Part shown: in pieces, positions 1 through 64,000 of the stretch
Layout of the letters: each line of letters begins with the position of its first letter
How positions within the stretch are numbered: position 1 is the first letter of the stretch
Assembly: GCF_010727605.1 (NCBI RefSeq)
Contig: NZ_AP022568.1
Location: forward strand, 3,286,001-3,350,000
Reading direction: 5' to 3'
DNA: 64,000 bases
Origin: Mycobacterium simiae
Lineage (GTDB): Bacteria; Actinomycetota; Actinomycetes; Mycobacteriales; Mycobacteriaceae
Notes under the pieces: generated by a model
Told to the model about the DNA's origin: nothing
Database searches by the model: none
Seen by the model: the letters and a program-made list of their open reading frames with translations, nothing else
Translations under genes and position numbers: made by a program

Positions 1-675
1 CCGGACCTGCCGGGGTGGCGGCGGGCGATCCAGCTGGCGGTCCGGGAGTGGAACGGCTCGGCGCGTGAGGGCGCGCTGCGGTTGATCTACAGCCGGGGCC
101 GCGAAAGCGGGTCGGCACCGACGGCGTACGTGATGATCACCGACGTTCCCGAACGGGTCGCCGCGGTGCGTCGGGACGGGGTTGCGGCCCTCACGCTGGA
201 TCGGGGTCTGCCCGCGACCGGCGTCGACGGAATGCGCTGGCTGCTGGCCGGCGCCAAAACCTTGTCCTATGCGGTGAACATGGCCGCGCTGCGGCACGCG
301 GCCAGCCAAGGCGCCGGCGATGTCATCTTCGTCAGCACCGACGGCTACATCCTCGAAGGCCCGCGCTCGACGGTGGTGATCGCCGAAACCGGCGCCGACG
401 GTAACCTCTGTCTGCTGACGCCGCCACCCTGGTATCCGATTTTGCGCGGCACCACCCAGCAGGCCCTCTTCGAGGTGGCGCGCAGCAAAGGCTACGACTG
501 TGACTATCGCGCCCTACGCATCGCGGATTTGCATGCCGCTCAAGGGATTTGGCTGGTGTCGAGCATGACTCTGGCGGCTCGCGTGCACACGCTCGACGGT
601 CGCCGACTGCTCCGTTCGCCCATGACCGAGGAATTCGCAGAGCTGGTCGATGCCGCGATCATCAGCGATCGCTGA
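1..675 (+). CDS. Class IV PLP aminotransferase/lyase (aminodeoxychorismate lyase-like), 5' truncated
   Basis: The reading frame is already open at the first base, so the start lies outside the window; 224 residues are visible. Fold type IV PLP enzymes include branched-chain aminotransferases and 4-amino-4-deoxychorismate lyase (PabC). The segment AGAKTLSYAVNMAALR carries the family lysine that holds PLP, and YILEGPRSTVV carries the conserved glutamate, followed by the LRGTTQQALFE cofactor-phosphate region. M. tuberculosis Rv0812 is the positional homologue because the next conserved genes match Rv0813c to Rv0816c. PabC (folate pathway) and amino acid aminotransferase cannot be separated from sequence alone. 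It is transcribed towards the TIR gene, with a strong bidirectional hairpin between them. Confidence 0.85.
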   Translation, partial: PDLPGWRRAIQLAVREWNGSAREGALRLIYSRGRESGSAPTAYVMITDVPERVAAVRRDGVAALTLDRGLPATGVDGMRWLLAGAKTLSYAVNMAALRHAASQGAGDVIFVSTDGYILEGPRSTVVIAETGADGNLCLLTPPPWYPILRGTTQQALFEVARSKGYDCDYRALRIADLHAAQGIWLVSSMTLAARVHTLDGRRLLRSPMTEEFAELVDAAIISDR

Positions 676-710
676 GCGCTGAATTATGTTGTCGGCACGC
701 GGAACGGCGG

Positions 711-848
711 GTACGGTCGGCCGTACACAGGGAAGGAGGTGGTCCGCGAAATTGATAGCTTCATGGACATGTGAGGTGGCTACGCGCTAGCTGCATGGCT
801 CGGAAGAGCTAGCGATTTACGCGCGCTGGCGAATTCCCCGTAGCCACC
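711..848 (+). other. Structured intergenic element with strong Shine-Dalgarno-like core
   Basis: Downstream of the PLP gene there is dense secondary structure. GTACGG (711-716) pairs with CCGTAC (721-726) around a TCGG tetraloop. AAGGAGGTG (733-741), close to a perfect anti-16S match, follows. A 10-bp stem GGTGGCTACG (775-784) with CGTAGCCACC (839-848) encloses an 8-bp hairpin CGCTAGCT (785-792) with AGCTAGCG (807-814). Only very short frames follow the Shine-Dalgarno core (11 to 12 codons), so a protein-coding role is doubtful. It could be a small RNA or an attenuator-like 3' element; the function is unknown to me. Confidence 0.45.
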
Positions 849-849
849 C

Positions 850-898
850 GGCCCCCGAGCATCCCGGTCTGTCCAACCAGGAGCATTGCTCGGGGGCC
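850..898. terminator. Strong bidirectional hairpin terminator
   Basis: GGCCCCCGAGCA (850-861) and TGCTCGGGGGCC (887-898) form a perfect 12-bp stem with a 25-nt loop, placed between two convergent genes. There is no clear T-tract, as is usual for mycobacterial terminators. Confidence 0.7.
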
Positions 899-915
899 GC
901 TCCATGTCTGGGCCG

Positions 916-2418
916 CTACTGGACCAATTTCGCGGCGATCAGCTCGGCGATCTTGCCCGCCTGGCCGGGCGCGGCGTTCGGGCCGCACACCGATACGTCG
1001 ATGACGTCGGCGCCCTGCGCGTGCAGCACGTGGTGGCAGATCTTGCCGTTGTCGCCCCGGGTTCGCTGTTGCGCGATCCTCGGTACGGTGCCCTCGACTT
1101 GACCGAAGTTCCAGTCGAAGCTGTGACCATTGAGGGTCTCTGTCACCGCTTTTCCGGCGCAGGTTTTCCACTTGTCTGCGGACGCCTGCACGAAGGCGCG
1201 GGCGCTGTCGGGTGAGGAGAACTCCGCGACGGTTTCGATGATCCGGTTCGGCACGTCCTGACCGGGCGTGTGCACAATCAGACCGCTGACCGCGTTGAAG
1301 CCGTCGGCGCTTTGGTACGCCGCCGCCGTGGCGGGTTCGTAGCTGCCCGCGCAATCGGGGTCCGACAGCGTCCACTTGGGGCTACGCAGTTCGTTGATTC
1401 TTTCGCCCGGCACTACGGTTGGGTCACCCACTACCGTGCCGACTTCCGGCGCGCCGACCAACAGGGCGTCCAACTTGCCTGCGCTCGCCGACGAATTCGG
1501 TGCTGACGTTGCGGAATTCGCGCTGCCGGCCCGCGACGCCGACTTGGTCTTGCCGCCCTGTGTGGTGAACACCACCACGACCGCGATGGCGGCGATCACC
1601 GCCACGGCGGCGGCGCCGATGATGAGCAGTCGTTTGTTGGACCCGCCGGCCGCGACGCCGCTGACCGCCGGCGCCGGGACGGCCGCCGCGGGGGATGGAT
1701 CCCCGGGCGTTGCGGTGGGCGGCGCGGGCGCCGGCGCCTTCGGACCCGCGGGCGTCCCGTCTTTCGCCTCGATTTCGGCTAGCACGTTGTCGATCTCGCT
1801 GCGGGTGCGGTACGTAACGTCGTGGCGCAGGCGAAGCATCCGCAACAGTTGGGCGATGTCGCTGCGCGCGCTGGGATCGTCACCGTCCTCGTCGAGCCCG
1901 GAGCGCAACTCGACTAGCAGCGCAAGCTGCTGCTGCGGACTGAGTTCCTTTTCGGCGAGTGTGTTTCCCAGTCGGGTGATGTACCCGAACGGCACCGGCG
2001 GTTCTTCGGGTAGCGGGTCCGGCAGCGGCACCGGCTTGCTACGCAGTCCGTGCACCGCGGTGACCAACTGGATGCCGGCGTCGACCGTCGGCTCGCGGTA
2101 GTCGATGATCTGCAACGCCGCAAGGGGATTCACCCGCATGCTGTCGACGTCGCCGACCCGAACCGGGAGTATCGGACGACCCAGAGCCTGGGCGTACCGC
2201 AACTCGGCCTGGCTCGGCTTGGATTGCAGCCAATTGCTCGACAGCGCAACGATGAAGACCTCGCACTCGCGGATCTGCTCGAGAATCTTGGCCCACCAGG
2301 AGTCACCGCCGCCGAGCTCTTGGTCGAACCACACCTGGTTCTGCCCACGCCGAAGCGCATTGGTCAGGGCGTCGACCTTTGCCCGATCCTGGCTCGAGTA
2401 GCTGATGAACAGCGCCAT
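916..2418 (-). CDS. TIR domain - transmembrane - PknH-type extracellular sensor protein
   Basis: 500 aa. Residues 1-135 are a TIR domain: LFISYSSQD at the first strand, FIVALSSNWLQS at the fourth, and Glu72 in AELRYA at the place of the catalytic glutamate of NAD-cleaving TIR domains. Residues 143-216 are a helical, Q/L-rich segment, then a Pro/Ala linker. One membrane helix spans about 263-286. Residues 315-500 resemble the PknH extracellular sensor domain, with four cysteines (356, 420, 461, 478) able to form two disulfides. The topology would be TIR inside, sensor outside. Start: TAGGAGACTGCG before ATG. It lies 117 bp downstream of the RyR gene on the same strand, probably as one operon. 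NADase activity is inferred from family and the glutamate. I know of no described system with this domain order. Confidence 0.85.
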   Translation of the reverse strand: MALFISYSSQDRAKVDALTNALRRGQNQVWFDQELGGGDSWWAKILEQIRECEVFIVALSSNWLQSKPSQAELRYAQALGRPILPVRVGDVDSMRVNPLAALQIIDYREPTVDAGIQLVTAVHGLRSKPVPLPDPLPEEPPVPFGYITRLGNTLAEKELSPQQQLALLVELRSGLDEDGDDPSARSDIAQLLRMLRLRHDVTYRTRSEIDNVLAEIEAKDGTPAGPKAPAPAPPTATPGDPSPAAAVPAPAVSGVAAGGSNKRLLIIGAAAVAVIAAIAVVVVFTTQGGKTKSASRAGSANSATSAPNSSASAGKLDALLVGAPEVGTVVGDPTVVPGERINELRSPKWTLSDPDCAGSYEPATAAAYQSADGFNAVSGLIVHTPGQDVPNRIIETVAEFSSPDSARAFVQASADKWKTCAGKAVTETLNGHSFDWNFGQVEGTVPRIAQQRTRGDNGKICHHVLHAQGADVIDVSVCGPNAAPGQAGKIAELIAAKLVQ

Positions 2419-2493
2419 CGCAGTCTCCTAGAGTGCAGTGCAGCGAACGAACTGACGCGAAAGCCGGCCTTGCGACCCGTACGCACCTGCGCC

Positions 2494-2504
2494 GATACCG
2501 TATC
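2494..2504 (-). promoter_or_regulatory. Palindrome overlapping a possible -10 upstream of the TIR gene
   Basis: GATACCGTATC is a perfect 11-bp palindrome in the gap between the RyR and TIR genes. On the minus strand it contains TACGGT, a TANNNT -10 match, which would start transcription near 2490. It may allow separate control of the TIR gene; a single short palindrome is weak evidence. Confidence 0.25.
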
Positions 2505-2535
2505 AGTGTTGGGGTGCTCCCGGATGCGCAAATTT

Positions 2536-4872
2536 TCAGCGGATCTCGGCGTAGCGCCGCGCGAACTCGGCACCGGGGACCGGCCATTGCTCACCGTTGC
2601 TTCCCCGGACGATCCAGTCGCCCTCCGCGGCGACGGTGGGACCTTCGAGGGTGTCGACGGTTTCGCCCGGGTAGGCCGGGCGCGCGTGCACCCGTCCCTT
2701 GCGGTGCCACTGCCCGTCACCGGCCGGCTCGTAGGTCTGGCGGAAGATGTCGTCGCGGACCGACCACACCTTGCCGTCCTCGTGGATCGCCCAGTCGCCG
2801 GGGTCGGCGCGCATGGTGTGCCCCGAGTCCGATGTCCATGTCCATGGGGCAGCGCGTTGTTCGGCGGTGACCGTGCCCACCCGGGTAAAGGTCTGCCACA
2901 GCGGGCGGGACCGAAAGCCCAGTTGGCGCAGACTCCACAGCGTGCCCGCCAGACTGCGAACCGCGGCATTCAACAGATTCGGGTCGCTTTCCACTACCGA
3001 CCAGTCGACGAGTTTGTCGTGAATCTTGTGGGAGTCGTCGCGTGGGGAGCCGTATCGCCAGCCGTTGCGGCGGTAGTAGCGACACCAGTCCTCGTGTTCG
3101 GCTTGAGCCATCCGCAGCGCCGAGTCATGGTCGAAGCCCATCCGGTCGAGCTGATCGAAAGGCGCCAATCCGCCCATCTGGCTGCCGGATAACTGGGCGG
3201 GCGGGCTGCCCCAGGTGTTCCAGGTGTGACCAGCGATCTGCTCCACCATCCACAACGCGTTGCGGACCTGGCGTCGGTTAGACCCGCGATAGAACTCGTT
3301 GAGTTCGCTCCACGGCATCGCGGCTGGGGAACGCGGACCGTCCGGGTCGATGGTCGAAACGTAGCGCTCGTGGATGAGCCGTGCCGCGCGCTCCCAGGCG
3401 TCTTGCACCTGACCCTCTTGGGTGTCGAGCACCAGTGAATAGGACTGCAACCGGCCGACGACCTGGATCGAATCGTCGCTGATGCTGGTGTTCAGATCCG
3501 AGGCGTAGATCGGCATTTCGGGAAAACGGGCAGCCAGCCGAGCGACCGTCGTGCCGGCGTGAGCGTCGACGAAGACCACCGCGCTGGTTGCAGGGCCGGC
3601 GTCACCGATCAGCTTGAGCATGGTGGGTATTGTCGGCGCCTCTGCAACGGCGTCGATGGCCGGCCCTTGCGAGGCGAATCCTGCTTGCTGCCGGTGGAAT
3701 TCGTGATCGCGCAAGTACTCCTGGGCGTCTCGCTCGACCAGGGTGAGCGCGGGCAACGCGGACGCGCCGGGCGGCGTGTAGAAGTCACGCTCCAGCACCC
3801 GCTGAGTCAGGTCGGCGCACAGTGCTAAGGTCAATTGCGAAGTGCCGCAAACGAATACACGCTCAGTCCGGCCGGTTGCAATGATGCTGTCCAGCAACCG
3901 CCCGGCGGTCACCTCATATTTTCCGACAACGTCGGCGGCCCAGCGGGTATCCGATCCGCCGAACTGCTGGGCACGCCACGCCTGGGCCAGCCAGGGATCG
4001 TCCATCCGGACGATGAGTGGCAACCGCTGCCGCTGGGCGACCTCGGTGAGCCGACGACTGATCAGATCCAGCCACATCAGATTGACGGCCGGGTCCGGTG
4101 CCATCAGGTAAAGCCGAGACAAGCGGCGCCATAACCGAAGTGACACCAGGGTGGATGGATTGGTGAAATCCGCCAGCACCACCCGGGCGCCCTGCCGGCG
4201 CGCCCGCGCGACCCGGTCGTCGCTGAAACCGGTGATGACGACCAGGGTGCCGCGCCGGTCCAGCGTGCGCCGGACCGCGCTGATCATCGATTGGGTGTCG
4301 TCGTCGAGACCGACGATGACGGTGACCGACTCCGCCCAGTTGGCTCGCAGCCGGTCGACCTGCGACCGGAACACGCCGACGACGACGCCGCCCAATCCGG
4401 TAAAGATCGCCGAAAGTGCTGCGATCCGAGCCAGTTCCAGGCCGACCGGCGTCGGGTTCGGGCAGGTGCGCCCGCCCAGCGAGAAGTCGCCGGTGCCGCC
4501 CTTGACCAGACTGGCGGTTGCCATCAGCGGGGTGAAGAAGGCCGGATGGTTGGTGTCGTGACATCCCCAGTAGGAACTGAGGCCGAGCACCGCGGTGATC
4601 GGAACGAGGGCGGCAATCAGCGTGAACGAAACACCGACCACGCGATGACTGCTGCCCGAGCGAAAGGTCAGCACCGACGCCCAAATCAGCACGGCCACCA
4701 CGATGGTCAGCGTCGGCATCGACCCGGGCCGGCCGAACCACGCCAACGTCCGCGGCAAGACGTCGATGATGGCGGGCCGCAAATCGAGCACCGTCAGATA
4801 GACGATGAGGAGCAGACCCACCCCGGTGACGACCCAGCGCAATACGGGCGAGGGTGTCTTGGTGCGGGGCAT
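2536..4872 (-). CDS. Membrane protein with tandem RCK/TrkA-N-like domains and a RyR domain
   Basis: 778 aa. Hydrophobic segments near residues 11-30, 52-70, 77-100 and 146-168. Between the last two, residues 108-130 look like a short re-entrant helix ending in GGTGDF, loosely reminiscent of a pore loop but without TVGYG. Residues 183-330 read as a Rossmann RCK/TrkA-N domain (VTVIVGLDDD, ARRQGARVVLADFTNPSTL). A second, weaker one follows at about 335-485 (RVFVCGTSQ). Residues 490-655 match the ryanodine receptor repeat (RAARLIHERYV, AEHEDWCRYYRRNGWRYG, KIHDKLVDW). The C-terminus holds two copies of a GDW...W.V...F...Y motif (691-716 and 750-777). ATG with AAGGGAG eight bases upstream was chosen over a frame extending 79 codons further. 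A ligand-gated ion channel or transport regulator is likely. Confidence 0.8.
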   Translation of the reverse strand: MPRTKTPSPVLRWVVTGVGLLLIVYLTVLDLRPAIIDVLPRTLAWFGRPGSMPTLTIVVAVLIWASVLTFRSGSSHRVVGVSFTLIAALVPITAVLGLSSYWGCHDTNHPAFFTPLMATASLVKGGTGDFSLGGRTCPNPTPVGLELARIAALSAIFTGLGGVVVGVFRSQVDRLRANWAESVTVIVGLDDDTQSMISAVRRTLDRRGTLVVITGFSDDRVARARRQGARVVLADFTNPSTLVSLRLWRRLSRLYLMAPDPAVNLMWLDLISRRLTEVAQRQRLPLIVRMDDPWLAQAWRAQQFGGSDTRWAADVVGKYEVTAGRLLDSIIATGRTERVFVCGTSQLTLALCADLTQRVLERDFYTPPGASALPALTLVERDAQEYLRDHEFHRQQAGFASQGPAIDAVAEAPTIPTMLKLIGDAGPATSAVVFVDAHAGTTVARLAARFPEMPIYASDLNTSISDDSIQVVGRLQSYSLVLDTQEGQVQDAWERAARLIHERYVSTIDPDGPRSPAAMPWSELNEFYRGSNRRQVRNALWMVEQIAGHTWNTWGSPPAQLSGSQMGGLAPFDQLDRMGFDHDSALRMAQAEHEDWCRYYRRNGWRYGSPRDDSHKIHDKLVDWSVVESDPNLLNAAVRSLAGTLWSLRQLGFRSRPLWQTFTRVGTVTAEQRAAPWTWTSDSGHTMRADPGDWAIHEDGKVWSVRDDIFRQTYEPAGDGQWHRKGRVHARPAYPGETVDTLEGPTVAAEGDWIVRGSNGEQWPVPGAEFARRYAEIR

Positions 4873-4972
4873 CCGCCGATCTCCCTTCGCGCGGTACCGG
4901 CTGCTCGGACGTCGAACAGTACACGCAAAAGGTCGGCCGAAAGCAATGGTTGGCGTGCCAGCCGGCGGCCGG

Positions 4973-5641
4973 CTAGCCGACGAAACGCGACAGCCGCGCC
5001 GACAGGTGTGGAACCAGTCCGCCGTCGGCGTCCACCCGCTCCTCGACGTAGGCCAGGTCCCCGCCTTCGACGATGCCGTAGAGCCGCTTGGCGCCGCCGA
5101 CCAGCACACCAGACCGGCTGCGGGCCAGCGCGTCGGTCACTAATTCCCACGACGACTGGTTACGCGGTCGCCCATAAAACAACTCGACATATCCGGACGA
5201 GTGCGCCAGCAGCAGCTCGATGGCCTGCGATTCGCTGGGGTCGTCGGGGTCGCGGACGAAACGCCAGTAGCCGGTCTCGCGCAGGCCCGGCTGCTGATAA
5301 TTGCCGCTGTCGTCGAGCCGCCAGGATCGGGCTTCCCAATTCAGGTAGTCGCCGCCGTCATGGGAGACCACGATTTGCTGACCGAACCGGTAGTCGCCGT
5401 CGGGTCCACGGCCTTCGCCCTCGCCGCGCCACACGCCGACCAGCGGCAGCAGCGCCAGCAGAGCGTCGTTGAGGTTGGCACCCTTGCGCAGATTCGCCGT
5501 ATCGGCCGGGACGGGCAGGTCGTCGAAGGCCGGGATGTTGCGGGCCGCGGTCACCTTGGCGCGTTCGGCGGCCGCTGCGACGGCGCGGTCACCGGAACCC
5601 GCGGAACCGGCCGGTCCCTCAGGGTCCTCGCCGTAACTCAC
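4973..5641 (-). CDS. FABP-like / nitrobindin-type beta-barrel protein (Rv0813c homologue)
   Basis: 222 aa. After a disordered Ala-rich N-terminus (1-55) the protein has the nitrobindin/THAP4-type barrel signature [12 protein letters not shown], then [11 protein letters not shown] and TGYWRFV. The C-terminal [11 protein letters not shown] contains a histidine where nitrobindins place the haem ligand, so haem or fatty-acid binding are both possible. In M. tuberculosis the positional homologue is described as fatty-acid-binding-protein-like. GTG start overlaps the TGA of the 32-codon gene upstream (GTGA), so the two are translationally coupled. Confidence 0.85.
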
Positions 5642-5736
5642 GACTCGTCGGTGATGAGCCGGTAGAGGGTGTACAACGCGAACCAGGAGATGACCACAAC
5701 GGCCGCGACCAGCATGATCTCGAAGAACAACACCAC
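5638..5736 (-). CDS. 32-aa membrane microprotein
   Basis: A GTG-initiated frame encodes one hydrophobic helix ([18 protein letters not shown]) followed by [12 protein letters not shown], a short polar tail. AGGAGG lies at 5753-5758, about 17 nt before the chosen GTG, which is long; no closer in-frame start exists except the adjacent codons. The stop overlaps the GTG of the FABP-like gene by the GTGA arrangement, which supports a real translated gene. I recall similar tiny proteins at this place in other mycobacteria, but no function. Single-pass inner-membrane location is predicted. Confidence 0.6.
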
Positions 5737-5813
5737 GCCGACAAGTCTATTCGCCTCCTGTTGTGCGCCACACCGCCGGGGGAGCGTGCCGCGCGAACCC
5801 GCTCGGCAGCCGG

Positions 5814-6116
5814 TCAGGCGATCTTGATGTCGACCTCGTGAATGCCCGCGCCCGACGGTGTCACGACGGCGTCGCCGTTGCCGGCCTTCGACAGCGCACG
5901 CAGGGTCCACGCACCCGGCGCCGCGAAGAACCGGAAGTCGCCGGTCGCCGAAGCGACCACCTCCGCCGTGAACTCGTCGGACGAGTCCAGCAGGCGGACG
6001 AACGCGCCACCGACGGCCTGGCCGTCGCGGTCCACGACGCGGCCGGTGATCACCGTTTCCTTTTCCAGGTCGACGCTGGCCGGCAACGTCTGTCCTTGCC
6101 TAGGTGCAGAGCACAT
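5814..6116 (-). CDS. sseC2: SseC2-like protein (DUF1416)
   Basis: 100 aa, the usual family length. The sequence reads as one Ig-like/prealbumin-type beta domain (VITGRVVDRDGQAVGGAFVRL, then FTAEVVASATGDFRFF). In M. tuberculosis the gene always follows the rhodanese gene cysA2/cysA3 and is annotated as a thiosulfate sulfurtransferase-associated protein; no enzymatic residues are apparent. Here the ATG lies one base past the cysA2 stop (TGATATG), so the pair is cotranslated. Expression should follow the cysteine attenuator upstream of this operon. Confidence 0.85.
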   Translation of the reverse strand: MCSAPRQGQTLPASVDLEKETVITGRVVDRDGQAVGGAFVRLLDSSDEFTAEVVASATGDFRFFAAPGAWTLRALSKAGNGDAVVTPSGAGIHEVDIKIA

Positions 6117-6117
6117 A

Positions 6118-6951
6118 TCAGCTTCCCAACTCGATCGGGGCACCCACCAGGGAGCCGTATTCCGTCCAACTGCCGTCGTAGTTTTTGACGTTTGTGTGCC
6201 CGAGCAATTCCTGCAGGACGAACCAGGTGTGCGACGAACGTTCCCCGATTCGACAGTAGGCAATCGTTTCCTTGGTGCCGTCCAGCCCCGCGTCGGCGTA
6301 CAGCTTGGCCAACTCCTCGTCGGACTTGAAGGTGCCGTCCTCGTTAGCAGCCTTGCTCCAGGGCACGTTGATGGCGCCCGGGATGTGGCCGGGACGCTGG
6401 CTTTGCTCTTGCGGCAAATGTGCCGGAGCCAAAATTTTGCCGGAGAACTCGTCGGGGGAGCGCACGTCGACCAGGTTCTTGGTGTTGATGGCCGCGATGA
6501 CCTCATCCCGAAACGCCCGGATGCTGTTGTCTGGGGCCGAGGCGGTGTAGGAGGTGGCGGGCCTGCTGACCGGGTCCGTCGTCAGTGGGCGCCCGTCGAG
6601 CTCCCACTTCTTGCGGCCGCCGTCGAGCAGCTTGACGTCTTGGTGGCCGTAGAGCTTGAAGTACCAGTAGGCGTAGGCGGCGAACCAGTTGTTGTTGCCG
6701 CCGTAGAGGATGACGGTGTCGTCGTTGGCGATGCCGCGGTCGGACAGCAGCTTGGAGAACTGCTCGGCGTCGACGAAGTCGCGCTTGACCGGGTCCTGCA
6801 GATCGGTGCGCCAGTCGAGCTTGATCGCCCCGGCGATGTGGCCGTCGTCGTAAGCACTGGTGTCCTCGTCGACCTCAACGAATACGACGTTCGCGGCGTC
6901 GAGATTCTTCTCAGCCCATTCGGCGGAGACCAGGACGTCGGAACGTGCCAT
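6118..6951 (-). CDS. cysA2: Thiosulfate sulfurtransferase (rhodanese) CysA2
   Basis: 277 aa, the exact length I expect for mycobacterial CysA2. Two rhodanese domains: the N-terminal half carries YDDGHIAGAIKLDW and is probably non-catalytic; the C-terminal half has the persulfide-forming cysteine in the active loop YCRIGERSSHTWF. It transfers sulfane sulfur from thiosulfate to acceptors such as cyanide or thiols and feeds sulfur trafficking. ATG preceded by GAAAGGA. Operon order on the minus strand is DUF4395 protein, cysA2, sseC2, with the polycysteine small ORF as leader. Confidence 0.95.
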   Translation of the reverse strand: MARSDVLVSAEWAEKNLDAANVVFVEVDEDTSAYDDGHIAGAIKLDWRTDLQDPVKRDFVDAEQFSKLLSDRGIANDDTVILYGGNNNWFAAYAYWYFKLYGHQDVKLLDGGRKKWELDGRPLTTDPVSRPATSYTASAPDNSIRAFRDEVIAAINTKNLVDVRSPDEFSGKILAPAHLPQEQSQRPGHIPGAINVPWSKAANEDGTFKSDEELAKLYADAGLDGTKETIAYCRIGERSSHTWFVLQELLGHTNVKNYDGSWTEYGSLVGAPIELGS

Positions 6952-6989
6952 GGTGGGTGGTCCTTTCACTACGTAGCGGTTTGGGGGGG

Positions 6990-7460
6990 TTACGCGCGAC
7001 CGCCAGACGGTCGTAAGCGAACCACGAGAGGGTACAGCTGGCAGCCGAGGCAGATGCCAAAGGCTGCGTTCAAGAACGCGGCCACGAGCGCGAAAGCCGT
7101 GGCGATGACGCCGACCAGGGAAGCACCGACGGCGAACCCGGCGACCCCGACGACCGCGAAGATCAAGCCCACCAGCTGGGCGAACTGCAGCGGCGGCGCG
7201 GGCTCGCGCTCCTTGACCGGACCCAGCCGGGGTGCCACCAGGGTGGCGAACAGGCGGCCGTACGGATGCCGGCGCGGGCCGCCGACGGCACCGATGGCGA
7301 AGACCACGGCCTGCAGGCCCAGAAGGACCGCGGCAACCAGCGGATGCAATGCCGACACGATCAGGGTGGCGACCAGCACCGCGGTGGTGACCCACGCCGC
7401 GAACCTGGGTCCACGAACGTCGACGCGGTCCGGCGTGGCGGTGGTGTTACTGCTTGACAC
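6990..7460 (-). CDS. DUF4395 integral membrane protein
   Basis: 156 aa. Four hydrophobic segments are visible (about 21-40, 42-60, 90-110 and 112-140). The C-terminal ICLGCQLY gives a CxxC pair at the membrane edge, typical of DUF4395 proteins that accompany thioredoxin-like and rhodanese genes. A role in sulfur or thiol-redox handling at the membrane is inferred from this CxxC and from its place between the polycysteine leader and cysA2. It is separated from cysA2 by 38 bp. Confidence 0.8.
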   Translation of the reverse strand: MSSSNTTATPDRVDVRGPRFAAWVTTAVLVATLIVSALHPLVAAVLLGLQAVVFAIGAVGGPRRHPYGRLFATLVAPRLGPVKEREPAPPLQFAQLVGLIFAVVGVAGFAVGASLVGVIATAFALVAAFLNAAFGICLGCQLYPLVVRLRPSGGRA

Positions 7461-7553
7461 GAACGACTCCTCATTGCCTGTTGCACGGAAAAAGTGGAGA
7501 CACGCTAGGGGGCTCCGGGCTGGTCTGAGTGCGGCGCGGGCGGCGCGGCTTAC

Positions 7554-7649
7554 TCAGCAGCTACAGCAACAGCAACAACAACAACCCGCGACGCGGCACA
7601 GATCGACTGCGCGGCGCTTGGTGAGCATGAGCTCCATGCGGGCTAACAC
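7554..7649 (-). CDS. Leaderless polycysteine small ORF, cysteine-responsive attenuator
   Basis: A 31-codon frame starting GTG ends in a run of seven cysteine codons followed by Ser-Cys and TGA; upstream of the run are LTKRRAVDLCRVAG. Short leaderless polycysteine ORFs of this type are established in mycobacteria as attenuators of cysteine-metabolism operons (Canestrari and colleagues, M. smegmatis Ms5788A, upstream of the homologous genes). Ribosomes stalling on Cys codons at low cysteine would alter expression of the downstream DUF4395-cysA2-sseC2 operon. The leaderless GTG at 7649 is chosen because TAAGCT sits exactly 7 nt upstream; in-frame ATGs at 7637 and 7628 are alternatives. Confidence 0.85.
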   Translation of the reverse strand: MLARMELMLTKRRAVDLCRVAGCCCCCCCSC

Positions 7650-7656
7650 GTCGGTC

Positions 7657-7662
7657 AGCTTA
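7657..7662 (-). promoter_or_regulatory. -10 element of the leaderless polycysteine transcript
   Basis: TAAGCT on the minus strand matches TANNNT. Seven bases separate it from the GTG of the small ORF, so transcription and translation should start at the same base. It lies in the 30-bp gap downstream of thiX. Confidence 0.65.
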
Positions 7663-7678
7663 CCCAATGACATTGGGA

Positions 7679-8101
7679 TCAAGCCAACAGCGGTTCGAGT
7701 GCGGAACGCAGGTCCCCAGCCTTCGGGACACCCGAGGACCGGTACCGCTGCCGCCCATCGACGTCGAAGATCAGCGTTGTCGGCAGCGATAGCACGGCAA
7801 ACTGGCGCGCGGCCGCCGGGTTGGCGTCGACATCGACCTCGACATGAGCGACGTCGCCCATGTTCTCGCACACCTGCTCGACAAGTCGGCGGACCCGGTC
7901 GCACGGCCCGCACCACGGTGCGCTGAAATGCACGATCGTCGGGCCGCTGGTGGACAGCCCCAGGTCCGTGGTGGCTGCTGCGGTGGCCCGGCTCGAGTCC
8001 GCGGCCACCTCGGTGATGCTCCCGGACCGACGCGTCAGCAGCCAGCCGAGTAGACCGGCCAATGCAAGGGCCGCCGCGATGGCCACGACGACAGTGGTCA
8101 C
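7679..8101 (-). CDS. thiX: Membrane-anchored thioredoxin-like protein ThiX
   Basis: 140 aa. An N-terminal membrane anchor (TTVVVAIAAALALAGLLGWLL) is followed by a thioredoxin fold with the redox motif SAPWCGPCDRVR and the cis-proline loop LSLPTTL. The active domain would face the outside if the helix is a signal anchor. In M. tuberculosis Rv0816c occupies the same place before the rhodanese operon. It probably handles thiol/disulfide exchange linked to the adjacent sulfur genes. The following promoter for the polycysteine leader makes ThiX expression separable from cysA2. Confidence 0.9.
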   Translation of the reverse strand: MTTVVVAIAAALALAGLLGWLLTRRSGSITEVAADSSRATAAATTDLGLSTSGPTIVHFSAPWCGPCDRVRRLVEQVCENMGDVAHVEVDVDANPAAARQFAVLSLPTTLIFDVDGRQRYRSSGVPKAGDLRSALEPLLA

Positions 8102-8141
8102 TTGCGCTCCTCACTTTCGCCCGGCAGGTTGCCGTTCGCGC

Positions 8142-8954
8142 TCATGACTGTTTGAACCCATCGAGGGTCACGGTTACTCCCGTAGTGATGCCTTCGATGA
8201 TCACGTCGGACCCGCGTGCACCGACCGTGCGCGGCGCCACGCCGAATGGAAGGCGCTGATCGGGCAGCCGGGTGGCGAAGGCCTGCAGCACCGCGTCACG
8301 CTTGTCGTCGGGCACGACCCGGTTAGCCGTGTCCGGACCGGTGAGCACGCCTGTCGGGGTGAACACCAGCGTCGCCTGGTCCTCGGGAGCGATCGAGAGA
8401 TCCATCGAGATGCTGACCCGGTGGTCGAACCCAGCCGTTTTGGGGGTGCCGCTGAAAACCAGGCCGTGGTTGCCGGAGATCCCCGATTCGGTGGTGCCGC
8501 CGGTCGCGTCGTTGGTCTCGGCAGGCGGGGCCTCGACCATCAAATCATCGATGCCCAGGTAGCGGCCCAAGTGCGTCGAATCGATGATGATGCGGCTTTC
8601 CAGCTTGCCCACCGGAAGCTTTGCGTGGGGTCTGATCAGCCATGATGCGTAGGTCAGGTCGATCGAGTGCATGGTCGCTTCGAGGGTGGCCGTGCCGGTC
8701 ATCGCATGGTCGATCCCGTTGGCCTTGATCTCCAGCTCGTTGTAGTGGCGGTGCAGCGCCTGGGGGATAAACGGGAAAGCCAGGATCGCGACGAAGGGGT
8801 CGGAGCCCAGATTTGCCGCTTTGCGCACGCTGCGGGAGAGCTGGTATTCGGCGTAGATGCTGGTTCCGTAGTCGACGCCGACAACACCGATGACAATCAC
8901 CGCCACGGCAGATACCGCCGTGATGACACCGATCAGCACCCTGCGCATCCGCAT
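8142..8954 (-). CDS. lmeA: LmeA-like DUF2993 envelope protein
   Basis: 270 aa. N-terminal signal anchor (VLIGVITAVSAVAVIVIGVVG) followed by a DUF2993 domain built of amphipathic strands (LEIKANGIDHAMTGTATLEA, IIDSTHLGRYLGIDDLMVEA). LmeA, its M. smegmatis homologue, is a periplasmic phospholipid-binding protein needed for mannan elongation of lipomannan/lipoarabinomannan. The homologous locus in M. tuberculosis is Rv0817c, next to thiX, as here. The catalytic mechanism is unknown; a lipid chaperone role is plausible. Confidence 0.85.
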   Translation of the reverse strand: MRMRRVLIGVITAVSAVAVIVIGVVGVDYGTSIYAEYQLSRSVRKAANLGSDPFVAILAFPFIPQALHRHYNELEIKANGIDHAMTGTATLEATMHSIDLTYASWLIRPHAKLPVGKLESRIIIDSTHLGRYLGIDDLMVEAPPAETNDATGGTTESGISGNHGLVFSGTPKTAGFDHRVSISMDLSIAPEDQATLVFTPTGVLTGPDTANRVVPDDKRDAVLQAFATRLPDQRLPFGVAPRTVGARGSDVIIEGITTGVTVTLDGFKQS

Positions 8955-9143
8955 ATTGTGACGCAGTCCGCTGCGGCGCGCGGTGCGGATTTCTGGCCGA
9001 ACACCCGGTGGTGGGCCTCACAGTACGTAACATCCGCACGCACAAAGGCCAGGTAGCACGTTATCGTAGGGTGACCTCGCCACTAACGCCGTGTGGCTTG
9101 CGAATCTGGGAGATGCCTTTCCCCCCGAAGCTGGAGGGGCTTG

Positions 9144-10837
<1,694 letters not shown>

Positions 10838-10874
10838 CGGACATCGCGGGCAGAAGTACTGTGCCAGCAAATTA

Positions 10875-10892
10875 TTCACCGCACGTTCACGG
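10875..10892 (+). promoter_or_regulatory. Pho-box-like direct repeat upstream of pstS
   Basis: TTCACC (10875) and TTCACG (10886) repeat with an 11-bp period, one helical turn, the pattern bound by RegX3/PhoP-type regulators at mycobacterial phosphate genes. TAGTTT (10926-10931) could be the -10 of the same promoter. Phosphate-starvation control by SenX3-RegX3 is inferred. Confidence 0.5.
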
Positions 10893-10955
10893 ATTAGGCG
10901 CCCTCGTGCGAGGTGCACCGGCGGATAGTTTCGAGCGTCGGTCGCATGCGACGGA

Positions 10956-12092
10956 ATGCGTCAGAAAGCGAGATCGGTGAGGCTCCACGTTGCGGGCAAC
11001 GCGCTGACGGCAGCGGTGTCGGCAGTGCTGATGACGTGCGTCGGATTGACGGCCTGTGGCAACGACAACAATCACCACGGCGCCACCACCCTCAACCCCG
11101 CCGGCACCGTCGCATGCGGCGGCAAAGGCGAGCTGACGGCCGAAGGATCCACCGCGCAACAGAACGCGATGGCGGTATTCGGTCACGTGTGGGGCCAATA
11201 CTGTCCACGAAAATCCGTGTCGTACAACCCAACTGGGTCAGGCGCCGGTCGTGAGCAGTTCATCGCCGGGCACGTCGACTTTGCGGGTTCGGATTCTCCT
11301 TTGGTCGCCGACCAGATCACACCGGCGACCAAGCGCTGCAACGGAAACCCGGCGTGGGATTTACCACTGGTGTTCGGACCGGTCGCGTTGGTCTACAACG
11401 TGCCCGGCATAGCCGAGCTGACGGTGAACAGTGACGCGCTGGCCCGGATCCTGACCGGAAAGATCGTCACGTGGAGTGATCCGGTCCTGGCCGGACTGAA
11501 TCCCGGGGTGACGCTGCCCGACCTGAAGATCACGCCGATCTACCGGTCGGACTCGTCGGGCACCACCGACAATCTGCAGAAGTACCTGACTGCCGCAGCA
11601 CCCCAGAGTTGGCCTAAAGGGGTCGGCACCGAATTTCAGGGCGGCGTGGGGGAAGGTGCGGCGAAGTCGTCCGGCGTCATCCAGGCCGTGCGCACGATGC
11701 ATGGTGCGATTGGCTACGTAGAGAAGGGTTTCGCCGACCAGGCCGGCCTGCCCTACGCACAGATCGCCACCGGTGGCGGTGTCGTCCCACTGACTACCGC
11801 GACGACGAGTAACGCGATCAACACCGCCACGTTCGTGCAAGGGGGCAACGACTTGGTGCTGAACCTCAACTCGATGTACGGCAATCAGCAGCCGAACGCC
11901 TACCCGTTGGTGCTGGTGACCTACGAGATCGTCTGTTCGAAGGGGTACGACCCGCAGACCGCCCAGGCAATCAAGTCCTTTTTGACCGTGGCCGCGAACG
12001 CCGGTCAGGACAGCCTTTCGGCGGCCGGCTACATCCCAGTGACCGATAAGGTCAAGGAGCGACTGATCGCCGCAATCGACGCGATGGAGTAG
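10956..12092 (+). CDS. pstS: Phosphate-binding lipoprotein PstS
   Basis: 378 aa. A signal peptide ends in the lipobox VGLTACG, predicting a lipid-anchored envelope protein. The PBP domain has the phosphate-contact segments LTAEGSTAQQ, YNPTGSGAGREQF, DFAGSDSPL and YRSDSSGTTDNL, as in PstS. It delivers phosphate to the PstC/PstA permease. ATG at 10956 gives a long basic n-region; GTG at 10977 (starting VRLHVAG) is equally plausible for a lipoprotein signal. It opens the pstS-pstC-pstA-pstB operon and has a pho-box-like repeat upstream. Confidence 0.93.
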   Translation: MRQKARSVRLHVAGNALTAAVSAVLMTCVGLTACGNDNNHHGATTLNPAGTVACGGKGELTAEGSTAQQNAMAVFGHVWGQYCPRKSVSYNPTGSGAGREQFIAGHVDFAGSDSPLVADQITPATKRCNGNPAWDLPLVFGPVALVYNVPGIAELTVNSDALARILTGKIVTWSDPVLAGLNPGVTLPDLKITPIYRSDSSGTTDNLQKYLTAAAPQSWPKGVGTEFQGGVGEGAAKSSGVIQAVRTMHGAIGYVEKGFADQAGLPYAQIATGGGVVPLTTATTSNAINTATFVQGGNDLVLNLNSMYGNQQPNAYPLVLVTYEIVCSKGYDPQTAQAIKSFLTVAANAGQDSLSAAGYIPVTDKVKERLIAAIDAME

Positions 12093-12132
12093 CCCTGGAG
12101 CCGAGAGCGACAGCAGAAGTGACGGATTCACA

Positions 12133-13164
12133 GTGACGACGCCAGATCCAGGCCCTGCGAGTTCGGCCGCGGACAGCGCCCGGTCGTCGACGCGGGCGCC
12201 GATGCTACCGATCCCGCCGTGGAACGACGCGTCACCGCGGTTCGGGGACCGGACGTTTCGCCGGTTGGCGGAGGCTACCGGGGCCTTGATCGCGGTCCTG
12301 GTGATCGCGATCGGCGGATTCCTGCTCTGGCGTGCGATACCGGCCCTGCAGCGCAACCAGGAGAACTTCTTCACCTATCGCGGCAACTGGGTCACCGTGG
12401 ACACCTCGGCCATGCACTTCGGAATCCTGGACCTGCTGCAGGTGACGGTGTTCGTGTCGATATTCGCTCTGATCCTGGCCATGCCGGTCGGGTTGGGCGT
12501 CGCCATCTTCCTCAGTCAGTACGCGCCGCGACGACTTGCCGGAGCGCTTGCCTACACGGTCGACTTGCTGGCCGCGGTGCCCTCGATCATCTACGGCGTG
12601 TGGGGTCTTTACGTGCTGGCGCCGCAACTGCGACCCGTCGCGACCTGGCTGAACCATTCGCTGGGCTGGTGCTTCCTGTTCGCCGACGGCAGCGCGTCAG
12701 CGGCCGGCGGCGGCACCATTTTCACCGGGGGGCTTGTCTTGGCGGTGATGATCTTGCCCATCATCACCGCGGTTACCCGCGAGGTTTTCATGCAGACACC
12801 CGATGAACAGATCGAGGCCGCGCTCGCCCTCGGGGCGACCCGATGGGAGGTGGTCAAGACCACGGTGTTGCCTTTCGGGCGGTCGGGATATGTCAGCGGC
12901 GCAATGCTGGGCCTGGGCCGTGCGCTGGGGGAGACGGTCGCGCTGTTGATCATCCTGCGTGGCACCCAGAAGGCGTTCGGCTGGTCGCTGTTCGACGGTG
13001 GCTCGACGTTCGCCACCAAGATCGCCGCGACAGCATGGGAATTCAACGACCGCTACAAGGCCGGCGCGTACATCGCCGCGGGTTTGGTGCTTTTCCTGTT
13101 GACCTTCGTGATCGACGCCGTCGCGCGTGGGGTCGTTGCCGGTTCCGTCCGGGGCCGGCGATGA
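12133..13164 (+). CDS. pstC: Phosphate ABC permease PstC
   Basis: 343 aa. Six predicted membrane helices, the first at about 50-70, and the ABC permease EAA loop EAALALGATRWEVVKTTVLP on the cytoplasmic side for docking to PstB. It forms the phosphate channel with PstA. Its stop overlaps the pstA start (ATGA), so the two subunits are made in balance. A 45-residue Pro/Ser-rich N-terminal extension precedes the first helix. Confidence 0.93.
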   Translation: MTTPDPGPASSAADSARSSTRAPMLPIPPWNDASPRFGDRTFRRLAEATGALIAVLVIAIGGFLLWRAIPALQRNQENFFTYRGNWVTVDTSAMHFGILDLLQVTVFVSIFALILAMPVGLGVAIFLSQYAPRRLAGALAYTVDLLAAVPSIIYGVWGLYVLAPQLRPVATWLNHSLGWCFLFADGSASAAGGGTIFTGGLVLAVMILPIITAVTREVFMQTPDEQIEAALALGATRWEVVKTTVLPFGRSGYVSGAMLGLGRALGETVALLIILRGTQKAFGWSLFDGGSTFATKIAATAWEFNDRYKAGAYIAAGLVLFLLTFVIDAVARGVVAGSVRGRR

Positions 13165-14075
13165 CCTCGATCTTCGATCGGCCGCTCAAGGCGCGCAGGC
13201 TGTCCCGCCTCGGCCGGCGCCGGCGGGCCGCCAACATCGTTGCGACCGTGCTGGTCTCGGTGGCGATGCTGATCGCGCTGACCCCGTTGCTGTGGCTGCT
13301 GTACGCGGTGATCGCGAAGGGGTACCGCGCGGTCGCCTCCTCGACGTGGTGGACGCATTCCCAAGCGGGGATAACACCGTTTCTGCCCGGCGGCGGCGCG
13401 TATCACGCGATCGTCGGCACCGTGCTGCAGGGACTGGTGGCCGCGGCGATTTCGGTCCCGATCGGTGTCATGCTCGCCGTCTACCTGGTCGAGTATGGCG
13501 GCAGCACCCGGCTGGGCAGGGTGGCGACCTTCATGGTGGACATCCTGTCCGGCGTCCCCTCCATCGTGGCGGCGTTGTTCATTTACGCGCTGTGTGTGGC
13601 GACGCTGGGGCTGCCCCGTTCGGGTTTCGCGGTGTCGCTGGCGTTGGTGTTGTTGATGCTTCCGGTGATCGAGCGCACAACCGAGGAGATGCTGCGGATA
13701 GTTCCGACAGAACTCCGCGAGGCCAGTTATGCCCTGGGTGTCCCGAAGTGGAAAACCATTGTCAGAGTTGTGATTCCGACCGGGTTGTCGGGCATCATCA
13801 CCGGTGTCATGCTGGGGGTGGCCCGAGTCATGGGCGAGACGGCACCGCTGCTGATCTTGGTGGGTTATTCGCAGGCAATGAACTTCGACCTACTCAGAGG
13901 ATTCATGGGAACGCTGCCTGGCATGATGTTCAATCAGACGGCGGCCGGTGCGGGCGTCAACCCGGTACCCACGGAGCGGCTGTGGGGAGCGGGGCTGACA
14001 CTGATTTTGCTGATCGCGGTGATCAATATCGGAGCCAGGGTCGTCTCAATGATGTTTGCTCCCAAAAAGTCCTAA
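13161..14075 (+). CDS. pstA: Phosphate ABC permease PstA
   Basis: 304 aa with about six membrane helices and the EAA loop [21 protein letters not shown]. Start ATG at 13161 overlaps the pstC stop; a much longer open frame upstream is only the out-of-phase continuation through pstC and is not used. The MGETAPLL segment is typical of PstA. It partners PstC in phosphate import. Confidence 0.93.
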
Positions 14076-14088
14076 GGAGGAGTGCTGG

Positions 14089-14865
14089 GTGGCCAAGCGC
14101 TTGGACTTGAAAGACGTCAACATCTACTACGGATCGTTTCAGGCGGTCGCGGATGTGACACTGTCGATTCTGCCGCGCAGTGTGACGGCGTTCATCGGAG
14201 CGTCAGGCTGCGGTAAGACGACCGTGCTACGAACACTGAATCGGATGCATGAGGTCATCCCAGGGGCTCGCGTCGAGGGCACCGTTTTGCTCGACGACGA
14301 GAACATCTACGCCTCCGGCATCGACCCGGTCGGTGTGCGCCGCGCGATCGGCATGGTGTTCCAGAGGCCGAACCCGTTCCCCGCCATGTCGATTCGCGAC
14401 AATGTGGTGGCGGGTCTGAAGCTTCAAGGGGTGCGCAATCGCAAGCTGCTCGACGAGGTCGCCGAGCACTCGTTGCGCGGCGCCAACCTGTGGGATGAGG
14501 TCAAGGACCGGTTGAACAGGCCCGGCGGTGGACTGTCCGGCGGGCAGCAGCAGCGGTTGTGCATTGCGCGGGCCATCGCCGTGCAACCCGACGTCCTGCT
14601 GATGGATGAGCCGTGCTCGGCACTGGACCCGATTTCGACGATGGCGATCGAGGAACTGATCAGTGAGCTGAAGCAGGACTACACGATTGTCATCGTCACG
14701 CACAACATGCAACAGGCGGCCCGGGTCAGCGATCACACGGCGTTCTTCAACCTGGAAGCGGCGGGCAAGCCCGGTCGGCTCATCGAGATCGATGACACCG
14801 AAAAGATCTTTTCCAACCCCTCGCAAAAGGCGACCGAGGATTACATTTCGGGCCGCTTCGGCTGA
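14089..14865 (+). CDS. pstB: Phosphate ABC transporter ATPase PstB (PhoT)
   Basis: 258 aa. Walker [11 protein letters not shown]-loop [12 protein letters not shown], signature [14 protein letters not shown], Walker [13 protein letters not shown] and switch His in IVTHNMQQ are all intact. GTG start is fixed by TAAGGAGG immediately upstream (14071-14080), which overlaps the pstA end. It energises PstSCA; with PhoU it also signals phosphate status to the SenX3/RegX3 pair. In M. tuberculosis the corresponding phoT stands alone at this place. Confidence 0.95.
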
Positions 14866-14869
14866 GGTC

Positions 14870-15538
14870 CTACGGCGTCGTGGACGTTGCCTCGTCCTCG
14901 GGCAATTTGCCGGTCGCCTGGAAGATGACGCGCCGGGCGACTTCCACCGCGTGGTCGGCGAAGCGTTCGTAGAACCGCCCCAGCAACGTCACGTCGACGG
15001 CGGCCGCCACGCCGTGGCGCCACTCCCGGTCCATCAGCACCGAGAATAAGTGGCGGTGCAGGTCGTCCATCGCGTCGTCTTCTTCGCGTATCCGCGCCGC
15101 TTTCTCCGGGTCGCGGGATAGCACCACCTCTTGCGCGCTGTTACCCAATTCGACTGCCACCCTGCCCATTTCGGCAAAGTAGCCGTTGACCTCCTCGGGC
15201 AGTGCGTGCTGTGGATGCCGCCGGCGGGCGATTTTGGCGACGTGTAGCGCCAGGGCGCCCATGCGGTCGATGTCGGCGACCATCTGGATGGCACTGACGA
15301 TCGAGCGGAGATCACCGGCCACCGGTGCCTGCAGCGCCAGCAACACGAAAGCGCTTTCTTCGGCGCCAGCGCTGAGCCGCGCAATCAGTTCGTGTCCGGA
15401 AATCACCTGCTCAGCAAGGACGAGGTCGGCCTGCAACAGCGCCTGGGTAGCCTGCTCCATGGCCACCCCGGCCAGCCCGCACATTTCGCCCAGCCGCTCG
15501 GATAAATCCGAGAGTTGCTCGTGGTAGGCGGTCCGCAT
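14870..15538 (-). CDS. phoU: Phosphate-signalling protein PhoU (PhoY2-like)
   Basis: 222 aa, two PhoU helical repeats (residues about 10-100 and 115-210) with the metal-binding motifs [20 protein letters not shown] and [16 protein letters not shown]. PhoU links the Pst transporter to the phosphate-sensing histidine kinase and limits phosphate uptake. It is convergent with pstB, their stops only a few bases apart, and downstream of the LCP gene on the minus strand. Confidence 0.93.
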
Positions 15539-15595
15539 GTCGCCAAGCCTACTTTCTCGGCGTCGAAAACGGCGGTCTAGCGCGGCGAAATGCCG

Positions 15596-17719
15596 TTATT
15601 CACAGGTGGTATCGGCGGCGTTGGTCACCGTCAGGTCGTCGGGCAATTTGGTGGGTGTGCTGCCTGGGTTGCGGTCGATCTGCACGGACAGCGACGAGCC
15701 GCTGGGCGCGGGAGGGCTAACCGACTGGAAGTCGGGCCCAAGTACCACCTGGACGACCTGCCCGTAGCCGGACACCCGCGCGACCTTCGAGTTGGCGAAG
15801 GCCGAGGCCACCGTCGCGGCCGCTTGCTCGTTGCCGGGCGAAAAGAACACCGTTGTCGACGTCAGCGGGCTCGGGTAGTCATCCGGCGACATGACGTTGA
15901 AGCCATTGCGCTTGAGCTGGTTCGTGGCGGTCGCGGCAAGCCCACTCTGAGCGGTCGCATTCGACACGCGCACGGTGACGTCCTCGGGCGAGGTCGTCGT
16001 TACCTGCTCGCGGCGCGCCTCGGGAGCGGGTGTCGGCGACGGCTTTGTGGTGGGGGCAGTGGTCGGCCCCGACTTGGGGTTATTGCCCAGGCTCGCGGCG
16101 TTCTGGTCGTTTTCTTGGGGTAGTGGATCGTCGTTGATGATGGCGCTGAAGAGCGCTTTCATGCCGGCCGTGCGGGGCGGTTCGTCGCCGTTCTGGTCGG
16201 TCACGCCGGTCGGCACCGTGACGAATGTGAAGTGACCGGCCGCCATGCCCTGCAGCGACTGGCCCAGTTGCACGAGGTCTTTGGTCTGCACGTTGTCCAC
16301 GTAGCTGTTGCTGATGAACATGTTGACCACGTTGTTCAGCTTGTTCAGGTCGGTCAGGGTGTCTTCGGAGATCAGCGAACGCAACAGCGACGACAGGAAC
16401 AACTGCTGGCGTTTGATCCGGCCGTAGTCACCGTTGAACTCGGTGGTGACCTGACGCGCCCGCACATAGTTCAGCGCTGTCGGGCCGTCAATGAGTTGAC
16501 GTCCCGAATGCTCCAGCACCGTGCCGAGCTCGTAGTCGTGCAGCGGCGTCTTGCTGCACACCTCCACACCGCCGAGGGCCTCGACCATCTTGGCGAAGCC
16601 CGCGAAGTCGACGGCGATAAATCGATTGATGCTCAGCCCGGATAGCTTCTGAATTACCTTCACCAGACACTTCGGACCGCCGAAGGAAAACGCGGAGTTC
16701 AACTTGGTCTCGGTGTAGACCATCTTCGGGCCCCACGTCTTCGACTTCTCGTCGTAGAGGGGCCCGTATTTTCCGGTGTCAGGGTTCCATGCTTCGCACT
16801 GCATGGGGGTGATCGCGAGGTCCCGGGGAAACGAGACGGCCACCACCCGTTTGCGGTTCGCCGGGATATTGACCAGGATCACGGTGTCCGAGCGGGCGCC
16901 TCCGGCGTCCTCGGTGTCCCCGGCGCCCATGTCAGCGTTGGCGCCCGACCGGGAGTCGATGCCGACAATCAGGAAGTCTTCGTCGCCGTACTGTCCGCTC
17001 GGGTCGACGATGTCGTCGGAGTGCGGGTCGAGCGCACTGATCATGTTGAGCCGGTGATTCTTCGACGCGCTCCACTGCCAGGCGCCGCCGGTCAGGGCCA
17101 GTGCCAGGACCGCCACCAGCGCGGCCAGCGAACGCCCGGCGACCAGCATGCCCCGACGGCGTGACGTGGGTTTCGGCTCCTCGACAGGTTTCGACCGGCG
17201 GAACCGCTTACGCGGGGTCGGAGCCGGCTCGGCCTCGTCGTCGGTCGGGGAGGCCGATGACTCGAGTTCGGGTATCTCCGCGACGGCGAGCGAATAGGCC
17301 GGAGTATCGATGACCTGGGTGTCCTGCATGGCGACGAACAGGTCCGCGTCGGACTCGAAGGAATCGGAGTCGAAGGGTTCGGCGTCCAAGAATTCGTCGT
17401 CCAAGAATTCGTCGTCGTCGAACGCCGCGCGGCGGTGACGGCGGCCGCCGGTGTCGGCGCCGACTTTGGCGATCAGGTCGGCGACGCTGATTGCGCCCGA
17501 CGCGTGGTTTCCGCTGGGCTCCGGTGACTCGTCGGATTCGTCAGGTTCGTCGGGGGCTGGTGCGGCCGGCTGCGGGACTTGCCAGCGGTGGACGGTGTCG
17601 TCGGGCGGCGGCTCGGAGAACCGCTCCCACGGCGCCGCACCCAAGGCGACGGAGCCGGCCGGTGGCCGGTCGCTGGAGCGGCGATAGCCCAGAGTGGCGT
17701 CTACCTCGCCGTCACCCAT
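15596..17719 (-). CDS. LytR-CpsA-Psr (LCP) family cell-wall ligase, Rv0822c-like
   Basis: 707 aa. A long disordered acidic cytoplasmic N-terminus (1-185) precedes one membrane helix (about 190-211). The LCP catalytic domain spans about 240-480 and contains ARSDTVILV and SFPRDLAI, with the conserved arginines and aspartates that bind polyprenyl pyrophosphate. A LytR_C domain (VTVRVSNATAQSGLA... VVQVVLGPDF) lies near 590-675. LCP proteins attach arabinogalactan or other glycans to peptidoglycan. Rv0822c is the positional homologue; Lcp1 (Rv3267) is the main ligase elsewhere, so this is an accessory member. Confidence 0.88.
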   Translation of the reverse strand: MGDGEVDATLGYRRSSDRPPAGSVALGAAPWERFSEPPPDDTVHRWQVPQPAAPAPDEPDESDESPEPSGNHASGAISVADLIAKVGADTGGRRHRRAAFDDDEFLDDEFLDAEPFDSDSFESDADLFVAMQDTQVIDTPAYSLAVAEIPELESSASPTDDEAEPAPTPRKRFRRSKPVEEPKPTSRRRGMLVAGRSLAALVAVLALALTGGAWQWSASKNHRLNMISALDPHSDDIVDPSGQYGDEDFLIVGIDSRSGANADMGAGDTEDAGGARSDTVILVNIPANRKRVVAVSFPRDLAITPMQCEAWNPDTGKYGPLYDEKSKTWGPKMVYTETKLNSAFSFGGPKCLVKVIQKLSGLSINRFIAVDFAGFAKMVEALGGVEVCSKTPLHDYELGTVLEHSGRQLIDGPTALNYVRARQVTTEFNGDYGRIKRQQLFLSSLLRSLISEDTLTDLNKLNNVVNMFISNSYVDNVQTKDLVQLGQSLQGMAAGHFTFVTVPTGVTDQNGDEPPRTAGMKALFSAIINDDPLPQENDQNAASLGNNPKSGPTTAPTTKPSPTPAPEARREQVTTTSPEDVTVRVSNATAQSGLAATATNQLKRNGFNVMSPDDYPSPLTSTTVFFSPGNEQAAATVASAFANSKVARVSGYGQVVQVVLGPDFQSVSPPAPSGSSLSVQIDRNPGSTPTKLPDDLTVTNAADTTCE

Positions 17720-17937
17720 GTCCTTACTCGCCTCCGAAGCGTTGATGCCGCCGTCAGTGATGTCCGTGCGTCAAATCACCGCAGCGCCCTGCCAAGCGCT
17801 GCAACTTCGCTGCCCCTCAGGTCACGCTGTGTTTCGTAGCCCCTACGTGGCCGACAAACCGAACCGCCGCCCACGCGCAATCCAGCAAGGTCCACATCGT
17901 ACTGACTTATCGGCCCGGGCGCGATTTCGAGCGGGGT

Positions 17938-19071
17938 TCAGCCGCCGGAGTGCATCACGTCCGCCCCGGCCGGCACCGTGCAGTCGTCAGGGTCGTCCAA
18001 CCAGCCGTCGGGTAGGGCCACCCGAGCGGCGGATCCCTGGCGGCCCCGCGGTCCGTTCGCCGCGTCCGGGAATGCGATCGCGGTGTCGAGCTGATTCAGC
18101 AGAGCGTTCAGCTCGTCAAATGTCTTGACCAGGGCCAGCGCGCGGCGCAGCTCGGAGCCGGCCGGAAAACCATGCAGGTACCAGGCGACGTGCTTGCGGA
18201 TGTCGCGCATGGCCTTGTCCTCGCCGAAATGCGCGATGAGCAACTCGCCGTGCCGGCGGACGATATCGGCGACTTCTCCGAGGGTGGGCGGCGCGGGGAC
18301 GGGGCTGCCGGTGAACGCGGCCGACAGCTCGGCGAACAGCCACGGCCGGCCTAGGCATCCGCGGCCGATGACGACACCGTCGCAGCCGGTGCTGGCCATC
18401 ATCGTCAGGGCGTCGCTGGCGTCGTAGATGTCGCCGTTGCCGAGCACGGGGATGGTCTGCACGTGCTGCTTGAGCTGGGCGATCTGCTCCCAGTCGGCGG
18501 TGCCGCTGTAGCGCTGGGCCGCCGTCCGGGCGTGCAGGGCGACGGCCGCGGCGCCTTCGGCCTCGGCGATCCGGCCGGCGTCCAGGTGCGTCGGGTGCTC
18601 GTCGTCGATACCGATCCGAAACTTCACGGTCACCGGGATGTCGGCGTCTTCGGTCGCGCGGACCGCGGCCGCCACGATCTGGCCGAACAGCCGCCGCTTG
18701 TAGGGCAACGCGGCACCGCCGCCGCGCTTGGTGACCTTGGGCACCGGGCAGCCGAAGTTCATGTCGATGTGGTCGGCGAGGTCTTCGTCGACAATCATCT
18801 TCGCCGCCGCGTAGGTGGTGGCCGGGTCGACGGTGTAGAGCTGCAGCGAACGGGGTGATTCGTCCGGCGCGAACGTCGTCATGTGCATGGTGACCGGATG
18901 CCGCTCGACGAGGGCGCGCGCCGTCACCATCTCGCAGACGTAGAGCCCGCTGACCGTGCCGACCTTGGCTTGCTCGAGTTCGCGACACAACGTCCGGAAT
19001 GCGACGTTGGTCACACCCGCCATCGGGGCCAGCACCACCGGGCTGGCGAGCGTGATGGGGCCGATACGCAA
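17938..19071 (-). CDS. dus: tRNA-dihydrouridine synthase (DusB type)
   Basis: About 377 aa. FMN barrel with VVLAPMAGVTN at the first strand, the catalytic cysteine in MNFGCPVPKVTKRGGGAAL, VKFRIGID, ALHARTAAQRYSG and GRGCLGRPWLF. It reduces uridine in tRNA D-loops using NADPH. The start is uncertain: TTG at 19071 (LRIGPITLASP) is the last possible, and no ATG or GTG with a ribosome site is evident before the overlap with the end of desA1. It lies directly downstream of desA1, matching Rv0823c-Rv0824c. Confidence 0.88.
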   Translation of the reverse strand: MRIGPITLASPVVLAPMAGVTNVAFRTLCRELEQAKVGTVSGLYVCEMVTARALVERHPVTMHMTTFAPDESPRSLQLYTVDPATTYAAAKMIVDEDLADHIDMNFGCPVPKVTKRGGGAALPYKRRLFGQIVAAAVRATEDADIPVTVKFRIGIDDEHPTHLDAGRIAEAEGAAAVALHARTAAQRYSGTADWEQIAQLKQHVQTIPVLGNGDIYDASDALTMMASTGCDGVVIGRGCLGRPWLFAELSAAFTGSPVPAPPTLGEVADIVRRHGELLIAHFGEDKAMRDIRKHVAWYLHGFPAGSELRRALALVKTFDELNALLNQLDTAIAFPDAANGPRGRQGSAARVALPDGWLDDPDDCTVPAGADVMHSGG

Positions 19072-19088
19072 CGCGGTGTCCGGTCCGA

Positions 19089-20111
19089 CTACCGGCGGCT
19101 CATCGCCAGCTTGCCGGCGGTTTGGTGCAGTTCGAAGGCGGTCGTGCGCTTGCCGGTGCGGGCTTCCCGCTCCAGCTGGCGCTGCTTGGACACCTCGAAT
19201 TTCTCGCAGGCCTGTTCGAGTTCCTTGATCAGCAACGCCAAGTCCTCGCGCAGCTCGGCGGCCTCTCCGGTGAAGTCCTCGCGCTCGAAGATGCGCCACT
19301 TCTTCAGCACCGGCAAAACGACTTCGTCGAGGTGGATGCGCGGGTCGTAGACGCCGCCGACGGCGATCATCACGGCCTTGCGCCGGAATTCGGGCACCTG
19401 GTAGCCGGGCATCTGGAAGTTGCGCAACACCTTGTGCAGCGACTTCATCGCCTGATTCGGTGCGATCTCGAACCCGGCCGAGGTGACGTCGCGGTAGAAG
19501 ATCATGTGCAGGTTTTCGTCGGCCGAGATCTTGCCCAGCAGCTGGTCCGCGATCGTCTCGTCGCAGGCCTTGCCGGTGTTGCGGTGCGAGATCCGAGTCG
19601 CCAACTCCTGGAACGTCACGTACGTGACGGAATCAAACAGGCTCTCCGCGAACAGGTCTTCGCGAACCTGGTGGTTCTGGCCGGGACTGAAGCCGCGGTT
19701 GACGACCTCGATGCGCAGCTTCTCCAGTTCGACGGGGTCCACCGCGCGCGTGACGACCAGGTAGTCGCGCAGCGCGATGCCGTGCCGGTTCTCCTCCGCC
19801 GTCCAGCGGTTGACCCACTGTCCCCAGGGGCCGTCCATGCCGAAGTTCATCGCGATCTCGCGGTGGTATGAGGGCAGGTTGTCCTCGGTCATCAAGTTCT
19901 GCACCATCGCCACCTGAGCGACATCAGAAAGTTGGGACTGTCCCGGCTCCCAGTCCTGTCCGCCGAGCGCGTAGAAGTTCTTGCCGTCCGACCACGGGAT
20001 GTAGTCGTGCGGGTTCCACGGCTTGTGCATGGAGAGGTGCCGGTTCAGGTACTTCTCGACCACCGGCTCAAGCTCATGCAAAAGCTGCAGGTCAGTCAGT
20101 TCGGCTGGCAT
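19089..20111 (-). CDS. desA1: Acyl-[ACP] desaturase DesA1
   Basis: 340 aa. Two di-iron motifs of soluble acyl-ACP desaturases are visible: AEENRHG and ADENLHM, with partner Glu residues in NLMTEDNLPSYH. DesA1 introduces double bonds during mycolic acid synthesis and is essential in M. tuberculosis. The stop sits inside the likely start region of dus. Upstream is a well-formed promoter and a pair of direct repeats. Confidence 0.95.
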   Translation of the reverse strand: MPAELTDLQLLHELEPVVEKYLNRHLSMHKPWNPHDYIPWSDGKNFYALGGQDWEPGQSQLSDVAQVAMVQNLMTEDNLPSYHREIAMNFGMDGPWGQWVNRWTAEENRHGIALRDYLVVTRAVDPVELEKLRIEVVNRGFSPGQNHQVREDLFAESLFDSVTYVTFQELATRISHRNTGKACDETIADQLLGKISADENLHMIFYRDVTSAGFEIAPNQAMKSLHKVLRNFQMPGYQVPEFRRKAVMIAVGGVYDPRIHLDEVVLPVLKKWRIFEREDFTGEAAELREDLALLIKELEQACEKFEVSKQRQLEREARTGKRTTAFELHQTAGKLAMSRR

Positions 20112-20123
20112 GACTCCCCCAGT

Positions 20124-20176
20124 TATCTGTGTCTCGTGGTTGCAGTCAATATATCTGTGTCGGTCAGTAGCATCAA
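20124..20176 (-). promoter_or_regulatory. desA1 promoter with direct repeats
   Basis: On the minus strand TTGATG (20171-20176) and TATATT (20148-20153) are separated by exactly 17 bp, a canonical sigma-A-type promoter giving a short leader. TATCTGTGTC occurs twice on the plus strand at 20124-20133 and 20152-20161, 28 bp apart; the second copy overlaps the -10. A repressor such as MadR, reported to control desA1 and desA2, could bind here, but I cannot confirm its site. Confidence 0.6.
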
Positions 20177-20270
20177 GTTTCCGCCGCGCGCGCCGAGGTC
20201 ACGGTTTGGCCTACGTCCCATGCTTGTTCGGGAGGCCACCGAGACGGCCGTTGGCGACCGGACGGAATTG

Positions 20271-20882
20271 CTACTCGGATACCCCTTCCGTCGGCGGAAC
20301 ATACGGCGCGGCGGTGTTGAAGAGCATGTTCACGCAGTAGTCGATGAATTGCTTCCGGGTCGCTCCGAGTTGCCGGTTGAGGTACGCGGTGAACAGACTC
20401 GTCAGGCCACCGACCAAGCTGGTGGCGATCATCTTCTGCAGGACGGGATCGCCGATGCTGGACAACTTGCGTTGCAGCAGATCGATGAAACTGGGCATCC
20501 ACTCGGCGCCCGATTGGGTCAGGATCGGCTCGACGGCCGGCGCCAACAGCAACACCCGTCCGCGCACCGGATCGTCGACCATCAGCTCGACGAATTGCTC
20601 GACCGCTTCACGCGGAGTATCCGCCGATGTGAGCGCCGTCATAGCGCGGGCGCAGACATCGTCGTACACCGCGCGGACGAATTCGTCACGGTCGGAGAAA
20701 CTCTCGTAGAAATACCGCTCGGTTAATGCCGCCTTGCGACACACTGCGCGGACGGTGAGCGCGGGCCCGCGCTCGCTGCCCAGTAGTTGTACGCCGGCGG
20801 CAATGAGGTTGTCGCGACGAAGGGCGTGGCGACTTTCCAGGGGGACGCCCGACCAACGGCCCCGTCGTTGACTGGTCTGCAC
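20271..20882 (-). CDS. TetR family transcriptional regulator (Rv0825c homologue)
   Basis: 203 aa. N-terminal HTH (LTVRAVCRKAALTERYFYESF, residues about 42-62) preceded by LESRHALRRDNLIAAGVQLL. The C-terminal ligand domain is helical. GTG at 20882 is chosen because TTAGGAGCGAT precedes it; an open frame extends 83 codons further but runs into the divergent gene. It is divergent from the MpaB-like gene (68-bp gap) and likely represses that promoter and its own. Confidence 0.88.
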   Translation of the reverse strand: MQTSQRRGRWSGVPLESRHALRRDNLIAAGVQLLGSERGPALTVRAVCRKAALTERYFYESFSDRDEFVRAVYDDVCARAMTALTSADTPREAVEQFVELMVDDPVRGRVLLLAPAVEPILTQSGAEWMPSFIDLLQRKLSSIGDPVLQKMIATSLVGGLTSLFTAYLNRQLGATRKQFIDYCVNMLFNTAAPYVPPTEGVSE

Positions 20883-20950
20883 ATCGCTCCTAAGCTTAAA
20901 ATTGACAACGCTCGTAGTCAGAATTTCGGACACAATGAGGAAACCCGACA
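20883..20950. promoter_or_regulatory. Divergent promoter region between tetR and mpaB-like genes
   Basis: TTGACA at 20902-20907 could be the plus-strand -35. No convincing -10 at 17 bp; GAATTT (20921-20926) is the nearest. AT-rich for this genome, consistent with operators for the adjacent TetR. Confidence 0.35.
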
Positions 20951-22015
20951 GTGACCCAAGATACGTCCGCGACCTGCCCACTGACCAGCGCCGAAGCTGG
21001 TAGCGACACGACCACGGTAGGCGGGGTGGCAATTGGACCCGATGCCTCCGACGCCGTCGCGGGCGGGTGCCCGGTGTCTCCGGCGGGGTATCAGGCGCCG
21101 CCGACCCCCCTTGGTCCGGAGTCTTTGACATGGCGCTACTTCGGCGATTGGCGCGGCATGTTGCAGGGGCCGTGGGCGGGCTCGATGCAGAACATGCACC
21201 CCCAGCTCGGGGCCGCGGTCATCGATCACTCGACGTTTTTCCGCGAACGCTGGCCGCGGTTACTGCGGTCGTTGTATCCGATCGGCGGAGTGGTCTTCGA
21301 CGGGGACCGGGCCCCGAACACCGGCGCCGAGGTGCGTGACTACCACATCAACATCAAGGGTGTCGACGCGCAGGGGCGTCGATACCACGCACTGAACCCC
21401 GAGGTGTTCTACTGGGCGCACGCCACCTTCTTCGTCGGGACAATCATTGTGGCAGAACGCTTTTGCGGGGGACTGACCGAAGATCAGAAGCGGCAGCTGT
21501 TCGACGAACACGTCCAGTGGTACCGGATGTACGGGATGAGCATGCGGCCGGTTCCGGCGTCGTGGGAGGAGTTCCAGGCCTACTGGGACCATATGTGCAA
21601 CAACGTGTTAGAGGACAATTGGGCCGCCCGCGCGGTGCTGGACCTGACGGAGTTGCCCAAACCTCCTTTCGCGCAATGGCTTCCGGATAGCCTATGGGCC
21701 GCACAGCGCAAACTGCTGGCGCCGTTCTTCGTGTGGTTCACCGTTGGCCTCTACGATCCTGCGGTGCGCCGGCTGATGGGCTACCGGTGGTCCCGCCGCG
21801 ACGAATGGCTACACCGACGCCTCGGTAACTTGGTCCGCGTCGTCTTCGCCTGTGTGCCAACACGATTCCGCAAACATCCGCGGGCGCGAGCGGGCTTGGA
21901 TCGGGCCGCCGGACGGATTCGGACCGACGCGCCGCTCGTTCACACCCCGGCACGCAATCTGCCGCCGCTGGACGAGCGCAGCAATCCCATGCACTACTGC
22001 CCTGAGGTTTCCTAA
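20951..22015 (+). CDS. Oxygenase MpaB-like (DUF2236) protein, Rv0826 homologue
   Basis: 354 aa. The DUF2236/MpaB fold is suggested by LRSLYPIGGVVFDGD, ALNPEVFYWAHATFFVGTI and the following WYRMYGMSMRPVP, with histidines (YWAHATF, IDHST) that may bind haem as in latex-clearing protein and MpaB. Substrate unknown. GTG start at 20951. It is controlled presumably by the divergent TetR. The Cys-containing N-terminal 50 residues are low-complexity and probably disordered. Confidence 0.75.
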   Translation: MTQDTSATCPLTSAEAGSDTTTVGGVAIGPDASDAVAGGCPVSPAGYQAPPTPLGPESLTWRYFGDWRGMLQGPWAGSMQNMHPQLGAAVIDHSTFFRERWPRLLRSLYPIGGVVFDGDRAPNTGAEVRDYHINIKGVDAQGRRYHALNPEVFYWAHATFFVGTIIVAERFCGGLTEDQKRQLFDEHVQWYRMYGMSMRPVPASWEEFQAYWDHMCNNVLEDNWAARAVLDLTELPKPPFAQWLPDSLWAAQRKLLAPFFVWFTVGLYDPAVRRLMGYRWSRRDEWLHRRLGNLVRVVFACVPTRFRKHPRARAGLDRAAGRIRTDAPLVHTPARNLPPLDERSNPMHYCPEVS

Positions 22016-22122
22016 AGTCCGCTCGAGGCCGGCGGGACAATCGTCGACGCACGTTGCCCGCCGTTGCGTTCATGCCAGAATCGGTAGACGTCCACGGCGG
22101 CGTCGCGGGGGTCGTAACGCAT
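22012..22122 (-). CDS. Possible 36-aa small protein downstream of deaminase
   Basis: ATG-initiated frame starting MRYDPRDAAVDVYRFWHERN, ending 3 bases inside the end of the MpaB-like gene. It begins 12 bp after the deaminase stop on the same strand. The codon choice looks coding (GC-rich third positions), but there is no clear ribosome site. It could instead be the remnant of a longer gene. I recognise no family. Confidence 0.3.
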   Translation of the reverse strand: MRYDPRDAAVDVYRFWHERNGGQRASTIVPPASSGL

Positions 22123-22134
22123 CGGCAGCCGGCG

Positions 22135-22524
22135 TTAGTCCCAGTCTTTCGCGAATTCGTCGTAAAACGTTGACACCTCAAAGTATTTCCGGTCATCGAG
22201 ATAGTACTGCTCGTAGGAGTCGCGGGTGATCAAAAAGATGACTTCCTTGGGGGAGCAGTAGTACAGCGAGCCCAGACACATTGGGCATGGGTGCGCCAGC
22301 ACATAGATGCTGGCGTCGACCAGGTGCTCGGTTCCGAGCTTCACGCATGCCGCTCGGATAGCGAGAATTTCGGCGTGCGCGGTGGGGTCGTTGGTTTGGG
22401 CGACCATGTTGGCGCTCTCGGCCAGGACCGCGCCGTCGTTGACAATCACCGTTGCGAATGGACGGCCACCCGCAGCGACGTTACGGCGAGCCAGCTCGAT
22501 GGTGCGTTCGGCGAAGTCGGTCAC
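22135..22524 (-). CDS. CMP/dCMP-type nucleoside deaminase (Rv0828c homologue)
   Basis: 129 aa. Zinc deaminase motifs [11 protein letters not shown] and [12 protein letters not shown] are intact, giving the His, two Cys and catalytic Glu. Size and the [10 protein letters not shown] tail resemble guanine deaminase/TadA-like proteins rather than cytidine deaminase; substrate cannot be fixed. GTG at 22524 is chosen over an ATG six codons upstream because GGAGG lies 4 nt before it. Divergent from the methyltransferase gene. Confidence 0.85.
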
Positions 22525-22643
22525 GGTTCCTCCGAAGCGCACGGGATCAGGTAGTTCGCAGAGTAGTCCCGCCGGGGCGGGCGATCGGCGCTGTGGTAAT
22601 AACTAGCTTATCTATATTTTTGGTCTTTGACGTAGGAGAGCAC

Positions 22644-23543
22644 ATGGCCCGCACCGAAAGCGATCGCTGGAATCTCGCGACGAGTGTGGGGGCGACGGCC
22701 ACCATGGTGGCCGCGCAGCGGGCGCTGTCCAACGACGAGAAGCTGATCGACGACCCCTATGCCGCGCCGTTGGTGCGTGCGGTCGGAATCGACGTGTACG
22801 TCCGCATGGTCAACGGGGAGATCCCGGTGGGCGAGGGCTCCGATTTTGACCCGCGGCGAACCGCCGAAGCCATGGCCACCCGGACCCGCTTCTACGACCA
22901 GCACTTCCTCGACGCCACCCGGGGCGGCATCACGCAGGCGGTCATCCTCGCCTCCGGGCTGGACGCGCGGGCCTACCGGTTGCCATGGCCGGCGGGCACC
23001 GTCGTCTATGAGGTTGACATGCCGGACGTGATCGAGTTCAAGACCCAGACCCTGAGCGATCTGGGTGCGGAGCCCACTGCCCAGCGACGTACGGTCGCGG
23101 TCGACTTGCGCGACGATTGGGCAACCGCGCTGCAGGCGGCGGGATTCGACCCCAAGGCGCCGTCGGCGTGGAGCGCGGAGGGGTTGGTGGTGTACCTGCC
23201 GGACGACGCGCAGGACGCGCTGTTCGACAACATCACCGAACTCAGCGCCCCGGGCAGTCGGCTGGCGTTCGAATTCGTCCCGGACACAGCGGTTTTCGCC
23301 GACCCGCGGTGGCGTGCGCACCACGAGCGGATGAGCGAGTACGGGTTCGAGGTGGATTTCAACGATCTCGTCTACCACGGCCAGCGCAGTCATCTCGTCG
23401 ATCACGTCAAACAGCGCGGCTGGGAAGTGTCGTCGCGCACGGTCAAAGAGCTGCACGCCGCCAACGGTTTTCACTATCCCGACGATGAGGTCGCGGCGGC
23501 CTTCGCCGACGTGACCTACAGCAGCGCGGTGCTCTCGCGATAG
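22644..23543 (+). CDS. SAM-dependent methyltransferase, TIGR00027 type (Rv0830 homologue)
   Basis: 299 aa. The family features are [19 protein letters not shown] at the N-terminus, the SAM loop [17 protein letters not shown] and [11 protein letters not shown], and the late [11 protein letters not shown]. These leucine-carboxyl-methyltransferase-like proteins are multiplied in mycobacteria; substrates are mostly unknown, perhaps lipids or polyketides. ATG at 22644 with TAGGAGAG upstream; the open frame extends upstream but lacks a better start. Confidence 0.88.
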
Positions 23544-23552
23544 CGGCGGACG

Positions 23553-24401
23553 TCAGCGCGGCAAGTCGCCGTGCAGGGGGCTGGTGACGAGCTCCCGATA
23601 CACGGCGTGGGCCGGCTCGTAGAGGTTGTGGAAGGTCGCGCGGACCGCGTCACGGTTGTATTCGGGGATGGACGCCACCGGTGTCCAGAAGCTGTCGATG
23701 TCCAACTGGAAAAACGGTCCGGGCTGGGCAGGCAGGGTGCGCCGCAGGTAGTAGTTCGGGTCAAGCGCCTGGCCCATGCCCGGGCCGTAGCGCACGATCA
23801 TCGATTTGCCGGGCTGCGGCTCGCGGTATACCGCGGCGCCCTGCCACTCGGTCAGGGTCAGCCCGCCGGGGGTCACGCGTTGTGGACCGAGCAGCGACTC
23901 GGAGATCCATTCGCTCCATTCGATGCGGCCGTGCTCGTCGGCCGGGATTCGGATCTCGAGCAGGTAGCGCAGCCCGATGCGTTCCACCCCGACGATCGAG
24001 GACACCTGGGCGCGGGCGTCCACGACCCGCATCGCCACGTCGCACAGCGACTCGAACCCGTTGTAGGCGGTGGTTTCGACGACAACTGCCTGAGTCTTGA
24101 TCGACGCGGCCAGGGTGCTGTCCCGGTTGACGTAGCGAACGAAGTTTTCGGCGGTCGGCACCGGGCTTCCGCCCGGGCCCATGCCCCACGTGACGTCCTG
24201 AGCTGGCCGTTCGATGGGCAGCTCGTCAGCCAGAAACCGTTTGAGCTCCCGGCTCGACCCCTCGGTGAGGGCATCCGTTGCCGGGTGCCGGATTTCCATC
24301 GTTACCAGGGCTACAGGCGCGTTCTGTCGGCTCGGATCGACGCTCACCTCGCGAAGCATAGCCAAGCCGCCCGGCGGGCGGACGTACCGTTCCTCGGCCA
24401 C
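23553..24401 (-). CDS. TIGR04255 family protein (Rv0831c homologue)
   Basis: 282 aa. Resembles TIGR04255 proteins: an N-terminal beta-rich half (PVALVTMEIRHPATDAL), then VERIGLRYLLEIRIP and a conserved YRDAV-like tail segment. Function unknown; in other bacteria the family is found near mobile or conflict genes, but here it is core. GTG at 24401 is preferred since GAGGAG precedes it; GTG at 24419 and ATG at 24359 are alternatives. It reads away from the tRNA cluster. Confidence 0.7.
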   Translation of the reverse strand: MAEERYVRPPGGLAMLREVSVDPSRQNAPVALVTMEIRHPATDALTEGSSRELKRFLADELPIERPAQDVTWGMGPGGSPVPTAENFVRYVNRDSTLAASIKTQAVVVETTAYNGFESLCDVAMRVVDARAQVSSIVGVERIGLRYLLEIRIPADEHGRIEWSEWISESLLGPQRVTPGGLTLTEWQGAAVYREPQPGKSMIVRYGPGMGQALDPNYYLRRTLPAQPGPFFQLDIDSFWTPVASIPEYNRDAVRATFHNLYEPAHAVYRELVTSPLHGDLPR

Positions 24402-24528
24402 GCTGAACTCCTCATCCACGGAGTGTCACGGATCAGCCGAAGCAACTGTCAAGCATCAACCGAAACACTGTCAGGCATCACCCGAAGACAAAATGTCAAC
24501 TATCAGCCGACGTCATACACCGCTTTGG

Positions 24529-24601
24529 TGCCCCCACTAGGACTCGAACCTAGGACCTGCGGATTAAAAGTCCGTAGCTCTACCAACTGAGCTATAGGGG
24601 C
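24529..24601 (-). tRNA. tRNA-Lys (anticodon TTT)
   Basis: 73 nt cloverleaf on the minus strand, acceptor GCCCCTA with TGGGGGC, anticodon loop CTTTTAA, T loop GGTTCGAGTCC. CCA is encoded (24526-24528). Confidence 0.97.
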
Positions 24602-24737
24602 GGCGAAGATTCAGGATACTTGCACCCGAATCGGGGCTCGAACACTCCTCGTTTGAGGATTGGGCCTGCGGTGACCTAAGCTGGCGTGGCTCCCAACGCA
24701 AGTTGCGTTGCGAGTACCCCCGGAGTGATTCGGACTG

Positions 24738-24810
24738 GCCCCCATCGTCTAGTGGCCTAGGACGCCGCCCTTTCACGGCGGTAGCACGGGTTCGAATCCC
24801 GTTGGGGGTA
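24738..24810 (+). tRNA. tRNA-Glu (anticodon TTC)
   Basis: 73 nt. Acceptor GCCCCCA with TGGGGGT, anticodon loop CTTTCAC, T arm ACGGGTTCGAATCCCGT. CCA is not encoded. First of three tandem plus-strand tRNAs. Confidence 0.97.
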
Positions 24811-24858
24811 CGCGCAACGGCGGCGACGTCGGAGCGAGCACTATATGCAGGTAAGCAA

Positions 24859-24932
24859 GGCCCTGTGGCGCAGTTGGTTAGCGCGCCGCCCTGTCACGGC
24901 GGAGGTCGCGGGTTCGAGTCCCGTCAGGGTCG
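24859..24932 (+). tRNA. tRNA-Asp (anticodon GTC)
   Basis: 74 nt. Acceptor GGCCCTG with CAGGGTC, anticodon loop CTGTCAC, discriminator G. Lies 48 bp after tRNA-Glu, likely cotranscribed. Confidence 0.97.
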
Positions 24933-24967
24933 CCCATGAAGGCGAGGCACGTTATCGGTGCCTTCCG

Positions 24968-25041
24968 GGCCAGGTAGCTCAGTTGGTACGAGCGTCCGCC
25001 TGAAAAGCGGAAGGTCGCCGGTTCGATCCCGGCCCTGGCCA
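24968..25041 (+). tRNA. tRNA-Phe (anticodon GAA)
   Basis: 74 nt. Acceptor GGCCAGG with CCTGGCC, anticodon loop CTGAAAA, CCA encoded at 25042-25044. The last conserved gene before the accessory region, so a possible integration site. Confidence 0.97.
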
Positions 25042-25193
25042 CCAGGCTTTAGCTGCACGGACGCGGTGCCGGCACTCTATCGGATTGGTCTTGTCCGTTC
25101 GCCTGGTTCTTGGCGACGTCGTTGAGCTGGTCGGCCTTCTGGACGTAGCGAAGGTCGGCGCCGGAGGCGCCGTCGCGTCGGCCGGGAAGGCGC

Positions 25194-26498
25194 TCAGCGG
25201 TGCCGCGGTTTCAAGCGAAAATTGACACGCGACTGGTCGAGCGTGAGAGGCAGCGGTTTATGTGGGTTGAGTGTGGCGTCGGTCGTTGCCGGTGTGCGCT
25301 CGCCGAGTAACGCTGTCAATACGGCGACGCCGAGTCGCAACGCCAGGTCGGCTCCGGGACATGCTTGCGGGCCGTGACTGAAGAAGTTGAACGACCACGA
25401 CGATTGGGCGGGCCCTTCGATCCATGCGAGGGGTTTGAACTGGTCGGCATCGGGGAAACGGCTGGTGTCGCGGTGGTTGAAGGTGTTGACGATCATGACT
25501 TGTGTTCCCGCGGGTACAGTCTCGCCGTCCCACTCGGTGGGCTCGGTCAGGGTTCGCGCGAGGGCGGGGGTGCTGGGCCAGAGGCGCATTGCTTCGGATA
25601 GGCAGCCGAGAAGGTAGTCGTGAGCGGTGTTTTCCTCGATTGCTTTCTGCGCGTGGAGAAGAACCTCAGGGTGTGTGGCCAGCAGCGCTAGACAACGCCA
25701 GAGATTGATAGCCAGGGTGTCACCCATCGCGAACATCCAGTGGATGACCTGATGGGTCGGGAACGTGATATCGGAGACGGGCGCTGCGGCGAATTGTCCG
25801 ACCAGACCGTGTGCATCCGCGGCTTGAACGTAGCGGTTCAGCGCGGTCAGGAAGGTGTCGAAAAGCTCGGGATCTCCCTTGCCGGGCGGGTTGGCTTTAG
25901 CCATCAGCGTCACGAGTTGCGCCGATAACTGTTGATCGTCAGCTGCGTTGTCGCCGAGAATGATTCGCCGCGCGATTCGCTGTAACGCACTGTGAAACTG
26001 TGGCCAGTCGAGATTGTCGGGCAGGGCTCGGGCTTCCTCCTCCGTGACGGCGTCGCAGCGGTGGGCGATCGCGCCGTTACCGGTGGCGTGCGCCAGGACG
26101 GCCTCGGTGAAGCGGCGGCGGTCCGCCCAATGGTCGCCTCGTGAGATGGTCAGGGCGTGCGGTTGGAATTTGTTCATTCCGGAGAGTTTGGGTTCGGGGT
26201 CGGACGCGAAAGGCGATGGCGCACCTGAGAGTACGAAGCGGATCTGATCCGGGCCGAAGACGAGCAGCGTGGGCTTGCCGCCGACTTTCACCCAGATAGG
26301 TCCATTACCGTAGCGCCGGTGCAGCGCGGCGAGCAGCCGGTGTGCGCGACGGGCGACACCGGCCCGGCCGAGCGCGGCGGTGACCGTGCGCCGGCGGCTG
26401 AAAAGCCCCTCGGCCAGATTGGGCAGCGCCACCAGCGTCGTGAAACGCAGGCTCTCCAGTGTGCTGGTGTGCGGGAGGGCCGCTGTGCGACTCGTCAA
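25194..26498 (-). CDS. Cytochrome P450
   Basis: 434 aa. The haem-binding loop FFSHGPQACPGADLALR supplies the cysteine thiolate, and SEAMRLWPS is the K-helix ExxR. The I-helix region near FAMGDTLAINLW lacks the usual acid-Thr pair, so oxygen activation may be atypical. Start TTG overlaps the stop of the upstream hydrolase (TTGA). It is the last gene of a five-gene minus-strand operon with a hydroxyacid flavoprotein and a decarboxylase; substrate unknown. The electron donor is not in this operon; a ferredoxin occurs at 48135. Confidence 0.9.
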   Translation of the reverse strand: MTSRTAALPHTSTLESLRFTTLVALPNLAEGLFSRRRTVTAALGRAGVARRAHRLLAALHRRYGNGPIWVKVGGKPTLLVFGPDQIRFVLSGAPSPFASDPEPKLSGMNKFQPHALTISRGDHWADRRRFTEAVLAHATGNGAIAHRCDAVTEEEARALPDNLDWPQFHSALQRIARRIILGDNAADDQQLSAQLVTLMAKANPPGKGDPELFDTFLTALNRYVQAADAHGLVGQFAAAPVSDITFPTHQVIHWMFAMGDTLAINLWRCLALLATHPEVLLHAQKAIEENTAHDYLLGCLSEAMRLWPSTPALARTLTEPTEWDGETVPAGTQVMIVNTFNHRDTSRFPDADQFKPLAWIEGPAQSSWSFNFFSHGPQACPGADLALRLGVAVLTALLGERTPATTDATLNPHKPLPLTLDQSRVNFRLKPRHR

Positions 26499-27406
26499 AG
26501 TTCCTCACTTTTCATGAGGGCGGCATCGATGTGGCTGAACAGTGCACGGCGGGCGGGCTTGGCTTCCGGAACGGGCAGCAGCGGGTAGACGTGAATTGCC
26601 CCGGGTTGCTCATGGTAGGTGATGCGGCTGGTGCCAATGCTGTCCCGCAGCCGACGGCAGTCGGCGACGAAGATGTCGCGGTCGCCGATGTAGAGGTCGA
26701 TCGGTGGAAGGTTGTCCAGCGCACCGAAGATGGGACTGACCCGGTAATCATCCGCTGCGAGGTGTCCGGCCCACACGCGGCCGCACTCACGTAGGCCGGG
26801 AACCGCGAGCCAGGGGTCGCGCTTGGCCAGGGTCGGGATGGCGGGATTGGTCAGTGCGATGTCGAGCCAGGGACTGATCAGGGTGAGCCCCAGCGGCGGG
26901 GTGGCGCCGGCGCTGATGGTCGCCTGGGTCGCGGCGAGCGCGAGGCCGGCACCGGAGGAGTCGCCGGCCAGATACGTGGGCCCATTGTGCGCGGCTCGGC
27001 TGATCACCTGCCCGACGAATTGGACCGCTTCGTCGGCATGATGCTGCGGCGCGAGTCCGTAGAGCGGGACGTGTACGGGGCGTCGGGTCGCGTCGGCGAT
27101 CGAGCAGACGAGTTTCCAGTGCGCGGGTTCGATCTGGTTGACGTAGGCGCCCCCGTGGACGTAGATCACCGACGGTCCGCGTTCAGGAATGGGTTCTCCG
27201 CCCGCTGATTGCACTGTGTAGCAACCGAACCCGCTCACGGTGGTGCTGGTCAGGTGGTAACGAGCGGACGTTGCGACCCGAGAGGGTGGTTTGCCGCTTT
27301 TCTTGGCCCGGTTGAGAAAAGCGCGCGCGCTCCGCTCCGTTGCATAGGTGCGAGGCCGGCGGACGAGTCGCCCGTAGGTAGCGATGGCATGCATCTGCCA
27401 AGACAT
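26495..27406 (-). CDS. Alpha/beta hydrolase, HSL/lipase-like
   Basis: 303 aa from ATG 27406. The oxyanion motif is VIYVHGGAYVN, the nucleophile elbow is LAGDSSGAGLAL, and the histidine lies in GAIHVYPLLP; Asp is probably in IYIGDRDIF. This is the hormone-sensitive-lipase family pattern of esterases. No clear ribosome site; a longer frame starting at 27463 overlaps the flavoprotein gene. Its stop overlaps the P450 start, so the two are coupled. It probably cleaves an ester or lactone in the same pathway. Confidence 0.85.
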   Translation of the reverse strand: MSWQMHAIATYGRLVRRPRTYATERSARAFLNRAKKSGKPPSRVATSARYHLTSTTVSGFGCYTVQSAGGEPIPERGPSVIYVHGGAYVNQIEPAHWKLVCSIADATRRPVHVPLYGLAPQHHADEAVQFVGQVISRAAHNGPTYLAGDSSGAGLALAATQATISAGATPPLGLTLISPWLDIALTNPAIPTLAKRDPWLAVPGLRECGRVWAGHLAADDYRVSPIFGALDNLPPIDLYIGDRDIFVADCRRLRDSIGTSRITYHEQPGAIHVYPLLPVPEAKPARRALFSHIDAALMKSEEL

Positions 27407-27410
27407 CGGT

Positions 27411-29237
27411 CTACCGTACGACCGCAATCTTGAAGACAGCGCTGGTGATCGTCCCGAATGCATTTCTGCCGCCGATGAATAGCCGTTTGGTGTCGTAGCC
27501 CGCGACGTCTTTCATGTTCTGGCCGCCGAAGCGGGCCGCGGCGCCGTCGGGCAGGACAACCTCGACGCCGAGCAGCCCGTGGCGCACCTCGAGGCGTTCC
27601 TCGCCGGTTGCGTTGGCGATCACTTCGCCGACGGTACGGTCGAGGCCCTCGGTCGGGATGGCCGGGCAAATCACACCTTGCTCGTGGAGTGTGCGCGACA
27701 GATCGGCGAGCGTGACCGCTGCGCCGACCACAAGGTTCAGGTTGCCGGTGTTGACCTCGACCGTGGTGTCGTCACCGTCGGCGTGGGGCGCGGAGCTCGG
27801 CTGGCCCTCGAGCGCCGCGCGCACGGCGGCTTCGAATGCCGGCAGCGCGGGCTCTTCTGGCGAGACGTCGGGCAACATGATGCCGGGGTTGAAGGTCTGC
27901 GCGGGATCGAAGACCTGCTTGAGGATGCGCTGAGCGGCGATCTCGACCGGGGTGAAGCGTTTGGTCATGAATTGAATCTTCTCGGTGCCGACACCGTGCT
28001 CGCCGGTGATGGTGCCATCGAGTTTCAGTGCTGCTTCGATGATTTCGTTATTGGCGGCCTCCAACGCCGTGGCCGCGTTGGGGTTGTCCTTGTCGTAGAA
28101 GGTCGTCGGATGGAGGTCCCCGTCTCCGGCGTGGCCGGTCACAGCGATGAACAGCAGGCCGTCGGAGTGTCGTTTGGCGGCGTCCTGGATGGCCTGCTGC
28201 ATCTCCGGAATGTGTTGGCGTGGGACGGTGACGTCACCGATGAAGAAGCCCTTGCCGCTGTGCACGACGGCGTCGGGGGCGTGCAGGCGTCCATACCAGA
28301 GCTTGGCGCGGGCTTCATCGTCGTCGGCGCGGCGCACCTCGGTGGCGTGTTGCCGCAACACCTTTTCGACGATCGCGGCGTCGCAGTCGACTTCGGCCGC
28401 GGTCCCGTCGACGTCGATGAGCACGATCGCGTCGGCGTCGGTGGGATAGCCGGTGTCGGTGAACTGCTGCAGGCCGTTGATGCCGGCTCGGTCGAGCCAT
28501 TCGACCGCCGCGGGCACCGTGCCGGTGTGGATGATCGCGGAGATGGTTTCGGCTGCCGCCCGGGCGGTGGTGAAGCTGCCCATCAGGCTGCGCGTGACCG
28601 GCGCAATGGGTCGCAACGCGACGGTCGCCTCCGTCAGGATCGCCAGGGTGCCTTCCGAGCCGATCAGAATCCCGAGCAGGTCCGGGCCGTCGTCGGCCGC
28701 GTCGAGGTTGATCACGGTGCCATCAGCCAGAACCGCTTCGACGCTGAGGACGTGGTTGTAGGTGACGCCGTATTTGAGAGCGTGTGGCCCACCGGCGTTT
28801 TCGATGATGTTGCCGCCGATGCTTGCCAGATGTGCCGAGACCGGGTCGGGGGAGAACACCAGTTTGTGCGGGGCTAGCTGCTGCTGAAGATCGAAATTGA
28901 TGACACCGGGCTGTACCCGGGCGGTGCGGGCAGTCGGGTTGATGTCGAGAACCCGGTTCATCTGGGTCAGATCGAGCACCGCGCGGTCGGCCCCGGCCAT
29001 GACTCCGGCGCTGCAATTCGATGCGCCGGCGCGGGCGACCAACGAAACATGGTGTGCAGCAGCAACTTTGACTGCGGCGACGACGTCGTCGCGACTGCGC
29101 GGACGCAACACCAGCCCGGGTTGTCGGCCGAAACCCCAATAGTCTTTGGCGTTTTCGGCAAGTGTAGCATCGTCAATGGCTACCGCGTCGCCGCCATGAA
29201 GTGCTTCGGCAAACGCCGAAACGATCGCGTCATCCAC
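27411..29237 (-). CDS. FAD-linked 2-hydroxyacid oxidase/dehydrogenase, GlcD-like with GlcE-like tail
   Basis: 608 aa, longer than typical GlcD (about 480-500). Residues 1-450 follow the glycolate oxidase GlcD/D-lactate dehydrogenase pattern: LVLRPRSRDDVVAAVKVA and LVARAGASNCSAG (FAD-binding), ASIGGNIIENAGGPHALKYG, and the C-terminal TGEHGVGTEKI. Residues about 480-608 repeat an FAD-domain-like stretch seen in GlcE (FGGQNMKDVAGYDTKRLFIGG). It would oxidise an alpha-hydroxy acid to an alpha-keto acid, the substrate type of the adjacent decarboxylase. GTG start with TAGGAGA upstream, 10 bp after the decarboxylase gene. Confidence 0.85.
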   Translation of the reverse strand: MDDAIVSAFAEALHGGDAVAIDDATLAENAKDYWGFGRQPGLVLRPRSRDDVVAAVKVAAAHHVSLVARAGASNCSAGVMAGADRAVLDLTQMNRVLDINPTARTARVQPGVINFDLQQQLAPHKLVFSPDPVSAHLASIGGNIIENAGGPHALKYGVTYNHVLSVEAVLADGTVINLDAADDGPDLLGILIGSEGTLAILTEATVALRPIAPVTRSLMGSFTTARAAAETISAIIHTGTVPAAVEWLDRAGINGLQQFTDTGYPTDADAIVLIDVDGTAAEVDCDAAIVEKVLRQHATEVRRADDDEARAKLWYGRLHAPDAVVHSGKGFFIGDVTVPRQHIPEMQQAIQDAAKRHSDGLLFIAVTGHAGDGDLHPTTFYDKDNPNAATALEAANNEIIEAALKLDGTITGEHGVGTEKIQFMTKRFTPVEIAAQRILKQVFDPAQTFNPGIMLPDVSPEEPALPAFEAAVRAALEGQPSSAPHADGDDTTVEVNTGNLNLVVGAAVTLADLSRTLHEQGVICPAIPTEGLDRTVGEVIANATGEERLEVRHGLLGVEVVLPDGAAARFGGQNMKDVAGYDTKRLFIGGRNAFGTITSAVFKIAVVR

Positions 29238-29247
29238 TAGATGTCTC

Positions 29248-30861
29248 CTAGCTGCCGAATCCGCCGGGCACGGGTGTCGTGCGGGCGTTGATCAGGGTGG
29301 GTCGGTCGCGGTCGGCGATGCCGGCTTTGATCAACTCGTATACCTCGTCAGAGCTCTGTGCTTCGTGGGCGTCGACGCCGTAGCTGGCTGCGGTCGCGAC
29401 GATGTCGAGGCCGGGGATGTCGAGTCCGGGAACGTTCGGGGTCTTTTCCCAGACACCGAATTCTTTGACCACGCCATATTCGGCGTTGGACGCGACCACT
29501 ACCGTGAGGGGAATGTTGTAGCGTGCCGCGCTCCACAGCGCGGTGATCGCGTAGTGGATGGAGCCGTCACCCATGCACGACACGACCGGACGATCGGGGG
29601 CCGCGATTTGCGCGCCGACCGATGCTGGCAGGCCCCAGCCGAGCCCACCGCCGGCGGCCGACAGATGTGACCGTGGATTGCCCGGACGGATGCTGTTGGT
29701 CATGGCGATCTCGTTGCTGCCGGCTTCGCTGACCCACAGCGTGTCCGCGGGTGCGGCGTGAGCGACGGCGGTCCACAGATCCGCGGGCTTGAGCGGTACC
29801 TGCTCCGAGATCCGCTCGGGGACCGCGGCGCGGGGCGCGGGCGCGGAGCGCTGAGTGGGTTTCACCGCCGCCGCCAACGCCTTTGTGGCGGTGCGAATGT
29901 CGGCGACAATCGCGTCGCCGACGGGGGCGCGGGCGGCCTCGTCGGGATCGTTGGTGATCTGGATCAAGCGAGCACCCTCAGGCAGGTACGGCCCGGGCAC
30001 CAACGGGTAATAGCGGAACACCGGCGTACCGATCGTGAGGATCAGGTCGTGGCCGGCGAGAAGCCCAGAGATCCAGCCCGCCCCCGGGGGTAGCGCGCCG
30101 TGATAGAGCCGGTGATTTTCCGGGAACCCACTCCAGCCGGTCAAAGGCGCGGTGTAGACGGGTGATTCGGTGCGCTCGGCCAGCTCGATCACCGCGTCAT
30201 AGGCGTCGTAGCGGTCGATGTCGCCGCCGACGATGATCGCCGGCGAGGTGGCTGCGTCGAGTTGTGCACCGACCTGCTCGGCCAGCTCGGTCGGAAAACC
30301 CGTCGCGTGGGTCACGGTGCGATCGCGCACCACCGCGATATCGGCGAGCTGGTCGTCGGTCAGTTCGACCGGCATGTCGTCCATCGGCAGCGAGACGAAC
30401 ACCGGTCCCATCGGTGGGGTGGTGGCCAGGTGGATCGCCCGAGCCAGGACGGCCGGTGACTCACTGGCGATGGCTGGCTCGGCAGCCCATTTCACGAATG
30501 GCTTTGGTGTGGTGGTGGGTTCGTGATTGGTGAGCAGGCAGTACTGGTTTTGCATGTTGCGGCGCTGGTTGCCCGCGGTGATGATCAGCGGTGTCTTGTT
30601 GACGTAGGCGTTGTAGATCTGGCCTTGCGCGTTACCCATGCCCGGGGCGGTGTGCAGATTGACCAGGGCCGGGCGGGCGGTGACTTGCGCGTAGGCGTCG
30701 GCCATCCCGACCGGGATCATCTCCTGCAGGCCCAGGAAGTAGCGGAAGTCGTCGGGAAAGTCTTGCAGCAGAGCCAATTCCGACGAGCCGGGGTTGCCGA
30801 ACCAGGTGGTCAAATTGTGTGAGCGGAACAGGTCGATGATGGCGTCGCGCACGGTGGTCAT
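29248..30861 (-). CDS. mdlC: ThDP-dependent benzoylformate decarboxylase-like enzyme
   Basis: 537 aa, close to the usual 525-530. N-terminal GNPGSSELALLQDFPDDFR and FLGLQE give Ser26 and Glu47, and NLHTAPGMGNA gives His70, the numbering known for P. putida benzoylformate decarboxylase. The C-terminal ThDP site shows MGDGSIHYAITALWSAARYN. In the loop VFRYYPLVPG the second catalytic histidine (His281 by my memory) seems replaced by Tyr. It decarboxylates an aromatic or branched 2-keto acid to an aldehyde. Start ATG 30861. Substrate could be benzoylformate or a related 2-oxo acid. Confidence 0.82.
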   Translation of the reverse strand: MTTVRDAIIDLFRSHNLTTWFGNPGSSELALLQDFPDDFRYFLGLQEMIPVGMADAYAQVTARPALVNLHTAPGMGNAQGQIYNAYVNKTPLIITAGNQRRNMQNQYCLLTNHEPTTTPKPFVKWAAEPAIASESPAVLARAIHLATTPPMGPVFVSLPMDDMPVELTDDQLADIAVVRDRTVTHATGFPTELAEQVGAQLDAATSPAIIVGGDIDRYDAYDAVIELAERTESPVYTAPLTGWSGFPENHRLYHGALPPGAGWISGLLAGHDLILTIGTPVFRYYPLVPGPYLPEGARLIQITNDPDEAARAPVGDAIVADIRTATKALAAAVKPTQRSAPAPRAAVPERISEQVPLKPADLWTAVAHAAPADTLWVSEAGSNEIAMTNSIRPGNPRSHLSAAGGGLGWGLPASVGAQIAAPDRPVVSCMGDGSIHYAITALWSAARYNIPLTVVVASNAEYGVVKEFGVWEKTPNVPGLDIPGLDIVATAASYGVDAHEAQSSDEVYELIKAGIADRDRPTLINARTTPVPGGFGS

Positions 30862-30898
30862 GGATGGCCGTTACTTTCGGACGAAGGTGTGAGAGGAG

Positions 30899-31726
30899 TC
30901 AGTCGAGTTCCCCGGGCACGGGGTTCAGCGCCCAGCTCAAGGCGAAGTCGGCGACTTCTTCCCATCCCGGTGCGCCGCAAGTGAAGTGGTCTCGCTCAGG
31001 GAAGAGCTTGTAGGCGGTGATCGCGGCCGAGTGTTTGGCGTTTTCCGTGTAGTTCTCGTGCTGCACTGCGGGCGGCAGGATGTGGTCGTGGCCGCCGGCG
31101 ATGAACAGCAGTGGCGCGCGGTCGTCGTTGGCGAAGTTGTATGTGGTGGCCGCGTGGGGCGTGACGTTGGCAAGGCCGCCCTGGAACAAGATGCGCGCCG
31201 GTACCGGAACCGCGTACCGCTCATAGGCGTTCGCGGATTCGGCTTCGGTGAGTGTGTTGGTGAACGCGTAATGGAATTGCTCGGCTGTGATGGGCACCGC
31301 GCGGTGCAGGTTGGCAGGGTTACTCAATACCGGAAATGTAGCCCGGACCTCGGAGAACGGCAGCGCTTTAATGCCTTTCACAGCGGCACCGTCGATCGAC
31401 ACCCCGGCCCGCCCATAACCGGCGTCGAGCAGGAGCTGCACGAAGGTGCCGCCGAACGAATGGCCCATCAAGATCGGCGGCTCGGCGAGTTCCTCGATGA
31501 GCTCGGCGAGGTGGTCGACGACCTCCCGCACCCCGAGGTCGGCCAAGGGTGCCGGATTTTCGCGCAGCGCGGCGACCCCTCCCGGGCCGGGAGCCACGCC
31601 GGGGTAGCCGGGTGTCAGGACGGTGAAACCGCGAGCGCGGTAACGCGCGACCCAGTCCTCCCACGCAAACGGTGTCATCCACAGGCCGTGGACCAAAACG
31701 ATGGTCTGCTCAGGGGCGGCGTTCAT
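30899..31726 (-). CDS. Alpha/beta hydrolase
   Basis: 275 aa. HGLWMTPFAWEDW oxyanion region, nucleophile elbow LMGHSFGGTFVQ, acid in IAGGHDHILPP and terminal histidine in ERDHFTCG: a complete catalytic triad. First gene of the operon, divergent from the PucR-type regulator, 37 bp upstream of the decarboxylase. Esterase or C-C hydrolase; substrate unknown. Confidence 0.85.
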   Translation of the reverse strand: MNAAPEQTIVLVHGLWMTPFAWEDWVARYRARGFTVLTPGYPGVAPGPGGVAALRENPAPLADLGVREVVDHLAELIEELAEPPILMGHSFGGTFVQLLLDAGYGRAGVSIDGAAVKGIKALPFSEVRATFPVLSNPANLHRAVPITAEQFHYAFTNTLTEAESANAYERYAVPVPARILFQGGLANVTPHAATTYNFANDDRAPLLFIAGGHDHILPPAVQHENYTENAKHSAAITAYKLFPERDHFTCGAPGWEEVADFALSWALNPVPGELD

Positions 31727-31825
31727 GACATGAATCGTGGCTGGCGCGAGTGGGCCTCACAATGAACGGCAGCCCAAAGTCGCGATCTCGAGCCTTGTGC
31801 CCAGGCACAACACCGGGCTGCGCTT

Positions 31826-31831
31826 TACGAT
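31826..31831 (+). promoter_or_regulatory. -10 element for leaderless pucR-type transcript
   Basis: TACGAT matches TANNNT and lies exactly 7 nt before the ATG at 31839. There is no Shine-Dalgarno, which fits a leaderless mRNA. The 112-bp interval to the hydrolase start holds both divergent promoters. Confidence 0.55.
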
Positions 31832-31838
31832 TCGATAC

Positions 31839-33020
31839 ATGTTGCAGCAGCGACCGTCAGCAGTCCTCGTCGATCGTGTGCGGCAACGTTCCGGCGAGAT
31901 CGTGACGAAGGTGCTGACTCTGCTTCGCACGGAGGTCCCGGACTACCTTCCCAGCAGTGACGACAGCGGCGAATCTGTCCGCGACAACATCGCCGATTAT
32001 CTGGAAGAGATGCTCGACTGGATTGACCGGGGTGCTGAACCCGGCCATCCCAGTTTCGATTCCGCCATTCGTCACCGTGCTAGCCAAGGTCTGACTTTGT
32101 CGAATCTGTTGCACGCCTACCGCCTAGGGGCGGCAGCCATCTGGGACGAGCTCGCGCGCCTAGCCGCCACCGGCGAAATCGACAAGGAGGCCCTCATTGC
32201 GGCGACACCGTCAATATTCGCCTGGATGAACACCAATTCGCTCCGCGCACATGCAGTATTCCGCGAGATCGACATCCGCGACGCGCGACGCAACGAACAA
32301 GTTCGCGCGGCCCTGCTCGACACTGTGCTGTTCAACGAGTCCAGCATGGGAGCGCCATTCTGGGATGCGGTCGCCGCCCTCGGCCTCCCGCGGACAGGTC
32401 AACTCACGATCATCGCGGCCTCCAGCGCAGAGCCCTCAGTCCAGCATCCGCCTCCCGACATCGAAACGCTGATCTCGGCGCACTCCGCTGTTTACGACTC
32501 GTGGTTTCGCCTCACGTCGCATGCGCAACTGGGGGTGGTCTCGCTTCGGCGGAACCGCGCCGACGCCCTCGATGGCATTGCCAGCGACATCTGCGCCGAC
32601 ATACGTGTCACGATCGGCCTCAGCAGCCCCTTCACCGATATCGCTGACTGCTCGAAGGCCCGCGCTCAAGCTCAAGTCGCCGCTTCCGCTTGCTCGACGG
32701 GTCGCCCGACCATTCGCTACGACCGCGATGTCATGGCAGTGTTGCTGGCCAGCTCGCCGGACGCCGCCGCATCCGTAGTGACAGCCACACTGGGCCCCGT
32801 GCTCGAGCTGCCGATTGAACGGCGCGAACCAATCCTCACCGCGGTGTACACCTGGCTACAGCGCGGCCAGTCAGTCGCGGCTACCGCCGACGAGCTGCAT
32901 TGTCACCGCAATACCGTCAACTACCGGTTGCGCCGGTTCGCCGAACTCACCGGACGGCCGCTGGCCGACAATTTCTGGCTGGCCCAAGTCGCATTGGCAC
33001 TGGAAGCCGCACGCGCTTAG
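31839..33020 (+). CDS. PucR/CdaR-type transcriptional regulator
   Basis: 393 aa. The C-terminus has the PucR-type HTH (GQSVAATADELHCHRNTVNYRLRRF is the window; HRNTVNYRL is the recognition helix). The N-terminal half is a helical sensor domain (TLSNLLHAYRLGAAAIWDEL, like RsbR/PucR-associated domains), and the middle may be a degenerate GGDEF-like fold. ATG at 31839 is preferred because of the leaderless -10. Divergent from the hydrolase-decarboxylase operon, which it probably activates in response to a substrate. Confidence 0.85.
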   Translation: MLQQRPSAVLVDRVRQRSGEIVTKVLTLLRTEVPDYLPSSDDSGESVRDNIADYLEEMLDWIDRGAEPGHPSFDSAIRHRASQGLTLSNLLHAYRLGAAAIWDELARLAATGEIDKEALIAATPSIFAWMNTNSLRAHAVFREIDIRDARRNEQVRAALLDTVLFNESSMGAPFWDAVAALGLPRTGQLTIIAASSAEPSVQHPPPDIETLISAHSAVYDSWFRLTSHAQLGVVSLRRNRADALDGIASDICADIRVTIGLSSPFTDIADCSKARAQAQVAASACSTGRPTIRYDRDVMAVLLASSPDAAASVVTATLGPVLELPIERREPILTAVYTWLQRGQSVAATADELHCHRNTVNYRLRRFAELTGRPLADNFWLAQVALALEAARA

Positions 33021-33309
33021 GAGGGAAACCGCGCGCGATCTGCACGACGCCTACTCCCAAAGCGCCAAGCGCTCTGAAAATCGGCGGGCAGCTCCATGTC
33101 CGCGTCGCGTCCTTGGTCAGGGCATCGGGCGGCAAGTCAACGGCACCTTCCGCGATGCCGGCAAGCAGGGTGTCGATTGCATCGAAGTCCGGGCAACACT
33201 ACTTCATCGTATGCGGTAACGGCTTGCGAATGACCCGACCGCCGAGAGGAACTCCAAAAACTACGCGGGTAAGTTGATTTCCCATCGTCGCGGCTGGATC
33301 GCCGCGGTG
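33021..33309. other. 289-bp gap, no gene recognised
   Basis: Between the PucR-type gene and the sensor kinase, which converge. Short open frames exist on both strands but none has a ribosome site or a recognisable domain. No clear terminator hairpin was found. Confidence 0.4.
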
Positions 33310-34650
33310 TCATGGAGGACTGCCAGACGCAGCTGCGAGCAGAATGGTGATTTCAGCGCCACCAGCCGGGCGGTTTTGGGCGGTCACCGTGCCGTGGTTT
33401 CGGCGCGTGAGGGTCTCGACGATGGCTAGTCCGAGTCCGCTCCCTCCGGTGGTCCGCGCGGCGTCGGCACGGGTAAATCGGTGGAAGGCCTGTGGGAGAA
33501 AATCGGATGGGAATCCGGGACCATGGTCGCCGACGCGGATCTCTACACCGTCTTCGATGGGCTGGACCCGGATGGTGATAGGTGGATCGCCGTGCTCGGT
33601 CGCGTTATCGATGAGGTTGCCGACGATCCGATCGACGTCGTTGGGGTCGGCGCAGACGTATTGGTCAGTGGGGCACACGATATGGAGTCGGCCGTCGAGG
33701 CTGTGACGGTAGCGCTCGCCGATCTCCCGCAGACGCCTGCTTAGGTCAATGATCGGCGGCTTGGCCGAAATCCCAGTGTCTGCAACGGTAAGCAGGTCGC
33801 GCGCCAGACGGGACAGCCGGGTAGTCTCATCCAGGGCCGAGCGAATCGCGGTGACCAATTCGGGATTGCTGCGTGGACGCCGCAGCGCAAGCTCCAGTTC
33901 GGTGGTCAGCAGGCTAAGGGGGGTTCGAAGTTCGTGACCCGCATCGCTGACAAATTGTCGTTCTCGCTCTAGCGCGTCTTGGAGCCGTTGCAGTAGGTCA
34001 TTGAAAGTCGTGCCAAGATAGTGGATTTCGTCACGCGCTGGCGGAACGGGTAGGCGGGCATGCGTGTCGGTCGCGCTGATGCCGGCGGCGCGGGCGCGCA
34101 TGCGTTCGACGGGTCGAAGGGCGGCGGCGCCCAGCAGATACGCGCCCCCTGCGGCGGCTAGCAAAACGATTGGGAGACCGGTGACCAGTTCGTTGCGCAG
34201 GTCCGCTACCGCGGCGTCGCGGTCGGCAAGACTCTGAGCCGCTACAACGACGCGATCGCCGGGGGCCGGTCCGGCTGCCACCCGCACCGGACCCTCCAGA
34301 TTGCCAAGATGCGAGCGATCGGCGACCAGTTGCCCGCGGCGGGCGACGTCGACCTCGGCTGGTGTCAGTGCCGCCTGCCCGGCGAGATTTGGGGTCGCGG
34401 CCAATATCTGACGGTCTGCGCCGATTATCTGCTGCGCGGTGTCGGGATTGCCTCCGACCAACATTGGATCGGCCGAGGATACGACCGGGCGCAGGTTAGC
34501 CAGTCGGTGTGACAACGACTCGGTGATCGCTTCATCCAGCGATTCCTTCGTGTGGACAACCGTCAAGGCCCCGACAGCCAGCAGTACGAGCGCCATCACC
34601 GCGGTGAACGCGGCCGTTAGCCTGATCCGGATCGGCCAGCGGTGCATCAT
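33310..34650 (-). CDS. Sensor histidine kinase (OmpR-type two-component system)
   Basis: 446 aa. Two membrane helices (about 9-29 and 160-178) bracket a periplasmic sensor region. HAMP near 179-230, then the phospho-accepting histidine in SDAGHELRTPLSLL. The ATPase domain shows N box NLIDNATEHGDP, G1 GDHGPGFP and G2 GGSGLGLAI. The start overlaps the regulator stop (ATGA), so the pair is coupled. The nearby PepSY-like secreted protein suggests an envelope or metal-type signal. Confidence 0.92.
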   Translation of the reverse strand: MMHRWPIRIRLTAAFTAVMALVLLAVGALTVVHTKESLDEAITESLSHRLANLRPVVSSADPMLVGGNPDTAQQIIGADRQILAATPNLAGQAALTPAEVDVARRGQLVADRSHLGNLEGPVRVAAGPAPGDRVVVAAQSLADRDAAVADLRNELVTGLPIVLLAAAGGAYLLGAAALRPVERMRARAAGISATDTHARLPVPPARDEIHYLGTTFNDLLQRLQDALERERQFVSDAGHELRTPLSLLTTELELALRRPRSNPELVTAIRSALDETTRLSRLARDLLTVADTGISAKPPIIDLSRRLREIGERYRHSLDGRLHIVCPTDQYVCADPNDVDRIVGNLIDNATEHGDPPITIRVQPIEDGVEIRVGDHGPGFPSDFLPQAFHRFTRADAARTTGGSGLGLAIVETLTRRNHGTVTAQNRPAGGAEITILLAAASGSPP

Positions 34651-35357
34651 CGGCCCGCGTTTTCGGGCACACCGCCGTCGGAACGTAGTCGATAGCCGAT
34701 ACCCCGGACAGTCTCGATGGAACGCACCCTGAACGGCCGGTCGATCTTTTCCCGCAGCGCCCGGATATGGACGTCGACGACATTCGAACGTGACTCGTAG
34801 GCGAAGTCCCAGCAGTGCTCCACCAACATCTCTCGGGTCAGTACCGTGCCCGGCCGGCGCATAAGCAATTCAATGAGACCGAATTCCTTTGCGGTCAAAA
34901 GGATCTCGAGATTACCTCGCCAGCATCGGTGGCTGGCAGGATCGGCGCGCAGTGCCCCGACCGTCAACACCGTGGGTCGTGGTGTCGGCCCGCGTCGGAT
35001 CAGCGATCGCAGCCGGGCGAATAGCTCGTCGAGGTGGAAAGGCTTGGTGAGGTAGTCGTCGGCGCCGCCGTCAAGTCCGGCGACTCGGTCAGTGACAGCG
35101 CCGCGCGCGGTGAGCATCAACACCGGTACCCACTTCTGGCCGCTTCGCCATTTCTGGCAGATATCGAAACCGGACATGCCGGGCAGCATCACGTCGAGCA
35201 CCACCGCGTCGTAGTCATAGACCATTGCGGCCTCGTAGCCACTGGGTCCGTCGGCGGCAAGGTCGACGGCGTATCCGTCTTCGATTAGACCGCGGCGCAG
35301 TAGGGCGGCCATCTTGGGCTCGTCTTCCACCACCAGTACGCGCAGGGTCGCCACCAC
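34647..35357 (-). CDS. OmpR-family response regulator
   Basis: 236 aa. Receiver domain with VLVVEDEPKMA acidic pair, phospho-Asp in VVLDVMLPGMSG, Thr in MLTARG and Lys in LTKPF. Winged helix from residue about 130 (LTAKEFGLIELLMRRPGTVLTR, NVVDVHIRALREKI). GTG start with AGAGAGGT upstream. A 17-bp site identical to one upstream of the PepSY-like gene lies 132 bp upstream, supporting autoregulation. Confidence 0.93.
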   Translation of the reverse strand: MVATLRVLVVEDEPKMAALLRRGLIEDGYAVDLAADGPSGYEAAMVYDYDAVVLDVMLPGMSGFDICQKWRSGQKWVPVLMLTARGAVTDRVAGLDGGADDYLTKPFHLDELFARLRSLIRRGPTPRPTVLTVGALRADPASHRCWRGNLEILLTAKEFGLIELLMRRPGTVLTREMLVEHCWDFAYESRSNVVDVHIRALREKIDRPFRVRSIETVRGIGYRLRSDGGVPENAGR

Positions 35358-35488
35358 CTCTCTGGATTCTGGTGTCGTGGCGTCACCGGACCTTCATCCA
35401 GGATCGCCTTCAGGTGAGGTAAAGCAGGCATTCGGCGTCCTGAACCTGAGATGAGGACGGTTCGCCGCCCCGGCGTCCCGCGGTCGGG

Positions 35489-35514
35489 CTTCATCATGGC
35501 TTCATAAAGAAGCC
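35489..35514 (+). promoter_or_regulatory. Direct-repeat operator plus palindrome upstream of response regulator
   Basis: CTTCATCATGGCTTCAT (35489-35505) holds two CTTCAT half-sites 11 bp apart, the spacing used by OmpR-family dimers. It overlaps a perfect inverted repeat GGCTTC (35498-35503)/GAAGCC (35509-35514). The 17-mer recurs in opposite orientation at 36059. The rest of 35358-35711 shows no gene. Confidence 0.6.
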
Positions 35515-35711
35515 ATAGGCCAGGGCGATCTTCACATCACCTCCTCCGGTGTGGACATCAAGCCGGGGCACGTTGGACGGGCATGCGGCTTTGGCGAGTC
35601 AGACAACAACGAGACGCTTCTATGGGCGGCTAGGCGCGCTCTCTTGGTCGCTCGCCTGGAATGCGATCCTAGCGAAACACCTTGCGACAGTGTCTACTTG
35701 GAATCCCATGA

Positions 35712-36005
35712 TCAGTCGTTATCCGGGGCTTCAGTGCCCACGAAATGGAAGCCCTGATCCAGGTGCACTTCCACCTGAGTGCCGTCGGGCTTAGTGACGA
35801 GTACGCCGTAATAGGCGGCTCCCTCGTTGGTTTCCTTTTCGACCTTTCCGGCTTTACCCGGTATCGCTTGTACCGCTGCGGTGCGAGCCTGATCTGCGGC
35901 AGGTCCGGTGACCTCCTGGTCGTCGGCAACGGCGATGCCGACGCCGAGGGTTGCCAGGATGGCGGCGCTTGCGACACCCATGCCGATCTTCGTTCTGACC
36001 CTCAT
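35712..36005 (-). CDS. Secreted PepSY-like domain protein
   Basis: 97 aa. Signal peptide (KIGMGVASAAILATLGVGIAVA) then one PepSY-type domain (DQARTAAVQAIPGKAGKVEK, TKPDGTQVEVHLDQGFHFVG). PepSY proteins often modulate sensor kinases or bind metal or peptides outside the membrane. ATG at 36005 follows GAGGAGGGATGAATCA. Upstream is an exact copy of the operator found before the response regulator, so the two-component system probably controls it and it may feed back. Confidence 0.82.
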   Translation of the reverse strand: MRVRTKIGMGVASAAILATLGVGIAVADDQEVTGPAADQARTAAVQAIPGKAGKVEKETNEGAAYYGVLVTKPDGTQVEVHLDQGFHFVGTEAPDND

Positions 36006-36058
36006 TGATTCATCCCTCCTCGTAACCTTGGTTGTGAAGGCGACGCTAGCGGCGACAG

Positions 36059-36075
36059 ATGAAGCCATGATGAAG
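36059..36075 (-). promoter_or_regulatory. Second copy of the 17-bp direct-repeat operator
   Basis: ATGAAGCCATGATGAAG on the plus strand is the exact reverse complement of the operator at 35489. It lies 54 bp upstream of the PepSY-like start and inside the interval after chrA. Confidence 0.65.
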
Positions 36076-36118
36076 GTCATCCAGTTCTTTTGCTGCCCAG
36101 ATGGCGGGTAGGTTCGAT

Positions 36119-37339
36119 TCAAAATACAAGCAGCCCAAGCACTCCCGTGACGAGCACAACATAGGGTTCCTTAATCTTGAAGCGCCACAGTAGACCGAGG
36201 GTGACCACGGCGATCGTCGCAGTCATCCAGTCGGTGACGGCTTGTCGAGTCAGCACCACGACGGCGCCGCAGAGCGCACCGCCGGCGGCGGATGTGGCGC
36301 CAGCCACGAAGGCGCGCACTTGCGCGTTATCGCGGTGACGCAAGAACCAGTGGCCGGGCACGACGACGCCGAGGTAGATCGGGGTGAAGATGGCGACGCT
36401 GGAGACGATTGCGCCGGGCAATCCGGCAACCAGGTAGCCGATGAACCCGGCGCTGATCACGACCGGCCCGGGGGTGATCAATCCTATTGCTACGGAATCG
36501 AGAAACTGGCTGTTGGTGAGCCAATGGTGCTGATCGACGACGCCGGCGCGCATGAACGGCACGATCGCCAGCCCGGATCCGAACACGATGGCACCCGTCT
36601 TCAAGAAGAACCACGCGAGAGCCGCCAGCGTCCCGCCGCCAGCGATCATTCCCAGCCCGATCACAAGTGGCATCCGTTTCGGGTTATCGTCCGGCTTGGC
36701 AACGTGGTCTCCGGATTTGCGATGGCGTAGGCGGATGCGTGGCCGCGCGTCAAGCAGAATCATTAGCACGCCCGCCCCGACGATTACTAGGACCGGTTCG
36801 GAGCCGGTGAACGCGGTAAGCGCGAATACGGCCGTGCTAATAGTCCAGAGCCGCCAGTCTCGTCTGTCGGTTAGCTTGATCAGGTTGATCGCAGCGATGG
36901 TAATGATCGCCATCACGGCCGGAGCGATTCCGTAGAACAGCGCCTGCACGACACGCGAGCCTGAGTAGTGGGAGTAGATGGCGCCCACGGCCACCACGAT
37001 CGCGAATGCGGGTGCGACGAACGCTGCGGCCACCGCGGCCGCACCGAGGGCGCCGCGGCGCAAGTAGCCGACCCACATCGCGACTTGGGCCGCAAGCGGC
37101 CCGGGCATGGTCTGTCCGAGGGCTACCCCATCGAGGAAGTCTTGACGGTCAATCCACCGACGCTGTTCGACCAGGTCACGTTGCATATAGCCAACGCTGG
37201 CGATTGGTCCGCCGAAACCGATCGCACCCAGCTTCAGGAAGTATGCGAGAACTCGCCCGAAGTTGACGGCTCCGGCGGATTCGGGTTCTGCGGACTGGTG
37301 CTGCGGGTTGGCCGGTCGGTCACGGGCGGACTCAGTCAT
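36119..37339 (-). CDS. chrA: Chromate transporter ChrA
   Basis: 406 aa, the long two-domain ChrA type. Each half starts with a chromate-transporter signature: FLKLGAIGFGGPIASVGYMQ near 35-55 and FLKTGAIVFGSGLAIVPFM near 245-265, with TMPGPLAAQVAMWVGY and LITPGPVVISAGFIGYLVAG. About ten membrane helices. ChrA exports chromate. The two chrB-like genes on the same strand upstream complete a chromate-resistance unit. Confidence 0.92.
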   Translation of the reverse strand: MTESARDRPANPQHQSAEPESAGAVNFGRVLAYFLKLGAIGFGGPIASVGYMQRDLVEQRRWIDRQDFLDGVALGQTMPGPLAAQVAMWVGYLRRGALGAAAVAAAFVAPAFAIVVAVGAIYSHYSGSRVVQALFYGIAPAVMAIITIAAINLIKLTDRRDWRLWTISTAVFALTAFTGSEPVLVIVGAGVLMILLDARPRIRLRHRKSGDHVAKPDDNPKRMPLVIGLGMIAGGGTLAALAWFFLKTGAIVFGSGLAIVPFMRAGVVDQHHWLTNSQFLDSVAIGLITPGPVVISAGFIGYLVAGLPGAIVSSVAIFTPIYLGVVVPGHWFLRHRDNAQVRAFVAGATSAAGGALCGAVVVLTRQAVTDWMTATIAVVTLGLLWRFKIKEPYVVLVTGVLGLLVF

Positions 37340-37413
37340 GGCGATTATGTAACCATGGTTGCACCTGTAGGTCGACTGTTGAGCTCGGCGTGAGGTGAAC
37401 GTGTGGTTAACCG

Positions 37414-37845
37414 TCAGGCGGGTTCGCGACCGAGAAGTGTTGCTCGCCGGAAGAATTCGTATAACCCATCGAAAATAGGGCCGGTGATCTCGATGATCTG
37501 ATCGTCGGTGCAGACCATCGACAGTCCGCGCAGAGCAGCGTCCAGGCCCGGTGCCTCGGGGGCGTCGAAGCGCTCATCGTCGATATCTGCCTCGTGGATG
37601 ACCTCGGCGAGCTTCCACAGCACTGGGTCCTGCAGGTCATAGCGATGCAGGATCGTTTCGAAGCTGCAGTCACCGCCGTGGTGGGACAAGTCGACGCCGC
37701 GCATATCGAAACCTGTTGCCCCGGTGGGCAGATCGACCGGGTCAGTCAGGAAAATGAATTCGGCGGACTCGTCGATGTGACGGCGAATCAGCCAAGCGCA
37801 GGCAGCTCGGTCGATGTGGATACCAGCTCGAGTCGCCCACTTCAT
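37414..37845 (-). CDS. chrB: ChrB C-terminal domain protein (chromate resistance)
   Basis: 143 aa. Matches the C-terminal chromate-resistance domain: KWATRAGIHIDRAACAWLI, FDMRGVDLSHHGGDCSFET and HEADIDDERF, rich in His/Asp/Cys suited to metal binding. Classical ChrB is one polypeptide with an N-terminal regulatory part; here that part is the upstream gene, which overlaps this one by ATGA. It likely senses or reduces chromate. Confidence 0.85.
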   Translation of the reverse strand: MKWATRAGIHIDRAACAWLIRRHIDESAEFIFLTDPVDLPTGATGFDMRGVDLSHHGGDCSFETILHRYDLQDPVLWKLAEVIHEADIDDERFDAPEAPGLDAALRGLSMVCTDDQIIEITGPIFDGLYEFFRRATLLGREPA

Positions 37846-38342
37846 AATGCCTTCTCGCTACCAAGGGGCGTGTCGGCCACCAACGCGCGAACAGCCGCAA
37901 TAGCCAGCTCACGCTCGGCGGGCGGGAAGTAGTCACGGCGGTGGATGCGCCGAAGTTCCGCGCGTAATCGTCGCGCCAGCGACTGGCGTTCGGTAGATGT
38001 CGCGTGGGCGGCAGCCTCGGCCTCGGCGATGATCGCCGCATACTCGATTCCGCGAGCCTGGGCCATCGCGGTGGTGAGTTCGCGTTCAGCGCCCAGGGTC
38101 GCCGGTTGAGCAATCCAGATCGAGGCGCTGCCGCTTGCTTCGGTTACTTCTTCGGCGATCCATTCCAGTTGCTCACGGGTCCGCGCGTCGGCCGGCAGTG
38201 CGACCAGCCCGTCCGAGATCTGCGCGGCTCCGAGGCGCTTAAGCTTGCGCCACACCGCAATCCGCGGCGTGGACGGCTCGCGCGGGATCCGATAGGAAAG
38301 TAGCACCCAGCGACCAGGCGCGGTGGCATTCTGTTCTGCCAT
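37842..38342 (-). CDS. chrB: ChrB N-terminal domain protein
   Basis: 166 aa. WVLLSYRIPREPSTPRIAVWRKLKRLGAAQ (positions about 12-41) is the ChrB N-terminal signature, followed by RTREQLEWIAEEV and LARRLRAELRRIHRRDYFP. In bacterial ChrB this part binds DNA and represses chrA. Separate from the C-terminal domain by an ATGA overlap. ATG 38342. Confidence 0.82.
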   Translation of the reverse strand: MAEQNATAPGRWVLLSYRIPREPSTPRIAVWRKLKRLGAAQISDGLVALPADARTREQLEWIAEEVTEASGSASIWIAQPATLGAERELTTAMAQARGIEYAAIIAEAEAAAHATSTERQSLARRLRAELRRIHRRDYFPPAERELAIAAVRALVADTPLGSEKAL

Positions 38343-38720
38343 AGACCACCTCGATTTGATCTCGTCCCTTGCAACGCTTTATCCACACACTAAGGCCCGG
38401 AAACGGTCGATCCCGCGGGCGGTCGCGTGGCGGTGCTGCTTTTCGCGTTAATTGTTCGACGGCATGACCCACGAAACGTTGTGAATGAACTTGGGTACGA
38501 GACTGGGCGCGACCGTCGAGGTCGCATGCAACGGGGCCGTGGTGGCCCGGGCCGTGACATACAGGTATAAAGCGCGGGGCAACGTGCGAGGCGGATCCCC
38601 GGTTAACTCCTAACTAAATTGGCAAGTAGTAGAAGACCAGATTTGCCGAAAAGCGCGGTTTTGTACCGAACTCCTGTTTAGTCTGCGAAAGGCAGATCGC
38701 TGCGAGGAATAGGAGTGCAC
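38343..38720. other. 378-bp gap, no gene recognised
   Basis: Between chrB (minus) and the exonuclease fragment (plus). It should hold the chr promoter; no exact -10/-35 pair stands out. The part at 38600-38690 is AT-rich for this genome, consistent with a promoter or foreign DNA. Confidence 0.35.
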
Positions 38721-38858
38721 GTGGCCGGCTTCGCAGTCCTCGATTTCGAGACCACCGGCCTACCCGCACCGGCCGCTGCAGCCTGCCTTCCCACTGACGC
38801 CTGGCGGTGTGTGGCTGGCGGACGTCCCGCCTCCGCCACCCTTCCCGATCGTTCATGA
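38721..38858 (+). pseudogene. Truncated DnaQ-like 3'-5' exonuclease start
   Basis: GTG preceded by AGGAATAGGAG opens a frame FAVLDFETTGLP, the DEDD exonuclease motif I (Asp and Glu of DxE), but then the sequence turns to an Ala-rich unrelated stretch and stops after 45 codons. Motifs II and III of the family are absent. Read as the decayed or interrupted start of a DNA polymerase III epsilon-like gene. Confidence 0.55.
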
Positions 38859-38997
38859 GATCGTCGAGGCCGTCATCAAGACCGCGGAAGCAATCGTCAT
38901 GATCCCGGTCAAGGTGGTCGAGGCAGTCTTCGCGGGCGTGGAATGGGTGATCGACGAGTTGATCGCAGTGCTGCAGCAGATACTGCACCACCTCTAA
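38809..38997 (+). CDS. 62-aa hypothetical protein (amphipathic)
   Basis: Overlaps the truncated exonuclease in another frame. It starts with a Pro-rich stretch (VPPPPPFPIVHEIV) and then an amphipathic Val/Ile/Glu helix (MIPVKVVEAVFAGVEWVI). It may be the C-terminal part of a frameshifted longer protein. A hairpin terminator lies just downstream, which supports a real transcript end. No family recognised. Confidence 0.35.
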   Translation: MWLADVPPPPPFPIVHEIVEAVIKTAEAIVMIPVKVVEAVFAGVEWVIDELIAVLQQILHHL

Positions 38998-39007
38998 ACC
39001 GACCAGG

Positions 39008-39044
39008 GCGGCCCGGACATCCCCAGCGGATCCATCCGGGCCGC
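39008..39044 (+). terminator. Hairpin terminator
   Basis: GCGGCCCGGA (39008-39017) pairs perfectly with TCCGGGCCGC (39035-39044), 17-nt loop, immediately after the 62-aa frame. Confidence 0.6.
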
Positions 39045-39211
39045 TCTGCGCGGGACCCTATTGTGGGGCCAATCCTGCGCATTCCTAGGGGTGCTCAGGG
39101 CCGCACTTGTCCGCCATGCGCTTTATCTCAGTTAACGAAGGCGCTAGGTCAGATCATTGGAGGATCGGTTCCACCATCGCGGAAGCGAATTCCGCTAGCT
39201 GCCGAACGGTC

Positions 39212-39667
39212 CTACTTCGGCGGGAACCCGCCGGTGGCAACCGGCCCCCAGCGGCGCGGTGTGATCCGGATCAGACACTTGCCCTGATCCACCATGGCTT
39301 TGCGGTACTCGGCCCAGTCGGAGTGCTCGCCGGCGATTACCCGGTAGTAGTCCACCAGCAACTCCACGGCCTCTGGCAGCAAGATCACCTCGGCGTCACC
39401 GTCGACTTGGACATACGCCCCGTTGAAATCATCGGAGAGGACAACCACGCTCGCCGACGGGTTGCGACGCAGGTTCACGCTCTTGGCGCGTTGAGGATAG
39501 GTCGCGATCACGATGCACCCTTTTTCGTCGACGCCACCGGTCACCGGCGAACTCTGCAGCGATCCGTCCGAGCGAAACGTGGTCAGCAACATTCTGTGCC
39601 GGGGCCGGATGAATTCGAGAAGTTCGGGAAGCCCGACCGCATCGGCGGTCGCCATCTTGGGAGCCAT
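39212..39667 (-). CDS. PPOX-class F420-dependent oxidoreductase-like protein
   Basis: 151 aa. Split beta-barrel pattern: PRHRMLLTTFRSDGSLQSSPV, GCIVIATYPQRAKSVNLRRNP, YVQVDGDAEVI, ending KCLIRITPRRWGP. Members bind F420, FMN or haem and reduce diverse substrates. ATG 39667 is used; GTG at 39697 would add ten residues and is possible because AGGTGG precedes it. Confidence 0.82.
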   Translation of the reverse strand: MAPKMATADAVGLPELLEFIRPRHRMLLTTFRSDGSLQSSPVTGGVDEKGCIVIATYPQRAKSVNLRRNPSASVVVLSDDFNGAYVQVDGDAEVILLPEAVELLVDYYRVIAGEHSDWAEYRKAMVDQGKCLIRITPRRWGPVATGGFPPK

Positions 39668-39818
39668 GAGGTCCACAGTAGCGGCCACCCGAGCCACCTA
39701 CTTGCGCATGCGCCCGACACCGACGGTCGCGGGAAGACCTGCGATGTAACGGGATTCATCCCAGGAGCGAGGCCTAGCACCGCTATGTCGAGTTCGCCGC
39801 GGCGCACTAGCGATACCG

Positions 39819-40316
39819 CTAGATCGGGGTGATGATTTCTGAGGTGTAAAAGTCGATCGGTCGTTGCGAGTGCGGCGACGGGCGGTCGACGAACACCCAG
39901 ACACCCGTAGTGCCCGCAGCGATACCGCCTTGCACCGTTACGGTTCCGGCTCCGGTTGCGTCGGTGTCGATCCCGCCGGTGGCGACGCCGGGATCACCGG
40001 CCGCGCAGCCCGGGGAAGTTCTGGGCGACTGGATCAGCCTGACGTTGTAGTGGGCCTGCGGCTCGGCTGCGGCGAGTTGCACCTGCGCGACAACATCGTG
40101 GGAGGCCCCTGTGCTGATCACCGTGTGACCCGTGCCCACACCATCGGTCGGCACGTTTACCGCCCAGGTGAAATCGCACGCCCGAAGTTTCGGCGTCAAT
40201 GGCACGAACTTGCCCGCTCCACTGGAGTCGGCCGCGGCGACGCCGGTTAATCCCCAAACAGTCGCTGTGCCAAGCAGATTAGCGCCAAGGAGCACCGCTG
40301 TAGTGATTTTCCGCAT
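39819..40316 (-). CDS. Secreted mycobacterial protein, unknown function
   Basis: 165 aa. Signal peptide with cleavage near VAAADSS. The mature part is Gly/Thr-rich, beta-like, with two cysteines (RACDFTW, SPGCAAG) that may form one disulfide. I recognise it as a type of small exported mycobacterial protein without known role. Confidence 0.65.
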   Translation of the reverse strand: MRKITTAVLLGANLLGTATVWGLTGVAAADSSGAGKFVPLTPKLRACDFTWAVNVPTDGVGTGHTVISTGASHDVVAQVQLAAAEPQAHYNVRLIQSPRTSPGCAAGDPGVATGGIDTDATGAGTVTVQGGIAAGTTGVWVFVDRPSPHSQRPIDFYTSEIITPI

Positions 40317-40756
40317 TTGTTTCCCGACGCATGAAGTTTGCCAAAGTTAGTCTTGCAAACGTACCAAGAGTAGTGAACGTAATCGCCTACAAGGTGACAG
40401 AAGTTAGCCAAATCACATTCGGCAAAAATCGGCATGCAGTTCACACCATGATGAAAGCGCCTTGCCGAGCGGTCGTAATTCTCGGCCACGAGGTCGTTGC
40501 TGGTAGTGGACGTTACCGCCGGCCCAATTGCCCTCGAGAATTTGGTGAATGAGCGTCCGGACGTGAAATGCTTTCGGTCCAGTGTCCGAATCCCGCCGCG
40601 CATACAACCCGAATTGCGGCTCGCCGGCTCCTCGACTTCGTCGGCCAGTCGGCCCAATGCCTGCTCGGTGACCGAGTCCCGGACGACGGCCAAGCCGATC
40701 AATGAGTTCTCAACGAATTGCGGTTCAACCCCGCGGTGGGCCGCGACAATGGCGGG
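40317..40756. other. 440-bp gap with possible minus-strand coding remnant
   Basis: 40317-40500 is relatively AT-rich and should include the promoter of the secreted-protein gene. In 40552-40745 the minus strand reads as plausible protein (EPQFVENSLIGLAVVRDSV, EQALGRLADEVEEPASR), but there is no start with a ribosome site and the frame continues antisense through the dipeptidase gene. It may be a gene remnant. Confidence 0.35.
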
Positions 40757-41446
40757 ATGCCCAGTGTTCGCCGGTCGGCGGTAATGCTCCTTGTCGCGTT
40801 CGTTACCGCACCGCCCGCTCAGGCCAGTCCCGATGTACCGCCCGTCAGCGACGCCGCACGGGCCGCTGGATTCGTCGACGTCCGCACCGTCGTCCCCGAT
40901 GCCGTCATCGACCTGCGTTATGCGACCCCGAACAACTTCACGGGCACCCAGCTGTATCCCTCCGACGCTCGATGCCTTGTGCACCAATCCCTGTCCCAAG
41001 GCCTCGCCAACGCCGCGTCCACGCTGCGCGCACAAGGCCACCTGCTGGTGTTCTGGGATTGCTACCGGCCGCACGACGTTCAGGTCCGGATGTTCAACGT
41101 CGTTCCCAATCCGGCCTGGGTGGCTCGGCCCGGCCCGTACGCGCACAGTCACGAGTCCGGACGTTCGGTGGACGTGACATTGACCGCCGCCGGACAACAG
41201 TGCCCGCCCGAGCAGCACGCCGGCGGTCTGTGTCTCGCTGACATGGGTACCGGATTCGACGACTTTTCCCCGCGCGCAACGGCATACGCCACCCAGGGCG
41301 TCAGTGCCGATGCCCAGGCGAACCGGGCCCGGTTGCGAGATGCGATGAAGTACGGCGGGTTGAGCCCCTACTCCGGGGAATGGTGGCACTTCGACGGACC
41401 CGGCGCGGGTGTCGACCGCCCGATTCTCGATGTGCCGGTAGACTGA
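40757..41446 (+). CDS. Secreted D-Ala-D-Ala dipeptidase-like (VanX/DdpX, peptidase M15D)
   Basis: 229 aa. A signal peptide (VMLLVAFVTAPPAQA) precedes the M15D domain. Zinc ligands and catalytic residues are in SHESGRSVDVT (His and Asp) and GEWWHFDGP (Glu and His), with VFWDCYRPHDVQ carrying the conserved Arg. VanX/DdpX cleave D-alanyl-D-alanine dipeptides; a periplasmic version may recycle cell-wall material. Two cysteines near residues 75 and 118 and two further ones may make disulfides. ATG at 40757 chosen, since the upstream codons do not fit a signal peptide. Confidence 0.85.
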   Translation: MPSVRRSAVMLLVAFVTAPPAQASPDVPPVSDAARAAGFVDVRTVVPDAVIDLRYATPNNFTGTQLYPSDARCLVHQSLSQGLANAASTLRAQGHLLVFWDCYRPHDVQVRMFNVVPNPAWVARPGPYAHSHESGRSVDVTLTAAGQQCPPEQHAGGLCLADMGTGFDDFSPRATAYATQGVSADAQANRARLRDAMKYGGLSPYSGEWWHFDGPGAGVDRPILDVPVD

Positions 41447-41448
41447 TA

Positions 41449-41467
41449 TGTCTCATATATTGAGACA
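41449..41467 (+). promoter_or_regulatory. Palindromic operator upstream of methyltransferase
   Basis: TGTCTCATATATTGAGACA is a perfect 7-bp inverted repeat with 5-bp spacer. A second imperfect copy (GTTTCATATCCTGAACC) follows at 41470-41486. Then TAGGCT (41496-41501) sits 7 nt before the ATG, a leaderless -10. The arrangement fits control by a TetR- or GntR-like factor. Confidence 0.65.
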
Positions 41468-41508
41468 ATAGTTTCATATCCTGAACCAACATCGGTAGGC
41501 TGTGTCAC

Positions 41509-42321
41509 ATGGATGACGCGCGCCGGGCTAGCTATACCCACGGGCACCACGAGTCGGTGCTACGAAGCCATCAGCGACGCACCGCGCAGGACTCCGCCGG
41601 CTATCTGCTGCCCTGGCTGAGGCCAGGGCTCGCGGTGCTCGACGTGGGATGTGGCCCCGGCACGATCACCGCCGACCTCGCCGCCCTCGTCGCGCCTGGA
41701 TCGGTCACGGGCATCGACCAGTCCGCCAAGGTCCTTGACGATGCCCGCGAGGAGGCGCAGCGGCGCAACCTGTCCAACATCTCGTTCGCAGTCGGCGACA
41801 TCGATCGGCTCGACCTGCCCGACGACACCTTCGACGTCGTGCACGCGCATCAGGTGCTGCAGCACGTCACCGATCCGGTGCAGGCGCTACGGGAAATGCG
41901 CAGGGTGTGCAAACCGGGCGGAATCGTGGCGGCACGCGACGCCGACTACTCCGGATTCACTTGGTACCCCACGCTTTCCGGCCTGGACGCCTGGCATGAC
42001 ATCTATCAACGGACCGCCCGCGCCAATGGTGGCGAACCGGACGCCGGTCGACGGCTGTTGTCGTGGGCCTTGGCAGCCGGCTACGACGACGTCACACCCT
42101 CGGGCAGCCTCTGGTGCTATGCGACGGACACGAGCCGCCAGTGGTGGGGCGGCATGTGGGCCGATCGCATCCTGCATTCCAGCATCGCCCACGACGTCGT
42201 GCGGCTCGGCCTGGCAACGCCCACGCAGCTCGAAGAGATCTCAGCGGCATGGCGCCGGTGGGCCGCCGCCCCGGACGGCTGGTTCGGGATCCCACACGGC
42301 GAAATCATCTGCCGCGCTTAA
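41509..42321 (+). CDS. Class I SAM-dependent methyltransferase
   Basis: 270 aa. Motif I VLDVGCGPGTITADLA, then IDQS acidic residue, SFAVGDIDRLDLP and FDVVHAHQVLQHV, the UbiE/Cou-type fold. Product unknown; methylation of a small molecule is probable. Leaderless ATG 7 nt downstream of TAGGCT. It lies before the mutase genes but is separated from them by an independent -10, so it may not be part of that operon. Confidence 0.85.
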   Translation: MDDARRASYTHGHHESVLRSHQRRTAQDSAGYLLPWLRPGLAVLDVGCGPGTITADLAALVAPGSVTGIDQSAKVLDDAREEAQRRNLSNISFAVGDIDRLDLPDDTFDVVHAHQVLQHVTDPVQALREMRRVCKPGGIVAARDADYSGFTWYPTLSGLDAWHDIYQRTARANGGEPDAGRRLLSWALAAGYDDVTPSGSLWCYATDTSRQWWGGMWADRILHSSIAHDVVRLGLATPTQLEEISAAWRRWAAAPDGWFGIPHGEIICRA

Positions 42322-42387
42322 ATCGCCGCCACACGTCTCCTTTGCCCTGGTCAAGGCAATGGTATTGGCATTCTCTTTTTTTGCAAG

Positions 42388-42393
42388 TACGTT
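42388..42393 (+). promoter_or_regulatory. -10 element for near-leaderless mutase operon
   Basis: TACGTT lies 8 nt before the ATG of the mutase large subunit. There is no Shine-Dalgarno, so the mRNA may start at or one base before the start codon. Confidence 0.45.
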
Positions 42394-42401
42394 ATGCATC
42401 G

Positions 42402-43979
42402 ATGGATAATACGGCCCACACTCCGTCTGGCATCCCGCTGCAGCTGGTCTACGGTCCGGCGGATTTGACCGCGGAGCCGCCGCAGCCGGGAGAGTTCCCC
42501 TTCACCCGGGGTAACTTCGCGTCCGGTTATCGGGGCAAGCTCTGGACCTTCCGGCAGTACTCGGGATTCGGTACCGCGGAGGAATCCAACCGCCGTTACC
42601 GCTATCTGCTCGAGCAGGGCGGGACCGGATTGTCGGTGGCGCTGGACCTGCCCACCCAATGTGGCTACGACTCCGACGACCCCGAGTTCGGCGAGGAGGT
42701 CGGCCGGGTCGGCGTTGCGGTCGACACGTTGGCCGACTTCGAGATCTTGTTCGACGGCATCCCGCTGGACAAGCTCAGCACGAGCATGACGATCAACGGC
42801 ACGGCGGCGATCCTGCTGGCCTTCTACGTCGCCGCGGCCGAGAAGAAGGGCATTCCGCGGGCGAAGCTCACCGGGACCATCCAGAACGACATCCTCAAGG
42901 AGTACGCCTCGCGTGGGACGTGGATCTGGCCGCCGGAACCGTCGCTGCGGTTGATCGCGGACACCATCGAGTTCTGCGCCGCCGAGGTGCCGCGGTTCAA
43001 CGCCATCTCGGTGGCCGGTGCGCATTTCCGCGATGCCGGAGCCAACGCGGTGCAGGAAATGGCGTTTACCCTCGCCGACGGCGTGACCTACTGCGACACC
43101 GTGGTGCAACGCGGCCGGATGACGATCGACCAGTTTGCACCGCAGATCTCGTTCTTCTTCTACACCCACGGCGACTTCTTCGAAGAGATCGCCAAATACC
43201 GGGCCGGTCGGCGGCGTTGGGCGACCATCGTGCAGGAGCGCTACGGGGCGAAAACGGCCAAGGCGGCGATGTTCCGCTTCGGCTGTGTCTGCGGCGGAGC
43301 GTCGCTGTACGCGCCGCAGGCCCACAACAACATCGTTCGGGTGGCGTACGAGGCGATGGCCGCCGTCCTGGGCGGTGTCCAGTCGATGTTCACCGCGGCC
43401 TGGGACGAGCCGTTTGCCCTGCCCACCGAGGAGACCACGACCCTGGCGCTGCGCACCCAGCAGATCTTGGCGCACGAGACCGGTGTGGCCAGCGTCGCCG
43501 ACCCGCTGGGCGGCTCCTACTTCGTCGAGGCGCTGACGGACGCCACCGAGGCGCGCATCGTCGAGATCATGGCCGACCTGGAGCGGCACGGCGGAATGGT
43601 CCACGCCATCGAGGACGGTTACCTGCAGGGCCTGATCGCCGACGAGGCGTTCAAACTCCACCAGGAGATCGAATCCGGCGCGCGCCCGGTCGTCGGAGTC
43701 AACCGGTTCGTCACCGAGGAGCCCGACCACGACGTGGTCACCTACGAGCTCGACGCCGAAGGGCGTGATCTCCAGCTCAAGCGGCTCTCGAAGATTAAGT
43801 CGGAAAGAGATTCGGCCGCAGTAAAATCCAGTCTTGCCGCACTGTCGCGCGCCGCCGAAGGAAATGACAACCTGATGCACAATTTGATCGACTGCGCCGT
43901 CGCGTACTGCACGGTCGGGGAGATGGTTTCCGCGCTCAAGGCGGTGTGGGGCGAGTTTCAGCAACCGGTGGTGTTCTAG
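42402..43979 (+). CDS. B12-dependent acyl-CoA mutase, large (catalytic) subunit
   Basis: 525 aa, the TIM-barrel part only, without the C-terminal B12 domain, as in isobutyryl- and 2-hydroxyisobutyryl-CoA mutases. GKLWTFRQYSGFGTAEESN has Tyr where methylmalonyl-CoA mutase has Tyr89. LTGTIQNDILKEYASRGTW has Arg at the Arg207 position, which binds the substrate carboxylate, instead of Gln found in the monocarboxyl mutases. So a dicarboxyl-CoA substrate is favoured. ATG at 42402 with a -10 eight bases upstream. Followed immediately by the small subunit; the MeaB-type chaperone is at 54274. Confidence 0.88.
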   Translation: MDNTAHTPSGIPLQLVYGPADLTAEPPQPGEFPFTRGNFASGYRGKLWTFRQYSGFGTAEESNRRYRYLLEQGGTGLSVALDLPTQCGYDSDDPEFGEEVGRVGVAVDTLADFEILFDGIPLDKLSTSMTINGTAAILLAFYVAAAEKKGIPRAKLTGTIQNDILKEYASRGTWIWPPEPSLRLIADTIEFCAAEVPRFNAISVAGAHFRDAGANAVQEMAFTLADGVTYCDTVVQRGRMTIDQFAPQISFFFYTHGDFFEEIAKYRAGRRRWATIVQERYGAKTAKAAMFRFGCVCGGASLYAPQAHNNIVRVAYEAMAAVLGGVQSMFTAAWDEPFALPTEETTTLALRTQQILAHETGVASVADPLGGSYFVEALTDATEARIVEIMADLERHGGMVHAIEDGYLQGLIADEAFKLHQEIESGARPVVGVNRFVTEEPDHDVVTYELDAEGRDLQLKRLSKIKSERDSAAVKSSLAALSRAAEGNDNLMHNLIDCAVAYCTVGEMVSALKAVWGEFQQPVVF

Positions 43980-44405
43980 GTGGCCGCCCGCATCCTGGTC
44001 GCCAAACCCGGTTTGGACGGGCACGACCGCGGCGCGAAAATCGTCGCGCGCACGCTGCGCGACGCCGGGTTCGAGGTCATCTACACCGGCATCCGGCAGC
44101 GCATTGAGGACATCGCCTCGATCGCGGTGCAAGAAGACGTCGCCGTGGTGGGCTTGAGCATCCTGTCCGGAGCGCACCTGGCGCTTACCGCCCGCACCAT
44201 CGACGCCCTGCGCGCCGCCGACGCCGCCGATATCGCCGTCGTGGTCGGCGGCACCATCCCGCACGCCGACGTGCCTAAGCTGCGGTCCGCCGGCGCGGCG
44301 GCGGTGTTCCCCACCGGGACACCGCTGGACGTGCTCGTGCGCGAGATCCGCGCACTGACCGGCACGGCGGAACCCGTCACGGAGGAACCATGCGCGTCGG
44401 AGTGA
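43980..44405 (+). CDS. B12-binding small subunit of the acyl-CoA mutase
   Basis: 141 aa. The cobalamin-binding motif DGHDRG supplies the lower-axial histidine, with SILSG and GGTIP completing the base-off B12 site. It partners the large subunit directly upstream (GTG next base after its stop). Its end overlaps the LLM gene by 16 bp. Confidence 0.92.
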   Translation: MAARILVAKPGLDGHDRGAKIVARTLRDAGFEVIYTGIRQRIEDIASIAVQEDVAVVGLSILSGAHLALTARTIDALRAADAADIAVVVGGTIPHADVPKLRSAGAAAVFPTGTPLDVLVREIRALTGTAEPVTEEPCASE

Positions 44406-45346
44406 TGATCGGTGCCGAGCGGGGCGATATGGCCCGCAAGGTGGACAAGCTGGCCGCCGACATCCAGTGGGCCGAGACTGCCGGACTGGACACCGCGTGG
44501 ATGCCTCAGGTGCCCAACGATTTCGACTGCCTGACCATGGTCTCGTTGATGGCCGCGCACAGCTCGCGCATCGAACTGGGCACCGCGGTGGTGCCGCTGC
44601 AGGCTCAGCACCCGATCGCCCTTGCCCGCCAAGCACTTTCGACCCACGCGGTCGCATCGGGACGGCTGGCGCTGGGGGTCGGCCCGTCGCACCACTGGAT
44701 CATCCGGGACATGCTCGGCCTACCGTACGAGAAGCCGGCTGCCTACACCCGCGACTACCTGCAGGTACTCAACGCCGCGATCGCGGGACCCGGATCGGTT
44801 GACGTCGAGAATGATTCGTTCACCGTACACAACCCGATGGCGATCGGGGCAGACACTGTGATGCCGGTGCTGGTCGCCGCCCTGGGGCCGGTGATGCTGC
44901 AGATTGCCGGCGAGCTCGCCGACGGCACCGTGTTGTGGATGGCCGACGAGCGCGCGATCGGCGATCACATCGCGCCGAAGATCACCAAGGCCGCCGCGGA
45001 CGCGGGTCGCCCCGCACCGCGAATCGTTGCCGGCATCCCGGTATGTCTTTGTGCACCTGGACAAGTCGATGAGGCCAAGGAACGGGCCAACCGCATCCTG
45101 GGTGAGGCCGAGGTATCGCCGAACTATCAGCGGCTGCTCGACCGTGGCGACGCCCGCGATGTCGGCGATCTGTGTGCGGCCGGCGACGAGGCGGCCATCT
45201 TGGGCCGGATGCGCCGCTTCGCCGACGCCGGGGTGACCGACCTGTCGGTGCGGCTGCTGCCGATCGGTGAAAACCGGGACGAGTTGGTCGCCTCCAAGCG
45301 TCGTACCCGCGAGATGATCGCCGGACTCGCGGCGGAATTGCGGTGA
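44390..45346 (+). CDS. LLM class F420-dependent oxidoreductase
   Basis: 318 aa. TIM barrel with ETAGLDTAWMPQVP near the N-terminus, IELGTAVVPLQAQHPIALA, and GRLALGVGPSHHWI, the typical luciferase-like pattern; F420 or FMN cofactor. ATG at 44390 with GGAGG upstream. Translationally coupled with the mutase small subunit and CoA transferase, so it acts on the same CoA pathway or its product. Substrate unknown. Confidence 0.88.
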   Translation: MRVGVMIGAERGDMARKVDKLAADIQWAETAGLDTAWMPQVPNDFDCLTMVSLMAAHSSRIELGTAVVPLQAQHPIALARQALSTHAVASGRLALGVGPSHHWIIRDMLGLPYEKPAAYTRDYLQVLNAAIAGPGSVDVENDSFTVHNPMAIGADTVMPVLVAALGPVMLQIAGELADGTVLWMADERAIGDHIAPKITKAAADAGRPAPRIVAGIPVCLCAPGQVDEAKERANRILGEAEVSPNYQRLLDRGDARDVGDLCAAGDEAAILGRMRRFADAGVTDLSVRLLPIGENRDELVASKRRTREMIAGLAAELR

Positions 45347-46383
45347 CCGACAGCAACATCGGGCCGCTGACGGGGATCCGCATCCTCGAGGTCGGCACCA
45401 TGCTGGCGGGCCCGTACGCCACCATGCTGCTGGCCGATCTCGGCGCCGAGGTCACCAAGATCGAGCCCGCCGGAGGTGAGATCTCCCGCAGCGTCGGCGC
45501 GACCTACTTCGCCAGCCTCAACCGCAACAAATCCAGCATCGTGTTGGACCTCAATGCCGATTCCGGACAGCATCGGTTGGGTGAACTGGTCGCCGAATCC
45601 CACGCGCTGCTGGTGAATCTGAAACCGTCCGCGATCCGCCGGCTCGGTCTGACCTACGACGCGCTGCGGCGACACAACGACAGAATCGTCTGCGTCGCGA
45701 TCACCGGCTTCGGCCTGTACGGCGGCGACGATCCGGCATTCGACTACGTGGTGCAAGCGGGAGTCGGCACCGCGGCGCTGACCGGCGACCCGGACGGGCC
45801 ACCGACACTGCCCGGCTACTCCTCGGCCGACAACTCCACCGGAATGACTGCCGCTCTTGGGCTGCTGGCGAAGATCATCTCCGGCACCGGCGGCCAGGTC
45901 GACGTGTCGCTGCGCGACGTGATGCTCTCGCAGCTGAACTACCACGCTTCGGCGTATCTCAACGGCGGCATCGAGCCACAGCGCCGCCCGTACGGCGCCC
46001 ATTCCTATTACGTTCCGGCCCAACTCTTTCCGACCGCCGACGGTTATCTGGCGCTGTTCATCACCCACGACGGATTCTGGAAGTCGTTCGCCGCCGAAGC
46101 GGGCATCGGCGGTTTCGAAACCATGGCCGAACGGGTCGCCCGTCGCGACGAAGTGCTGGCCGTGGTCACGGCGATGCTCGCGACCGACACCGCGGTCGGG
46201 TGGGAGCGACGATTACGCCCGCTCGGAGTTCCGGCGGCGGCCGTGCGGACCCTGCCCGAGGCGCTGGAGGCGACGCCGGAAGTCATCGTCACCGCAGGCG
46301 ATTTCCGATTGGTCGGCTCGCCGATCCAGGTCTCGGGTTACCAACCCGAATACCGGCCACCGCCGCCGCTTCCCGAAGGCTGA
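45343..46383 (+). CDS. CaiB/BaiF-family (class III) CoA transferase
   Basis: 346 aa. RILEVGTMLAGPYATMLLADLGAEVTKIE includes the aligned motif at residues about 10-38, followed by NLKPSAIRRLGL and a catalytic Asp probably in FDYVVQAGVG. It transfers CoA between carboxylic acids. GTG overlaps the LLM stop (GTGA). Last gene of the mutase operon. It could supply the CoA ester for the mutase or release its product. Confidence 0.88.
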   Translation: MTDSNIGPLTGIRILEVGTMLAGPYATMLLADLGAEVTKIEPAGGEISRSVGATYFASLNRNKSSIVLDLNADSGQHRLGELVAESHALLVNLKPSAIRRLGLTYDALRRHNDRIVCVAITGFGLYGGDDPAFDYVVQAGVGTAALTGDPDGPPTLPGYSSADNSTGMTAALGLLAKIISGTGGQVDVSLRDVMLSQLNYHASAYLNGGIEPQRRPYGAHSYYVPAQLFPTADGYLALFITHDGFWKSFAAEAGIGGFETMAERVARRDEVLAVVTAMLATDTAVGWERRLRPLGVPAAAVRTLPEALEATPEVIVTAGDFRLVGSPIQVSGYQPEYRPPPPLPEG

Positions 46384-46414
46384 AGCCGCCGTGCGCCAGG
46401 CCGGCGTCACCGCG

Positions 46415-46471
46415 CGAGCGTGAAGTTAGCCGCACGTTCGGTCCCGAGCGTGAAGTTAGCCGCACGTTCGG
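46415..46471. repeat. Two direct 27-bp repeats
   Basis: CGAGCGTGAAGTTAGCCGCA and its continuation occur at 46415-46441 and 46445-46471, separated by 3 bp, between convergent genes. Related short repeats are familiar from mycobacterial intergenic DNA, but here only two copies are seen. No CRISPR features. Confidence 0.8.
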
Positions 46472-46490
46472 CCGCGCCCTGCCCCGGCCG

Positions 46491-47753
46491 TCACGAGCTG
46501 GCGAGTTGCCTCTCCCGGTAGAGCCGCGCCCATTCGGCGCGTGAGCGGATCGACACGTCCACGTCGGCGGCCTTGGCGCGCAAGGCTTTCACGCTCGCCT
46601 GATCGCGGGGGGTGCGGGCGAACGGATCCCAGCTGAAGAACCGGCAGGCGTTAGCCCAAGTGATCTTGTTGATGTCGGTGTCGTCGGCACCGGCGGCGTT
46701 CAGCTCGGCCAACACTTGCTCCGGCGCGTCAGGCCAGAAGCAGTCCGAGTGCGGGTAGTCGCATTCCCACGCGATGATGTCGATGCCGATCTCGTGGCGC
46801 AGCTTCAACGACGTCTTGTCGGTCACGTAGCAGGCCAGCGCGTGCTCACGGAAGACGTCGCTGGGCAGTTTGTCGCCGAAGTCGCGGCGCAGCCACTTCT
46901 GGTTGGTGTAGTGGCGGTCGCTGCGGTCCAGATAGAACGGAATCCAGCCGATACCGCCTTCGGAGAAAGCGAACTTCAGGTCCGGGTAGTTGCGCATTGC
47001 TGGGCCCCACAACAGATCTTGCGCGCACATCGCCGAGACCTGGGTGGCCAGGATGATCAAGTTGTCGATCGGCGCGTTCGAGGCCATGCTGATCGCCCCG
47101 AACCCGGTACCGATGTGCAGGCACATCACCACGTTCTCTTCGGACAGCGTGCGAAACACCGGACCCCAGTAGTCGTCGTCGTGGTAGCTCGGAAGTCCTT
47201 CCAGGTGCGGCAGTTCCGGCATGGTCACCGCGCGGCAGCCCTTCGCGGCGACGCGGCGGATTTCAGCGCACATCCCCTCGGGGGTCCACGTCGGCAGGAT
47301 CGCGATCGGAATGAAGCGGTCCGGGTAGGAGCCGGCCCATTCGTCGATGTGCCAATCGTTGTAGGCCGACACCATTACCAGGGTGATGTCCTCGCGCGTC
47401 ATGTTGAGGTGTCGGGCGGAAAAGCCGGTGAACGTCGGAAAGCACATTGATGCCAGGATGCCGTTGCGGTTCATGTCGCGGACGCGTTCGTGAACGTCGT
47501 AGACGCCCGGTCGCATTTCCGCGAAACCGGCTGGGTCGCGGCCCCATTCCTCAGCGGGCCAAGACACCACGGCGTTCAGTCCGCTCACCCCCTGTGGGCG
47601 GCCCTGGTACATCCATTGGTCGACGCCCTTGTCGTCGGTCACGACAATGGGCGCCTCGTCCTTGTACTTGGCGGGCACGTGGCGCAGGAACATGTCCGGT
47701 GGCTCGACCACGTGGTCGTCGATGCTCACCAAGATCAGGTCGTCGGCCCGCAT
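46491..47753 (-). CDS. Amidohydrolase family 2 (ACMSD-like) metal hydrolase
   Basis: 420 aa. ISIDDHVVEPPDMF-type start (VSIDDHVVEP) gives the HxH-like metal site; later CLHIGTG and WECDYPHSDCFWP are the conserved His and Asp residues of the decarboxylase/amidohydrolase-2 group. ATG with GAGAGGATATCT upstream. Operon with the DUF4286-like protein and ferredoxin upstream. It may act on a ring-opened or amide intermediate; substrate unknown. Confidence 0.85.
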   Translation of the reverse strand: MRADDLILVSIDDHVVEPPDMFLRHVPAKYKDEAPIVVTDDKGVDQWMYQGRPQGVSGLNAVVSWPAEEWGRDPAGFAEMRPGVYDVHERVRDMNRNGILASMCFPTFTGFSARHLNMTREDITLVMVSAYNDWHIDEWAGSYPDRFIPIAILPTWTPEGMCAEIRRVAAKGCRAVTMPELPHLEGLPSYHDDDYWGPVFRTLSEENVVMCLHIGTGFGAISMASNAPIDNLIILATQVSAMCAQDLLWGPAMRNYPDLKFAFSEGGIGWIPFYLDRSDRHYTNQKWLRRDFGDKLPSDVFREHALACYVTDKTSLKLRHEIGIDIIAWECDYPHSDCFWPDAPEQVLAELNAAGADDTDINKITWANACRFFSWDPFARTPRDQASVKALRAKAADVDVSIRSRAEWARLYRERQLASS

Positions 47754-47789
47754 AGATATCCTCTCTCATGCCGCGGCAGCCCAATTGGG

Positions 47790-48113
47790 CTAGCCGGTGC
47801 ACTCGGTAGTGGTCTGCAGCAGTCGGGGGATGGGCGCGGGATCCAGCTGCAGGGCGTCGGACATGGTCAGCCGGCCGGCGTTGGCGATCATGTTGTGCAG
47901 CACGGCTTGCAGGTCGTCACCCTCGATTTCGTAGATGGCGACGTAGGCGCCGTCACCGTTGACCGGGCGCAACCGTCGCGCCGAGACGAATCCGTCGAGG
48001 GCTACGAGTTCGGGTAAGTGGACTTCGTCGTACCAGGTGTTGTACTCCTGGTCGCGTTCGGGCGAACTGGGTCGGCTCTCCACCAGGATGATGCCCTTGG
48101 CCTTCTTGGACAT
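47790..48113 (-). CDS. DUF4286/EthD-like small protein
   Basis: 107 aa. A ferredoxin-like fold is suggested by GIILVESRPSSPERDQEYNTWYDEVHLPEL, typical of dimeric alpha-beta barrel proteins of EthD/DUF4286 type. ATG with AGAGGTGA upstream. Located between the ferredoxin and amidohydrolase genes. May bind small ligands or be an isomerase/lyase accessory; role unknown. Confidence 0.7.
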   Translation of the reverse strand: MSKKAKGIILVESRPSSPERDQEYNTWYDEVHLPELVALDGFVSARRLRPVNGDGAYVAIYEIEGDDLQAVLHNMIANAGRLTMSDALQLDPAPIPRLLQTTTECTG

Positions 48114-48134
48114 AGGTCGTCACCTCTTTCGTGA

Positions 48135-48437
48135 CTATTCGTAGCGCACCGTGACCGAGTCGGTGTCCGGGACGCCCTGGCACGTCAGAATGTAGCCTTC
48201 GGCCACTTCGTCGTCGTCGAGCGCGTCGTTGGTTCGCATCGTGGCGTGGCCACTTTCGAGCCGCGCCATGCACGTCCCGCAGTTGCCGGCCTCGCAGTTG
48301 AACGGCGGGTCCAGGCCGGCCCGCCGTGCGCTTTCCAGGAGCGTCTCGCCCGGAACCAGCGGCACCGTCACCTTCTTGCGCTCCAGGTGGATCGTCACTG
48401 TGCCGGGCTCGGCACCGTTGGATGTCGGATCTGCCAC
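48135..48437 (-). CDS. 2Fe-2S plant-type ferredoxin
   Basis: 100 aa. FNCEAGNCGTCMARLESG and ILTCQGVP give the Cys-x4-Cys-x2-Cys...Cys ligand set of [2Fe-2S] ferredoxins. GTG at 48437 with GAGGAGACTCCCAGG upstream; the frame extends 32 codons further but without a ribosome site. Electron donor for an oxygenase; no Rieske or P450 is in this operon, though one P450 is present at 25194. It starts near the palindrome at 48517. Confidence 0.9.
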   Translation of the reverse strand: MADPTSNGAEPGTVTIHLERKKVTVPLVPGETLLESARRAGLDPPFNCEAGNCGTCMARLESGHATMRTNDALDDDEVAEGYILTCQGVPDTDSVTVRYE

Positions 48438-48516
48438 CCTGGGAGTCTCCTCGGTGTTCGCGTAACCGCCGCGCGCAGTGCTGGCCCGCGCGGCCGTACT
48501 TGCGTTCTTCAGTATA

Positions 48517-48531
48517 GAGAATACTATTCTC
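48517..48531. promoter_or_regulatory. Palindromic operator in the ferredoxin/ligase divergent region
   Basis: GAGAATACTATTCTC is a perfect 6-bp inverted repeat with 3-bp spacer. GAGAATAAAGTTCTC at 54144 follows the same design (GAGAA-N5-TTCTC) and both are followed by AT. The site lies between the divergent ferredoxin and ligase genes and could control both. Confidence 0.65.
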
Positions 48532-48602
48532 ATCTAGCGATAGCATCTTCTCTACTGCGCCGATGTCGGGATTAGCCTGGCCTGCGGGGAAGGACAGAAC
48601 GT

Positions 48603-50018
48603 GTGAGCGAGCGGGCCGCGCTCGTGTTCGAGGAACGGCAATTCAGCCTGCCGCAGCTCGACGCGCTGGCTAATGGTCTGGCCGCCGCGCTGCGCAAACG
48701 GGGGGTCGCCGAGGGCCAGCGCATCGCCGTCATGTCCGCCAACCGGCCGGAATTCGTCGCCGCGCTGCTGGGCATCTGGCGGCTGGGCGCCACGGCGGTG
48801 CTGATCAGTCCCGCATGGAAACACGACGAGGTCGACCACGCGCTGGGGCTCACTGAACCGCAGCACGCCGTCGGGGATCACCCGGTGCTGGGCTCGCGGA
48901 TGTCGATGCTGCATCTCGACGACCCGGTCACCACCGCGGAGCCGGTTGCGATGTCGGGGCCGCCTGCCGCCGACGCCGTGCTGGTGTTCAGTTCCGGCAC
49001 CACCGGTCTGCCCAAGGCGGTCCGGCACACCCACGGGGCGCTGGGCGAGGCGGTCCAGCACTGGTGCACCGCGCTGCAGCTGACCCGCCGAGATCGGATC
49101 CAGGTCGCCACCCCGCCGTCGCACATCCTGGGGTTGCTGAACATCGTCACCGCGCTGCGCATCGGGGCCCGGGTACGGCTGCACCCCCGCTTCGACATCG
49201 ACCGGATGTTGCACCACATCGAAAAAGACCGCATCACAATCGAAATGGCTGTCGCGCCGATTGCGCTGGCCATCGCGTCGCATCCGACCCTGGAGTCCTA
49301 CGACCTGTCGTCACTGCGTTACATCATGTGGGGCGCGACGCCGGTCACCGCGAGCGTCGCCGAGACGGTGACCCGGCGCACCGGCGTCGGCTGGGTTCCG
49401 GCCTACGGCACCACGGAATTGCCGGTAATCGCATGCAATCCGCTCGACGCTCCGCGTCTGGATACGGTGGGGCGCGCGGTGCCGGGGGTGCAGCTGCGGG
49501 TCGTCTCGTTGCTGACCGGTCAGCCGGTCGGGCCGGGCGAGGTCGGGGAGATCCAGGCGCGCTCCACCACGCTGATGGCGGGATACCTGCCGGCCGCGGC
49601 CACCGGCGAGGTGATGTGCGACGGGTGGTATCGCACCGGGGACGTCGGCTGGCTTGACGGCGACGGCTGGTTGCGGATCACCGACCGGCTCAAAGAGATG
49701 ATCAAGGTGCGCGGATTCCAGGTCGCCCCCGCCGAAATCGAGACGGTGCTGCACGGTCACCCCGCGGTCGAAGACTGTGCGGTATTCGGGATTCCGGACG
49801 GAATCAACGGGGAAGCCGTCGTCGCCGCGGTCGCCACCCGCGGCTCGCATGACGGAAAGACGGTTGCCGCGGATCTGACCGCCTGGGTCGACGAGAAGCT
49901 GGCGTCCTACAAACACCTGAGCCGGATCGTGTTCGTGCCGGATATTCCTCGCCTGCCGTCGGGCAAGGTGCTGCGCCGAGTGCTTAAGGAGCGCTATGGA
50001 TGTACGACTGACAGCTGA
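48603..50018 (+). CDS. AMP-dependent acyl-CoA synthetase/ligase
   Basis: 471 aa, slightly short for the family. ATP motif FSSGTTGLPKAVRHTHGA, then YGTTELP and GWYRTGDVGWLDGDGWLRI, and the C-terminal catalytic lysine in SGKVLRRVLK. It activates a carboxylic acid to its CoA ester. GTG start. First gene of an operon with two acyl-CoA dehydrogenases and an enoyl-CoA hydratase; end overlaps the next gene. Confidence 0.9.
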   Translation: MSERAALVFEERQFSLPQLDALANGLAAALRKRGVAEGQRIAVMSANRPEFVAALLGIWRLGATAVLISPAWKHDEVDHALGLTEPQHAVGDHPVLGSRMSMLHLDDPVTTAEPVAMSGPPAADAVLVFSSGTTGLPKAVRHTHGALGEAVQHWCTALQLTRRDRIQVATPPSHILGLLNIVTALRIGARVRLHPRFDIDRMLHHIEKDRITIEMAVAPIALAIASHPTLESYDLSSLRYIMWGATPVTASVAETVTRRTGVGWVPAYGTTELPVIACNPLDAPRLDTVGRAVPGVQLRVVSLLTGQPVGPGEVGEIQARSTTLMAGYLPAAATGEVMCDGWYRTGDVGWLDGDGWLRITDRLKEMIKVRGFQVAPAEIETVLHGHPAVEDCAVFGIPDGINGEAVVAAVATRGSHDGKTVAADLTAWVDEKLASYKHLSRIVFVPDIPRLPSGKVLRRVLKERYGCTTDS

Positions 50019-50910
50019 GCAGCAGCAGTTGCGTGACGCTGCCGCCAAGCTGGCCGACGACCTCGGACCGGCCGCCGTGCAGGACCTCGCCGACGAGAGC
50101 CGAATCACCCGTTTGGACAAGCAGATCGCAGCGACCGGGTGGCGGTCGCTGCGCTTCGACGGAGCCACCGGAGTCGAAGTCGCAATCGTTGCCGAGGAAT
50201 TCGGCCGCCGTTTGGTCGACAGCCCGTTCCTTGGTCCGGTGCTGGCCGACGACCTGGCCCGCCGACTCGGCGCCGAGGTCGACCGAACACCCGCGACGAC
50301 CGTGGCGGTCGACGACCGCGCGGTCGACGCACGAGGTGCCAGCCGGGCGCTGTGGCTGTCTGGCAGCACGGTACGCGGCGCGGACCTGGGTGACGTTCGC
50401 ACCGGCGCCGACTTGACCAGAGCCGAAGCCGAATTAGGCGGCGCCGCGCAGACTCTCGGCGAACTGCCCGCCGACGAGGCGGCCCGCTGGCAGGCACTCG
50501 CGCTGGTCACCACGACGGCGGACCTGGTCGGCATCGCCCGTGGCGCTCAGGCCGTCGCCTGTGACTACGCCAAAATCCGCGAACAATACGGCAAGCCCAT
50601 CGGGTCGTATCAGGCCGTCGCCCACCTACTCGCCGAAAGCCTCGCGTTGATCGAAGGTTCGATCAGCGTATTACGGCATGCCGCGTGGGGCGTCGACGAA
50701 CTCGAACCGGCGCGGGCCATCCGCGCCGCACAGATCGCGAAGGTCTACTGCGCGCGTGCCACCAGAACCGTGTGTGAGACCGCGGTTCAGGTGCACGGCG
50801 GCATCGGCAATACCTGGGAGTGTATCGCCCATGTCTATCTGCGCCGCGCACTGACATCGACGGAGCTGTGGCCCGTCACGTTGAAGGAGATCGATTTTGG
50901 ACTTTCGTGA
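49996..50910 (+). CDS. Acyl-CoA dehydrogenase (short subunit)
   Basis: 304 aa, shorter than usual (about 380). Acyl-CoA dehydrogenase C-terminal half is clear (REQYGKPIGSYQAVAHLLAE, VHGGIGNTWE), while the N-terminal flavin half is reduced. Together with the next gene it probably forms a heteromeric FadE, as known for actinobacterial steroid-type FadE pairs (alpha2beta2). Overlaps both neighbours, so it is cotranslated. Confidence 0.87.
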   Translation: MDVRLTAEQQQLRDAAAKLADDLGPAAVQDLADESRITRLDKQIAATGWRSLRFDGATGVEVAIVAEEFGRRLVDSPFLGPVLADDLARRLGAEVDRTPATTVAVDDRAVDARGASRALWLSGSTVRGADLGDVRTGADLTRAEAELGGAAQTLGELPADEAARWQALALVTTTADLVGIARGAQAVACDYAKIREQYGKPIGSYQAVAHLLAESLALIEGSISVLRHAAWGVDELEPARAIRAAQIAKVYCARATRTVCETAVQVHGGIGNTWECIAHVYLRRALTSTELWPVTLKEIDFGLS

Positions 50911-51985
50911 CTCAGCCGACGAGGCCGCATTCCGAAAACGCTTGCGCACTTGGCTTTCCGCGCATGCCAAGGAGTTCTCCAGCTCGGGCGACGAGTACTG
51001 GGTGCGCATGGCGGACTGGCACCGCGCCCTGTACGAGAACGGATTTTTCGGCCTGTCCTGGCCGCGCGATTGGGGCGGACAGGAGTTGGCACCGGTGTAC
51101 GACGTCATCGTCGATGAGGAACTGGTGCGCGCCGGTGCGCCGCCGCGACCCAGCGTCGGTTATCTGGTGTACGGCATCGGTGCGCATGGCAACGACGAAC
51201 TACGCAAGCGGTTTCTGCCCGGCATCATCAACGGCACCGAGCGCTGGTGCCAGGGCTTCAGCGAACCGGGCGCCGGCTCGGACCTGGCGTCGCTGACGAC
51301 GACCGCCACCCGCGACGGTGACGACTACGTCATTCACGGACACAAGATCTGGACCAGCTACTCCGACGTGGCCGACTGGTGTCTGTTGCTGGCCCGCACC
51401 GATCCCGAAGCCAAGCGGCACCGCGGTCTGTCGGCGTTCGTGGTCGCGATGAAACAGCCTGGCGTGCAACAACGCCCGCTGCAGATGATGAACGGCGTCA
51501 CCAACGAGTTCGGCCAGGTGTTCTTCGACGGCGCCACGGTGCCCGTTGACCGGATGGTCGGAGCGCCCGGTGACGGGTGGGCCGTGGCAATGACGGTCGT
51601 CGGGCACGAACGCGAGCCCTCCACCCTTGGCTATGCCGCACGATACGGCAAGCTGGTCCGAGAATTGTTGGGCCGCACTGATGGTGAGGTATCGGAAGAG
51701 CTGGCCTGGGCGGCGATTCAGTCCGACATGCTGACCCACCATGTGCGTCGGCGGCTTTCTGAACAACTGGACGGGGTTTCGCACGGTTCGGCAGGCTCAC
51801 TCGACAAGCTGCTGATGACCTGGGTCGAACAGTCCGTGGGGCACGCCGCCCTGGCCGTCGCCGGGACCCGCGACCCCGATCTGCTCAGCGCCTACTTGTA
51901 CAGCCGTGCGCAAAGCGTAATGGGCGGGACATCGCAGATACAGAAGAACATCATCGCTTCACGAATCCTGGGATTGGGAGTCTGA
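50897..51985 (+). CDS. Acyl-CoA dehydrogenase (partner subunit)
   Basis: 362 aa. FAD-binding middle domain (CQGFSEPGAGSDLASLTTTA, GHKIWTSYSDVADW) and C-terminal AQSVMGGTSQIQKNIIASRILGL. Overlaps the preceding FadE by 14 bp. Dehydrogenates the CoA ester made by the ligase, giving the substrate for the hydratase 1 bp downstream. Confidence 0.9.
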   Translation: MDFRDSADEAAFRKRLRTWLSAHAKEFSSSGDEYWVRMADWHRALYENGFFGLSWPRDWGGQELAPVYDVIVDEELVRAGAPPRPSVGYLVYGIGAHGNDELRKRFLPGIINGTERWCQGFSEPGAGSDLASLTTTATRDGDDYVIHGHKIWTSYSDVADWCLLLARTDPEAKRHRGLSAFVVAMKQPGVQQRPLQMMNGVTNEFGQVFFDGATVPVDRMVGAPGDGWAVAMTVVGHEREPSTLGYAARYGKLVRELLGRTDGEVSEELAWAAIQSDMLTHHVRRRLSEQLDGVSHGSAGSLDKLLMTWVEQSVGHAALAVAGTRDPDLLSAYLYSRAQSVMGGTSQIQKNIIASRILGLGV

Positions 51986-51986
51986 C

Positions 51987-52754
51987 GTGTACGACATGCC
52001 TGCTGAAATCGACGTCCGCGCCGACGGCGCGTTGCGGATCATCACGCTGAACCGTCCGGACTCGCTGAATTCGGTCAACGATGATCTGCACTCGGGGCTG
52101 GCCCGAATATGGCAGCGGCTCACCGACGATCCCACCGCTCGTGCCGCGGTGATCACCGGTGCGGGGCGGGCGTTTTCGGCCGGCGGCGACTTCACCTATC
52201 TCAAGGAGCTCTCGGGCGATGCCGAGCTGCGTGCCAAGACGATCCGGGACGGTCGCGAGATCGTGCTCGGCATGGCGCGATGCCGAATCCCGGTGATAGC
52301 AGCGGTCAACGGGCCCGCGGTCGGGTTGGGTTGCAGCCTGGTCGCCCTGAGCGACCTCGTCTACATCGCCGAGGACGCCTACCTCGCCGATCCGCATGTC
52401 CAGGTGGGATTGGTGGCCGCCGACGGCGGTCCGCTGACCTGGCCGCTACACATCAGCCTGATGCTGGCCAAGGAGTACGCCTTGACGGGTCGGCGCATCA
52501 GCGCGCAGCGCGCCGTGGAACTCGGGCTGGCCAACCACGTCGCGACCGATCCGGTCGAAGAGGCCATAGCGTGCGCCAGAAAGATTTTGGAGTTGCCGCA
52601 GCAAGCCGTGGAGAGCACGAAGCGGGTGCTCAACATCCATCTGGAACGCGCCGTGCTGGCCAGCCTCGACTATGCGCTCTCCGCCGAGAGCGCGTCGTTC
52701 GTGACCGAGGACTTCCGGACGATCGTCGACAAACTGACAGCCGGAAAAAACTGA
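51987..52754 (+). CDS. Enoyl-CoA hydratase/isomerase
   Basis: 255 aa. Crotonase fold: AFSAGGDFTYLKEL (oxyanion), VNGPAVGLGCSLVALSDLVYIAED. In the usual catalytic positions the second glutamate region reads VGLVAADGGPL, with Asp in place of Glu, so isomerase or hydrolase function cannot be excluded. GTG 1 bp after the FadE stop. Completes one turn of beta-oxidation-like catabolism. Confidence 0.88.
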   Translation: MYDMPAEIDVRADGALRIITLNRPDSLNSVNDDLHSGLARIWQRLTDDPTARAAVITGAGRAFSAGGDFTYLKELSGDAELRAKTIRDGREIVLGMARCRIPVIAAVNGPAVGLGCSLVALSDLVYIAEDAYLADPHVQVGLVAADGGPLTWPLHISLMLAKEYALTGRRISAQRAVELGLANHVATDPVEEAIACARKILELPQQAVESTKRVLNIHLERAVLASLDYALSAESASFVTEDFRTIVDKLTAGKN

Positions 52755-52789
52755 GCCGCACCGGCGGCCCAGCCTTTTCCGGAGGCTAG

Positions 52790-53032
52790 TTAGCTTTTGG
52801 CGGCGGCTTTCTCGCGGGCTTCCGCGGTTTTTTCCGCCCCACGCGCGGCCTCGGCCTGAGCCTCTTTCTTGGCCGCGTCGCGCTGCGCCTGCGCCTTGTC
52901 CTGCTGTGCGCGGCCTTCCTTGCGAAGCCCCTCGTGGTTGAACAGGATGCCGACGATTTCCTTGGTCTTGCCGAGCGCGTCCTCGATGACGCCCCGGACG
53001 CCTTCCACGAGTCCATTGTTGCGGTCACTCAT
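52790..53032 (-). CDS. CsbD-like stress protein
   Basis: 80 aa. GLVEGVRGVIEDALGKTKEIVG resembles the CsbD family, followed by a highly charged Ala/Lys/Gln helical tail. Small soluble stress-associated protein of unknown role. Convergent with the enoyl-CoA hydratase gene. Confidence 0.7.
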   Translation of the reverse strand: MSDRNNGLVEGVRGVIEDALGKTKEIVGILFNHEGLRKEGRAQQDKAQAQRDAAKKEAQAEAARGAEKTAEAREKAAAKS

Positions 53033-53106
53033 GGCGAGCTCCCTTCGTGATTTCTACGGACAACTGGCCAATACCCGAAAGGGGTTGCAGGCCAACGTGG
53101 CGTCGG

Positions 53107-54000
53107 TCACGCTGGCCGGCGATCCGCATCGATGTCGTCGCAGTGCCGCAAGAAATCTCGCACCACCTCATCGAAGCGCTGCGGTTCCTCGATGAACGGC
53201 ATGTGTGAACTCGCCTCGAACAACTCGAACCGTGAATCCTTGATCCGCTGGTGCATCTCCCACATGTGTTCGTGAGCGCATTCGTCGTACCGGCCGGCGA
53301 CGACGAGGGTCGGTAATCTGATCTCGGTCAGCCTGTCGACGACGTCCCAGTCGCGCACCGTTCCGACAATGTGAAAGTCGCTGGGCCCGAACATGGTTGT
53401 GAAGATCTCGATTCCCATTCGGGCGAACGCGTCCTGCAGCTCGTCCGGCCACGGCCGGACGCGGCACAGATAGGTCTGGTTCCACGTGCGAATCGCGTCC
53501 TGGTATTCGGGCGATGACGTCGTACCGGCGGACTCGTGGCGGTCGATTGCGGCCTGGGTAGCCGGATCCAGATCGCGTTTCAACCTCGCCACCATGCCAG
53601 AGAACTCGGGTATCGAGGCGATGCTGTTCGAGATCGTCAGGCTCACCGCGGTCGAGGGCACATCGAGCACATACTGTTGCGCCAGCATGCCGCCCCACGA
53701 GTTGCCGAACAGGTGGAAACGTCCCAGGTCGAGAGCATTGATCACGGCGTCCATCTCGGCCACCGAACGATCCATCGTCCACAGTCCGGTGTCCGAGGGG
53801 CATTCGGAGTTGCCGCAGCCGAGCTGATCCCAGAAAATGACCTCGCGCTCGTCGGCCAGGCGCTGCAGCGCCATCAGGTAGTTGTGCGGCACGCCCGGGC
53901 CGCCGTGGACTACGAGCAGCGGACGGCCCGGCCCAGCACCGACTCGCTTGAACCAGACTTTTCCGCCCGGGACCGAAATGGTCCCCTCCGATTGAGTCAT
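53107..54000 (-). CDS. Proline iminopeptidase-like alpha/beta hydrolase
   Basis: 297 aa. HGGPGVPHNYL is the prolyl-aminopeptidase oxyanion motif; nucleophile elbow FGNSWGGMLAQQY; acid in VVAGRYDE and His in ASSHMPFIEEP. ATG at 54000 chosen, with AGGAGG 13 nt upstream; a longer frame reaches the palindromic repeat. Could be a peptidase or an ester/CoA-linked hydrolase of the local pathway. Divergent from the MeaB-type gene. Confidence 0.85.
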   Translation of the reverse strand: MTQSEGTISVPGGKVWFKRVGAGPGRPLLVVHGGPGVPHNYLMALQRLADEREVIFWDQLGCGNSECPSDTGLWTMDRSVAEMDAVINALDLGRFHLFGNSWGGMLAQQYVLDVPSTAVSLTISNSIASIPEFSGMVARLKRDLDPATQAAIDRHESAGTTSSPEYQDAIRTWNQTYLCRVRPWPDELQDAFARMGIEIFTTMFGPSDFHIVGTVRDWDVVDRLTEIRLPTLVVAGRYDECAHEHMWEMHQRIKDSRFELFEASSHMPFIEEPQRFDEVVRDFLRHCDDIDADRRPA

Positions 54001-54046
54001 GGCCGGGCATCGCCTCCTGGTTGTTGCGAGCAGTTCCCCTATTTTC

Positions 54047-54111
54047 CCCGCGACACTGCAACTAGCGACACGTTTCGCGAGTGCCGGTGTTCGTAGTTGC
54101 AGTCTCGCGGG
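54047..54111. repeat. Long palindromic element
   Basis: Positions 54047-54064 and 54094-54111 form an 18-bp inverted repeat with one mismatch (CCCGCGACACTGCAACTA against TAGTTGCAGTCTCGCGGG). It lies in the divergent gap between hydrolase and MeaB-type genes, so it is not a simple end-of-gene terminator. CGCGACACT recurs in the hairpin at 58169. Confidence 0.7.
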
Positions 54112-54143
54112 TGGTGTGCTTGCAGCTGCCACTCTCCTGTTGA

Positions 54144-54158
54144 GAGAATAAAGTTCTC
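54144..54158. promoter_or_regulatory. Second GAGAA-N5-TTCTC palindrome
   Basis: GAGAATAAAGTTCTC resembles the palindrome at 48517 in design and in the following AT, and stands between two divergent genes. Likely the same repressor site. Confidence 0.6.
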
Positions 54159-54273
54159 ATTATGGTTCTCGGCGGCGATAAGGGGAACGCGTGAGTGACA
54201 GTGGCTGCGATGTGTGCCGGCGTCGGCATGGCTTCCGCCACGGTCGTCGAGGTACCCGCCGCATGATGTGCCC

Positions 54274-55161
54274 ATGACCATCGCCGACCTGATTTCCCGG
54301 GCGCGCAACGGATCTCCGCGTGCTGCGGGTCGGTTGCTCACTCTCGTCGAGAGTGACCGGCGAGACGAGGTGCTCGCGGCCACGGACCCGGCAAGCGGTC
54401 TGACGGTGCGTGTCATCGGCATTACCGGTCCGCCCGGCGCAGGTAAGTCGACGACGGTCGCGGCGCTGGTCGGGGCTTATCGCGGGCGTGGCTCCCGGGT
54501 GGCCGTGCTGGCCGTCGACCCGTCGTCACCGTTTAGCGGCGGCGCGCTGTTGGGTGACCGCATTCGAATGACCGCGCATATCAACGACTCTGACGTGCTG
54601 ATCCGCTCGGTCGCCAGCCGCGGTCATCTCGGCGGCCTGGCCGCCGCGGTCCCCGCGGCGATCCGGCTGCTCGGCGCGATCGGCTACGACCTGGTGCTGC
54701 TGGAAACCGTCGGGGTGGGGCAGTCGGAGATCGAGATCGCTGCCGTTGCCGATCCCACCGTCGTCATCCTCAACCCCGGGGCCGGCGACGCCGTGCAGGC
54801 CGCCAAGGCAGGCCTGCTCGAGGTCGCCGACATCGTGGCGGTCAACAAGGCCGACCGCGATGGCGCCGAACAGACGGTGCGGGATCTGCGGGCCGAGACC
54901 CAGGCGCCGATCATCCGCCTCGTCGCGGCCCGCGGCGACGGCGTCGCCGACCTGGTGGCTGCCATCGACGAACATCACCGCAGCGACAACCGCGCACGTC
55001 GGGTGGCACGCGCCCGCGCACAGATCCTGTCGCTGGCACAGAGCCAGCTGCGGACCCAGCCGGACCTGGTCTTGCTCGCGGAGTCGGTCGTCGATGGCCA
55101 AGACGATCCGTATTCGGCCGCCGCGCGGCTGCTGCTGCGCGCCGGTGAGCAGCACGACTGA
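54274..55161 (+). CDS. meaB: MeaB/ArgK-type G-protein chaperone of B12 mutases
   Basis: 295 aa. P-loop GITGPPGAGKSTTVAAL, the MeaB-specific DPSSPFSGGALLGDRIRM, TVGVGQSEIEIA and base-specificity NKAD. MeaB proteins guard adenosylcobalamin-dependent mutases against inactivation and load B12. The chaperone probably serves the mutase at 42402, 12 kb away. ATG at 54274; a longer frame upstream lacks support. Confidence 0.92.
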   Translation: MTIADLISRARNGSPRAAGRLLTLVESDRRDEVLAATDPASGLTVRVIGITGPPGAGKSTTVAALVGAYRGRGSRVAVLAVDPSSPFSGGALLGDRIRMTAHINDSDVLIRSVASRGHLGGLAAAVPAAIRLLGAIGYDLVLLETVGVGQSEIEIAAVADPTVVILNPGAGDAVQAAKAGLLEVADIVAVNKADRDGAEQTVRDLRAETQAPIIRLVAARGDGVADLVAAIDEHHRSDNRARRVARARAQILSLAQSQLRTQPDLVLLAESVVDGQDDPYSAAARLLLRAGEQHD

Positions 55162-55172
55162 ATCCTTGTCTG

Positions 55173-55188
55173 TCCCCCAATCGGGGGA
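55173..55188 (+). promoter_or_regulatory. Dyad upstream of E1-like gene
   Basis: TCCCCC-AATC-GGGGGA is a perfect 6-bp inverted repeat with 4-bp spacer, 100 bp before the E1-like start and 12 bp after the MeaB stop. It could be a regulator site or a short terminator. Confidence 0.35.
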
Positions 55189-55287
55189 ACGGGCATTCCT
55201 CTCGACAGCGGTCCGATCGGCGGAGTTGTCGCGAGCCCGCGCCGCCTAACTTTGCTCGTGTATCCCGACGAGTGAGGAGACAACGGC

Positions 55288-56187
55288 ATGACTCACACCC
55301 CTGACGCCGCAGCGGCGCGGTTGCGTGACCAGCTCGAGCTGTACCGCCAAATGTGGGTCCTGCGCCTACTGGACATGGCAGTGGAGGAGCTGCGCATCGA
55401 CGGCCGACTGAACCGAGCGGTGCGGCCCGCCTTCGGCCAGGAGGCCGTGGCCATCGGCACCGTGGCGGCACTGCGCCCCGGCGACCTGATGACCACCGGC
55501 ATCGTCCACTTGCAGCACGCCCAGCAGATCGGGTGCGCATTGCCGCTGGCTCCGGCGATCGCCGCGTTGAGCGGCCCCGGCCTGGGTTCGGACGCCGGCG
55601 AGGAAGCTCCCTTCGTGGCTTCCATTCGCGGATTGTGTTCGATGTCAGACGCTTTGCAACAGTCACCGCTGCTTGCCGTGGGGCACGCCTACGGCAAGCA
55701 GCTGGTCGACGACGGCAGGGTCACGGTGTGCGTGATGGAAACGCGCGACGCCGAGTCCGCGGACTTCGCTGAGGCCGCGCACATCGCGATGTCCTGGCAG
55801 CTGCCGGTCGTCTTCGTCGTCGCAAACGCCCGCCCGGACGTCGACGCGAGCACATGCCACGGCATGCCGGTGCTAACCGTCGACGGCAATAACGTTGCGG
55901 CCGTGCGCGACTCGGTGGCCGACGCGGTCCGCAGGGCGTGCGCCGGCGGAGGTCCCGTGCTGCTTCAGGCGGTGACCGACTACCCGCGTGGCACAGCCGC
56001 GGTGGACCCGCTGGTCTTGGCCCGCCAACAGCTGATCGGCGCCGGCATCAGTGCCGCCCACCTCTACGAAGTTGAGCGGCGGGCTCGCCGCCTGGTCGCC
56101 GAGGCCGAGGCCTTCGCCCGGGCCATGCTGTGGGACGAGGAGCCGGCGCCGTTTCGGGAGCCCGAAGCGTGGCCCGCGGCTAGTTAA
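55288..56187 (+). CDS. E1 alpha-like ThDP enzyme, degenerate
   Basis: 299 aa, E1 alpha/AcoA-like fold: LYRQMWVLRLLDMAVEEL and AFGQEAVAIGTVAALRPGDL at the N-terminus. In the ThDP-magnesium region the expected GDG...N pattern appears as ETRDAESADFAEAAHIAMSW, with the GDG lost. Catalytic activity is therefore doubtful. No E1 beta gene adjoins. ATG with GAGGAGACAACGGC upstream. It ends with an 8-bp overlap of the convergent regulator gene. Confidence 0.75.
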   Translation: MTHTPDAAAARLRDQLELYRQMWVLRLLDMAVEELRIDGRLNRAVRPAFGQEAVAIGTVAALRPGDLMTTGIVHLQHAQQIGCALPLAPAIAALSGPGLGSDAGEEAPFVASIRGLCSMSDALQQSPLLAVGHAYGKQLVDDGRVTVCVMETRDAESADFAEAAHIAMSWQLPVVFVVANARPDVDASTCHGMPVLTVDGNNVAAVRDSVADAVRRACAGGGPVLLQAVTDYPRGTAAVDPLVLARQQLIGAGISAAHLYEVERRARRLVAEAEAFARAMLWDEEPAPFREPEAWPAAS

Positions 56188-56833
56188 GCAGGCCTTGCCG
56201 CATCGCCTCGGCGACCGCAGCCGCCCGATCGCTGACGCCGAGCTTTTCGTATAGCCGCTGCACATGCGTCTTGACTGTCGACGGCGCCACGAACAACTCG
56301 GCCGCGATCGCGGGGATGCTTTGGCCGCGGGCAATCCGGCCGAGCACCTCGCGTTCACGGGCGGACAGGACGGGAGTCGCCGGCTCGGCTCGCTGCCGAA
56401 TCTGGGCGGCGAGCCCACCGGCCAGCGACGGGGCCAGCACGTCCTGTCCGTTCGCGCAGTCGAGCACGGCCTTGACGATCTCGGTGCGTGTCGAGTCCTT
56501 GAGCAGGAAGCCGGCGGCGCCTTGCTGCAAGGCCTGATACACGATCGCCGACTCGTCGTGGGCCGACAACAGCAGCACGCGGGTGGGCAGTTCATTGCTG
56601 CGCACCGCCGCGGCCACTTGCGCGCCGTCCATGCCCGGCATCCGGAAATCGAGCAGCGCAACGTCGGGACGGTGTTTCTTGATCAAGTCGAGCGCTTGCG
56701 AGCCGTCGTCGGCCTCGCCGACGACGTTCACCGAACCGCTCAACGCGAGCGCGCGCACGACGCCTTCCCGGAAGAGTGGGTGATCATCGCCGACAACGAC
56801 GCTGACCTTTTCTGGCGTTGCTGCGCCGGCCAT
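56180..56833 (-). CDS. NarL/LuxR-type response regulator
   Basis: 217 aa. Receiver: VSVVVGDDHPLFREGV acidic pair, phospho-Asp in VALLDFRMPGMDG. LuxR HTH: LSAREREVLGRIARGQ and VAPSTVKTHVQRLYEKLGV. ATG at 56833. Divergent from the sensor kinase at 56947, its probable partner. Confidence 0.92.
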   Translation of the reverse strand: MAGAATPEKVSVVVGDDHPLFREGVVRALALSGSVNVVGEADDGSQALDLIKKHRPDVALLDFRMPGMDGAQVAAAVRSNELPTRVLLLSAHDESAIVYQALQQGAAGFLLKDSTRTEIVKAVLDCANGQDVLAPSLAGGLAAQIRQRAEPATPVLSAREREVLGRIARGQSIPAIAAELFVAPSTVKTHVQRLYEKLGVSDRAAAVAEAMRQGLLN

Positions 56834-56934
56834 GGCGGACAGTGTAACGGCTGGCCGCACCTGCACCGTTCGCCACGACGGACGTCCTGATGGGGATTTT
56901 GCCGCGTCACCCCGGTGGCGCCGACTCAGATGAG

Positions 56935-56940
56935 TACTGT
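56935..56940 (+). promoter_or_regulatory. -10 element for leaderless kinase transcript
   Basis: TACTGT lies 6 nt before GTG 56947; no Shine-Dalgarno precedes that GTG. Confidence 0.4.
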
Positions 56941-56946
56941 GTTCGC

Positions 56947-58146
56947 GTGGCCGATACCAGCGACGCGGAGCTACGTCGGGTACGCGGCATCCATCAGCTG
57001 CGCTCGTACCGCATCGCGTCGGTGATCCGCATCGGCGTGGTCGGCTTGATGGTCGCCGCGATGATCATCGGTACCAGCCGCTCCGAATGGCCGCGCCAAG
57101 CCGTCCTGATCGGCGTGTACGCGTTCGCCGCGCTGTGCGCCATGGTGCGCGCGTTCTATCCGGTCGGTCGCCGGGGCGCGGTGGGCCGGCTGGAACCGTT
57201 TGCCTTCACGGTCATCGATGTCGTTGCGCTGACGGTCTTTCAACTGTTGTCGACCGACGGCGTCTACCCGTTGTTGATCATGACCATGCTGCCGATTCTG
57301 TTGGGCCTCGACGTGTCGTCGCGGCGCGCCGCGGTGGTGCTGACCTTCTCCATGGCCGGGTTCGCCATCGCGGTGATTCAGGACCCGGACATGCTGCGTT
57401 CGGTCGGCCTGCTCGAGGCAATCTTTCGCTTTCTGCTGTATGGCTTTCTATGTGCGACGGCGTACCTGGCCGTCCGCATCGAGGATCGGCACACTCGATC
57501 GGTTGCCGGCCTGAGCGTGCTGCGGGAGGAATTGCTCGCGCAGACGATGACCGCCTCGGACGTCGTGCAGCGTCGCATCTCCGAGTCGATCCACGACGGA
57601 CCGTTGCAGGACATCCTGGTGGTGCGTCAGGAACTCGTCGAACTGGGCATGGAACTGCCCGGCGACGAGCGCGTCGAGCGCGCGCTGGCCGGACTTCAGA
57701 TCGCCTCACAGCGCCTGCGGCAGGCCACTTTCGAGTTGCACCCGGCCGTGCTCCAGCAGGTCGGTTTGGGCGCGGCGGTGCACCAGCTGGCATCCGATGC
57801 GGCCCAGCGCTCGGGCATCGAGATCACCACGGACATCGACTACCCGATCCGCAACGAGATCGACCCGATCATGTTCGGGGTGGCGCGCGAACTGGTGTCC
57901 AACATCGTCCAACACTCGCGGGCCCGGCACGCGTCGGTCACGCTCGGGGTCACCGATCGCCGATGTGTCATGCATGTGGTTGACGACGGCGTGGGGTTCT
58001 GCGGCGAGACCATCGCACGCCGGTTGGGGGAGGGCCACATCGGGTTGGCGTCCCACCGCGCCCGCGTGGACGCCGCTCGCGGAGTGTTCGTCTTCCTGGA
58101 CGTCCCGCAAGGCACGCACATCTGCGTGGACGTACCGCTGAAGTAA
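56947..58146 (+). CDS. Sensor histidine kinase, NarL-type (HisKA_3)
   Basis: 399 aa from GTG 56947; ATG at 56890 would add 19 codons. Five or six N-terminal membrane helices (about 25-165), HisKA_3 with histidine in ISESIHDGPLQDIL, then an HATPase with ARELVSNIVQHSRARH and DDGVGF. No periplasmic sensor loop of note, so it probably senses within the membrane. Pairs with the divergent LuxR-type regulator. Confidence 0.9.
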   Translation: MADTSDAELRRVRGIHQLRSYRIASVIRIGVVGLMVAAMIIGTSRSEWPRQAVLIGVYAFAALCAMVRAFYPVGRRGAVGRLEPFAFTVIDVVALTVFQLLSTDGVYPLLIMTMLPILLGLDVSSRRAAVVLTFSMAGFAIAVIQDPDMLRSVGLLEAIFRFLLYGFLCATAYLAVRIEDRHTRSVAGLSVLREELLAQTMTASDVVQRRISESIHDGPLQDILVVRQELVELGMELPGDERVERALAGLQIASQRLRQATFELHPAVLQQVGLGAAVHQLASDAAQRSGIEITTDIDYPIRNEIDPIMFGVARELVSNIVQHSRARHASVTLGVTDRRCVMHVVDDGVGFCGETIARRLGEGHIGLASHRARVDAARGVFVFLDVPQGTHICVDVPLK

Positions 58147-58168
58147 TCGATCCGGGTGGCCGTTACCG

Positions 58169-58204
58169 CGCGACACTTGCCTTCGTAACCGGTTGAGTGT
58201 CGCG
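58169..58204. terminator. Bidirectional hairpin terminator
   Basis: CGCGACACT (58169-58177) and AGTGTCGCG (58196-58204), 18-nt loop, between the convergent kinase and flavoprotein genes. Confidence 0.65.
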
Positions 58205-58212
58205 GCGAAAAG

Positions 58213-59838
58213 TTACCGAAGGTCTACGGATTTTCCGGTCGCGGCGGTGTAGCCGGCGCGATATCCGAAAACCATTGCCGGGCCGATTGTTCCGCCGGCC
58301 CCGCCGTAGGCCCGCCCGGTCGCACCCGCCATCGTGTTGCCCGCGGCGAACAAGCCGGGGATGGGCTCCCCGCTGACGTGGAGCACGCGGCCGTCGTGGT
58401 CGGTGCGCGGCCCGCCCTTGGTCCCCATCGCGCCGATGCGCACCGGCACCGCGTAAAACGGCGCGGTGTCGATGGGGCCGAGCGTCTTCCCGGCGGCAGT
58501 AGTGGCACTGTCGTCGCCCCAGTAACCGTCGTAGGCGCTGGAGCCGCGGCCGAACTCCGGATCGACCTCCTGGGCCACGTGGCGATTCCATTCGTCGATC
58601 GTGCGGATCAGTCCGTCGGCGTCGATACCGGTCTTGGCGCCCAGCTCGGCGAGGTCGGCGGATTCGCAGAACCAGTCGGGGACTGGCTCGCCAGGCGCCA
58701 CGCCCAGAAAACCGTAGCGCTGCAAGTGAACCGAATCGAAGACCATCCATCCGCGATCGTTGACGTATCCGTCTCGCGGGTCCAGGTAGTGGAACGCGCC
58801 GGCCATCGAGTTGTAGTCGCAGGCCTCGTTGACGAACCGGTGCCCGGCCTGGTTGACGATGATGCTGCGGGGCCGGGTGCGCTCCAACCGCACGCTGCGA
58901 CTGCGCTGCTTGCCGTCGATGGTGTCGCCGGGGATCTGCACGATTGGCACCCACCAGGCTTCGCCCATGTTGCCCAGATCCGCGCCGTGTGCCATCGCCA
59001 TGCGCAGCCCGTCGCCGGTGTTGTTGGGCGGGGAGACCGCACCGTGCATCGGGCCACGCAGGAAGGCTTGCACCAATCTCGCGTCCCATTCAAAACCGCC
59101 GACGCCCAACACAACTCCGCGCCGGGCTCGCACCCTGAGGGTGCGGTCGGGCAGCGCGAGGCGTACCCCGACGATCTCTCCGCGCTCGGCGATGAGCTCT
59201 TCGGCGCGGGCATTGGTGTGCGGGGTGATCCCCGCGTCGAGTAAGCCCTTGAGCAGCCCCGCAATCAGGGCGGTGCCGGCCACACAAAGCTCGCTGCCTT
59301 CCTCGACCGCAGCGTGCAGACGAGCACGCGTCTCGGCATCGAAACCGACGTTGGACCAGTCGGCGGGAAAGAAGGTGATCCGGCTGCCCCACTCACCAAG
59401 CTGGTTGAGGTCGAACGGCCCGGCACTGAGTGAACGGCCACCGGTCGGTCGTCCCCCGGGCAGTTCCGGACGGTAGTCCGGGAATCCGGTGGCGACTTCG
59501 AACCGCAAGCCGCTGTACGCCTCGACGAACTCGAGCATGGCCGGCCCGGTCCGGACGAACGTTTCGACCAGATCGTCGTCCATCTGGCCGAGGGACTGGG
59601 CGCGCAGGTATTGCAACGCGTCGCTCTCGGTCAATTCGCCGTCGGGACAACGATTATGGGCCGGAATCCATACCACGCCGCCCGACACCGCCGTGGTCCC
59701 GCCGACGGTCGCGGCCTTCTCGAACACCTCCACGGCTGCGCCAGCCGCAGCCGCCGACAGAGCGGCGGTGAGCCCGGCGCTGCCGGTCCCCAGCACAACG
59801 ACGTCGGTCTCGAGGTCGGGTTCGGGGTCCCAAGACAT
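58213..59838 (-). CDS. FAD-dependent dehydrogenase, 3-ketosteroid delta-1-dehydrogenase/fumarate reductase-like
   Basis: 541 aa. N-terminal FAD motif VVVLGTGSAGLTAALSAA with GGTTAVSGGVVWIPAHN; C-terminal GLFAAGNTMAGATGRAYGGAGGTIGPAMVFGYRAG (positions about 497-532) closes the FAD site. The YGGAGGT-type ending is typical of KstD-like proteins. Dehydrogenates or reduces a cyclic ketone-like substrate. Downstream of the IclR gene and divergent from the mhp-type genes, so it may share their control. Confidence 0.87.
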   Translation of the reverse strand: MSWDPEPDLETDVVVLGTGSAGLTAALSAAAAGAAVEVFEKAATVGGTTAVSGGVVWIPAHNRCPDGELTESDALQYLRAQSLGQMDDDLVETFVRTGPAMLEFVEAYSGLRFEVATGFPDYRPELPGGRPTGGRSLSAGPFDLNQLGEWGSRITFFPADWSNVGFDAETRARLHAAVEEGSELCVAGTALIAGLLKGLLDAGITPHTNARAEELIAERGEIVGVRLALPDRTLRVRARRGVVLGVGGFEWDARLVQAFLRGPMHGAVSPPNNTGDGLRMAMAHGADLGNMGEAWWVPIVQIPGDTIDGKQRSRSVRLERTRPRSIIVNQAGHRFVNEACDYNSMAGAFHYLDPRDGYVNDRGWMVFDSVHLQRYGFLGVAPGEPVPDWFCESADLAELGAKTGIDADGLIRTIDEWNRHVAQEVDPEFGRGSSAYDGYWGDDSATTAAGKTLGPIDTAPFYAVPVRIGAMGTKGGPRTDHDGRVLHVSGEPIPGLFAAGNTMAGATGRAYGGAGGTIGPAMVFGYRAGYTAATGKSVDLR

Positions 59839-59852
59839 GAATGGTTATCCCT

Positions 59853-60530
59853 TCAGCTCAGCAGCTCGGACAACTGCTTCGCGGCTTTGATGACCGCCTC
59901 CCGGCCGCGCAGCACGACATCTTCTCGATGCGAGATGAGGTTGATACACGTCGGTGGGGACGGTGCCGGGCGGTGTACCGCCACGGCCAGACCGTAGGTA
60001 TTCGGCTCGATCTCCCCGTAGGTCGTCACCCAACCACGTTCGCGTGCTCGCGCCACCAGCTCGCGTTCCCCGGGCCGCGGCGGAAGGCTTGCGAGCAAGG
60101 CGATTCCGGCGGCGCCGCGGTCCAGCGGGTAGCGGCTGCCCTCGTGAAACGACAGCTGGTAGGCGACGTGGCTGGGCACGATTACCGCCACCGCCACCTG
60201 TTGGTCGCCCTCGGCGACCAGCAGCGATACCGTGGTGCCCAGGTCGTCGGCCAGGGCGCGCAACGTGGGCAGGCTCAGCTGCCGGACGTTGCGGTCGAAC
60301 GACGCGCCGAGCACCGCAAGACCCGCGGCCGGCCGGTACCGCCCGTCTTCTCCCTTGGCGACCAGCCGGAATTGGCTCAGCGTCGACAGCAGGCGATAGG
60401 CGATGGTTCGGTGCACTCCGACCTGGTCGGCGAGTTGTTGCACGGTCAGACCGGTCGGGGAATCGGCCACTATCTGCAGCGCGGTGAGTCCCCTGGCCAG
60501 TGTCTGTGAGCCGGTACCCGAACCCGTCAC
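59853..60530 (-). CDS. IclR-family transcriptional regulator
   Basis: 225 aa. N-terminal winged HTH (LTVQQLADQVGVHRTIAYRLL) and C-terminal IclR effector domain (YPLDRGAAGIALLASLPPR). GTG at 60530. Divergent from the mhpC-like gene with a 125-bp gap that contains a palindrome; it probably represses or activates both directions in response to an aromatic acid. Confidence 0.9.
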   Translation of the reverse strand: MTGSGTGSQTLARGLTALQIVADSPTGLTVQQLADQVGVHRTIAYRLLSTLSQFRLVAKGEDGRYRPAAGLAVLGASFDRNVRQLSLPTLRALADDLGTTVSLLVAEGDQQVAVAVIVPSHVAYQLSFHEGSRYPLDRGAAGIALLASLPPRPGERELVARARERGWVTTYGEIEPNTYGLAVAVHRPAPSPPTCINLISHREDVVLRGREAVIKAAKQLSELLS

Positions 60531-60584
60531 AGTCTTGACAGACCTCCCTAGGAGAGCAAGGCTCTAATATATAACGCACGCGAG

Positions 60585-60601
60585 TGTGCGATATTCGCAC
60601 A
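60585..60601 (+). promoter_or_regulatory. Palindromic operator before mhp-type operon
   Basis: TGTGCGATATTCGCACA, 7-bp inverted repeat with 3-bp centre. TAATAT (60565-60570) is a possible -10, so the palindrome would lie just downstream of transcription start, a repressor position. IclR is the neighbouring candidate. Confidence 0.6.
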
Positions 60602-60655
60602 TCAGATAAGTCTAAAACGAGAACGACATTTTCACCAGAGGTAGGCAGAGGAACC

Positions 60656-61519
60656 GTGGCGGAGTTCGAAAGCATCTGGAGCGATCTGCAGGGTGTCGCG
60701 TTCGAGCAGGGCTACCTCGATGCCGAAGGCGTCCGGACCCGCTACCTGCGGGCCGGCGATGCCGGCAAGCCGGTACTGGTCCTGCTGCACGGATCGGGCG
60801 GCCACGCCGAGGCATATGTGCGGAACCTGGGGGCGCACGCCGAGCACTTCTGGACCTGGTCCATCGACATGCTGGGGCACGGGTACACCGACAAGCCGGG
60901 TCACCCGCTGGAAGTGAGCCACTACGTCGAGCACCTGATGGCGGTGCTGCGCACCATCGGGGCCGACCGCGCCCACCTCAGCGGCGAATCGCTCGGCGGC
61001 TGGGTGGCCGCCCGTACCGCCGCCGACTACCCGGAAGTCGTTGAGCGACTGGTGCTCAATACGGCCGGTGGCTCTCAGGCCGATCCCGTAGTGATGCAAC
61101 GGATCATCACGCTGTCCATGGCGGCAGCCGAGAATCCGACCTGGGAAACGGTGCAGGCGCGCATCAAATGGCTGATGGCGGACAAGTCGAAGGACTACGA
61201 CGACCTGGTTGCCAGTCGCCAGCGCGTATACCGCCAGCCGGGATTCGTCTCGGCGATGAGCGACATCATGGCATTGCAGGATCCCGGGATTCGCGCGCGC
61301 AACATCCTCGGACCGGACGAATACGGGTCGATCGTCGCACCGACGCTGGTGTTGTGGACCAGCGACGATCCCACGGCCGACGTCAGCGAGGGACGCCGGA
61401 TGGCGTCGATGATCCCGGGCGCCCGGTTCGAGGTGATGCCCGGTTGTGGGCACTGGCCGCAGTACGAAGACGCCAAGACGTTCAATCAGTTGCATCTCGA
61501 CTTTCTGTTAGGGCGCTGA
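60656..61519 (+). CDS. mhpC: MhpC-like meta-cleavage product hydrolase
   Basis: 287 aa. Oxyanion [15 protein letters not shown], nucleophile elbow [14 protein letters not shown], acid in [10 protein letters not shown] and His in [11 protein letters not shown]: a C-C bond hydrolase pattern. GTG with AGAGGAACC upstream chosen over an ATG 24 codons earlier. It cleaves the dienoate made by MhpB. Overlaps mhpA by TGATG. Confidence 0.9.
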
Positions 61520-63237
61520 TGGAAGCTGCCGGGCGCCCCAGGCAAGGCGTGGATTTCGACGTCGTCATCGTCGGCGCCGGCCCGGTTGGCTTGACCCTGG
61601 CCAATATCCTCGGCGTGCAAGGGGTTCCGACCCTGCTCGTCGAGGAGCGCGACACCCTCATCGACTACCCGCGCGGCGTCGGGCTCGACGACGAATCGTT
61701 GCGCACCTTCCAGTCGATCGGCCTGGTCGACCGGGTGTTACCGCACACCGTCCCGAATCAGATCCTGCGGTTCTACGACGCCAAGCGACGGGTACTCGCC
61801 GAGATGGCTCCGCCCGATGCGCGGTTCGGCTGGCCGAAGCGCAACGGGTTCGTGCAGCCGCTCGTCGATGCCGAATTGTTGGCCGGGCTGGACAGATTCG
61901 ACTGCGTCGAAGTTCGATGGAGCCGGCCGATGACGAGATGCGAGCAAGCGGCCGATGCGGTGACCGTCGAGCTGGGCGGTGCGCCCGACACGGTGCGGGC
62001 CCGCTATGTGGTGGGCTGCGACGGCGGCCGCAGCATGACCCGCCGGATGATGGGTGTGTCCTTCGACGGAACGACCTCCCCGACCCGCTGGCTCGTGGTC
62101 GACATTGCCAACGACCCGTTGGGCCACCCCAACAGTGAGGTCGGTGCCGACCCCGAACGCCCCTACGCCTCGATCTCAATCGCGCACGGAATCCGCCGGT
62201 TCGAGTTCATGATTCACGCTCACGAGACCGACGAGCAAGCCGAGGATCCCGCGTTCCTGGAGCAGATGCTGGCCCGCATGGTGCCGCGACCCGGTCGTGT
62301 CGACGTGATCCGGCGACGCGTCTACACCCACCACTCGCGACTCGCCGGCGTCTTTCGCAGTGGTCGGCTGCTGCTGGCCGGTGACGCCGCGCACCTGATG
62401 CCGGTGTGGCAGGGGCAGGGCTACAACAGCGGCATCCGGGATGCCGCCAACCTGGGCTGGAAGCTGGCCGCCGTGGTCAGCGGCAGCGCCGACGACAAAT
62501 TGCTGGACACCTATGACATGGAACGCCGCAAGCACGCCCGGGCCATGATCGACCTGTCCACCATGGTGGGCCGCGTCATTTCGCCGACCAACCGTCACGT
62601 GGCCAGTGCCCGCGACCTGCTGGTGCGCTCGGCGTCAATTGTGCCGCCGCTCAAGCGATATGTGCTGGAGATGCGGTTCAAACCGATGCCGCGTTACGAG
62701 CACGGCGCCGTCGTACACACCTCGAATCCTGGCTCGCCACAGCGCACCGAATCACCGGTAGGCAGGTTGTTCATCCAACCCCGGGTCGATACCCGGACCG
62801 AGCAGGATGTGTTGTTGGACGACGTCATCGGTCCCTGGTTCGCGGTGCTGTGCTGGAACAACAATCCGCACAAAATTCTCGGCGACGAGGCCTTCGCGAA
62901 GTGGAAAGCGTTGGGCGCGTCATTCATTGCGCTGCGGCCGCTGACCCAGCTGCACTGGACCGGACACGACGATCCCGACGTCGTCGTCGTGGGTGATCGC
63001 ACCGGCGGGCTCAAGACGTGGTTCGACGCGCACTCCGAATCGGTGCTGTTCTTGCGTCCCGACCGGTGCATAGCCGGTGCCTGTATCGCTCAGCTCGCGC
63101 CCGAACTGAGCGCGTCGCTCCTCGATGCCCTGACGCTGATTCCGGGAGGGGGTGATGTCGACGGTGGCAATGGCTCTGTGCTGTATGTCCCACAGCCCGC
63201 TCCTGAATCTTCCGGGGCCGTCGCGGGACCTGCTTGA
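61519..63237 (+). CDS. mhpA: MhpA-like FAD-dependent aromatic hydroxylase
   Basis: 572 aa. FAD motif [19 protein letters not shown], second FAD motif [30 protein letters not shown] (positions about 286-315), and [15 protein letters not shown] (the DG motif). Matches 3-(3-hydroxyphenyl)propionate hydroxylase and similar type-A hydroxylases. Produces the catechol-type substrate of the next gene. ATG overlaps the mhpC stop. Its end overlaps mhpB by 83 bp. Confidence 0.9.
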
Positions 63238-64000
63238 CGACGTCGAGGACGCCATCGCGCGGGCGCGCGACTTCGTCGGTGACTACGACCCCGAACTGGC
63301 TGTGATCTTCGCCCCCGATCACTACAACGGCTTCTTCTACAAGGCGATGCCGCCGTTCTGTATTGGGTTGAGCGCTAACGGGGTTGGCGACTACGGTACG
63401 CACTCCGGGCCGCTCGACGTGCCCACCGAGCTGGCCTCGCAATGCGCCGAGGCCGTCCTCGACGCGGGCATCGACGTGGCGGTGTCGGCCAGCATGGATG
63501 TCGACCACGGCACCGTCCAGCCGCTGGAGAAGCTGTTCGGGGATGCGGTCTCATGTCCGGTCATCCCCGTCTTCGTCAACGCGGTCGCGGTGCCCCTGGG
63601 GCCGCTGCACCGCTGCCGTGCGTTGGGCACCGCCGTGGGCAACTACCTGTCCACCCTGGACAAGCGGGTCTTGGTGATCGGCTCCGGCGGACTCTCCCAC
63701 AGCCCCCCGGTGCCCACCCTGGCGACGGCGGGCCCTGAAGTCCTCGAACGGATCGTGCAGGGTCGGCCGATGACAACCGAGCAGCGCCAGGCCCGCCAGC
63801 TCGCCGTCATTGAAGCGGCCAAGGCCTTCGCCGACGGTCACAGCGATCTGCAGCCCCTCAACCCGGCCTGGGATCACCGCGTCCTGGAGATCATCGACGG
63901 CGATCGGCTTGAGGAGTTCGACCTCTGGTCGAATGCGTTCGTGACCTACGAGGGCGGTAGCTCGGCGCACGAGATCCGCGCGTGGATAGCCGCTTTCGCC
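63155..64000 (+). CDS. mhpB: MhpB-like extradiol dioxygenase, 3' truncated
   Basis: 282 codons visible, open to the last base. [19 protein letters not shown] and [11 protein letters not shown] give the iron ligands of LigB-type class III extradiol dioxygenases, and [15 protein letters not shown] and [14 protein letters not shown] are typical. Start ATG 63155 (GGGAGGGGGTG just upstream) or ATG 63170; MhpB of E. coli begins at the later equivalent. It overlaps mhpA in another frame. It cleaves a 2,3-dihydroxyphenyl ring meta to the hydroxyls. Confidence 0.9.

Follow-up and report, generated by a model that had tools for sequence, protein, structure and literature searches.

In the window (the whole stretch of Mycobacterium simiae DNA analysed, 64,000 nucleotides), a gene for a RyR-domain membrane protein (P0001) and a gene for a TIR protein (P0002) lie on the same strand, the RyR gene first, with a gap of 117 bp (Table 1). 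This arrangement, and the position of the pair between an Rv0813c-like and an Rv0812-like gene, had been claimed in a preliminary description of the sequence; both were confirmed, by the ORFs and by typing the flanking genes by domain. A promoter scan of the locus, uninformative for mycobacteria, found none, and a single terminator-like site was placed within the RyR gene by a scan that is uninformative in the same way.

Table 1. Features of the RyR/TIR locus (nucleotide positions in the window; residues are those of the encoded protein)
Feature	Position	Strand	Basis or remark
Rv0812-like aminodeoxychorismate lyase gene, truncated by window start	1..675	+	convergent flank
TIR gene (P0002), 500 aa: TIR, helical part, TM, PknH-like outer domain	916..2418	-	ORF; Pfam TIR_2 and PknH_C
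PknH_C-like outer domain, residues 313-497	928..1482	-	PF14032, 127.5 bits; PDB 4esq matches
Single TM helix, residues ~263-285	1564..1632	-	sequence; authors' reading
Conserved helical segment after TIR, residues 144-220	1759..1989	-	many invariant columns in 26 sequences; helices in model
TIR domain, residues 4-111	2086..2409	-	TIR_2, 79.3 bits
Catalytic-position (presumed) Glu E72	2203-2205	-	within TIR domain
RyR-channel gene (P0001, predicted channel), 778 aa	2536..4872	-	ORF; Pfam RyR above cut-off; AlphaFold2 model; fold matches
Two PGDYG-like beta repeats at the C-terminus, residues 660-718 and 721-776	2545..2895	-	Pfam, model
Tandem RyR region (Repeat12-like, PF02026): repeat 1, 490-546; repeat 2, 578-651	2920..3405	-	two custom RyR HMM matches
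Putative ligand-site residues H593 (3094-3096), W596 (3085-3087), H618 (3019-3021), N635 (2968-2970)	2968..3096	-	equivalents of RyDEP H75, W78, H100, D117
RCK2, residues 338-507	3352..3861	-	model, fold matches
RCK1, residues 182-332	3877..4329	-	model, fold matches, conservation
TM region, residues 9-179 (helices 9-31, 52-72, 78-101, long helix 143-179)	4336..4848	-	predicted secondary structure; TM assignment, authors' reading
Pore-helix-like segment, residues 113-129, non-canonical filter-like stretch KGGTGD	4486..4536	-	model and conservation
Rv0813c-like THAP4 heme-binding-type gene	4973..5641	-	RyR-gene strand; 100 bp upstream of RyR gene

In the AlphaFold2 model of the RyR protein (pLDDT 84.9), four predicted TM helices and a helix resembling a pore loop precede two RCK domains, a tandem RyR Repeat12-like region and two beta repeats; some genomes encode these beta repeats in a small gene of their own. 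In a fold search, the model matched RCK channels and Repeat12, and the label 'RCK', given earlier to the membrane protein from its letters, was thereby upheld. The GsuK/MthK matches start at residues 63-84, and the GsuK matches covering the TM part had an rmsd of ~12 Å; the Pfam matches to TrkA_N (17.8 bits) and PGDYG (22.2 bits) fell below the cut-off. As modelled, a pore module (TM helix, pore helix, TM helix) followed by two RCK domains gives the layout of a two-RCK ion channel, and in having these parts on a single chain the protein resembles GsuK, BK/Slo1 and CASTOR/DMI1. It differs from them in its filter-like stretch, in the added RyR region and beta repeats, and in RCK1, which carries GLDDDTQS (D190 in 89/89 sequences) at the position of the glycine-rich nucleotide loop. 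The pore-helix-like segment is flanked by conserved C104 (89/89) and C137 (87/89). No canonical K+ selectivity filter was found in the alignment of RyR proteins, where the KGGTGD-type segment is variable beyond G125, and a K+ channel with a classical filter was ruled out by this segment. On the model, P0001 is predicted to be an ion channel-like protein with an RCK core and may conduct ions.

In the TIR protein, the outer domain matched PDB 4esq both by sequence (E 3.7e-32) and by Foldseek (E 5.3e-21). It is of the same type as that of mycobacterial PknH, whereas the Ser/Thr kinase of PknH is replaced here by the TIR. E72 occupies what is presumably the catalytic position described in the TIR literature. 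Glu is found there in all small TIRs (47/47) and all large ones (25/25), 72/72 over these two large classes, and the TIR is predicted from this retained residue to be catalytic. TIRs usually carry Trp four residues before the catalytic Glu; the window protein has Pro68 at this position. The TIR part of the P0002 model was poor (pLDDT < 60) and was left out of active-site geometry. With PADLOC-DB 2.0.0 (2023), the window TIR scored 14-20 bits against ThsB models and 31 bits against PDC-S66, and the RyR proteins scanned (window, L080 and L042) gave no match.

Pro68 would fit a TIR that serves as a scaffold, touching the RyR-RCK protein or other TIRs without making a signal, while Ca2+, ATP or NAD(H), acting on the RCK domains, would control the channel; GsuK is an example of an RCK channel that responds to ADP and NAD+ (PMC3510474). 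We consider such a scaffold unlikely, given the invariant Glu and the missing glycine loop of RCK1. Moreover, the partner TIRs vary outside the TIR domain (see below), a pattern easier to reconcile with a diffusible signal than with a fixed interface.

The Pfam RyR domain (PF02026) was matched at residues 587-629 with 33 bits against a cut-off of 27.4. In a PDB profile search, the family profile matched animal RyRs (E 2.8e-9 to 3.1e-6) and the phage RyR-domain protein RyDEP (35tm; E 1e-5), in the latter case over stretches of equal length (48 positions). The top match, 6uhi (E 2.6e-16), bears the name of a RyR1 chimera, but the letters aligned come from the bacterial protein 3nrt, so it was not counted as an animal match. 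By Foldseek, the model of the RyR protein matched RyR3 Repeat12 (E 2.8e-4); Repeat12 rows were absent among the 50 VIA-align matches listed. Animal ryanodine receptors likewise combine a tandem region of Repeat12 type with an ion-channel-like protein but differ in pore, size and gating ring, the RyR shell being replaced here by RCK; common descent of the channel parts is not implied. A phage origin of the window RyR domain was not supported: no convincing phage match was present among the listed 30 of 45 records (best E 0.04). For the RyR domain of a short family, by contrast, 233 phage records matched with E values of at most 1, the best being 1e-8.

RyDEP (PDB 35TM; May 2026 preprint) binds and cleaves 2'/3'cADPR; among eight of its phage homologues tested, six bind and none cleaves (PMC13232231). 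The equivalents of RyDEP H75, W78 and H100 were kept in 186, 187 and 187 of 187 rows, whereas the D117 column, whose alignment is less sure, held Asn in 128/187 and Asp in 13/187. By local alignment, this column held N in 18, R in 13 and D in 9 of 57 rows, with 12 rows resembling repeat 1. Since the catalytic Asp is mostly Asn, the domain points to a sensor: as read from the alignment, loss of the RyDEP-type residue would make it a sensor and not a hydrolase, and the latter was weighed lower. Other differences from RyDEP are the tandem repeats, the RCK and TM parts and the encoding by the host. In further RyR stretches (L121-L160), mostly without TIR, H593, W596 and H618 were kept in 19/19, 19/19 and 16/19 rows counted; retention of the ligand residues is therefore not special to TIR-linked proteins. 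In the TIR-linked short RyR family, 9 of 11 rows have Thr or Asp at H618.

The activities of RyDEP and its homologues, together with the kept H593, could also suggest an off-switch, in which the RyR domain removes the TIR product by hydrolysis or by sequestering it and the membrane protein limits signalling instead of being its effector. The mostly-Asn D117 column argues against this, and a channel-like TM part with two RCK domains would be unneeded for a sponge or a hydrolase; we regard the off-switch as quite unlikely.

To define the pairing, 248 genomes of the genus were surveyed. Four of the 99 genomes with RyR matches were dropped (weak or partial matches only), as were a second broken RyR set in one genome (with no adjoining TIR pieces) and secondary fragments of counted genes, leaving 97 RyR places in 95 genomes; nine of the 90 TIR genomes were dropped for weak matches, leaving 81. 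TIR_2 matches numbered 263, summed over 131 of 133 rows, and TIR genes beyond two library scans were found with a custom HMM trained on mycobacterial TIRs, with which other TIRs may go undetected. A TIR gene of the window kind lay within 2 kb of the RyR gene at 65/97 places (57 on the same strand, in fixed gene order, and 8 divergent; three of these genomes carry broken copies). Any TIR gene was found within 10 kb at 89/97 places against ~0.4 expected, a comparison in which statistical independence is overstated by the relatedness of the genomes. TIR was lacking at 8/97 places (2-10 kb seen per side; L033 and L048 lie on short contigs, and the RyR gene of L069 is partial), and 6/32 small TIRs in the tree, one of them on a 4.8-kb contig, had no RyR neighbour within 2 kb.

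The RyR gene was constant while its partner varied (TIR-TM-PknH_C, TIR-nSTAND1-WD40 or TIR-WD40), and partner labels clustered in both the RyR tree and the TIR tree. In these trees, every third canonical locus of L001-L025 was retained, 'div' denotes opposite strands (convergent at L080, L081 and L087), and 'other' and 'none' include broken or contig-cut TIRs. The pairing was seen at several unrelated loci, and in two genomes of 3.3 Mb both genes are present as broken copies next to each other. The proposal that the two genes form one unit was thus well founded as regards linkage, and a functional linkage is well supported by these gene positions and trees. That the genes are carried together for other reasons (a shared hotspot, or defence or stress genes transferred together without being related) and have no joint action is very unlikely given the close pairs with fixed order on the same strand, the several loci, the adjoining broken copies and the clustered labels, even with patatin genes at many large-TIR loci and with RyR proteins outside mycobacteria mostly lacking TIR neighbours. 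A RyR copy elsewhere is accompanied by a CBASS-like patatin.

In 123 genomes, both flanks of the window-type locus could be typed from the rows listed ('with RyR' meaning RyR on the same contig). The flank gap was 2.8-7.5 kb in 50 genomes with RyR on the flank contig. Among the 70 genomes without RyR, the gap was at most 400 bp (empty site) in 24, 0.4-3 kb in 37, 3-20 kb in 7 and larger in 2; in the remaining 3/123 the flanks were split over different contigs. The locus is a recurrent chromosomal site. The pair is found at several loci and in several orientations, for which reason a reading as horizontal insertion only was rejected.

From these results we infer a Thoeris-like circuit from TIR to channel. 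It appears somewhat probable that the two genes form one signalling unit, in which the TIR makes an ADP-ribose-type signal from NAD+, the Repeat12-like domain binds the signal and the channel opens. The outer PknH-like domain would sense an external event at the envelope or surface and cluster the TIRs, and the TIR, with its predicted membrane anchor, would then convert NAD+ to the signal, which may be a cADPR isomer, probably 2'- or 3'-cyclic ADPR. Its binding to the Repeat12-like domain would open the RCK-core channel; the missing RCK1 glycine loop suggests that gating has moved from an RCK-bound nucleotide to the RyR domain. The output would be an ion flux, as a stress or anti-phage response. 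Only tentatively do we put forward the fuller proposal of a complete bacterial cADPR-to-ryanodine-receptor circuit, with sensor-swapping TIRs and with cyclic ADP-ribose opening RCK channels through the Repeat12-like domain, which would represent a new class of TIR effector in immunity or stress.

The proposed circuit resembles the anti-phage Thoeris systems, which pair a TIR protein (ThsB) with a signal-gated effector, in its two-gene logic, in the TIR gene adjoining a gene with a predicted NAD-derivative-binding domain, and in the variable sensor parts of the TIRs. In Thoeris the effector ThsA is a SIR2-SLOG protein, whereas the partner here is RCK-channel-like with a RyR Repeat12-like domain; the TIR here is also joined to a predicted TM helix and an outer PknH-like domain, and the window locus is a recurrent chromosomal site. 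Burroughs et al. (2015, NAR) reportedly discuss RyR and TIR in nucleotide-centred systems. A literature search (titles and abstract openings) gave, among the matches listed, no paper on a RyR-RCK/TIR pair or a TIR-signal-gated ion channel; an earlier description is possible.

If the proposal is true, a TIR-linked membrane system is added to the genus, with both genes in 72/248 genomes searched. The control that cyclic ADP-ribose exerts on calcium channels in animals is disputed, and the pair may be a bacterial parallel to it. For animal RyRs, direct binding of cADPR by their Repeat12 domain would then have a precedent in prokaryotes, and a small purifiable channel would be at hand for testing direct gating by cADPR isomers through such a domain. 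Such gating is an open question for animal RyRs, and the RyDEP structure is said to support future studies (PMC13232231). The channel would further be a candidate host target of the mycobacteriophage enzyme RyDEP, which may have evolved to erase this TIR signal; according to the RyDEP authors, tools for easy study of Thoeris in mycobacteria do not exist (PMC13232231).

Outside mycobacteria, the picture differs. Regular separation of the two genes had been named in advance as an observation against a joint function: they are linked in mycobacteria but mostly apart elsewhere, a clear TIR neighbour being present in only three of 40 further RyR stretches (L121, L136 and L148), of which L136 is from the mycobacterial set. 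A search of a plasmid collection gave one relative. On a Rhodococcus plasmid, a RyR gene is paired with a gene for DUF4062 (a TIR-like NADase), and the same plasmid also carries a TIR gene.

The preliminary description placed two same-strand genes 117 bp apart, with the RyR gene first, between homologues of Rv0812 and Rv0813c (names that we assume for the flanking genes), and this arrangement is borne out by the open reading frames and the flanks. In the RyR-gene product, four predicted transmembrane (TM) helices, the last two separated by a short helix, precede two RCK domains, a RyR domain and a C-terminal part rich in beta structure (AlphaFold2 model built on 89 sequences, with a mean pLDDT of 84.9). 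In the TIR-gene product, the TIR domain is followed by a conserved helical part, a linker rich in proline, what we read as a single TM helix and a PknH-like outer domain. The closest of 30 named loci was that of M. sherrisii (L023), with 93% protein identity in the best segment and 89.9% DNA identity over 4971 bases. In the records of M. genavense (L021) and M. sherrisii, both genes are in pieces in different frames, due to either decay or sequencing error.

Coordinates of the gene pair in the window
Feature	Position	Strand	Remarks
RyR gene	4872..2536	-	open, 778 codons
TIR gene	2418..916	-	open, 500 codons; 117 bp after RyR gene

In the scan of named genomes, a TIR gene was located directly downstream of the RyR gene in 27 of the 30 loci, the exceptions being L026, L028 and L029; at L028 (Gordonia), two genes of the TIR-WD40 type lie 2.4 kb from the RyR gene. 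Among the 248 genomes of the genus set, 99 showed matches to the RyR protein and 90 to the TIR part. Weak matches were dropped, leaving 97 RyR places, and at 65 of them (including 3 genomes with broken copies) a gene matching the window's TIR part was found within 2 kb. The close pairs were on the same strand in 57 cases, always with the RyR gene first, divergent in 8 and convergent in none. A TIR gene within 10 kb was detected by script at 22 of the other 32 places, and two more have one at 3.3 kb (L052) or about 8 kb (L068). No TIR was found in the DNA seen at 8 of the 97 places (L026, L031, L032, L033, L037, L048, L050 and L069), some of which are on short contigs. Against the TIR_2 background (263 matches summed over the 131 of 133 genomes having any), about 0.4 of the 97 places would be expected to have a TIR neighbour by chance, a comparison that is descriptive only because the genomes are related.

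The RyR gene retains a TIR neighbour, but this neighbour varies in kind: TIR-TM-PknH_C (small TIR), TIR-nSTAND1-WD40 (about 1400 aa, domains from one Pfam-scanned protein) or TIR-WD40 (about 950 aa). The first 650 residues of the scanned TIR-nSTAND1-WD40 protein matched 14 proteins in 13 loci; a patatin gene is present in 9 of these loci, and the one patatin scanned hits a PADLOC model of CBASS phospholipase effectors (143.6 bits). Small TIRs are also found next to members of a second RyR-RCK family, which is deeply separate and shorter (about 576-640 aa; L070, L072, L077, L079, L080, L081 and L087). Partner labels changed 24 times on the RyR tree vs 39.3 in shuffles, and 7 times on the small-TIR tree vs 17.7; therefore, the pairs tend to be inherited jointly, with partners swapped several times. 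A mobilizable plasmid of Rhodococcus carries a RyR gene (36% identity) that has two genes annotated as TIR nearby and is divergent from a DUF4062 gene (39.7 bits; AAA and nSTAND1 matches below cut-off). DUF4062 is a TIR-like NADase family according to a 2026 preprint (PMC13174449).

Several other arrangements were seen. The L033 contig (G151:C627) carries a long RyR-RCK gene and a short one in tandem. In some genomes (G046, G084, G195, G200 and G245), the beta repeats that otherwise end the RyR protein are encoded by a small gene of their own; in G046 and G084, TIR-STAND and patatin genes sit between it and the RyR gene. In L064 (11722-13128), 1.1 kb from a RyR gene, a TIR domain is encoded with, after it, what by eye reads as a DeoR-like part. 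Extra small TIR-PknH_C copies in L082 (6310-8082) and L084 (10081-11562) have no RyR neighbour and adjoin another PknH_C protein or a gene for a Ser/Thr kinase, which hints that kinases and TIRs may communicate via shared outer domains.

We compared the RyR domain with RyDEP, a phage enzyme that binds and cleaves 2'/3'cADPR. The matched stretches are equal in length, so the alignment is apparently ungapped; after allowing for chain numbering shifted by one residue, RyDEP H75, W78, H100 and D117 were placed on H593, W596, H618 and N635. The RyDEP residues reported to bind ligand in a preprint (PMC13232231, May 2026) are kept in the long family (187 rows, 181 distinct): His in 186 at position 593, Trp in 187 at 596 and His in 187 at 618. 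Position 635 is Asn in 128 of these rows and Asp in 13; a second, local alignment spread this column differently (N 18, R 13, D 9 of 57 rows), and it is therefore less sure. Of 11 short-family rows, 9 carry Thr or Asp in place of H618. A different group of residues is invariant in repeat 1 (H501 and S531-R534, 89/89 each). Because the reported binding residues are kept and the acid (RyDEP D117) is mostly missing, we read the long-family RyR domain as a putative sensor for a cADPR-type ligand.

In the TIR domain, the E72 position, which we take to be the catalytic glutamate, is Glu in 47/47 small TIRs, 25/25 large TIRs and 17/20 others. The glutamate is kept, but Pro68 stands four residues before it, where Trp was expected, so NADase activity is a prediction.

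PF02026 matched in 51 of 394 genomes of the class, 47 of them over the cut-off. The idea that the two genes would not regularly occur apart failed in part outside mycobacteria: of 40 further RyR stretches (L121-L160, own HMM), only 3 had a clear TIR gene (L121, L148 and L136; L136 comes from the genus set). L125 showed a weak TIR match (22 bits), and L157 a TIR match with the RyR gene not called. Among the ten neighbours scanned for the further stretches are PP2C phosphatases, an EamA transporter and housekeeping genes, for instance those for peptide deformylase and SAM synthetase. The ligand-site residues are kept in such stretches (H593 19/19, W596 19/19 and H618 16/19 rows counted). With so few TIR neighbours and the same residues kept, the TIR link characterizes mycobacteria and some of their relatives rather than all RyR-RCK proteins, and the ligand site is not necessarily coupled to a TIR in every case. 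RyR-RCK proteins of about 590-640 aa outside the mycobacterial set (L127, L129, L139, L145 and similar) occur in recurrent TIR-free contexts: some adjoin genes for PP2C phosphatases and for large proteins of unknown kind, others lie among housekeeping genes.

At the chromosomal site, we determined in 123 genomes how far apart the flanking genes lie. The gap was 2.8-7.5 kb in the 50 genomes with RyR on the contig; in the 70 without, it was ≤400 bp (an empty site) in 24, 0.4-3 kb in 37, 3-20 kb in 7 and larger in 2. In 3 genomes, the flanks were split over contigs. One genome (G239, L032) has RyR alone at the site and one (G151, L089) TIR alone. The pair thus represents either insertion relative to empty sites or loss there. 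Two small genomes (3.3 Mb; G078 and G118) hold adjoining fragments of the two genes, with internal stops; G078 has another group of broken RyR pieces, far from the first and without TIR pieces alongside, by either duplication or an assembly effect.

We infer a circuit whose most likely order has five steps: the outer PknH-like domain (the WD40/STAND part in other versions) would trigger TIR clustering, the clustered TIR would make an ADPR-type signal, the RyR domain would bind it, the RCK ring would move and the pore would then open. Conserved residues argue for the second and third steps. The recurrent chromosomal pair may act in envelope-stress signalling, and the STAND and plasmid versions in phage defence. 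This proposed mode of working is like that of Thoeris. However, the RyR proteins of the window, L080 and L042 had no match to known Thoeris effector models (PADLOC) and the pair is not known to be active, so we do not file it as Thoeris. Among the records listed in a literature search, none described a RyR-TIR pair; an earlier account may exist in surveys of such systems. RyR-domain genes, mostly annotated as hypothetical, are also present in many phages of a phage collection, e.g. Pseudomonas phages such as F116, and are candidates for signal sponges or hydrolases.
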